Shown here: one piece after another, positions 1-34,423 of the stretch
How the letters are laid out: each line of letters begins with the position of its first letter
Position numbering within the stretch: position 1 is the stretch's first letter
Source of the DNA: an uncultured Clostridia bacterium
GTDB lineage: Bacteria; Bacillota; Clostridia; TANB77; CAG-508
Assembly (NCBI GenBank): GCA_944390695.1
Contig: CALXQP010000008.1
Span: forward strand, 1 to 34,423
Direction: 5' to 3'
Length of the DNA stretch: 34,423 nucleotides
Program-made: the position numbers and the translations under genes
The notes under the pieces: generated by a model
What the model saw: only the letters and a program-made list of their open reading frames with translations
The model's database searches: none
Told to the model about the DNA's origin: nothing

Positions 1-58
1 GCTGAGCCTGGTACGAAGACCCTGGCATGGTTCAGCCATGGAGAAGTAATATATTTCA
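1..58. repeat. Structured repeat, copy 1 (left edge, possibly truncated)
   Basis: Short arms GCTGA (1-5) and TCAGC (32-36) enclose a core containing ACGAAGACCCTGGCATGG. The core and the AGTAATATATT-like sequence after it match the two copies between frr and pyrH. The matching upstream outer arm would lie outside the window, so this copy may be cut by the window edge. Its family is not recognised. The stretch 59-223 after it holds no gene and no clear signal. Confidence 0.6.
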
Positions 59-223
59 GGATTTTCCGTGAGCATTCCTCCATTTTTTAGATAACATTTT
101 CTATTTTTTTACTCCAATCAAACGCAAAGATTTTGGAATGAGAGTATAACTTGGGAGACTAGGAAGGGAAAATTATGTAAAATATTGAAACTTAAAATTA
201 ATCAAATTTTAAAATATAGATTT

Positions 224-1720
224 TCATTTCAAGTCAATTTCAAAATAAAATTCTACTCCATTAGGTTTATTTTCAACTCCGAAATCATTTCCATAATTAT
301 TCATAATAGCCCTAACAATAGAAAGTCCAATACCACTTCCCCCATCTTCTCTATTACGAGCTTCATCTACTTTAAAAAATCTATTCCAAACACGGTTTAA
401 ATTTTCACTTGCAATATTATCACCTGTATTAAAAACTGTAACTCTAACCTTGTGTCCTTCTTGTAATAGGGTATTTGTAATTTTAATATATTTTTCTCCA
501 TTAATTTCTTTAACATGTTTTATAGCATTAGTCAAATAATTAGTTATAATTTGGCTAATATAGAAATCATCAGCAAAAACATTTATAACTTCTGGTGTAT
601 CAAAAATAATATCTGCATTTTTATCATCTAACATAACTTTTGAAGATCTTACAATTTCTTTTTCTAATTCTACAATATTGAATTCAGTATTATTAAATTC
701 TCTTTGTTCATACTCCAATTTTGTAAGTTCAAGCAATTGTTTTACCATTTTATCCATTTTATTAGATTCATCTAAAATAACTTCAGCATAAAAATTTCTA
801 CTTTCAGGATCTGAATTAATATTTTCCAAAAGTCCTTCACTATATCCCTGAATTAAAGCTATTGGAGTTTTTAGTTCATGAGAAACATCTGAAATAAAAC
901 TTTTTCTCATTTCATCTATCTTTGATTTTTTCTCTATATCTCTTTCAAGCTCAATATTAGCATTTCTTAATTGATTTATCGTTTTTTCCAACTTTTCAGA
1001 CATCTCATTTATACTCGCACCCAGTTCGTTTATCTCATCATCACCATCTATTACATATCTATGGCTAAAATCTAATTTAGTTAATTTTTTAGCTATATTA
1101 TTTAATTCTGATATTGGTTTACTAAAACTTTTTGATATATATAATATTGCTATACCACCAATAATTATAACAATTCCAGCAATAGTATATAAAAAGCTAT
1201 TTGATATACGAACACTTTCTTTAATTGATGTCATAGGCATTCTTATATACATAGAATATCCATTATCTAACCTACCTGAAAGCAATATATAATTTATCTT
1301 TGTTTCAGAATCTTTTGCATTTACTATTTGCATTTTATCTGTTTTTTCTATTACTTTATTTTCTTCATTTCTATTTGCTCCCCAAAATTCCACAAATATT
1401 TTTACATTTGACAAAAAATCCTTATTTGACATATATACTGCCACATCATTTTGATCTTTTATTATAATATCAAAATCATTGTTTATTGAAGTCTTATCTA
1501 ATTCTTCCTCAATATTTGCAATATAAATTTGTCCATTATAATACAAATTTATAGTATTATATACTGATTCTAATTTATTACTTTTTGAATACAAATAATA
1601 TTGTTCCAATAAAACACTATTTACTATAATAAGAAATAGTACAATTGAAATTACTACTATACACAAAGTTAGTAGTAATTTTCCTCTAACAGATTTTATA
1701 TGTTTTGTTAGAATATTCAC
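224..1720 (-). CDS. Membrane sensor histidine kinase (two-component system)
   Basis: 498 residues. Two membrane segments (about 14-37 and 176-198) bracket an extracellular sensing region of about 140 residues with no recognised fold. A HAMP linker (about 198-255) follows, then a HisKA dimerisation domain with the phospho-accepting His281 in SHELKTP. A HATPase domain comes next, with the N-box in YLTNAIKH and the G-box in GGSGIGLS. The start is GTG, preceded by GAGG at a normal distance. It lies ten bases after the response regulator, so the two form one operon and should be a cognate pair. This is a PhoR/VanS-like kinase; the signal cannot be read from the sequence. Confidence 0.93.
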   Translation of the reverse strand: MNILTKHIKSVRGKLLLTLCIVVISIVLFLIIVNSVLLEQYYLYSKSNKLESVYNTINLYYNGQIYIANIEEELDKTSINNDFDIIIKDQNDVAVYMSNKDFLSNVKIFVEFWGANRNEENKVIEKTDKMQIVNAKDSETKINYILLSGRLDNGYSMYIRMPMTSIKESVRISNSFLYTIAGIVIIIGGIAILYISKSFSKPISELNNIAKKLTKLDFSHRYVIDGDDEINELGASINEMSEKLEKTINQLRNANIELERDIEKKSKIDEMRKSFISDVSHELKTPIALIQGYSEGLLENINSDPESRNFYAEVILDESNKMDKMVKQLLELTKLEYEQREFNNTEFNIVELEKEIVRSSKVMLDDKNADIIFDTPEVINVFADDFYISQIITNYLTNAIKHVKEINGEKYIKITNTLLQEGHKVRVTVFNTGDNIASENLNRVWNRFFKVDEARNREDGGSGIGLSIVRAIMNNYGNDFGVENKPNGVEFYFEIDLK

Positions 1721-1730
1721 TTTAAGTTCC

Positions 1731-2411
1731 TCATTTCTTTATTTCAAATTTATATCCTATACCTCTAATTGTTTCTATATATCTTCCTTTTTTACCCAAT
1801 TTATGTCTAATTTTTTTTATATGACTGTCAATCGTTCTTGAATCTCCATAATAATCATAATTCCAAACATTATTTAAAATTTTATCTCTTGATAAAGCAA
1901 TATTTTCATTATCTAATAAATATTTCAGAAGCTCATATTCTCTTAAACTTAAATCTATTGGCTTTCCATCTACTTTAACAGTCCTTCCTTCCTGGTCTAT
2001 TACAATTCCATCATAATCTTTTACTTCTTTTAAATCTCCATATACTCTTTTTAGAATTGCATCTACTCTTGCAACTAATATTTTGGGACTAAATGGTTTG
2101 GAAATATATTCATCAACTCCAAGCTCAAAGCCAAATAACTCATCCTGTTCTTCACCTCTTGCAGTCAACATTATTACAGGTAAATTAGATTCTTGTCTTA
2201 TCTTTCTTAAAACTGACCACCCATCAAGTTTAGGCATCATAACATCTAATAATATTAACTTTATTTTATTTCTATTTTCTTCATAAACTTCTATTGCCCT
2301 TTCTCCATCTTCAGCCTCTAATATATGGTAACCTTTTACAGACAAAAAATCTTTTAAAAGTTTTCTCATCCTAGATTCATCATCTACTATTAAAATATAC
2401 ATTCCTTCCAT
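1731..2411 (-). CDS. OmpR/PhoB-family response regulator
   Basis: 226 residues. The receiver domain (about 5-120) has acidic residues Asp10 and Asp11, the phospho-acceptor Asp56 in LLDVMMP and the conserved Lys105 in ISKPF. A winged-helix DNA-binding domain (about 130-226) contains the typical LSLREYELLKYL and RTIDSHIKKIRHKLG stretches and ends with IRGIGYKF. The ATG is preceded by GGAGGG at a good distance. It is the first gene of a two-gene operon with the kinase downstream. Targets are unknown. The length and domain order are ordinary for the family. Confidence 0.95.
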   Translation of the reverse strand: MEGMYILIVDDESRMRKLLKDFLSVKGYHILEAEDGERAIEVYEENRNKIKLILLDVMMPKLDGWSVLRKIRQESNLPVIMLTARGEEQDELFGFELGVDEYISKPFSPKILVARVDAILKRVYGDLKEVKDYDGIVIDQEGRTVKVDGKPIDLSLREYELLKYLLDNENIALSRDKILNNVWNYDYYGDSRTIDSHIKKIRHKLGKKGRYIETIRGIGYKFEIKK

Positions 2412-2493
2412 ATATTTCCCTCCACATCTATTATTAGTATTTATATTATATCTTCAATATATGTCTTTTTTGTGAAATTTTATTTATTTTTAG

Positions 2494-2619
2494 GTAAAAA
2501 AGAGCACCAATTTGACAAAATGCAAAAAGAGAACCGGCACCAAATTAACACAAGCTGGCCATGGCAAAAAAGGAAAAAAAGAACCGGCACCAATTTGACC
2601 GGCCGGCACCAATTTGCCT
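2494..2619. repeat. Cluster of four short GGCACCAATTTGAC-like repeats after rpoD
   Basis: Four copies begin near 2504, 2534, 2584 and 2603. Most carry the extended form AGAACCGGCACCAA followed by ATTAAC or TTTGAC, and A-rich tracts separate them. The cluster begins directly after the rpoD stop codon. Read along the rpoD transcript, each unit is a GGTGCCGG core, in three cases followed by a T-rich run, which resembles a 3'-end element. Another copy lies directly after the rseP stop (9335-9367), with about 27 consecutive identical bases to the unit at 2521-2549. No coding potential is seen. Confidence 0.75.
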
Positions 2620-3789
2620 TTAATTCATATAATCTCTCAATTTTTTGCTTCTACTTGGATGTCTTAATTTTCTCAATGCTTTTGCTTCAATTTGTCTAAT
2701 TCTTTCTCTTGTAACATCAAATTCTTTTCCTACTTCCTCTAATGTTCTAGCTTTTCCATCTTCTAAACCAAATCTAAGTTTTAACACTTTCGCTTCTCTT
2801 AAAGTTAATGTACTCATAACATCTTCTAATTGCTCTCTTAAAAGTGTATATGAGGCTGCATCATGAGGTGCTGGAGAATCTTCATCTTGTATAAAATCTC
2901 CTAAATGACTGTCATCTTCTTCTCCTATTGGAGTTTCTAATGATACAGGATCTTGTGCTATTTTTTGTATTTCCATTACTTTTTCAACAGGTAAATCCAT
3001 TTCTTTAGCAATTTCTTCTGGACTTGGTTCTCTTCCTAATTGTTGCAATAAATGTCTTGATGTACGTATTAATCTATTTATAGTTTCTACCATGTGTACA
3101 GGAATTCTTATTGTTCTTGCTTGATCTGCAATTGCTCTTGTAATTGCTTGTCTTATCCACCATGTTGCATAAGTACTAAATTTGAATCCTTTTGTATAAT
3201 CAAATTTTTCTACTGCTTTTATTAATCCCATATTTCCTTCTTGTATTAGATCTAAAAATAGCATTCCTCTTCCAACATATTTTTTAGCAATACTTACTAC
3301 TAATCTCAAATTTGCTTCTGCTAATTCCTGTTTAGCTTCTTCATCATTTTCTAGTATTCTTTTTGCTAATTCTAATTCTTTTTCATATGAAAGTAATGGA
3401 ATTTTTCCGATTTCTCTTAAATACATTCTTACTGGATCATCTACACTTATTCCATCAAAACTTGTATCTGTTATTTCATCTAATTTTAAATCTTCTACTT
3501 CTTTTAAATCATCTATATCTGGTTCTTCTTCAAAATCATCATTTAAAAGATTTACTCCCATTTCTTCAAATGCATCAAAAACTTTATCTATTTGCTCTGG
3601 GTTTGTATCTTCTAATTCTTTTGCAAGTTCTCCATATGTCATTTTTCCACTTGCTTTGGCTTTTCTTACTATATCTTGAACTTTTTCGTTCTCATCTTTA
3701 ATATCTTCTTTTTTTACTTCATTTTCATTTATTTTTTCATCTTGCATAATTTCTTCTTGTATTGTTTTTTCACTTTTTTTATTCCCCAC
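2620..3789 (-). CDS. rpoD: Primary RNA polymerase sigma factor (sigma-70/sigma-A)
   Basis: 389 residues, a normal size for a Gram-positive primary sigma. An acidic and basic N-terminus leads into region 1.1 (about 40-90). Region 1.2 follows ([18 protein letters not shown]), then region 2 with [29 protein letters not shown] and IRIPVHMVE. Region 3 is next, and region 4.2 has the helix-turn-helix [20 protein letters not shown]. The start is GTG, with AGGGGTG seven bases upstream; no upstream ATG fits as well. It lies 12 bases after dnaG, as in the classical macromolecular synthesis operon. A repeat cluster follows its stop codon directly. Confidence 0.98.
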
Positions 3790-3801
3790 AAAAATTCACC
3801 C

Positions 3802-5589
3802 CTATTTAATCTTTGCTAATGATATTATTATATCACTTAACTCTTTACCTAATTGCTTTTTCTTTGCTTCTTCTTGTTCAATTTCTAATTGTTTTAAAAT
3901 CTCTTGTTTTCTATTATCTAGTCTTTCTTTTTGGTATTTTTGTAATATATCTTCTACAGCTTTATCAATATTTTCTATTTCATAATCTGTTGCCATTACC
4001 ATTGTAATATGGTTTTGAGTTTTTTCATCAAATGTATCTATAAGTTTATTTATATTTACATCTTGTTTTTCTAATTCCTTATATAATTCTTCAGCAATTT
4101 TTTTGTTTATCTCATCTTTAAAATCTTCTGGTTTTATTTGTTCTTTTATTTTTTGAAATATGTTCATATTTGCATCTAATAATAATGCTATTATAGTGTT
4201 TTCTCTTTTCTTTAAATCTTCACTAATTTGTTCTTGTTCTTTTTCTATATTTACTCGTTTTATCTCTTTAGTCTTACTTTGTAATATTTTATCTGCTTTA
4301 GAATTTGAATATATAAGTTTATTTACTTCAGCATATATCGCTTCTTTTGATATATTATACCCTTTTGCTATTTTTTCTATGTAAATTTCTCTTTCAATTG
4401 TATTTTGCACTTTTGCTAATATTTTTGCTATTTCATTTAAAAACTTAATTTTGTCTGATGCATTTTCTAAATTAATATCTTTTCTAAGGTTTTTTACTTT
4501 AAATTCTACTAAAGAAATTGCATTATCTATTGCAAGTTTAAATCTACCTTCTCCAAATTTTACTATAAATTCATCTGGATCTTTTGCACCTTCTATTTGT
4601 AATACTCTCATGTCACATCCCATATTTTGTAATATTTCCATTGACCTCGCTACTGCTGTTTGTCCTGCTCCATCTGCATCAAAACCTAATATTACTTGTT
4701 CTGTACTTTTTCTAAGTAACCATCCTTGTTGCTCAGTTAATGCTGTACCTAATGCTGCTACAACATTTGTTATTCCTCTTTGATGTAATGATATTACATC
4801 CATATAGCCTTCTACTATTAGTATTCTTTTTTCTGAATATTTTTTTGCTACATTTAACCCAAATAAATGTCTTCCTTTACTATATACAATATTTTCTGGT
4901 GAATTAATATATTTAGGTTTTGAGTCATCTAATACTCTCCCACCAAATGCAATTACTTTTCCCCTAACATCACAAATTGGAAACATAAGACGATTTCTAT
5001 ATCTATCTATATATGTTCCATTGTCATTTTTGTTTACTAAACCTGATTCTAATATTTCTTTTTCTTGAAAGCCTTGTCCTTTTAATGCTTTGTATAATTC
5101 ATCAAATTTTCCTGAGTAGCCTATTCTATAAGCTTCCAAGGTTTCTCTGTTCATTTTTCTTTTTTTTACATATTCTTGTGCTATTTTAGCTGTTGGTTTA
5201 TATAGATTTTGATGATAAAATTCTGCTGTGAATTCATTTACTTTGTATACTTTTGCCTTTAGTGCTTCTCTTTCTGTGTCTTCACTATTTTGTAATGTAG
5301 GTAATTGTATATTTGCTCTTTCTGCAAGTTGCTCAAGTGCTTCTTTAAATGTTATTCCTTCTATTTTCATTAAAAATGTGTAGACATTTCCTCCTACTCC
5401 ACATCCAAAGCAATGAAAAATCTGCCTGTCTGGTGATACTGAAAATGATGGTGATTTTTCATTATGAAATGGGCATAGTCCAAAATAATTTCTGCCTTTT
5501 CGTGTTAAATGTACATATTGTGATATTATATCTACTATATCATTATTTTGTCTTATTTCTTCTATAAGTTCATCACTATATCGTATCAT
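3802..5589 (-). CDS. dnaG: DNA primase
   Basis: 595 residues, the usual length. The N-terminal zinc-binding domain has ligands Cys39, His42, Cys60 and Cys63 (CPFHNEKS and FHCFGCG). The catalytic core follows, with the TOPRIM domain around 255-340: the acidic residue in IVEGYMDV, then the FDADGAG motif. The C-terminal 150 residues are Lys/Glu-rich helices, as expected for the DnaB helicase-binding region. It synthesises the RNA primers for replication. ATG start, with GGAGAG upstream. A possible weak minus-strand promoter lies upstream (a TATAAT-like -10 at 5620-5625 without a convincing -35). rpoD follows in the same operon. Confidence 0.98.
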   Translation of the reverse strand: MIRYSDELIEEIRQNNDIVDIISQYVHLTRKGRNYFGLCPFHNEKSPSFSVSPDRQIFHCFGCGVGGNVYTFLMKIEGITFKEALEQLAERANIQLPTLQNSEDTEREALKAKVYKVNEFTAEFYHQNLYKPTAKIAQEYVKKRKMNRETLEAYRIGYSGKFDELYKALKGQGFQEKEILESGLVNKNDNGTYIDRYRNRLMFPICDVRGKVIAFGGRVLDDSKPKYINSPENIVYSKGRHLFGLNVAKKYSEKRILIVEGYMDVISLHQRGITNVVAALGTALTEQQGWLLRKSTEQVILGFDADGAGQTAVARSMEILQNMGCDMRVLQIEGAKDPDEFIVKFGEGRFKLAIDNAISLVEFKVKNLRKDINLENASDKIKFLNEIAKILAKVQNTIEREIYIEKIAKGYNISKEAIYAEVNKLIYSNSKADKILQSKTKEIKRVNIEKEQEQISEDLKKRENTIIALLLDANMNIFQKIKEQIKPEDFKDEINKKIAEELYKELEKQDVNINKLIDTFDEKTQNHITMVMATDYEIENIDKAVEDILQKYQKERLDNRKQEILKQLEIEQEEAKKKQLGKELSDIIISLAKIK

Positions 5590-5780
5590 TTTTCACTCTC
5601 CTACACATACTCGTACATAATTATATTATTCGACGTATTTTACATAATTCCCTCTTTTTGAGCAAAAAAAATTCACTTCATATAGCTAAACTTATAAAAC
5701 TATAAATTGTTCATAATATGGCAAATTTTCACTTTATAAATTTTTATAAAAATATAATTAAGAAATTGAGTAATATTAAC

Positions 5781-5973
5781 AATTTCCCATAATTTCTATA
5801 TATTTTGAACAAATTTCGAGTGTGACCAGAGTAGTATTATAAGTTCTTAAGCAAAAGGCATAAAGGGTCCTGTCTTCGGGTATAGTTATGTCTTTTGCTT
5901 TAGAACTTGTTAACGTCACGGCGGGTAGCCGAAAAATTTGTGAAAAATATATAAAAATCATGGAAAATGTGAA
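5781..5973 (-). ncRNA. ssrS: Probable 6S RNA (long imperfect hairpin)
   Basis: The segment folds end to end into one rod of about 190 nt. Pairs, in plus coordinates, are 5782-5790 with 5960-5968, 5797-5806 with 5944-5953, 5809-5816 with 5934-5941, 5822-5826 with 5915-5919, 5841-5847 with 5902-5908, 5849-5857 with 5892-5900, and 5859-5863 with 5886-5890. An unpaired bubble lies between the outer and terminal stems. This length and shape are typical of 6S RNA, which binds the housekeeping RNA polymerase in place of promoter DNA. Strand choice rests on a good promoter just upstream on the minus strand and on a G-U pair in the outer stem that is a mismatch on the other strand. B. subtilis 6S-1 also lies downstream of aspS. 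A different structured RNA is possible. Confidence 0.65.
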
Positions 5974-5979
5974 AAACTT

Positions 5980-6008
5980 ATTATAAATTTTAGATATTTA
6001 GTTTCCAA
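5980..6008 (-). promoter_or_regulatory. Sigma-A promoter for the 6S-like RNA
   Basis: On the minus strand, TTGGAA (6003-6008) and a perfect TATAAT (5980-5985) are separated by 17 bases. Transcription would start near 5973, just before the outer stem of the hairpin. The -35 lies inside the last codons of the upstream membrane-protein gene. Confidence 0.6.
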
Positions 6009-7455
6009 TTGGTGCAAAATCATCTGTTACAATTTGTTTATCTGTTTCAAATTCTGCGACTTCCATATCTAAATATTTTTCATATTCTTGAAACTTAGTT
6101 TCATCTATTTCAGGATTTCCTTTAATTCCAACTAAAATCAAATTTTGTTCATCATTTCTATCTTTATTATTAACCATAAAAATTTTTACATCATCAAAAA
6201 CTGCTTTATATGTTGAATATTCATATTTAATAAAATCAGAATCTTTGCCATCAACAGAAGAAATGATATTTGTTAAAACAATTCCATCGTCATTAAGCAT
6301 ATTTTTAGCATTAATAAGTGCTTCATATGTAGTAAGCTCAAAAGGAGCATTAACACCTTTAAATGCATCAATTAAAATTGTATCATATTTATTTTCATTA
6401 TAATTCAAAAAACTTCTACCATCTTGATTATAAATTTTCAATCTAGGTTCACTAATGTTTAACCCAAATTGTTCTTCTGCAATTTGGGTCATTTTCTCAT
6501 CTATTTCAACTACATCTATTGTTTTGTCAGCATATTTTTGCAAATAATGCATTGGATATGTATATGCTGCACCACCAATTAAAAGTGTAGATTTTGCATC
6601 TTTATTAAAATATTCAAACAAATCATAAAATCTTAAATATTTTGCTCCCATTTCTCCTGTTTCTTTATTTATATAAGATTCTAAGCCTGTATCAACTTGT
6701 AAAGTTTTATATGTTGTTTTATCAGTTGAAACTTGTTTTACCCAAATTCTGCTATATTGTGAGTCTGTATCTAATAATATATCTGGATTGCTTATTTTAA
6801 ATATATATTTTCCTAAAATTATTAATATTAGCATTATACATACTAAAAAAATTGTTTCATATATATTTTTCTTATTTCTATTTTCTCTTACTAATACAGC
6901 CATTACAACAAGCACAAGTGTTACTGCTATATTTATATTACTTACACCAATATTAGGTATTAAAACAAATCCCATTATAAATGTTCCTACAATACTACCT
7001 ATTGTTGATAATGAAGATATTCTGCCTGATAATGAGCCAATTTCATTATCTTCTTTGCTTTTTATTTTAACTGCAAATGGAGATATCATTGCTAAAATAA
7101 AACTTGGTATTGAAAATACTATTATTGCACACAAAATTGCTGCTATTATTAAATTATCAATCATTCCAGCAAATTGTTTTACAATAAAAGTTTCTAATAT
7201 CGGAATTAGACTTGTAGCTAAAGCCGCAAATAATAAAATATTTGATAATATATCTATATTTGCATTTTTATCTGCTTTTTTGCCTCCTATCCAATACCCT
7301 AAACTCATACTTGCTAATATTATTCCTATTATACTTGTCCAAACAACATTTGAACTTCCTACATATGGAGAAAGGACTCTCGCTGCAATTAGTTCAAGTC
7401 CCATACCTATCGCTCCACTTAAAAATACGATTATTTCTAATTTATATTTTTTCAT
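5998..7455 (-). CDS. Membrane protein with spermidine-synthase-like C-terminal domain
   Basis: About 485 residues. The N-terminal half has about seven hydrophobic helices and resembles fused transporter/spermidine-synthase proteins. The C-terminal half (about 225-485) is a Rossmann methyltransferase-like fold with IDVVEIDEKM, QDGRSFL and TILIDAFKG. The glycine motif reads LLIGGAAYTYP where aminopropyltransferases normally have GGGDG. The catalytic aspartate region, usually DSSDP-like, reads DAFKG, so true spermidine synthase activity is doubtful. An ATG at 7467 is possible, but the one at 7455 has GAGG at a proper distance and is preferred. It starts 35 bases after the aspS stop and is probably co-transcribed with it. 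The substrate is unknown. Confidence 0.8.
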   Translation of the reverse strand: MKKYKLEIIVFLSGAIGMGLELIAARVLSPYVGSSNVVWTSIIGIILASMSLGYWIGGKKADKNANIDILSNILLFAALATSLIPILETFIVKQFAGMIDNLIIAAILCAIIVFSIPSFILAMISPFAVKIKSKEDNEIGSLSGRISSLSTIGSIVGTFIMGFVLIPNIGVSNINIAVTLVLVVMAVLVRENRNKKNIYETIFLVCIMLILIILGKYIFKISNPDILLDTDSQYSRIWVKQVSTDKTTYKTLQVDTGLESYINKETGEMGAKYLRFYDLFEYFNKDAKSTLLIGGAAYTYPMHYLQKYADKTIDVVEIDEKMTQIAEEQFGLNISEPRLKIYNQDGRSFLNYNENKYDTILIDAFKGVNAPFELTTYEALINAKNMLNDDGIVLTNIISSVDGKDSDFIKYEYSTYKAVFDDVKIFMVNNKDRNDEQNLILVGIKGNPEIDETKFQEYEKYLDMEVAEFETDKQIVTDDFAPIGN

Positions 7456-7490
7456 TTTTGTCCTCATTTCTTTTCTTACAATTCAAAACA

Positions 7491-9233
7491 TTAATCTTTT
7501 ATTTGAATATGTACTTCATCTAATTGTTGTTTACTTACAACAGATGGTGCTCTCATTAGTAGATCTCTTGCTTTTTTATTTTTAGGGAATGCAATAACTT
7601 CTCTAATATTTGTAGAATCTGCTATTAACATTACTAATCTATCAAATCCTAATGCTGCTCCAGTATGTGGAGGTGTTCCATATTGAAATGCATTATATAA
7701 AGCTCCAAATCTATTTTTAACATCTTCTTCTGTATATCCTGCAATTTCAAAAGCTTTAATCATAATTTCAGGATCATGATTTCTTACAGCACCTGACATT
7801 GTCTCATATCCATTACATACTAAATCATATTGATATGCTAATATATCTAATGGATTTTTAGTTTCTAGTGCTTCTAACCCACCTTGTGGCATTGAAAATG
7901 GATTATGGCTAAAATCTATAGTTCCCTCATCAGATAATTCATACATTGGAAAATCTACTATAAAACAGAATTTATACACATTTTTCTCTATTAAATCTAA
8001 TCTCTTTCCTAATTCAATTCTAATTAGCCCTGATATTTTTTGAGCTAATTGTAATTCATCTGCAATGAAAAATATACTATCTCCTGCTTTTACTCCAAAC
8101 TCATTTTCTAATTTTTCTTTTACATCTTCTGTTATGAATTTTGCAATTCCACCAGCAACTGTTCCATCTTTTTCAAATTTTGTCCAAGCTAATCCTTTTG
8201 CTCCAACTTCGTCTGATGTAGCAAATTCAGTCATTTTATCAAAAAATTTCCTTCCTTGTTCAGCACCATTTGGAACCACAATTGCTTTTACTGTTTTACC
8301 CTTAAATGCATTAAATTCTGTTTTATCAAATAATGATGTAACATCTTGTATTATTAGTGGATTTCTTAAATCTGGTTTATCTATTCCGTATTTTTCCATA
8401 GCTTCTTTATATGGAATTCTTACAAATGGACCTTCATCAACTTTCCAGTTAGTGAACTTCTTATATATATAAGTTACTACATTTTCAACTACTTTAAAAA
8501 CATCTTCTTGAGTTGCAAAACTCATTTCAAAATCTAATTGATAGAATTCTCCTGGCGCTCTATCTGCACGAGGATCTTCATCTCTAAAACATGGAGCTAT
8601 TTGAAAATATTTATCAAATCCCCCAACCATTAGCAGCTGCTTAAATTGTTGTGGTGCTTGTGGTAGAGCATAAAATTCTCCTGGATGTAATCTGCTTGGT
8701 ACTAAAAAATCTCTTGCCCCTTCTGGTGATGAATTCGCTAAAATTGGTGTTTGAATTTCAGCAAAACCTAATTCATCCATCTTATCTCTAGCAGCCTTTA
8801 AAATTTTAGAACGTAATAAAATTGTATCATGTAATTTTTGATTTCTTAAATCCAAAAATCTATATTCTAATCTTAAATCTTCTCTTACTTCTTGATCTGT
8901 ATTAACTTCAAATGGTAATACTGTTTTACATTTACCCAATATCTCTAATGAATTTGCTACAACTTCAATTTCTCCTGTCGCAATTTTAAGATTTTTACTA
9001 CTTCTTTCCACAACTTTTCCACTTATGTGAATACAACTTTCTGTAGTTAGCTTTTTAGCCTCTTCTTGCAATTTTTCATCATTTATAACAATTTGTGTTA
9101 CCCCAAATTGGTCTCTTAAATCTATAAATATCATTCCACCTAGATTACGGATCTTTTGTATCCATCCTGCTAATTCAACTTCTTCTCCTATGTTTTTTAT
9201 ATTAAGTTCGCCTAAATTATATGTTCTATACAT
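7491..9233 (-). CDS. aspS: Aspartyl-tRNA synthetase
   Basis: 580 residues, matching the bacterial-type enzyme. The N-terminal OB-fold binds the anticodon (about 1-110). The class II catalytic core has motif 2 in FRDEDPRADRAPGEFYQLD, and motif 3 in GAALGFDRLVMLIA near the C-terminus. The bacterial GAD insertion domain lies between them (about 280-420). The C-terminal sequence IREVIAFPKN is typical. It charges tRNA-Asp with aspartate. ATG start, with GGAGGG close upstream. A sigma-A promoter lies about 55-80 bases upstream. The spermidine-synthase-like gene follows closely. Whether it also charges tRNA-Asn cannot be judged here. Confidence 0.98.
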   Translation of the reverse strand: MYRTYNLGELNIKNIGEEVELAGWIQKIRNLGGMIFIDLRDQFGVTQIVINDEKLQEEAKKLTTESCIHISGKVVERSSKNLKIATGEIEVVANSLEILGKCKTVLPFEVNTDQEVREDLRLEYRFLDLRNQKLHDTILLRSKILKAARDKMDELGFAEIQTPILANSSPEGARDFLVPSRLHPGEFYALPQAPQQFKQLLMVGGFDKYFQIAPCFRDEDPRADRAPGEFYQLDFEMSFATQEDVFKVVENVVTYIYKKFTNWKVDEGPFVRIPYKEAMEKYGIDKPDLRNPLIIQDVTSLFDKTEFNAFKGKTVKAIVVPNGAEQGRKFFDKMTEFATSDEVGAKGLAWTKFEKDGTVAGGIAKFITEDVKEKLENEFGVKAGDSIFFIADELQLAQKISGLIRIELGKRLDLIEKNVYKFCFIVDFPMYELSDEGTIDFSHNPFSMPQGGLEALETKNPLDILAYQYDLVCNGYETMSGAVRNHDPEIMIKAFEIAGYTEEDVKNRFGALYNAFQYGTPPHTGAALGFDRLVMLIADSTNIREVIAFPKNKKARDLLMRAPSVVSKQQLDEVHIQIKD

Positions 9234-9286
9234 ATATATCCCTCCTAGATAAAACTGTAAGTATTAATATTTTTTAAATCGACTCT

Positions 9287-9315
9287 ATTTTACTACAAAA
9301 AGGCAAAAATAGCAA
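9287..9315 (-). promoter_or_regulatory. Sigma-A promoter for aspS
   Basis: On the minus strand, TTGCTA (9310-9315) and TAAAAT (9287-9292) are separated by 17 bases. The predicted start leaves a leader of about 45 bases before the aspS ATG. No T-box leader is seen. Confidence 0.5.
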
Positions 9316-9334
9316 TAACATTGCAACATTTTTC

Positions 9335-9367
9335 AAAAAAGGCAAAAAGAGAACCGGCACCAAATTA
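9335..9367. repeat. Single GGCACCAAATTA repeat after rseP
   Basis: The stretch with GGCAAAAAGAGAACCGGCAC and then CAAATTA is almost identical to the unit at 2521-2549. The rseP stop codon (9365-9367) lies within the repeat itself. It has the same orientation relative to the gene as the cluster after rpoD. Confidence 0.75.
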
Positions 9368-10135
9368 CCAGATTCTCAAAATATCATTATAAGTTACAAA
9401 TAAAGTCAGAGCCATTAGTAGAGAGAAACCAATTAGCTGAATTTTAGCTTCAGTTTCCACTTTCATAGGCTTTCTTCTCACTAGTTCTATTAATAATATT
9501 ACCATTTTTCCTCCGTCTAATGCAGGTATTGGTAACAGATTAGTTATTCCCAAAGATACTGAAATAACTGCTAATAAATGTAGATAATTAATTATTCCAC
9601 TAGTTTCTACAACAACTTCAGAAATTCCCACAATTCCAACCATTTGGTCTACTGCGAAACCTCCAGAAAATAACATTTTTAAGCTTTCAAATATTGTTCC
9701 TATAAATAGACCTGTTCCTTGAGCTCCATAATATATTCTGTTTAAAAAAGTATCTTTAGCAGGATCTGCAAATCTTATTCCAATTGTTGATATTAGTATA
9801 AAATATACTAATATACCAAATAAAATATTTACAGTTGCTCCTGCTAATACTATTGCCATTCTTCTCCATACACTTGCTTTAGAAAATGATCCTTCAGCAT
9901 CTGATTCTTCTGCTTCTCCTTCCATACTGCAAAATCCTCCAAGAGGAATTAATCTTAGTGTATATGTAGTTTCTTTTCCTTGTTTTTGCCAAATCTTTTT
10001 TCCAAAACCAATTGCAAATTCATTAACTTTTACTTTACACAATTTTGCTACAAGGAAATGTCCTCCTTCATGTATAAATATTAAAAAACCTAATAAAAAT
10101 ATTATTTTTATTGCGTTTATTATAAAACTAACCAA
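9365..10135 (-). CDS. rseP: RseP/RasP-like site-2 protease lacking a PDZ domain
   Basis: 256 residues of a membrane metalloprotease. The first helix carries the zinc-binding HEGGH (residues 22-26). The RLIPLGGFCSMEGE loop follows, and the third conserved motif, NLLPIPALDGG (LDG at 206-208), sits near the C-terminal helices. Both catalytic elements are intact. RasP/RseP proteins are normally about 350-450 residues with one or two PDZ domains between membrane segments 2 and 3; here only about 20 residues lie at that place. Position after cdsA supports the rseP identity. The start is TTG, with AGGAGG directly upstream; no ATG fits. Likely role: intramembrane cleavage of anti-sigma factors or signal-peptide remnants. 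Another short M50 peptidase is the alternative. Confidence 0.85.
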   Translation of the reverse strand: MVSFIINAIKIIFLLGFLIFIHEGGHFLVAKLCKVKVNEFAIGFGKKIWQKQGKETTYTLRLIPLGGFCSMEGEAEESDAEGSFSKASVWRRMAIVLAGATVNILFGILVYFILISTIGIRFADPAKDTFLNRIYYGAQGTGLFIGTIFESLKMLFSGGFAVDQMVGIVGISEVVVETSGIINYLHLLAVISVSLGITNLLPIPALDGGKMVILLIELVRRKPMKVETEAKIQLIGFSLLMALTLFVTYNDILRIW

Positions 10136-10209
10136 ATTTTCCTCCTAATTAATCGATTATCTCATTTTTCTTTTTTATTCCAATATTTAATCACTATTTA
10201 TTGATTTGT

Positions 10210-11025
10210 TTATATTATACTAAAAAACATATATGCAAATGGTGCTATAAATATTAAACTATCAATTCTATCAAGCATGCCACCATGCCCTGGAATTAAA
10301 TTACTATAATCTTTTACATCTACATATCTTTTTATACTTGAAGCTGCAAAATCTCCCAATTGACCAATAATACTTAATATTATACCTGCAATTATAACAT
10401 ATAAATATGAATATCCTAAATTATAAATATTATTCATAATTAATGTATATATTGCTATTATTATAACTGAACTAACAGTACCGGCAATAGCTCCTTCTAT
10501 TGATTTTTTAGGACTTATTTTACTCATCTTATGTTTTCCGAAACGCATTCCTATTAAATATGCAAAAGTGTCAGTTCCCCAAGCAGCAAAAATTGCGTAC
10601 CATACTAATATTATTCCATTATCTAAACCTCTTAATAATGCTATAAATGTTATACATCCTATTATGTAAAACATTCCAAAAAATGTATATGCTATATCTT
10701 TAAAATTTGTTTTCATATTAGTAAATATTACTTGCCCAAATAATAGTAATACAATAGTTGGAATTACCATTATTAATATTTTTTGTATAATCTCTGCCGA
10801 AAAATATATTGGTAATATATGTATAAATCCTATTGGGATACATGATAAATATCCTATCCATCTTACAGGTTTTGCATCTTTAGATATTGCATTAAAATAT
10901 TCCTGCATACTAAGCATTGCTATTAATACTAAAAATACATCTACAATATATTTATTTCCAAATGTTAATATTATTACAACTAAAGGAAATCCTAGTAGTA
11001 CTGATATTACTCTTTTTACATCCAT
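10210..11025 (-). CDS. cdsA: Phosphatidate cytidylyltransferase
   Basis: 271 residues, almost entirely hydrophobic helices, the usual size. The family signature is present near the C-terminus: SSIKRYVDVKDYSNLIPG followed by HGGMLDRIDSL. The enzyme makes CDP-diacylglycerol from phosphatidate and CTP in the membrane, the branch point for phospholipid synthesis. A GTG at 11037 would add four residues, but the ATG at 11025 has GTGGAG six bases upstream and is preferred. It lies after uppS and before rseP. dxr, which often follows cdsA in Gram-positives, is absent from the interval. Confidence 0.95.
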   Translation of the reverse strand: MDVKRVISVLLGFPLVVIILTFGNKYIVDVFLVLIAMLSMQEYFNAISKDAKPVRWIGYLSCIPIGFIHILPIYFSAEIIQKILIMVIPTIVLLLFGQVIFTNMKTNFKDIAYTFFGMFYIIGCITFIALLRGLDNGIILVWYAIFAAWGTDTFAYLIGMRFGKHKMSKISPKKSIEGAIAGTVSSVIIIAIYTLIMNNIYNLGYSYLYVIIAGIILSIIGQLGDFAASSIKRYVDVKDYSNLIPGHGGMLDRIDSLIFIAPFAYMFFSII

Positions 11026-11093
11026 ATTTAACTCCACTCTTTCCTTAAAAGATTAATTTTTTGAATGTTGTACTAATCTTTCATGTATGTTTT

Positions 11094-11807
11094 TTATCCT
11101 GCACCAAATTTTCTTGTTCTTTTTTGATATTCAATAATAGCATTATCTATATCTTCTTCTGTAAAATCTGGCCAATTTTTATCTACAAATAGAAGCTCAG
11201 AATATACTGATTGCCATGGCAAAAATCCACTCAAACGCATTTCTCCACTTGTTCTTATTACTAAATCTGGATCTAATTGTCCTGCTGTATATAAATTATT
11301 TGACACTATTTCTTCATTTATATCTTCAACATTTAGTTTTCCATCTTTAATTTCTTGTACAATATTTTTTATTGATTTTACAATTTCATCTCTTCCACCA
11401 TAATTTAATGCTATATTAAAAGTTACACCTGTATTATTTTTGGTTCTTTCCATACAATTTATAATACTTTTTTGCATACCTTGTGAAAGTGCTGTGATAT
11501 CTCCAAGAATTTTAACTTTTATATTTTCAGTATCTGCTCTTTTACTATAATCATCTAAATAATTTTGTAATAATGTCATTAATGCTTTAACCTCTTCTTC
11601 TGCTCTTTTCCAATTTTCTGTAGAAAATGCATATACTGTTATATATTTTAGTCCTATTTTATTTGCATATCTTACTATTTTCTCTAGTGTCTTAGCACCT
11701 GCTTTATGTCCAAAACTTGCTGGCTTTCCTTGTGCTTTTGCCCATCTTCTATTTCCATCCATTATAATTGCTATATGTTTTGGCATTTTTTCTGTATCAA
11801 ATTTCAT
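11094..11807 (-). CDS. uppS: Isoprenyl transferase (undecaprenyl diphosphate synthase)
   Basis: 237 residues. The catalytic motif IAIIMDGNRRWAKAQG lies at the N-terminus (about 12-27), followed by the FGHKAG loop, the YAFSTENWKR motif and the C-terminal DLVIRTSGE with WQSVYSELLF. All match cis-prenyltransferases, which build the C55 lipid carrier for peptidoglycan precursors. AAGGAG lies just before the ATG. It sits between frr and cdsA in the conserved order pyrH-frr-uppS-cdsA, about 60 bases after frr. Confidence 0.97.
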   Translation of the reverse strand: MKFDTEKMPKHIAIIMDGNRRWAKAQGKPASFGHKAGAKTLEKIVRYANKIGLKYITVYAFSTENWKRAEEEVKALMTLLQNYLDDYSKRADTENIKVKILGDITALSQGMQKSIINCMERTKNNTGVTFNIALNYGGRDEIVKSIKNIVQEIKDGKLNVEDINEEIVSNNLYTAGQLDPDLVIRTSGEMRLSGFLPWQSVYSELLFVDKNWPDFTEEDIDNAIIEYQKRTRKFGAG

Positions 11808-11865
11808 ATAGTTCTCCTTATTTTAATTATCTTTTTCTTAATTTTATGCCTTATTATTAATTATA

Positions 11866-12414
11866 TTACACACTCATTATTTCATTTTCTTTATTTGCTA
11901 ATATTTTATCTATTTCTTCTATATTTTTATCTGTAATTTTTTGTATTTCTGTTTCTGCTACTTTTAATTCATCTTCAGTAATTTCACTATTTTTTTGTTT
12001 TGCTTTTGCTTCATCAATTCCATCTCTTCTTATTGCTCTTATTGCAACTTTTGCTTCTTCTGCTATTTTTCTAATATCTTTTACTAATTCTTTTCTTCTT
12101 TCTTCATTTAATTCTGGAAAAGCTAATCTTATTACTTTTCCATCATTATTTGGATTAATTCCAATATCAGATGCTAAAATTGCTTTTTCTATATCTTTTA
12201 ATACACTAATATCCCATGGTTGTATTACTATTAATCTAGCCTCTGGAACAGATATTCCTGCCATTTGATTTATTGGTGTTGGTGTTCCATAATATTCTAC
12301 TCTTATTTTATTTAATATAGCTGGATTTGCTCTACCAGCTCTTATTTCTGATAATTTTTCTTGATATGCTCCTATTGATTTTTCCATTCTTTCTTTTAAA
12401 TTTGTATAATCCAT
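11866..12414 (-). CDS. frr: Ribosome recycling factor
   Basis: 182 residues, the family's standard length. Typical landmarks are the N-terminal ERMEKSIGAYQEKLSEIRAG, then RANPAILNKIRVEYYGTPTP, the ISVPEARLIVIQPWD stretch, and the basic RRDGIDEAKAKQKN region. It splits the post-termination ribosome together with EF-G. AAGGAGA lies at a good distance from the ATG. It follows pyrH, but a gap of about 190 bases containing two structured repeats separates them, so coupling to pyrH may be altered here. Confidence 0.98.
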   Translation of the reverse strand: MDYTNLKERMEKSIGAYQEKLSEIRAGRANPAILNKIRVEYYGTPTPINQMAGISVPEARLIVIQPWDISVLKDIEKAILASDIGINPNNDGKVIRLAFPELNEERRKELVKDIRKIAEEAKVAIRAIRRDGIDEAKAKQKNSEITEDELKVAETEIQKITDKNIEEIDKILANKENEIMSV

Positions 12415-12454
12415 AATTTTCTCTCCTTCTCTATATCTATTTATATCTTAAACC

Positions 12455-12546
12455 AAAAGTTAATATATAACTATTGAATAAAGTCAAGACCCCCGACGAA
12501 GACCCTAGCTATGTTTTGACTATGAAATAGTTATATATTAACTTTT
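12455..12546. repeat. Structured repeat, copy 2 (long palindrome with conserved apical loop)
   Basis: Two perfect 21-base outer arms (12455-12475 and 12526-12546) enclose inner arms AGTCAA (12482-12487) and TTGACT (12516-12521). The apical region holds CCCCCGACGAAGACCCTAGC. Its core matches the element at 1-58 and the neighbouring copy at 12551-12608. The outer arms are AT-rich while the loop is much more GC-rich than its surroundings, which suggests that the loop sequence is constrained. The RNA or repeat class is not recognised. Confidence 0.8.
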
Positions 12547-12550
12547 TGAT

Positions 12551-12608
12551 TAAAATATAACTATTAGACAATGTCAAGATCCCCGACGAAAACCCCAGCT
12601 ATGTTAAG
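12551..12608. repeat. Structured repeat, copy 3 (overlaps end of pyrH)
   Basis: A direct repeat of copy 2: the ATATAACTATT arm, then GTCAAGATCCCCGACGAAAA followed by CCCCAGCTATGTTAAG. Within the core it differs from copy 2 at only a few positions. The pyrH stop codon (12604-12606) lies inside this copy. The inner arms are weaker than in copy 2. Confidence 0.7.
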
Positions 12609-13311
12609 ATACTATTGTACCTATTTTCTCTCCCTTAACAGCTTTTACAATATTATCTGGATCAGAAATACCAAAAACTAATAAAGGTATATTATTATCT
12701 CTACACATTGCAGTAGCTGTAGAATCCATAACCTTCAAATCTTTATTTAATACATCCAAATATGAAATCTCTTCAAATCTAATTGCATCTGGTTGTAATT
12801 TAGGATCTGCAGAATAAACTGCATCAATTGCTTTACCCAATAAAATTATATCTGCTTTTATTTCTGTTGCTCTTAAAACTGCAGCAGTATCTGTTGTAAA
12901 ATATGGGTGACCTGTTCCACAAGCAAATATTACAACTCTACCTCTTGTTAAATGTTTTTCTGCTTTTCTTTGTATAAAAGGTTCTGCAATTTCTCTCATT
13001 TCTATTGCAGTTTGCACTCTTGAATATATTCCTCTAACCTCTAGCGCATCTTGAAGAGCTAAACCATTCATAGCTGTTGCCAACATTCCCATATAATCTG
13101 CTGTTGTTCTTTCCATTTGATGTCCATTTCTTCCTCTCCAGAAATTTCCGCCTCCTACTACTATTGCAACTTCTACTCCCATATCTACTACTTCTTTAAT
13201 TTTATCACATATTTTTCCAACAACTTCTGCATTTACTCCTGTCTTTTGTTCTCCTGCCAATGCTTCTCCACTTAGTTTTAGTAGTACTCTCTTATATTTT
13301 GCTTCTGACAT
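12604..13311 (-). CDS. pyrH: UMP kinase
   Basis: 235 residues, the standard bacterial length. The N-terminal LKLSGEAL loop, [30 protein letters not shown] and DAVYSADPK are all characteristic of the amino-acid-kinase-fold UMP kinases, which phosphorylate UMP to UDP. AAAGGA lies about eleven bases before the ATG, a slightly long spacing. The C-terminal codons run into a structured repeat. frr lies downstream. rpsB and tsf, which often precede pyrH, are not here; pflA lies upstream instead, 185 bases away. Confidence 0.97.
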
Positions 13312-13332
13312 CTTATTATCAATCCTTTCTTT

Positions 13333-13363
13333 GGGATTAAATATTTAATTTTTGCATAATCCC
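13333..13363 (-). promoter_or_regulatory. Inverted repeat in the pyrH leader
   Basis: GGGATTA (13333-13339) and TAATCCC (13357-13363) can pair around an AT-rich loop just upstream of the pyrH ribosome binding site. It could be an mRNA leader hairpin or an operator. No T-tract follows, so it is not a terminator. Its function is unknown. Confidence 0.3.
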
Positions 13364-13496
13364 ATTATTCGATGTTATTCTATCATACTTTTCTAAAAAT
13401 TTATAGTGTTTTAACAAATTTTTTCTTCATATTATTAATTTATTCGCATCTAATTTGAATTTTCAACTTCATATTCATAGAAATCTAAAATGACTA

Positions 13497-14249
13497 TCAA
13501 TTATAGCTTTTTAAATTTAAAATCTGTTTTGCTCTATTTACATCATCTTGATTAGCATCTCTAACATCATCAAGTTCATATTTAAAACCAAGTTTTTGCC
13601 ATTTATATTTTCCCATACTATGATATGGTAAAATTTGAACATTTTGAACCATTTTTAAAGAATTTATAAAATCTTTTAATTTTAGCAAATCTTTTTCATC
13701 ATCTGTATAACCAGGAACAAGAACTTGCCTAATCCACATTTTTATATTATTTTCATCCAAATATTTAGCAAATTCCAATTCTCTTTTATTAGAAACTCCA
13801 ACAAGTGACTTGCACTTTTCATTGTCAATATGTTTAATATCAAGAAGTACTAGATCTGTATATTTTAATACTTCTTTAATATCATCTGTTAAAGCCACCA
13901 TTCCAGAAGTATCAATACAAGTTGGTATTTTCTCCTTTTTTAATCTTTTAAATAATTCTAACACAAACTTTGCTTGTAAAAGAGGTTCTCCACCTGTAAC
14001 AGTAACACCTCCACCTGATGGAATTATATAATTTTTATAATTTTTAATTTTTTCTACAATTTCATCTACAGATTTATACTCTCCACCATTTATATCCCAA
14101 GTATCTCTATTATGACAATATTTGCATTTAAGATGACATCCTTGTAAAAAGAGTACAAATCTTATTCCTGGCCCATCAACAGTCCCAAAACTCTCCATAG
14201 AATGTACTTTCGCATAATATTTCAAGTCTTTTTCTATTTTTTCTTCCAC
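13497..14249 (-). CDS. pflA: Pyruvate formate-lyase activating enzyme (radical SAM)
   Basis: 250 residues. The radical SAM cluster motif CHLKCKYC gives Cys38, Cys42 and Cys45. The N-terminal GTVDGPGIRFVLFLQG and the GGGVTVTGGEPLLQ stretch are typical of glycyl-radical activases of the PflA group. It uses a [4Fe-4S] cluster and S-adenosylmethionine to place the radical on PflB. No extra ferredoxin-like cluster insertion is present, so it is the short class. The start is GTG, with AGAGGT upstream. It lies downstream of pflB in the same orientation, but a terminator separates the two. Confidence 0.96.
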   Translation of the reverse strand: MEEKIEKDLKYYAKVHSMESFGTVDGPGIRFVLFLQGCHLKCKYCHNRDTWDINGGEYKSVDEIVEKIKNYKNYIIPSGGGVTVTGGEPLLQAKFVLELFKRLKKEKIPTCIDTSGMVALTDDIKEVLKYTDLVLLDIKHIDNEKCKSLVGVSNKRELEFAKYLDENNIKMWIRQVLVPGYTDDEKDLLKLKDFINSLKMVQNVQILPYHSMGKYKWQKLGFKYELDDVRDANQDDVNRAKQILNLKSYN

Positions 14250-14277
14250 TTTAAAAACCTCTTTCTTTTATAATTTG

Positions 14278-14311
14278 TAAAAAACCGGTACTTTATTACA
14301 AAAGGACCGGT
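14278..14311 (-). terminator. Rho-independent terminator between pflB and pflA
   Basis: On the minus strand an 11-base stem with one mismatch (ACCGGTCCTTT with AAAGTACCGGT) has a six-base loop and is followed directly by TTTTTT. It lies in the 69-base gap after the pflB stop, so pflA expression from the pflB promoter would need read-through. Confidence 0.8.
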
Positions 14312-14318
14312 CATTTGT

Positions 14319-16556
14319 TTATATTTTCTCATGAATAGTTCTATTAATAACATCTAATTGTTGTTCTCTAGTAAGTTTTGTAAAATTAACTGCATATCCT
14401 GATACTCTAATTGTAAGTTGAGGATATTTTTCTGGATGTTCCATAGCATCTTCTAATAATGCTCTATCAAAAACATTAACATTTATATGATGTCCTGTTT
14501 GTGCAAAATATCCATCTAACATACTTGCTAAATTATTTACTTTAGATTTTTCATCTTGTCCTAATGTTCCAGGTGTAATTGAAAATGTATATGATATTCC
14601 ATCTTCTGCATCTTCAAATGGTAATTTTGCAATTGAATTCATTACTGCTAATGCACCATTTTTATCTCTACCATGTAAAGGATTTGCACCTGGTCCAAAT
14701 GGTTCACCTGCTTTTCTTCCATCTGGTGTATTTCCTGTTGCTTTTCCATATACAACATTTGAAGTTATTGTTAATATAGACAATGTGTGTTTTGAATCTC
14801 TATATGTTGGATATCTTTTTAATTTTCTCAAAAATTGTCCAGCAATTTCTTGTGCTATTTGATCAACTCTTTCATCATCATTTCCAAATTTAGGATAATC
14901 TCCTTCTATTTTGTAATCTACTGCTAATCCATCTTCATTTCTAATAACTTTAACTTTTGCATATTTTATTGCTGATAAAGAATCTGCTACAACTGATAAA
15001 CCTGCAATTCCACATGCCATTGTTCTTATTATATCTTTATCATGTAAAGCCATCTCTATTGCTTCATATGAATATTTGTCATGCATATAATGTATTGCAT
15101 TTAATGCTTTAATATATATTTTTGCAACATAATCCATCATTTGATCAAATTTTTGCATTACTTCATCATAATTTAAATATTCTGATGTTATTGGTTCAAA
15201 TTTTGGTGTAACTTGTTTTCCTGAAATTTCATCTCTTCCACCATTTATAGCATATAACAATGTTTTTGCTAAATTAGCTCTTGCTCCAAAGAATTGCATT
15301 TGTTTTCCAATTTTCATTGGTGATACACAACATGCTATTCCATAATCATCACCTAAAGTTACTCTCATTACATCATCATTTTCATATTGAATTGAAGATG
15401 TTTTTATTGATAAACCTGCTACATACTTTTTGAATCCGTCTGGTAATCTTGTTGACCATAATATTGTTAAATTTGGTTCTGGAGCTGGTCCTAAATTTTC
15501 TAATGTGTGTAATATTCTAAATGAATTTTTAGTTACTAATGTTCTACCATCAATTCCCATTCCACCAATACTTTCAGTTACCCATACTGGATCTCCACTA
15601 AATAACTCATTATATTCTGGTGTTCTTAAAAATCTTACAAGTCTTAATTTCATTACAAAATGATCCATTATTTCTTGTGCTTGATCTTCTGTTAATACAC
15701 CATTTTCCAAATCTCTTTCAATATAAATATCTAAAAAGCTTGATGTTCTACCAATACTCATTGCAGCACCATTTTGATCTTTTACTGCTCCTAAATATCC
15801 AAAATATAACCATTGTACTGCTTCTTTTGCATTTGATGCTGGTTTTGATATGTCAAATCCATATTTTGATGCCATTACTTTTAATTCATTTAATGCTTTA
15901 ATTTGTTCAGATATTTCTTCTCTTTCTCTTATTACTTTTTCTGTAAAATCATCTACATTTAATATATCTAATTCTTGTTTCTTTTCATCTATTAAAACAT
16001 CTACACCATATAAAGCAATTCTTCTATAATCTCCTATTATTCTTCCTCTTCCATATCCATCTGGTAATCCTGTTATTAAATGAGAACTTCTCGCAGCTCT
16101 TATATCTGGTGTATATACACTAAATACTCCATCATTATGTGTTTTTCTAATATGATTAAATATATAATCAACTTCTGGATCTACTTTTCTTCCATATGCT
16201 TCACAAGATTTTTCAACTATTTTTATTCCACCAAATGGCATTATTGCTCTTTTTAATGGTGCATCTGTTTGAAGACCAACAATTTCTTCTAGATTTTTAT
16301 CAATATATCCTGCCTCATGGCTTGATACTGTTGATATTGTTTTTGTATCTATATCTAGTACTCCACCTTCTGAGTCATGTTCTTTTTTATATAAGTCTAA
16401 CACCTTATCCCATAATTTTTTTGTTTTTTGTGTTATTCCTGCTAAAAAACTTTCATCTCCTTCATATGGTGTATAATTCCTTTGTATGAAATCTCTTACA
16501 TTTATTTCTCTTTTCCAGTCCCCTTTTTCAAAGCCTTTCCATTGTTCAAAATCCAT
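14319..16556 (-). CDS. pflB: Formate C-acetyltransferase (pyruvate formate-lyase)
   Basis: 745 residues. The active-site pair Cys409-Cys410 is in [10 protein letters not shown] and the radical glycine Gly720 in RVSGYAVNF. Other typical stretches are [10 protein letters not shown] and [19 protein letters not shown]. The enzyme splits pyruvate with CoA into acetyl-CoA and formate, and its glycyl radical is destroyed by oxygen, so the organism ferments anaerobically. An upstream ATG at 16571 exists, but it overlaps the GGAGGT ribosome binding site of the ATG at 16556, which is preferred. A perfect consensus promoter lies upstream and a terminator downstream, with the activase beyond it. Confidence 0.98.
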
Positions 16557-16622
16557 ATTTATTACCTCCATATTTTATTATTTACATTTTTTTCTCTTTT
16601 ATTATTATTTTTACCATATGCC

Positions 16623-16651
16623 ATTATAATTATAATATCAAAATTTGTCAA
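16623..16651 (-). promoter_or_regulatory. Perfect-consensus sigma-A promoter for pflB
   Basis: On the minus strand, TTGACA (16646-16651), exactly 17 bases, then TATAAT (16623-16628). The leader to the pflB ATG is about 60 bases. It is divergent from the tex promoter, whose -35 begins about 30 bases away. Confidence 0.85.
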
Positions 16652-16680
16652 TATACAGAAGCTTAAAAAATTTCAGCATC

Positions 16681-16709
16681 TTGATTTTTCATGAATTTGA
16701 ATATATAAT
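16681..16709 (+). promoter_or_regulatory. Sigma-A promoter for tex
   Basis: TTGATT (16681-16686), 17 bases, then TATAAT (16704-16709). The tex ATG follows about 33 bases after the -10. Confidence 0.65.
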
Positions 16710-16742
16710 TTAAAAAAATATTATAAAAGGAAGGAACAAAAC

Positions 16743-18929
16743 ATGGACAAAATTACTATCAAAATTGCAAGCGAATTAGGTATAAAAGATTCGCAAGTAG
16801 AAAATACAATAAAACTAATTGATGAAGGAAACACAATTCCATTTATAGCACGTTACAGGAAAGAAGTTACAGGAGGACTAAGTGATGAAATTTTAAGAGA
16901 TTTAGGTGAAAGATTAAATTATTTAAGAAATCTGGAAACTAGGAAAAATGAAGTTATTAAATCAATAGATGAACAAGGAAAATTAACAGATGAATTAACT
17001 CTAGCAATAGCAGCTGCTGAAACACTAGCAGAAGTAGAAGATTTATATAGACCATATAAACAAAAAAAGAAAACAAGAGCAACAGTTGCAAAAGCAAAAG
17101 GCCTAGAGCCTCTTGCAGATATAATAATAAAACAAGAAGAAAAAACTCCAATTGAAGAAATTGCTGTAAAATATATAAATATTGATAATTTATCTGATGA
17201 AGAAAAAAATGATAAAGATAAAGTTGTTGCAAATATTGAAGATGCAATTCAAGGAGCTTTAGACATAATAGCAGAAAATATTTCAGATAATGCAAAATAT
17301 AGAAAATATATAAAAAAAGTATGTTATCATGAAGGAACAATTAATACAAAAGCATCTGATTCTGAAAAAAGTTCTAATTATGAAATGTATTATGATTTTT
17401 CTGAATTGGTATGTAAACTTCCAAGTCACAGAATACTTGCAATAAATAGAGGTGAAAATGAAGAATTTATTAAAGTTTCTATAAATAAGCCTGAAGAAAA
17501 GATTTTATATTATATGCAAAAAGACATAATAAAAAGTCAAACTCAATTTACAGAAATGTTAAAAAATACAATTCTAGATTCATTCAAAAGATTAATTGAA
17601 CCATCTATTGATAGAGAAATTCGTTCTGATTTGACAGAAAAAGCAGAAGAAAAAGCAATTAAAGTTTTTGGTCAAAATGCTAAACAATTATTACTTGGAG
17701 CTCCTATAAAAGGTAAAACAGTTATGGGGTTTGACCCAGCATACAGAACAGGATGTAAAATTGCTGTAATTGATGAAACTGGTAAAGTTTTAGATACTGC
17801 TACAGTATATCCAACAGAGCCACAAAATGATATAGAAAATGCTAAAAAAACTTTACTAAATTTAATTGAAAAACATCATATTGATATAATTGCAATTGGA
17901 AATGGAACAGCTTCAAGAGAATCTGAAGCATTTGTTGCAGACATGATAAAAGAAGTAAAACATGAAATTTGTTATGTTATAGTTAGTGAAGCTGGTGCAT
18001 CAGTATATTCAGCTTCAAAACTTGCAACAGAAGAATATCCTGATATAAATGTTTCAATAAGAGGTGCAATTTCAATTGCTCGTAGACTTCAAGACCCTCT
18101 TGCTGAACTTGTAAAAATTGATCCAAAAGCAATTGGAGTTGGCCAATACCAACATGATGTAAATCAAAAAAAATTATCTGAAAGTTTAACAGGTGTTGTT
18201 GAAGATAGTGTTAACAAAGTTGGTGTAGATGTAAATACTGCAACTCCATCTCTTCTTTCTTATGTTTCAAGTATTAATAATACAATGGCAAAAAATATCG
18301 TTAAATATAGAGATGAAAATGGAAAATTAAAAGAAAGAAAAGAATTATTAAAAGTTCCTAAATTAGGCAAAGTCGCATTTGAACAATGTGCAGGTTTCAT
18401 AAGAATTCCAGATGGAATAAATCCACTAGAAAATACAGCAGTTCATCCAGAAAGTTATGAGCAAACAGAAAAACTTTTGGATCTACTTGGATTTAAAATT
18501 AATGATTTAAAAAATAAAGAAACTCTAAATTCTTTACGAGAAAAGTTAAAATCAATTGATATTCCAACTTTTGCTCAAAAACTTGATATTGGTGAAATGA
18601 CTTTAACAGACATTATATCTGAGCTTTCAAAACCTGGGCGTGACCCTAGAGATGATATGCCAAAACCTGTTCTTCGTAATGATGTCCTTAGTTTCGATGA
18701 TTTAGCAGATGGCATGATTTTAACTGGTACTGTTCGTAATGTTATTGATTTCGGTGCTTTTGTTGATATTGGTGTAAAATATGATGGTCTTGTTCATATT
18801 TCCGAAATGAGTAATTCTTTTATAAAATCTCCTTCTGAAATTGTTTCTGTAGGTGATGTTGTTAAAGTAAAAGTAATTAAAATTGATAAAGAACGTAAAA
18901 AAGTTGGACTTTCAATGAAAATCAATTAA
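16743..18929 (+). CDS. tex: Tex-family RNA-binding transcription accessory protein
   Basis: 728 residues, the normal Tex/YhgF length. The N-terminal helical region has the family's NTIPFIARYRKEVTGGL. The YqgF/RuvC-like nuclease fold begins at VMGFDPAYRTGCK, and helix-hairpin-helix segments follow (DVNTATPSLLSYV and ECAGF-like EQCAGFIRI). The C-terminal S1 RNA-binding domain (about 650-728) begins GMILTGTVRNVIDFGAFVDI. Tex binds nucleic acids and affects transcription and RNA turnover. AAGGAAGGA lies before the ATG. It is a single gene with its own promoter and a terminator just after the stop; the upstream neighbour pflB is divergent. Confidence 0.96.
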   Translation: MDKITIKIASELGIKDSQVENTIKLIDEGNTIPFIARYRKEVTGGLSDEILRDLGERLNYLRNLETRKNEVIKSIDEQGKLTDELTLAIAAAETLAEVEDLYRPYKQKKKTRATVAKAKGLEPLADIIIKQEEKTPIEEIAVKYINIDNLSDEEKNDKDKVVANIEDAIQGALDIIAENISDNAKYRKYIKKVCYHEGTINTKASDSEKSSNYEMYYDFSELVCKLPSHRILAINRGENEEFIKVSINKPEEKILYYMQKDIIKSQTQFTEMLKNTILDSFKRLIEPSIDREIRSDLTEKAEEKAIKVFGQNAKQLLLGAPIKGKTVMGFDPAYRTGCKIAVIDETGKVLDTATVYPTEPQNDIENAKKTLLNLIEKHHIDIIAIGNGTASRESEAFVADMIKEVKHEICYVIVSEAGASVYSASKLATEEYPDINVSIRGAISIARRLQDPLAELVKIDPKAIGVGQYQHDVNQKKLSESLTGVVEDSVNKVGVDVNTATPSLLSYVSSINNTMAKNIVKYRDENGKLKERKELLKVPKLGKVAFEQCAGFIRIPDGINPLENTAVHPESYEQTEKLLDLLGFKINDLKNKETLNSLREKLKSIDIPTFAQKLDIGEMTLTDIISELSKPGRDPRDDMPKPVLRNDVLSFDDLADGMILTGTVRNVIDFGAFVDIGVKYDGLVHISEMSNSFIKSPSEIVSVGDVVKVKVIKIDKERKKVGLSMKIN

Positions 18930-18934
18930 TTTAT

Positions 18935-18974
18935 AAAATAAAAAAACTGAGGCAAAACTCAGTTTTTTTATTTT
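18935..18974 (+). terminator. Bidirectional terminator between tex and the HD-GYP gene
   Basis: AAAAAACTGAG (18941-18951) and CTCAGTTTTTT (from 18958) form a stem with a GCAAAA loop and a T-run on both strands. It can serve tex from the left and the convergent response-regulator gene from the right. Confidence 0.9.
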
Positions 18975-19018
18975 ATATATTAGGATTCCTATTTGTGGAC
19001 TTCGTCTTACTCATTGTA

Positions 19019-20086
19019 TTACCTAATATATTTTTCTTGAATTTCTTTTATTTCATCAAAATCATTTTCTAAAATATCTAAAAATACATCAGCAAGTTGT
19101 GGATCAAATTGTGTACCTTTACAATTTCTTATTTCATTTTTTACATATTCTAGATCTAATTTATCTCTATAACTTCTCCTACTTGTCATTGCATCAAATG
19201 TATCTGCAATTGCTGCAATTCTTGCAAGATATGGAATATCTTCACCTGCTAAACCTGAAGGATATCCTTTTCCATTATATTTTTCATGATGATGTTTTAC
19301 AATAGGAATAATATCTTTAAACATTGTTGCAGAACTTAAAATATGTGCACCTATTGATGGATGGTTTTTTATTTCTGAATATTCATCATCTGTGAGTTTT
19401 CCTGGTTTTAATAATATACTATCTGGAATTCCAATTTTGCCAATATCATGAAATAAACCACCTATTTTTAATAATTTAATTTGATCTTCTGGTAATCCAA
19501 CTTTTCTTCCAAGTAACACAGAATATTCTGAAACTCTATCAGAATGACCTCTTGTATATGTGTCTTTTGCTTCTACTGTATATCTTAATGTTTGCACAAT
19601 GTCTAAATATGCCTGCTCTAATTTTTCATTTGATTCTGCAAGTTCTTCATTTATTCTTTTTATTTCATACATTTGTTTTATTGATTTTATTCCTGATTCA
19701 ATTAATAATATTAATTGATCAAATTTATCACTTTTTTCACAATAACCTTGTATGTCTAATCTTTTTATAGTTTCTAGTGGTGGCGCCAAATCTTTATGAC
19801 CTGTTAGTAAAAGTATATATAATTCTTTATTAAATTTTCTTATTTCTTCTACTACTTCATCACCATGTAAAGGTGTCATCATAAAGTCTAATAGCATCAT
19901 ATCAAAATGCTCTTCTTTTACTCTTTCAATTGCTTCTACAGGATCTGTAATCCCTACAAATTCATAATTTGATTTTCTTAAAAATACAGATAATGATTCT
20001 AATATGCCCTCCTCATCATCAACTGCAATTATTTTATACTTCATTTCTTTTGTTCCGTTTAATTGTTCCTGAAGTGCTTTTCTCAT
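19019..20086 (-). CDS. Response regulator with HD-GYP output domain
   Basis: 355 residues. The receiver domain (about 16-135) has Asp23, Asp24, the phospho-acceptor Asp67 in LLDFMMTP and Lys119. A coiled linker (about 140-165) leads to an HD-GYP domain with HDIGKIGIPD (His214, Asp215), HHE (267-269) and NGKGYP (GYP 275-277). The metal-binding residues look complete, so an active cyclic-di-GMP phosphodiesterase is expected, although some HD-GYP proteins act on other cyclic dinucleotides. AGGGGTG lies nine bases before the chosen ATG. No kinase gene is adjacent on the same transcript; the nearest is the seven-helix kinase at 20752-22566. No GGDEF cyclase is seen in the window. Confidence 0.93.
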   Translation of the reverse strand: MRKALQEQLNGTKEMKYKIIAVDDEEGILESLSVFLRKSNYEFVGITDPVEAIERVKEEHFDMMLLDFMMTPLHGDEVVEEIRKFNKELYILLLTGHKDLAPPLETIKRLDIQGYCEKSDKFDQLILLIESGIKSIKQMYEIKRINEELAESNEKLEQAYLDIVQTLRYTVEAKDTYTRGHSDRVSEYSVLLGRKVGLPEDQIKLLKIGGLFHDIGKIGIPDSILLKPGKLTDDEYSEIKNHPSIGAHILSSATMFKDIIPIVKHHHEKYNGKGYPSGLAGEDIPYLARIAAIADTFDAMTSRRSYRDKLDLEYVKNEIRNCKGTQFDPQLADVFLDILENDFDEIKEIQEKYIR

Positions 20087-20118
20087 TTTCTATATCACCC
20101 CTAATTATACTTATTGAC

Positions 20119-20147
20119 ATTATATTAGTTTGTAAAATAAAAATCAA
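20119..20147 (-). promoter_or_regulatory. Sigma-A promoter for the HD-GYP gene
   Basis: On the minus strand, TTGATT (20142-20147), 17 bases, then TATAAT (20119-20124). The leader to the ATG at 20086 is about 25 bases. Confidence 0.65.
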
Positions 20148-20350
20148 TACTTTTTTTCAAATTTAATTGCACCTAATTATTACTGTTAAAAACAATGAAT
20201 AATACTGTCATTTATGCTTTCCGTGTAAAATTTTATCACTCTTTTAGTTAATGTTCATCTATTCAATTATAGGCTTTTCGACTTTTTTCGACAATATATT
20301 TCAATTATATTACATTTTTATTTCTTTTTTGTTACATTTTGTATTTTTGT
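20148..20350. other. Divergent intergenic region upstream of the HD-GYP and small-protein genes
   Basis: No convincing gene is seen. The only open frame (ATG near 20252, 36 codons) lacks a ribosome binding site. The notable content is the pair of phased TTCGAC motifs at 20277-20293, listed separately. Confidence 0.5.
20277..20293 (-). promoter_or_regulatory. Possible tandem Spo0A boxes
   Basis: On the minus strand, TGTCGAA (20287-20293) matches the Spo0A-box consensus TGNCGAA exactly. AGTCGAA (20277-20283) matches it at six of seven positions and lies ten bases away, the helical phasing expected for a bound Spo0A dimer. No spo0A gene is in the window, so this is tentative. Confidence 0.35.
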
Positions 20351-20379
20351 TTGATTTTTAGTATATTGCTTGATATACT
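20351..20379 (+). promoter_or_regulatory. Promoter for the small-protein gene
   Basis: TTGATT (20351-20356), 17 bases, then TATACT (20374-20379). The predicted start near 20386 keeps the GGAGGT ribosome binding site (20399-20404) in the transcript. A perfect palindrome covers the spacer and the -10. Confidence 0.5.
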
Positions 20380-20383
20380 AAAA
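20356..20383. promoter_or_regulatory. Operator-like palindrome over the small-protein promoter
   Basis: Perfect 11-base arms TTTTAGTATAT and ATATACTAAAA surround the spacer TGCTTG. A third half-site, TTAGTATAT, follows at 20384-20392. The palindrome overlaps the -10, the position of a repressor operator. The binding protein is unknown. Confidence 0.5.
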
Positions 20384-20409
20384 TTAGTATATTATTATTG
20401 GAGGTCATA

Positions 20410-20703
20410 ATGGAAAAAGAAAATATAGATGAAAAACAAACAGCAGATATTTCTGAAGAAGAAATTGACACTAATCCTTCTATAGCCAATGAAAATACTA
20501 CTTCTTCTATATCTGATAAAAACAATGCTTCTTCTACAAATATAACAGAATGCCATGAAATTGAAGAACCTTGTGTTGCTTTAACTATTATAGGTGAAAA
20601 TAAGCTTACAGATGCAGAAGTTTTTGTTAGGCGTGGAATAAAATTTTCTATAAAAGCTTTTTTTTCTACTCTTGTACTTACAATTATGCATATGTTTATG
20701 TAA
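20410..20703 (+). CDS. Small acidic protein with hydrophobic C-terminal tail, unknown
   Basis: 97 residues, not recognised. The first 50 or so residues are acidic and rich in Ser, Thr and Asn, as in disordered segments. A short middle part follows with two cysteines (ECHEIEEPC) and TIIGENKLTDAEVFVRRG. The last 20 residues are hydrophobic (FSIKAFFSTLVLTIMHMFM), which fits a tail-anchored membrane protein. An in-frame TTG lies just upstream, but GGAGGT sits four bases before the ATG at 20410, so this start is clear. It has its own promoter with an operator-like palindrome and a strong terminator. It lies between two signalling genes on the opposite strand and may be linked to them. Confidence 0.75.
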   Translation: MEKENIDEKQTADISEEEIDTNPSIANENTTSSISDKNNASSTNITECHEIEEPCVALTIIGENKLTDAEVFVRRGIKFSIKAFFSTLVLTIMHMFM

Positions 20704-20747
20704 AAAAGATAGTTTTAACTATTTATTATTAGTAAAACTATCTTTTT
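20703..20747 (+). terminator. Bidirectional terminator between the small gene and the kinase
   Basis: AAAGATAGTTTTAACT (from 20705) and AGTAAAACTATCTTTTT (from 20731) pair over about 15 bases with one bulge. T-runs are present on both strands. It ends both the small gene (plus) and the NRPS-kinase operon (minus). Confidence 0.85.
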
Positions 20748-20751
20748 ATTA

Positions 20752-22566
20752 TTATTTTTTAATTGGAATAATTATATTAAAAGTTGTTCCTTTTCCATCT
20801 TCAGAATTATAAGTAATATCTCCACCAAAACGTGCTTTAATATTTGAATAAGACATATATAATCCAAGACCTGTTCCATTTTTACCTTTAGTAGTTACCA
20901 TTTCTTTAAATAACTTATCTTTAACTTCTTCAGGTAAGCCTCCGGCAAAATCGGTTATGCTAAATATTACTTCACTACCTTTTTTATTAACTTCAAGTTG
21001 TATATTTTTGTCATGAACTCCATTATATGCTTGTATTGAATTTGAAATCATATTATTTACAACTTGAACTAGACTATTTACATCTCCTTTTAATATCAAG
21101 TTTTCATCTGTTTTCATTAATACATTAAGATATATATATGCATTTTTTAATTCATGTTTCATTAAAATATTTACTCTTTTTACAAGTTCACCAATTGTAA
21201 ATGAATCTTCTTCATTATTAGCAAGAGCCACAGCTTGTCCTTTTACAGTTGTAATAATATCTGACATATATTCTAAATGTGTTTTTATTTTAGGTATCCA
21301 TGCTTCCATTTCTCCAGCAATTTCATGATGATCTTTAGAATTTACAAGTGGGTCATCAATAGAACTATCATATTCTTTTATTAATTCATCTATCCCCTCT
21401 ATTGCACCCGCAATTGACATTATAGGTGTTTTTAAATTATGTGCTATTCCACCTATTAATTGTCCTAAAGATGCTAAACGCTCTCTTTCCATAAGTATTT
21501 CTTGATTATTTTTAATTGTTTCTAAATCTAGTTTGTGTTGTGTTATATCTTTTAATAATACTAATGTACCAAGTGTCGCTTTATCGGCATTTATAGTTGT
21601 TATCTCTATTGTAAAATATTTATTTATCCCTTCAAATTTTTGTTCATATGAAACTGTTGTATTGGTTTTTTTAGCTTTTTCTATAGATCTTTCTATTTTG
21701 TCACTTTTTATTATATATTTTTTATTTACTTGTAAAAATTCAATGAAATTCTTTCCCCTTATATTTTCACTATTTAATTTAAAAGTATTTAATAAAGTTT
21801 GGTTAAAATCTATAATACAATTATTGTTATCTAAAACAATATAACTATCTGACATCCTATCTACAATTTTTTGTAAAGCTATAGGTGCTACACCCAAAAA
21901 CTGAAATTTTAAAATTGAAAGTGCAAAAAGTAATACTGCTACTGTAAATGTGATAGGTGTTACATAAATTGACATTGGTATTATTTTAAATGTTCCTAAT
22001 ATATTTATAACAACAGGAATACTTATTCCCAAAACAATCAAAGTTGATTGTTTTGAGAAAAATCCTGAATTTCTTATAGAAAATTTTAATAAATAAAATA
22101 TTCCTATTCCTAATAATGCGTATGAGTATATATTATGTATTGTCATATAAGGACCATATATTGTATCTTCAAAATTAGTTGAATATTGTTCATAAAATAA
22201 ATGATGATAATCATTTGTCCATAATACTAATAGTGATATTATCGGTATTATAAACATTAATAAATATTTTTTCTTAAATTGTATTTTTGTGTTTGCAAAT
22301 ATTAATCCTGTAAAGAAAATACTTACTGGTAAAAAACATCCACCTATATATGAAAAATATTCAAATCTTATAGGATCTATATTAAATTTTTCTGCAAATA
22401 ATAACTGTGCTAAAACTGATGCTGTTAATATTATCAATAGGCCTACATCTATTTCAAATATTTTTTTTATTTGATTTTTATTTTTTCTCTTTGCTATATA
22501 TATAAATAATATTACAGATATTATTATAGATATTGTTAACATTGGTATATATATATATGTATTCAT
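20752..22566 (-). CDS. Histidine kinase with seven-helix N-terminal sensor and PAS domain
   Basis: 604 residues. Seven hydrophobic helices fill residues 1 to about 225, matching the N-terminal seven-transmembrane kinase sensor type. A PAS domain follows (about 230-340, SYIVLDNNNCIIDFN). The dimerisation domain has His376 in GIAHNLKTPI, unusual in having HNLKTP rather than HELKTP. The ATPase domain has NNMISNSIQAY, DFAGGLP and GTGLGLYMS. The start lies seven bases after the NRPS stop and its AAGGGGG ribosome binding site is inside the NRPS gene, so the two are co-transcribed and probably translationally coupled. No response regulator is in this operon. The ligand is unknown; a lipophilic or peptide product of the NRPS is a reasonable guess. 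Confidence 0.92.
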   Translation of the reverse strand: MNTYIYIPMLTISIIISVILFIYIAKRKNKNQIKKIFEIDVGLLIILTASVLAQLLFAEKFNIDPIRFEYFSYIGGCFLPVSIFFTGLIFANTKIQFKKKYLLMFIIPIISLLVLWTNDYHHLFYEQYSTNFEDTIYGPYMTIHNIYSYALLGIGIFYLLKFSIRNSGFFSKQSTLIVLGISIPVVINILGTFKIIPMSIYVTPITFTVAVLLFALSILKFQFLGVAPIALQKIVDRMSDSYIVLDNNNCIIDFNQTLLNTFKLNSENIRGKNFIEFLQVNKKYIIKSDKIERSIEKAKKTNTTVSYEQKFEGINKYFTIEITTINADKATLGTLVLLKDITQHKLDLETIKNNQEILMERERLASLGQLIGGIAHNLKTPIMSIAGAIEGIDELIKEYDSSIDDPLVNSKDHHEIAGEMEAWIPKIKTHLEYMSDIITTVKGQAVALANNEEDSFTIGELVKRVNILMKHELKNAYIYLNVLMKTDENLILKGDVNSLVQVVNNMISNSIQAYNGVHDKNIQLEVNKKGSEVIFSITDFAGGLPEEVKDKLFKEMVTTKGKNGTGLGLYMSYSNIKARFGGDITYNSEDGKGTTFNIIIPIKK

Positions 22567-22573
22567 TAGTAAA

Positions 22574-25500
22574 TTAATCCCCCTTTAATTTTATATTTAA
22601 ATATCCTATTTCTATTAGATATTCCAAATATTTTCTTATATATTTTATATCTATTTCAGGCCATTCAAAATTTAATTTTTTTAGGAAATCTTTTGTAAAA
22701 TCTTCTGTAATTTTAATATTAGATTCATATATTAATTTTCTATTTGAATCAAAATCTTGTATTATTCCTTGCAATATGTTAGATTTATCTTTATCATGTA
22801 ATATTTCATCTACTACTTTTAGGAATTCCTCAGAAGATACTATATTTACATTAATTCCTAGTTCTTTTAATATATCATAAAATTTTATAAGTGGCAAATG
22901 TTTATAATTTAATATGTGAAGTATTGAAAATTCTTTATTATAATGATTAGCAATTTTTATTATTGCATCAGCACTATAGTCTATTGGTGTAAATTCCACA
23001 TATCCTTTAGTCATATAATCTGGTACACAACCTATTTGTAAAAATGTTTTAATTCTACCAACAAAAGCATTTTCTAAGTGATTTTGTTGAAATTTTCCTT
23101 CTGAATATCTACTTGTTAAATTACCCATTCTTAATATATAAGCATTTAAACCATTTAAAATTCCATCTAATACTTCTTTTTCTGCCAAAAACTTACTTCT
23201 TACATATAAATTTTCTAAGTTTTGTCTTACATAAAATCTGTTTTCTCCATAGATTATATCTTCTTTTATTTCATTTTCTATAAATGCTCCTTCTGCAAAA
23301 TTATTGCCAGATACACTAATTGTAGATATATGCATTAATCTTACATTAAATCTTTTGCAAAAATCAACAACTCTTTTAGTTCCTTTAACATTTATTTCTT
23401 CAAATTCTTTATAATTTCCAAAATGTTTTACTAATGCTGCTGAATGGATTACTGTAGTAATATCATTTCCAAGATTTTTATATTCTTGTTCTGATAATCC
23501 TAAGTTTTCTTGAGTAATATCTCCTTCTATGCATATTATTCTATTTCCTATATATTTATCATATTTATCTTCAAAATAAAAATGTAATGTATTTTTTAAT
23601 CTATCAAGTGAAGACATATGATTTTTGTTTCTTATTAAACAATATATTATTCCTTTTTCTTGTTTTAAATAACTATCTAAAATATGAGCTCCAAGAAATC
23701 CTGTAACACCTGTTAATAATACATTTCCTATTGGTGTATATTCTAAATTTTTATTACTTAAATTTTCTACAGTGTTTTTATTAATTATGCCATCATATTT
23801 TTCTACACCTTTCATTGTATTAATTAAGTGGATTTCTGTATCATTTTCTATATAATCTGCTAATAATTTTACAGTTGGGTATTTGAATATATCTCCATAT
23901 GTAATATTTATATCATTTTTTAATGCTTCTATTTGCAATCTCATAGCACTAATAGAATCTCCACCACATTCAAAGAAATTATCATCTATGCTTATTTTTT
24001 CGACTTTTAAAATATCTTCAAATATTTTGGCTATTTTTTTCTCTATATCACTAGATGGTTCTATAAAATCTTTTTTATCTTGATATTGATTTACAATATC
24101 AGGTAATGCATTTTTATCTATCTTACCATTTTGGTTTTTAGGTAATGACTTTAATTGAACAATATATTTTGGTATCATATATTGCGGTAAAAATTTTGAC
24201 ATATATGTTTTTAATTGATCTATATCTATTTGTTTTTTAGCCACAATATATGTACATATTGCTTTTTCATTTTTTACATCTTTATATACAGTATAAGCTT
24301 CATTAATATCATCATATAAATTCACTATTGTTGTAATTTCACTTAGCTCTACTCTAAAACCTCTTATCTTTATTTGGCTGTCAATTCTTCCCATAAATTC
24401 TATAGTACCATCAGAATTCCATTTTGTCAAATCTCCTGTTTTATATACTGTTCCAGAACCAAATGGATTTTTAATGAATTTTTCTTTTGTTAAATCAGGA
24501 TTATTTAAATATCCTTTTGCAACACCATCTCCTCCTACCCATAGTTCTCCTGGTATTCCTATAGGTTGTAGATTTCCATTTTTAGACATTATATAACATG
24601 TTGAATTTGAAATTGGTTTTCCTATTGGTATTGCATTTTTATATTTTTTCTCAATCTTATGGCAACATGAAAATGTTGTATTTTCTGTAGGTCCATATCC
24701 ATTTATTATAATCAAATCAGGATTTGCAGTTTTTACCATATTTACATGTTTACAAGATAAAACATCTCCTCCTGTTAATACACATCTAACTGTTCTAAAC
24801 ATATGTGGATTTTCTTCAACTAATTGATTAAATAATGGTGCTGTTAACCATAATACACTAATTTTATTTTTTAATATATATGTATGTAATTGTTCTGCAT
24901 CTAATAATTCTTCTTTTCTTATTATATATAATTCTAATCCATTTAATAATGCTCCCCATATCTCAAAAGTACATGCATCAAAAACAATTGAACCTGTTTG
25001 CAAAATTTTATCATTTTCTTCAAATTTAATATAATTAGGATTTTTAACAAGTCTTACAATACTTTTATTTTCGATCATTACTCCTTTTGGTCTTCCTGTA
25101 GAACCAGATGTATACATTATATAAGCTAAATCTGAATTTTTACCATTATAATTAATATTTTGTATATCTTTTGATGAGTATATTGTTTCTGTATCTAAAT
25201 CAATATATATTGATTTTATAAGTAATCTCGCATCTAAATTTAGTTCTCTTGAAGTTAATAATATTTTAGCATTTGAATCTTTTAAAATATATTCTATTCT
25301 TTCTTTTGGATATCCTATATCTATTGGTAAATATGCACAACCTATTTTTAAAATTGCTATTATTGCTATTATTGCTTCTAAAGATTTATCTAATAAAATT
25401 GGAATAATATCTCCACTGGTTATACCTTGTTTTATCATATAATTAGCTAATTGATTAGCTCTTTCATTTAATTCTTTATATGTTAATTCATTTCCATCAA

Positions 25501-28500
25501 AAACAATTGCAATTTTATTTGGTGTTTTATTTGCTTGCTCCTCAAATAACTGAATTACAGTCTTATCCTTTGGATATGTTTTATTTAGATCGTTAAATTC
25601 AAATAATATCCTATTTTTTTCGTCTTTTGAAGTTATTTGAATATCTCTAATCTTTGTTTGAATATTTTCCACAACATATTTAATTGTATTCATATAATGT
25701 TCAAATAATCTTTCAATTGTTTGTTTTTCAAATAAATCTGTACAATATTCTACATTTATTGTATGTGTTTTAGGTTTTATTTCCAATGACAAATTAAATT
25801 TAGATATATTATTATCTAATTCTACTATTTTACAGTCTTTTTCACCAATTTTAATTATGTTTTCTTCTTTGTTTTGATATGTAAATAATATATCAAATAA
25901 TGGATTTCTAGAAGTATCACTCTTAACTCCCAACTTTTTTACTAACATATCAAAAGGATATGGTTGATTTGATAAATCTTCTAAAACTTGATTTTTAATC
26001 TCATTCAAAAATTCACCAAATGTTTCTTCAGGATTTACTTTCCCTCTAATTACTATATTATTTACAAACATACCTATCATTCTTTTTGTCTCATTTATAT
26101 CTCTATTAGCCATTGGGCTACCTAGAATTATATCATCTTGACCTGTATATTTATATAATAATATAATAAATGCAGATATGAAAAACATATATGGAGAAAC
26201 ACCAATTTTTTTAGCATATCTTTCTATTTTTCTAAAATATTTTTCGTTAATTACATTAGTTATTTTACTTCCTTTATAAGTTCTATTTGCAGATAAAGTG
26301 TAATCATATGGTAAATTCAATTGTTCAAAATCTGAATCTTTAAGCTTTTCTACCCAATATTTTTCATGTTCTTTTAGTTCTTCACTTTGGTTATACTTAT
26401 TTTCCCAAACTGCATAATCTTTATATTGAATTGGAATTTTCTTTAAATTATCTCCATTATATATTCTATTAAACTCTATAATCAAATTATTTAATCCTGC
26501 ACCATCCATTATAATATGATGAGTATCAACTAATATAAGAGTTTTCTTATTATCTATATAATGTAATTCAACTCTAATTAAAGGCTCTTTTTCTAAATTA
26601 AATGGTTTTGAAAAGTTTTTAGTAATTTCTTTTATCTCATCTTCACTGTTTTCAAATACAGGTATATCTAATTCTAGTTTTTCAGTAATTTTTTGTACTA
26701 CATCATTATCTTTTAATATAAATGAAGTTCTTAGAGTACTATGTCTTTCAATAATTTTATTAAATATTTCTTTTACTCTATTAATATCCAAAATCTCATC
26801 AACCATAATTCCGCCAGGCATATTATAAACAGTATTTTGTTCACCTATCATTTTAGAATTATAATAAATTCTTTTTTGTGCAGAAGAAAGTGGATATACT
26901 TCTTGCTCAGGTGCTTTTTCTATTTTTATTTTTGCAAAACCTTTAGCTTGATTTTCTCTAATAATATCTGAAATATCTTTTAAAGTTTTATTTGACATTA
27001 TATCTTTTATATATATTTGTACATTAAATTTAGATGATATTTTAGTAGATAATGTAATTGCTGTTAAAGAATCTCCTCCTAAATCTAATAAATTATCTGC
27101 TAAACTTACTTTTTCTGAATGTACTATTTTTTTAACTATTTCTAGTAATTGTTTATCAATTTCATTTCTTACTTCTATTTTTTCTTTCAAATTTTCTTTC
27201 AATATAGGCATTGGTAAAGCTTTTTTATCAATTTTTCCATTTGGAGTATATGGCAATTCATCTAATTTTATAAAATATTGTGGTACCATATATTGTGGCA
27301 ATTTATTTTGTAACCCAATTTTAATTGTTTCTTCACTAATAGGTGCATTTGTAGTGTAATAAGCACATAAGGCATCTCTTCCATTTACTAGTTTTTTTAC
27401 AACAACTGCATTTGTTATACTATATATTGATGAAATTTGTTTTTCTATTTCAGAAAGTTCTACTCTCAAACCTCTAATTTTTACTTGATTATCAATTCTT
27501 CCAAAACATTTAATTTCTCCATTTTCATCAAATGTTCCCAAATCTCCTACTTTATACATAATTTTCCCATCAATAAATGGATTTTGCACAAAACTTTCTT
27601 TAGTTTGTGTTTCTTTATTCATATATCCTTTTCCTACGCCATCACCTGATATGTATATTTCTCCTATTGTTCCTTGTGGCATAAGTTTTTTATTTTTATT
27701 TAATATATAAATTTGTGTATTATGTATAGGTCTTCCTATTGTTATATCACTTTGATTTGTTACATTTGCTACAGCAGAAAATATCGTTGTTTCAGATGGA
27801 CCATATCCATTATAAATTGTAACATCTGGTATAATTTCTTTTATTTCATCTACAAGAGTTTTTGGAAGTTGTTCACCTGCAAGCATAATATATTTTAGAC
27901 TTTGCAAATTTTCTTTATTTTTTACATTCTCTAAATGAAATTTCATTATAGATGGAGTTGTTTGCATAATTTCTACTTGGTTTGTTTTTATAATTCTTTC
28001 CAATTCTGAAGTCATTTTTTGTTCATTTTCATTTGTCATATATATAGTTAAACCTCTTGTTAATGAAATTAATGATTCAAATTCAAATATATCAAATGAA
28101 ACTGTTGTAATTGAAAGTATTTTATGTTGTTTTCCATCTTTTAAATAATCTATCTTATTTTTCATTGAATTATAGAAATTGCTTAAATTTTTCTGTTTTA
28201 ACATTACCCCTTTTGGAGTTCCTGTTGAACCTGATGTATAAATTAAATATGATAAATCTTCAGGTTTTGATATATTTTCTAAATTAGTTTTATTATTTTC
28301 ATATAATTCATTACCTAATTTGATATTGATTACTTTTTTATCAGTCTTGAATTTTGGTTGTTTCTTAACTAATAATATATTTGAATTACTATCTTGTAAC
28401 ATATATTGAATTCTCTCAGCAGGATAATCTGGAGCAATTGGAATAAAACTTCCTCCAGCTTTTAATGTTGCTAATATTGCTATCATCATTTCAAATGAAC

Positions 28501-30055
28501 GCTCTACCATAATTCCAACAATAGAATTATTTGTTACACCAGATTTTCTAAGTTTATTTGCTAAACTATTTGCTTTTTCATTTAAATCTTTATATGTCAT
28601 TTTCTTATTTTCAAAAACAATTGCTATATTTGTAGGTGTTTCTTCTGCTTGTTTTTCAAAATATTTAATTATTGGAATATTTTCATCATATTCTAATTCT
28701 GTTTTATTAAAATCTGTAATTAATTTCTTTTTTTCTTCTTTTGTTACTATATCAATATCTTTTAATATTATATTTTCTTTAGAAATTACTTGTTTTATAA
28801 TATTTATTATTCTTTTATGTATATTTTCTATATCTGAACTTTCATAAATACTTGTTTTATAATCATACGCAATATTTAAACTTCCTGTATCATTTAAATC
28901 AAAAATTTGAATATCCATATTATCTGCACAATATCCATTAAAATTCCATTCAGTCTCATAAACTACATCTCCACCACTCATTTGTGCATTTGTAATTTGA
29001 TAAGATAATAAAATATTGTACAAATTTGGTATATTTTTATTTTTTTCTCTCAAATTTTCCAAAAAGCATTGATATGAATATTTTTGGTGTTTCAACATAT
29101 TCATTGAATCAATTGCTATATTTTTAATAAAAGTTTTAAAATCATCTTCTTGTTTTAAATTAATTTTAAATGGCGTCATATTTATAAACATTCCTGGTGC
29201 ATTTTTTTCTTTAAAATTTGTTCTATTTAATATTGGTGTTCCAATAACGAATTCATCTAAATTAGATATTTCTCCTATATATATTGCATAAATTCCCATA
29301 AAAAAATTGTATAAAGATATATTATTGTATTTGCAATATTGTTTGATTTCTTCTACAAATTTTTCATCTAATTTAAATAATTTTCTTTCTCCTGCTGGAT
29401 TGCTTTCATCACAATTTGTTTTGCTTCCTGGTATTGTTGCAACTTCAGGAATTGTTTGGAATTTTTCTTCCCAATATTTTTTGTCTTTTTCAAATTTTTC
29501 GCTTTTTAGATATTGTTCCTCAGATTTGATATAATCTATATATGAATATATAGCTTCTGTTTCTATTTTTTGATTTTGTTTTAATTCTGAATATGTTTTG
29601 ATTATTTCATTACAAGAAAGCGCAAGTGTCCACGCATCAGCAATGATATGGTGAATATTAATAATAAACGCACCTTCACCATTATTAAATTTAATGATAT
29701 AAAAATTAAATAACTCTGAATTTTCAAGCACAAATGGCTTTTGAATAATTTTTTTTCTTACTTTTTCTAATTCTTTTTGATCAGCAACATTAATGATATC
29801 TATCTTGATTGGCTCATCAGATAATACCTGTTTTACTTCTCCATCTTTTATTTTTAGACGCAATTTAAAATTATCGTGCTTTTTATACACAATTTCCATA
29901 GCTTCTTTTAATTTTTCAAATTCTACTTTTTCTTTAATTGTTGCTGTTCCACATATTGTGTTTATACTACTTCCTTTGTAGTATTCCTCTGTTACCCAAA
30001 TTGATTTTTGTGAATTTGTTAATCCCCACATTTTCTCTAACATCCTTTTCCCCAT
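22574..30055 (-). CDS. Two-module nonribosomal peptide synthetase with reductase release (C-A-T-C-A-T-R)
   Basis: 2493 residues. Order: condensation 1 (about 1-440; HHIIADAW at 135-142), adenylation 1 (about 465-950; YTSGSTG at 606-612, NGKIDK Lys941), carrier 1 (Ser996 in LGGDSL), condensation 2 (about 1055-1490; HHIIMDG at 1179-1185), adenylation 2 (about 1510-1990; YTSGSTG at 1648-1654, Lys1978), carrier 2 (Ser2034 in CGGDSI), and a thioester reductase (about 2105-2493; TGVTGFLG with Gly2116, Tyr2284 and Lys2288 of YVRSK). No epimerase or thioesterase is present. NAD(P)H-dependent release should give a dipeptide aldehyde, which may be N-acylated or may cyclise to a pyrazinone. Such enzymes are known from gut Clostridia and as AusA of staphylococci. 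The outermost ATG is given; the ATG at 30043 is also plausible. Base composition matches the neighbours. Confidence 0.96.
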   Translation of the reverse strand: MGKRMLEKMWGLTNSQKSIWVTEEYYKGSSINTICGTATIKEKVEFEKLKEAMEIVYKKHDNFKLRLKIKDGEVKQVLSDEPIKIDIINVADQKELEKVRKKIIQKPFVLENSELFNFYIIKFNNGEGAFIINIHHIIADAWTLALSCNEIIKTYSELKQNQKIETEAIYSYIDYIKSEEQYLKSEKFEKDKKYWEEKFQTIPEVATIPGSKTNCDESNPAGERKLFKLDEKFVEEIKQYCKYNNISLYNFFMGIYAIYIGEISNLDEFVIGTPILNRTNFKEKNAPGMFINMTPFKINLKQEDDFKTFIKNIAIDSMNMLKHQKYSYQCFLENLREKNKNIPNLYNILLSYQITNAQMSGGDVVYETEWNFNGYCADNMDIQIFDLNDTGSLNIAYDYKTSIYESSDIENIHKRIINIIKQVISKENIILKDIDIVTKEEKKKLITDFNKTELEYDENIPIIKYFEKQAEETPTNIAIVFENKKMTYKDLNEKANSLANKLRKSGVTNNSIVGIMVERSFEMMIAILATLKAGGSFIPIAPDYPAERIQYMLQDSNSNILLVKKQPKFKTDKKVINIKLGNELYENNKTNLENISKPEDLSYLIYTSGSTGTPKGVMLKQKNLSNFYNSMKNKIDYLKDGKQHKILSITTVSFDIFEFESLISLTRGLTIYMTNENEQKMTSELERIIKTNQVEIMQTTPSIMKFHLENVKNKENLQSLKYIMLAGEQLPKTLVDEIKEIIPDVTIYNGYGPSETTIFSAVANVTNQSDITIGRPIHNTQIYILNKNKKLMPQGTIGEIYISGDGVGKGYMNKETQTKESFVQNPFIDGKIMYKVGDLGTFDENGEIKCFGRIDNQVKIRGLRVELSEIEKQISSIYSITNAVVVKKLVNGRDALCAYYTTNAPISEETIKIGLQNKLPQYMVPQYFIKLDELPYTPNGKIDKKALPMPILKENLKEKIEVRNEIDKQLLEIVKKIVHSEKVSLADNLLDLGGDSLTAITLSTKISSKFNVQIYIKDIMSNKTLKDISDIIRENQAKGFAKIKIEKAPEQEVYPLSSAQKRIYYNSKMIGEQNTVYNMPGGIMVDEILDINRVKEIFNKIIERHSTLRTSFILKDNDVVQKITEKLELDIPVFENSEDEIKEITKNFSKPFNLEKEPLIRVELHYIDNKKTLILVDTHHIIMDGAGLNNLIIEFNRIYNGDNLKKIPIQYKDYAVWENKYNQSEELKEHEKYWVEKLKDSDFEQLNLPYDYTLSANRTYKGSKITNVINEKYFRKIERYAKKIGVSPYMFFISAFIILLYKYTGQDDIILGSPMANRDINETKRMIGMFVNNIVIRGKVNPEETFGEFLNEIKNQVLEDLSNQPYPFDMLVKKLGVKSDTSRNPLFDILFTYQNKEENIIKIGEKDCKIVELDNNISKFNLSLEIKPKTHTINVEYCTDLFEKQTIERLFEHYMNTIKYVVENIQTKIRDIQITSKDEKNRILFEFNDLNKTYPKDKTVIQLFEEQANKTPNKIAIVFDGNELTYKELNERANQLANYMIKQGITSGDIIPILLDKSLEAIIAIIAILKIGCAYLPIDIGYPKERIEYILKDSNAKILLTSRELNLDARLLIKSIYIDLDTETIYSSKDIQNINYNGKNSDLAYIMYTSGSTGRPKGVMIENKSIVRLVKNPNYIKFEENDKILQTGSIVFDACTFEIWGALLNGLELYIIRKEELLDAEQLHTYILKNKISVLWLTAPLFNQLVEENPHMFRTVRCVLTGGDVLSCKHVNMVKTANPDLIIINGYGPTENTTFSCCHKIEKKYKNAIPIGKPISNSTCYIMSKNGNLQPIGIPGELWVGGDGVAKGYLNNPDLTKEKFIKNPFGSGTVYKTGDLTKWNSDGTIEFMGRIDSQIKIRGFRVELSEITTIVNLYDDINEAYTVYKDVKNEKAICTYIVAKKQIDIDQLKTYMSKFLPQYMIPKYIVQLKSLPKNQNGKIDKNALPDIVNQYQDKKDFIEPSSDIEKKIAKIFEDILKVEKISIDDNFFECGGDSISAMRLQIEALKNDINITYGDIFKYPTVKLLADYIENDTEIHLINTMKGVEKYDGIINKNTVENLSNKNLEYTPIGNVLLTGVTGFLGAHILDSYLKQEKGIIYCLIRNKNHMSSLDRLKNTLHFYFEDKYDKYIGNRIICIEGDITQENLGLSEQEYKNLGNDITTVIHSAALVKHFGNYKEFEEINVKGTKRVVDFCKRFNVRLMHISTISVSGNNFAEGAFIENEIKEDIIYGENRFYVRQNLENLYVRSKFLAEKEVLDGILNGLNAYILRMGNLTSRYSEGKFQQNHLENAFVGRIKTFLQIGCVPDYMTKGYVEFTPIDYSADAIIKIANHYNKEFSILHILNYKHLPLIKFYDILKELGINVNIVSSEEFLKVVDEILHDKDKSNILQGIIQDFDSNRKLIYESNIKITEDFTKDFLKKLNFEWPEIDIKYIRKYLEYLIEIGYLNIKLKGD

Positions 30056-30078
30056 TTTTTATAATATTATCCTGCTTT

Positions 30079-30107
30079 ATTATACCACTATATTACAAAT
30101 TTTGCAA
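30079..30107 (-). promoter_or_regulatory. Extended -10 promoter for the NRPS-kinase operon
   Basis: On the minus strand, TTGCAA (30102-30107), 17 bases, then TATAAT (30079-30084), preceded by TGG as in extended -10 promoters. The leader would be only about 15-30 bases. The rest of the NRPS-htrA gap (30108-30319) is AT-rich with no clear plus-strand promoter. Confidence 0.65.
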
Positions 30108-30319
30108 ATTTTTCTAGAAATTTGTCAAAAAATGTTTTTATCAATTTAAAATTTTTTCAGTTTCGCTATTTTTTTCAAATTCACCTCTTAGGCTTTCCAA
30201 ACTACAATTCTCACTTAAAAATCATTTCTACTCATTACCTAAAAAAGAAAATGTATCTAAAAAATGATTATTTTTTTAAAATTGTTTCATACTTAATAAA
30301 AAACATTTAGGAGAAAACT

Positions 30320-31435
30320 ATGTTAAAAAAAATTAGAAGAATTTTATTATTTTTAATATTAATCAGTATAATTGCAATATCAATTTATTATTTGTATATT
30401 ACATATAATCAAATTGAAATTACACCAAATTATGAAATTAAGCGTACTGAATCCACAATTGATTTACAAACTGTGGAAAACGTCACTCAAGAAAGTGAAA
30501 CAATTGCAAATGTTTTAGAAAAATTTTCCCAAAGTGTTGTAGGAATATCAAAAATAAAATCACATTCTACATCAATATTTTCCAGTTCAAATTCGATAAA
30601 TGAATTAGGGCTTGGAACTGGAATAATAGTTTCAAGTAATGGCTATATTTTAAGTAATTGCCATGTTACAGGAGAAGAACTTTCAACATGTTACATTACT
30701 TTAGAAAATGGCTATACTTATGAGGGTTCTGTAGTTTGGTGTGACAAAGAACTAGATTTATCATTAACTAAAATTGATGCTACAAATTTAACATATGCAA
30801 CACTTGGAAACTCATCTAATATAAAATCTGGTCAAACTGTTTATGCAATTGGAAATCCAATTGGTTATGAATTTAGGCGAACTACTACTTCTGGAATTAT
30901 AAGTGCTACAAATAGAACAATACGTATAGAAGAAAATGACAGTGTTTCATATATGACAGATTTAATACAAACAGATGCATCAATAAATCCTGGAAATAGT
31001 GGTGGTCCATTAATTAATCCATCAGGAGAAGTTATTGGAGTTAATACTGTAAAAATATCTTCTGCTGAAGGAATTGGCTTTGCTGTTCCAATTAATGCAG
31101 TAAAACCAGTTATTGAAAAATTTATAAATGAAAATAAATTTGATGAAGCATTTCTTGGAATATATGCTTATGATAAAGAAGTTATTCCATATATTTCATC
31201 TACTCCAAACTTCACATCTGGAATCTATGTTGTTCATATTGATGAAAATAGTCCTGCAATTTCTAGTGGAATTCAAACAGGTGATATTATAACATCAATT
31301 GATAGTAAAGTAATTAACAATATGATTGAATTAAAAGAATATATTTACTCAAAAATACCTGGTGAAACCATTTCTATTAATATTAGTCGTGGTCATATAA
31401 CTAGAACTTTTAATATTGTACTATCACAAAAATAA
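30320..31435 (+). CDS. Membrane-anchored HtrA/DegP-type serine protease
   Basis: 371 residues. An N-terminal hydrophobic anchor (about 8-28) is followed by a short linker and a trypsin-like protease domain. The triad is His115 (SNCHV), Asp146 (ELDLSL) and Ser227 (NPGNSGGPL). The C-terminal PDZ domain (about 275-371) includes GIQTGDIITSIDSKVI. The protein would sit outside the membrane and degrade misfolded exported proteins. A cysteine precedes the catalytic histidine where alanine or asparagine is usual. AGGAGA lies before the ATG. It is divergent from the NRPS, with 264 bases between them, and is the last gene before a small ORF. The family is clear; which htrA paralogue it is cannot be said. 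Confidence 0.95.
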   Translation: MLKKIRRILLFLILISIIAISIYYLYITYNQIEITPNYEIKRTESTIDLQTVENVTQESETIANVLEKFSQSVVGISKIKSHSTSIFSSSNSINELGLGTGIIVSSNGYILSNCHVTGEELSTCYITLENGYTYEGSVVWCDKELDLSLTKIDATNLTYATLGNSSNIKSGQTVYAIGNPIGYEFRRTTTSGIISATNRTIRIEENDSVSYMTDLIQTDASINPGNSGGPLINPSGEVIGVNTVKISSAEGIGFAVPINAVKPVIEKFINENKFDEAFLGIYAYDKEVIPYISSTPNFTSGIYVVHIDENSPAISSGIQTGDIITSIDSKVINNMIELKEYIYSKIPGETISINISRGHITRTFNIVLSQK

Positions 31436-31534
31436 TTTTTCATATAATATTTAGCCGTTTTTATATATTTCAAATTTTTTCTTTTTTATTTATGTTATAA
31501 TCTTTTTGTGCACAATAGAAAAGAGGGGATTTTA

Positions 31535-31684
31535 ATGAAAAAGATTATAGGAAAAGTTATTGGCGATATTCATATTGTTGTTTGTGAAACTCCTGATGGA
31601 CATAAATTCTTTAAATTGAATGCAAATAATCAAGATATATTACCTATCCTTGACACTATTGAAGATACTTTGAGCGTATATTAA
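31535..31684 (+). CDS. Small 49-residue protein, unknown
   Basis: The frame encodes 49 residues starting MKKIIGKVIGDIHIVVCETP and ending TLSVY. AGAGGGG lies seven bases before the ATG, a TATAAT box lies at 31496-31501, and a terminator follows at 31715-31768. These signals make it a likely real gene despite its length. It is neither strongly hydrophobic nor basic and has a single cysteine. The pattern suggests a small soluble beta-rich protein. No family is recognised. Confidence 0.6.
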   Translation: MKKIIGKVIGDIHIVVCETPDGHKFFKLNANNQDILPILDTIEDTLSVY

Positions 31685-31714
31685 TTTGCACTTATCAGTA
31701 TTTTTATTAGAAGA

Positions 31715-31768
31715 GGGGCCTAAATTAGATGCTGCTGAAAAAGTAGACCTAAATTAGGAACCCTTTTT
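31715..31768 (+). terminator. Terminator after the 49-residue ORF
   Basis: GGGGCCTAAATTAG (from 31715) pairs with CTAAATTAGG plus CCC (31748-31763) with one mismatch and a small bulge, followed by TTTTT. The two arms also contain a direct repeat of CCTAAATTAG. The stretch 31769-31885 holds nothing recognisable. Confidence 0.6.
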
Positions 31769-31885
31769 ATTTTATATACTAAGGAATTTATACTTTCTTA
31801 TTATGTAAAAAGTTACAATCTCTTGCTTTTTGAGACTTTCTCTTTATATCCTGAAACTCAAATCAGGTGAGAACAAATTATTCAC

Positions 31886-31914
31886 TTGACTTTTCAAATT
31901 TTTAATTTTACAAT
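31886..31914 (+). promoter_or_regulatory. Sigma-A promoter for the BAX-inhibitor-1 family gene
   Basis: TTGACT (31886-31891), 17 bases, then TACAAT (31909-31914). An AT-rich leader of about 75 bases follows before the start codon. Confidence 0.65.
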
Positions 31915-31996
31915 ATATCCATATGGAATAAATTAGTTATATTTTATTGTTTATTTTTTTAAATTTAATATATATTATTATAAAGGTGGTGAAATT

Positions 31997-32680
31997 ATGG
32001 AATCTTATGAAGATGGTTATGCTATTCGATCAATAGATACAAATTCTGTCCTAAAAAATACATTTTTTAGAATGTTTTTAGGTTTATTAGCAAGTGCTGG
32101 TACAGCTTTTTATGTATATGAATCTGGATTATATATTTCAGTTATTATGGGAGGATATTTTTATGCTTTAGCCATAGCAGAACTTGTTGTAGTTTTAATA
32201 TTTTCTCTATTATTTAAAAAACTTTCTCCTGCACTTGTTACTATATTATTTTTCGGATATGCATTTTTAAATGGTTTTACTTTATCTGTTGTTTTTGCAG
32301 CATTTGAATTTACATCTGTAACTTATGCATTTGCTGGAACTGCAGTTCTTTTTGGTGCTTTAGCTCTTGTTGGATATACAACAAAAAGAGATATCTCAAA
32401 ATTTGGAACTATCTTAAGTATCGCTCTTCTAGTAGGTCTTGTTTTAACAATTATTAATATCTTTTTAGGAAATACTTTTTTAGATATAGCTTTAGATTGG
32501 GCAATTTTGTTTATTTTCTGTGGATTGACAATTTATGATATAAATAAAATTAAACTTATGCAAGAATCCGGATTTTGTGATGATGAAAAATTATATGTTT
32601 ATGGTGCAATGCAACTTTATTTAGATTTTATTAACATCTTCTTACGAATTTTATCTTTATTTGGTAAGCGTAGAGATTAA
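31997..32680 (+). CDS. BAX inhibitor-1 (YccA/YetJ-type) family membrane protein
   Basis: 227 residues with about seven hydrophobic helices after a short polar N-terminus. The arrangement and the C-terminal segment (AILFIFCGLTIYDINKIK and YGAMQLYLDFINIFLRIL) match the bacterial BI-1/TMBIM family. B. subtilis YetJ of this family is a pH-sensitive calcium leak channel, and E. coli YccA interacts with FtsH. The acidic residue in IYDINK fits the calcium-gating aspartates of the family. AAGGTGGTG lies before the ATG. It is a single gene with its own promoter and terminator. Its precise role here is unknown. Confidence 0.92.
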   Translation: MESYEDGYAIRSIDTNSVLKNTFFRMFLGLLASAGTAFYVYESGLYISVIMGGYFYALAIAELVVVLIFSLLFKKLSPALVTILFFGYAFLNGFTLSVVFAAFEFTSVTYAFAGTAVLFGALALVGYTTKRDISKFGTILSIALLVGLVLTIINIFLGNTFLDIALDWAILFIFCGLTIYDINKIKLMQESGFCDDEKLYVYGAMQLYLDFINIFLRILSLFGKRRD

Positions 32681-32696
32681 TTTTATCTTATTTTTT

Positions 32697-32750
32697 ACAA
32701 GAGTAAAATTAGATTTTATAATTAGATTTTACTCTTGTATTTAATTTTTT
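32697..32750 (+). terminator. Terminator after the BAX-inhibitor-1 gene
   Basis: Perfect 13-base arms ACAAGAGTAAAAT (32697-32709) and ATTTTACTCTTGT (32726-32738) have a 16-base AT-rich loop and a T-rich tail. Confidence 0.85.
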
Positions 32751-32771
32751 CATATTTTTTATAAAAAATAC

Positions 32772-32800
32772 TTGAATTCATCTAAATTTTATGATATTAT
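32772..32800 (+). promoter_or_regulatory. Promoter for tRNA-Pro
   Basis: TTGAAT (32772-32777), 17 bases, then TATTAT (32795-32800), preceded by TGA as in an extended -10. The mature tRNA begins about 28 bases after the -10. Confidence 0.6.
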
Positions 32801-32828
32801 ATATAAGCGTTGAGCAAAAAAATATTAT

Positions 32829-32904
32829 CGAGGCGTAGCGCAGTTGGTAGCGCGCGTGGTTTGGGACCATGAGGTCGCAGGTTCGATCCCTGTCGCCTCG
32901 ACCA
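32829..32904 (+). tRNA. tRNA-Pro (anticodon UGG)
   Basis: A complete cloverleaf: acceptor arms CGAGGCG and CGCCTCG, D-arm with AGTTGGTAGC, anticodon loop TTTGGGA (anticodon TGG), and T-arm with GGTTCGATCC. The discriminator A and CCA are encoded. A terminator hairpin follows directly. Confidence 0.97.
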
Positions 32905-32908
32905 GAAA

Positions 32909-32937
32909 AAGGAGCTTTTTACAAGCTCCTTAAATTG
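32909..32937 (+). terminator. Terminator after tRNA-Pro
   Basis: AAGGAGCTT (32909-32917) pairs perfectly with AAGCTCCTT (32923-32931). A T-rich stretch follows after a short gap. Confidence 0.75.
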
Positions 32938-33005
32938 TTTTTGGGCTATTTTAAGCCTTTTTCTTTTCTCAAACTTTTTCAAAATTTCTCTATATTTGTG
33001 TTACT

Positions 33006-33059
33006 GCATTCAATGTTGCATTCATAGAAAATAATTTGAATGTAATAATTGCATTCAAT
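33006..33059. repeat. GCATTCAAT repeats between tRNA-Pro and the phosphatase gene
   Basis: GCATTCAAT occurs at 33006-33014 and 33051-33059, with a near copy, GCATTCAT, at 33018-33025. The inverse TTGAATG lies near 33036. The last two can form a 7-base stem just after the phosphatase stop codon. The function is unknown. Confidence 0.5.
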
Positions 33060-33069
33060 ATAAAATATA

Positions 33070-33630
33070 TTATCGTTCATCAATTTCCTTTTCTTTGTAA
33101 ACATATTTAGCAACTTCACAATTTCCAAGTGCTAAGCCTAATAAAGTATCTTTATCAGGTATTCCATTAAAATAACAATAAACAGGTATACTAATTCCCC
33201 CATGTGCTACTAATAATATTCGTTTATCTTTATATTTTAAGTATATGTCATCGAGAAAGCCATAGACTCTTTGAAAAAAGTCTTTGATATTTTCTGCTTT
33301 ATTATATTGTATATTTTGTTTATAGCTCCAAAATGATTCATAATCAAAATCTGTAGTAGGCATTCCTTCAAATTCGCCAAAATCTCTTTCAGATAACTTT
33401 TCATCTATCAATATTGGGATATTTCTACTATCGTTTATAATATTAGCTGTTTCAACTGCTCTAATTAAAGGTGAACAGAGTATCAAATCAATTTGTTCAT
33501 TTTTTAATTTATCTTTTACATCTTTAGCTTGTTTAATTCCTTTTTCATTTAGTTTAATATCGGCTTTTCCCTGAACTTTCTGAAAAAAATTCCATTCAGT
33601 TTGCCCATGTCTTGTTAATAATATTTCCAT
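33070..33630 (-). CDS. Histidine phosphatase family protein (phosphoglycerate-mutase-like)
   Basis: 186 residues. The N-terminal LLTRHGQTEWN carries the phospho-accepting His8, ERDFGEFEGM follows, and LLVAHGGIS near residue 140 holds the second catalytic histidine. These are the hallmarks of the histidine phosphatase superfamily. Substrates range from phosphoglycerate to cobalamin or sugar phosphates and cannot be read from the sequence. The frame is open to 33678, but the ATG at 33630 has AGGAGG six bases upstream and starts right at the motif, so it is preferred. The upstream gene ends ten bases before it, so the two form an operon. Confidence 0.93.
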   Translation of the reverse strand: MEILLTRHGQTEWNFFQKVQGKADIKLNEKGIKQAKDVKDKLKNEQIDLILCSPLIRAVETANIINDSRNIPILIDEKLSERDFGEFEGMPTTDFDYESFWSYKQNIQYNKAENIKDFFQRVYGFLDDIYLKYKDKRILLVAHGGISIPVYCYFNGIPDKDTLLGLALGNCEVAKYVYKEKEIDER

Positions 33631-33640
33631 ACAAATCCTC

Positions 33641-34423
33641 CTAATATACTTTAAATCCCCTTTTTGTAATAGATGCAACTTGTTTCATCTTACCTTGTAC
33701 TTGACCAGGATATATTTTTAAAATATCTTGGACTGTTTCAGGTATTGGTTTATCACCTGGCACCGTTCCTCTAATTTTTATATCTACATCTATGTCTAGT
33801 ATTTGACCATCTTTAAAACTGTTATTTCCTATTATAATGTTATCCTTACTTATTTTTATATCTGCATTTTTATTTGGTACTTTTTGTCCTAATCCGTGTG
33901 GACTTAGTGTAAAATTTAAATTATCATGTTTAAATCTATTATTATTACTTTTTAAAGGATTTATAAAATATATGTCTTTTCCTGGTGCTGTAAGTAATGC
34001 ATACATTCCTTCTTTCCAGTGACATCCTATACATATAGAATGTTCTGTTGGCATTCCATAATGCTGAATATTTATTACTTTTTTGTCAATTAATTCATTA
34101 AAAGTTTTTTCAATAAAATATTCATTTCTTTTTTCATTAAAATCTTCTAGGAAATGTGCTATATTCCAAAATTTTTTTGCATATTCCCCATCCAAATATC
34201 TTAAATATCTTCCTGTTTCTGGGTCTGTATATGTTTTAATTGAATCATAGTACCAGTTACCTTTTTCTGGGAATAATCCCTCTTTCATATTACCTTCTTT
34301 ATATTCTGCCGCAGAAGCATGGACTACAATATAATAGCCTTCTTCTAAATTTTGTTTTCCATCACAATAGCACAAAGTGCAAAAATGATTTCCTCTATTA
34401 TAATTCCAATCATATGTAGTATC
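33641..34423 (-). CDS. Unknown cysteine-containing protein, 5' end outside the window
   Basis: The reading frame stays open to the right edge, so the start lies beyond it; 260 residues are visible. A TTG at 34375 could start translation but has no ribosome binding site. Visible features are CTLCYC near the visible N-terminus, then VVHASAAEY, and later ICIGCHW. The CxxC-type pairs could bind metal. The C-terminal half (FTLSPHGLGQKVPNKNADIK onward) looks like beta-strand repeats. No signal peptide can be assessed. It is followed immediately by the histidine phosphatase. No family is recognised. Confidence 0.8.
   Translation of the reverse strand, partial: DTTYDWNYNRGNHFCTLCYCDGKQNLEEGYYIVVHASAAEYKEGNMKEGLFPEKGNWYYDSIKTYTDPETGRYLRYLDGEYAKKFWNIAHFLEDFNEKRNEYFIEKTFNELIDKKVINIQHYGMPTEHSICIGCHWKEGMYALLTAPGKDIYFINPLKSNNNRFKHDNLNFTLSPHGLGQKVPNKNADIKISKDNIIIGNNSFKDGQILDIDVDIKIRGTVPGDKPIPETVQDILKIYPGQVQGKMKQVASITKRGFKVY

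Follow-up and report, generated by a model that had tools for sequence, protein, structure and literature searches.

Does a histidine kinase that is encoded directly behind a nonribosomal peptide synthetase (NRPS) sense the product of that synthetase? The question is raised by a locus in the window, a stretch of 34,423 nucleotides that is one contig (C8) in the assembly of an uncultured Clostridia bacterium (1.31 Mb in 69 contigs, 86% complete, 26% G+C). A sequence-only reading of this DNA had proposed that the NRPS releases a dipeptide aldehyde and that this aldehyde, or a pyrazinone formed from it, is sensed by the kinase in an autoinducer-like or feedback circuit. In this study, the gene order, distribution and variation of the NRPS, the kinase and their neighbours were compared across related genomes.

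Organization of the locus

The minus strand of the window encodes, in order of transcription, the NRPS, the kinase and, beyond a small convergent ORF, a REC-HD-GYP response regulator (Table 1). The domain order and spacing that had been claimed for the first two genes were borne out by ORF and Pfam analysis. Seven bases (22567-22573) separate the NRPS stop from the kinase ATG, and the kinase ribosome binding site that had been placed inside the NRPS gene has a candidate in a purine-rich AAAGGGGG within the last NRPS codons. The regulator lies 665 bp from the kinase. A consensus scan found no classical terminator between these two genes; by eye, an AT-rich inverted repeat can be made out behind the kinase stop. 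The product of the small ORF has a C-terminal hydrophobic stretch, and a 63% identical copy is found at the same place in L202.

Table 1. Features of the NRPS-kinase locus and its flanks (positions in the window)
Feature	Position	Strand	Remarks
Tex	16743..18929	+	frequent flanking gene; served as chromosomal landmark
REC-HD-GYP response regulator	19019..20086	-	355 aa; HDIGK and HHHEKYNGKGYP motifs
Small ORF	20398-20703	+	101 aa; between kinase and regulator, convergent
Histidine kinase	20752..22566	-	604 aa; ORF and Pfam
Kinase core, aa 346-604	20752..21531	-	AHNLKTP phospho-acceptor motif
Kinase PAS linker, aa 229-345	21532..21882	-	PAS_9 below cut-off; fold elements 241-340
Kinase 7TM sensor, aa 1-228	21883..22566	-	PF16927, 3.4e-39
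NRPS, C-A-T-C-A-T-R	22574..30055	-	2493 aa; ORF and Pfam
R (thioester reductase) domain	22595..23716	-	PF07993, 6.6e-51
A2 domain	24122..25546	-	pocket code DAFLLGGTF; Pfam
C2 domain	25607..26905	-	motif HHIIMDG; Pfam
A1 domain	27176..28690 (approximate bounds)	-	9-letter pocket code DIFQMAGIF; Pfam
C1 domain (N-terminal)	28721..30022 (approximate bounds)	-	motif HHIIADA; Pfam
HtrA-type serine protease	30320..31435	+	divergent from NRPS, upstream; frequent neighbour

Genomes and loci compared

The family search covered 145 genomes including the window's own, with thresholds of E <= 1e-40 for the kinase and E <= 1e-20 for a 402-residue region of the R domain. The family genomes are fragmented drafts and probably all metagenome-assembled genomes (MAGs). 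The loci were compared in a panel of 109 (L063-L171), 108 of which were counted; the kinase of L171 is truncated and has no core call. L198-L217 were added for the sensor and architecture counts (128 kinases in total) and L172-L178 were excluded. A further set comprises 80 named GTDB loci, mostly from Clostridia and all labelled as MAGs or uncultured bacteria, and it overlaps the panel in part.

Distribution of the NRPS and the kinase

The kinase was matched in 109 and the R region in 108 of the 145 family genomes. Both were present in 107 genomes and neither in 35, while two genomes had the kinase only (G023 and G073) and one the R region only (G072) (Fisher p 4.8e-30, uncorrected for kinship). 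Of the 107 genomes having both, 105 have the kinase match directly behind the R region and on the same strand; the exceptions are G024, in which they are 9.6 kb apart, and G033, in which they are on separate contigs. The distance between the two matches was 11-290 bp in 65 genomes and 1117-1679 bp in 40, the longer distances arising because the sensor differs in those loci and the kinase match spans the core alone. In the panel, an NRPS piece was found upstream by script in 101 of 108 loci; among the remaining seven an NRPS is near in L118, L128, L162 and L166 and not in L101, L117 and L143. Absence of the kinase beside orthologous NRPS genes, which the sequence-only reading had named as the observation that would count against it, was looked for and is not the pattern that the family genomes show. 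The pair is missing from 35 genomes in 20 genera, and 17 of these genera also hold genomes with the pair. The presence of the pair has therefore changed repeatedly, with the exact number of changes blurred by genome incompleteness.

The arrangement extends beyond the family. In families f2-f5 of the same order 38 genomes with the kinase were examined, of which 35 have the R region and 32 have it adjacent. Among the named GTDB loci (the best 80 of 565 relatives), an NRPS piece lies directly upstream in 77. At the class level the kinase was found in 37 of 291 genomes, 27 of them beyond the order. The R region was matched in 10 of these 27 and not in the other 17, and by coordinates it is adjacent to the kinase in four (G540, G301, G325 and G443). 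The surroundings of the kinase were read in three of the 27 genomes. In G495 (family f11; L298:1-3714) a 7TM kinase overlaps the end of an NRPS by 11 bases. The last domain of this NRPS is not an SDR reductase, and a BLAST comparison with the window R domain gave no match; the models it resembles are those of PigE (5.9e-12) and, weakly, of acyl-ACP reductase (0.0058) and glutamyl-tRNA reductase (0.068), all far below the cut-offs. Given these matches, an aldehyde may be made there by another type of reductase, in which case unrelated release domains would serve the same receptor type. In G545 (family f43; L299:2-3976) the NRPS end is 48% identical to that of G495 and lies 27 bp before the kinase. 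In G522 (family f30) no NRPS is found within the 2.5 kb read beside the distant kinase, which is preceded by a REC-HTH protein; its receiver is 41% identical to that of the window regulator over 125 residues, which supports this receiver type as a partner of the kinase. Separately, adjacent kinase pairs with the same core (about 44-59%) were observed in family f56 (G373, G398, G463 and G503, with genomes of 3-5 Mb), none of them beside an R-domain match.

The REC-HD-GYP regulator and other flanking genes

The circuit had first been read as one of two genes, the regulator not being mentioned; the regulator co-occurs with the pair and has to be added to it. With an identity of at least 60%, it was found in 107 of the 110 genomes having the NRPS or the kinase and in 2 of the 35 having neither (G082 and G109). 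Three genomes have the kinase and no regulator at this threshold (G023, G049 and G093). The regulator is less than 3 kb from the kinase in 73 genomes, 3-20 kb away in 15, and farther away or on another contig in 18. Given these 18 genomes, the co-occurrence is not merely due to the loss of one stretch of the assembly. Six genomes that lack the pair (G107, G071, G123, G055, G043 and G009) have 219-955 bp between the HtrA match and that of a regulator homologue, a gap too short for the NRPS or the kinase, which indicates that the pair was gained or lost as a unit between HtrA and the regulator. In the first three of these genomes the homologue was matched from residue 120 onward only. In genus g30, five genomes without the pair (G030, G057, G097, G114 and G129) have open frames about 226-231 aa long that match the HD-GYP part only; these homologues seem to have lost the receiver.

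Pfam detected no DNA-binding domain in the regulator. Its co-occurrence with the pair and its HD-GYP motif suggest that its output would be exerted through cyclic di-GMP (c-di-GMP). The window's own genome encodes a REC protein with a GGDDF motif and another protein with a degenerate GGDEF motif (both by eye), and matches to the GGDEF model, many of them partial, were found in all 145 family genomes.

An HtrA gene is present in 67 of the 108 panel stretches and is often divergent from the NRPS. This neighbour is consistent with a role of the locus in self-protection or damage sensing, in which the aldehyde would act as a protease inhibitor against other bacteria and the kinase would detect either this compound or the impairment of surface proteases by it, and bring about tolerance. 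Dipeptide aldehydes made by gut NRPSs are reported to be protease inhibitors in the available text of two papers (PMC8210680, PMC12327764). However, an HtrA-type match is present in each of the 35 genomes that lack the pair (in 16 of them full length at an identity of at least 45%) and stands beside the regulator homologue in six of the 35, and among HtrA, Tex and the regulator only the regulator closely follows the presence of the pair. Moreover, the sensing of an effect would not require a sensor that tracks the A-domain pockets, as is described below. Self-protection is thus considered quite unlikely. Since HtrA-type genes persist without the NRPS-kinase system, HtrA is regarded as a frequent neighbour and at most a candidate member of the circuit.

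The kinase and its two sensor classes

The window kinase matches HisKA_7TM (PF16927; 135 bits, cut-off 28.6) and HATPase_c (PF02518; 70 bits, cut-off 26.4), while PAS_9 and HisKA are below the Pfam cut-offs. An AlphaFold2 model (mean pLDDT 75, pTM 0.41) has seven long N-terminal helices (residues 3-25, 32-57, 65-92, 99-116, 139-167, 172-192 and 202-220). The protein thus combines the N-terminal 7TM region and the HATPase_c domain of a 7TM histidine kinase. The matches listed by a PDB fold search with the whole model are kinases and multi-domain signalling proteins, with nothing on a 7TM ligand.

The seven-helix sensor that had been described for the window holds for only a part of the loci. 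Of the 128 kinases, 83 have the 7TM-PAS sensor, 40 have an unrelated type and 5 are broken or unassigned; both sensor types sit on the same AHNLKTP core. By hydropathy (five members), the second sensor has several TM segments with about 100 residues between two of them. No Pfam family above the cut-off was found in the sensor part of four members (L106, L112, L163 and L166); in one of them HAMP is matched below the threshold. The sensor classes also differ in the architecture of the synthetase (T domains not scored). Complete NRPSs beside a 7TM kinase are C-A-C-A-R (48), C-A-R (7, including L092, in which a frame break divides a bimodular NRPS) or three-module (4), while all 31 complete NRPSs beside a second-sensor kinase are monomodular C-A-R.

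Two further arrangements were observed. In L142 (2004-5700) and L162 (about 2.1-6 kb, partly broken) tandem kinases with the same core follow one NRPS, possibly as a result of sensor duplication or ongoing replacement. In L176 and L177 (genus g38) there is a second, diverged cassette (about 6.5-16.4 kb of L176) with a monomodular NRPS and a kinase (29%) whose sensor resembles the second type by eye, followed by genes for a 326-aa REC protein without an HD-GYP match, a PLP decarboxylase and an S-adenosylmethionine synthetase-like protein (by eye).

NRPS domains and the predicted product

In the window NRPS, Pfam identifies two Condensation, two AMP-binding and two PP-binding domains and a single thioester reductase domain (NAD_binding_4), and the motifs HHIIADA (135), HHIIMDG (1179), GGDS (twice), GVTGFLG (2116) and YVRSK (2284) are present. 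The terminal thioester reductase, an AusA-type feature, is supported by its PF07993 match and its motifs, and from its domain family it is expected to release the chain as an aldehyde. The best NCBIfam model for the protein is AusA (NF047350), with 1698 bits against a cut-off of 2500, and the solved chains nearest to the R domain are 6vtj and then the AusA reductase (4f6c/4f6l). AusA has the order A-T-C-A-T-R and is not known to have an N-terminal C domain. The window NRPS departs from this order by an additional N-terminal C domain; it is related to the AusA family and lacks a defining feature of it. A terminal R domain is shared with AusA, described as a two-module NRPS (PMC12153313), which makes the aureusimines, and with the NRPSs of the gut dipeptide aldehydes (Guo 2017; ruminopeptin).

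In a PDB search for its subtype, C1 matched C domains scattered across many proteins; it is probably a starter C domain. Because the NRPS opens with a C domain, unlike AusA, and no NRPS gene lies upstream of it within the window, the product is more likely an N-acylated, non-cyclising aldehyde than a free dipeptide aldehyde. The release of an aldehyde, as first proposed, is thus supported by the R domain, while the free form that would cyclise to a pyrazinone is made doubtful by the leading C domain. A long-chain acyl-CoA-ligase-like gene was observed near the NRPS (e.g. L099 14616-16340) in 21 of the 108 panel stretches and 4 of the 20 extra ones, and it is absent beside the window NRPS. Together with the leading C domain, these neighbours in other loci suggest N-acylation, with a fatty acyl starter.

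The pocket codes of the A domains were read with the GrsA numbering. The A2 code differs by one letter from DAFWLGGTF, a code for valine. Among 78 non-redundant 7TM two-module loci there are 29 distinct A2 codes, and the diversity of products is therefore probably wide. Many NRPS frames in the panel are split into two or more ORFs or ended by contig edges, and the splits may stem from errors of assembly or from real decay.

Exchange of cassettes between close relatives

Pairs of close relatives were compared at the same chromosomal place. Assembly chimeras might account for some of the differences, but both architectures occur in many genomes. In three pairs (L064/L106, L097/L150 and L112/L207, with core identities of 89%, 88% and 83%) a 7TM sensor with a bimodular NRPS in one locus is traded for the unrelated sensor with a monomodular NRPS in the other. 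L064 and L106, which are from one genus, are 97% identical in DNA over a stretch that opens ten bases ahead of the kinase core and includes 7 kb of flank, and they also have the upstream flank and the first NRPS domain (C1, 82%) in common. Between these two stretches A1 is 48% and R 40% identical, the second NRPS module is missing in one of the two, and the sensors are unrelated (23%). In L097/L150, from another genus, the regulator is 97%, the core 88% and the sensor 21% identical, and in L112/L207 the values are 97% for Tex, 93% for the regulator, 90% for HtrA, 83% for the core, 33-39% for the NRPS domains and 26% for the sensor.

Replacement was also found within a sensor class. In L095/L124 HtrA (98%), the core (96%) and the regulator (96%) are conserved, while C1 (40%), A1 (40%), C2 (44%), A2 (54%), R (54%) and the sensor (58%) have diverged. 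In L209/L217 the identity is 0.35-0.42 from A1 through the end of the 7TM region and 0.85-0.87 in C1, PAS and the core. Relatives with cores that are 83-96% identical thus differ strongly in the NRPS and the sensor, with the break near the junction of sensor and core. Pairs without an NRPS change (L125/L126, L116/L148, L121/L147, L090/L092, L209/L212 and L200/L201) keep a sensor identity of 85-100%. Where the enzyme was exchanged, the sensing half of the kinase was usually changed too.

Co-variation of the sensor with NRPS domains

Co-variation was examined in 103 complete loci with a 7TM kinase and a two-module NRPS (panel, extra and named loci; 78 after removal of near-duplicates) and in 31 loci of the second class; fragmented NRPSs (24 of 83 7TM rows and 9 of 40 second-type rows) are not included, and the locus pairs in these statistics are not independent of kinship. 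Among pairs with a core identity of at least 85%, the median identity of the 7TM region was 0.93 where R is at least 75% identical (13 pairs) and 0.44 where R is below 60% (22 pairs); with cores of at least 80% the medians were 0.93 (15 pairs) and 0.45 (83 pairs). Six of these 83 pairs are exceptions that keep a 7TM identity of at least 0.65, up to 0.85; in L064/L200, A2 and R have changed at a 7TM identity of 0.65.

Partial Mantel correlations with the 7TM region, given the core and PAS, were 0.59 for R, 0.47 for A2, 0.35 for C2, 0.30 for C1 and 0.25 for A1, and those of the pocket codes were 0.47 for A2 and 0.19 for A1. The core was not correlated with A2 given the 7TM region (-0.06), nor PAS with the A2 code given the core and the 7TM region (-0.06). 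In the second sensor class, given the core, the correlations were 0.86 for A, 0.86 for R and 0.61 for C, and that of the core with A given the sensor was -0.05. The sensor varies in step with the final A domain and with R, and the core does not. The synthase and the sensor vary jointly at the sequence level, with the exceptions above, while the core and the regulator are conserved. A separate observation concerns the PAS linker, for which the highest correlation (0.52, given the core and 7TM region) is with the distant C1, those with A2 and R being slight (0.12 and 0.06; 78 loci). This pattern, which could be a signal of the resident lineage or a second coupling, counts against a purely functional reading, as do the exceptions above.

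The order of the correlations (R > A2 > C2 > C1, A1) is that of the distance along the DNA, and a fall with distance is what plain linkage within recombination tracts would give. The co-variation could thus be partly a matter of physical linkage. It could even be wholly so if the NRPS and the sensor lie in one hypervariable stretch in which the sensor hitch-hikes, the kinase sensing something else such as the state of the envelope. Recombination requires homologous DNA, and this is provided by the conserved core and flank. Such linkage without a ligand relation would nevertheless leave unexplained the co-absence of the synthetase, the kinase and a regulator that can lie elsewhere, the adjacency kept in families f2-f5, the pairing of this kinase type, in two further families, with an NRPS that ends in another kind of release domain, and the restriction of the second sensor class to monomodular NRPSs. 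For these reasons it is considered unlikely. Kinases situated in biosynthetic clusters are common, and the kinase could instead respond to an external cue and control NRPS expression, with the product as the response only. The sensor would then be expected to follow the niche rather than the A-domain pocket and the R domain, and the regulator has no DNA-binding domain by Pfam; such a feed-forward arrangement is regarded as very unlikely.

Proposed signalling circuit

We consider it probable that the three genes, for NRPS, kinase and REC-HD-GYP regulator, encode a single signalling circuit in which the kinase senses the NRPS aldehyde and sets the HD-GYP output. In this circuit the NRPS would join two amino acids, probably onto an acyl starter, and the R domain, judging from its family, would free a reactive peptide aldehyde from the enzyme. 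This aldehyde, or a compound derived from it, would be recognised by the sensor in the membrane half of the kinase, after passage from cell to cell or inside the producer, and the conserved core would pass phosphate to the regulator, shifting the level of c-di-GMP. Recombination would exchange the synthetase, in part or as a whole, along with the sensor half while the core and the regulator are kept, and lineages would therefore carry different "dialects". Recognition by the sensor is inferred from the adjacency, the co-absence, the joint replacement and the correlation with the pocket code. The self-sensing that was originally suggested is accordingly strongly supported at the genomic level, in the form of co-occurrence, adjacency across families and joint replacement of synthetase and sensor, and its ligand step stays a prediction from the genes. 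The broader reading, that NRPS-made peptide aldehydes are polymorphic pheromones of an order of gut Clostridia, read by co-inherited and cassette-exchanged kinases that act on c-di-GMP via HD-GYP, is given an even chance.

Relation to known systems

The Rpf system of Xanthomonas (RpfF-RpfC-RpfG), as described in the available text of PMC5391125, comprises the synthase of a small molecule (DSF), a multi-TM histidine kinase that perceives the signal and an HD-GYP regulator that is a c-di-GMP phosphodiesterase. The likeness is in the list of parts, since a synthase, a membrane kinase and a REC-HD-GYP regulator are encoded here by genes that are linked or co-occur as well. The present locus differs in having an NRPS with reductive release in place of an RpfF-type synthase, a non-hybrid kinase without a receiver domain, a 7TM-PAS or unrelated multi-TM sensor, and polymorphism. 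In the comQXPA locus of Bacillus, according to the available text of PMC4008528, the synthase gene adjoins that of a receptor kinase with a variable N-terminal membrane sensor and a conserved cytoplasmic core, and pherotype groups are formed. The pattern of variation is alike, being seen here in the sequences and the pherotypes being predicted. Unlike comQXPA, which has a ribosomal peptide pheromone and a DNA-binding regulator, the present locus has a predicted nonribosomal aldehyde and an HD-GYP regulator, and the sensor type itself is replaced. The agr locus of staphylococci is a synthase-receptor locus of the comQXPA kind. CqsA-CqsS and PhcB-PhcS, the synthase chemistry of which is unrelated to NRPSs, resemble the locus by description in that a small-molecule signal is combined with a membrane sensor kinase. 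The NRPS-kinase locus is a member of neither the Rpf nor the comQXPA systems.

The term "histidine kinase" is absent from the main text of three papers on related NRPS products (PMC8210680, PMC12327764, PMC12153313). No description of the NRPS-kinase pair was among the literature matches listed, and one may exist elsewhere in print. The co-inheritance and joint exchange point to an undescribed bacterial signalling system.

Implications

The best known products of such NRPSs are the staphylococcal aureusimines and the natural monoketopiperazines, the role of which is described as debated or elusive in the available text of two papers (PMC8210680, PMC12153313). A co-inherited and co-varying receptor kinase would be a candidate native target for such compounds. 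On the broader reading, the gut "protease inhibitor" aldehydes of this NRPS family would be signals first. If the proposed circuit is correct, quorum sensing would gain an NRPS-based, polymorphic system of dialects, natural pairs of sensor and product would be available for many pocket types, and it could become clear why a synthetase of 7.5 kb is kept in gut bacteria with genomes of about 1.1-2.3 Mb.
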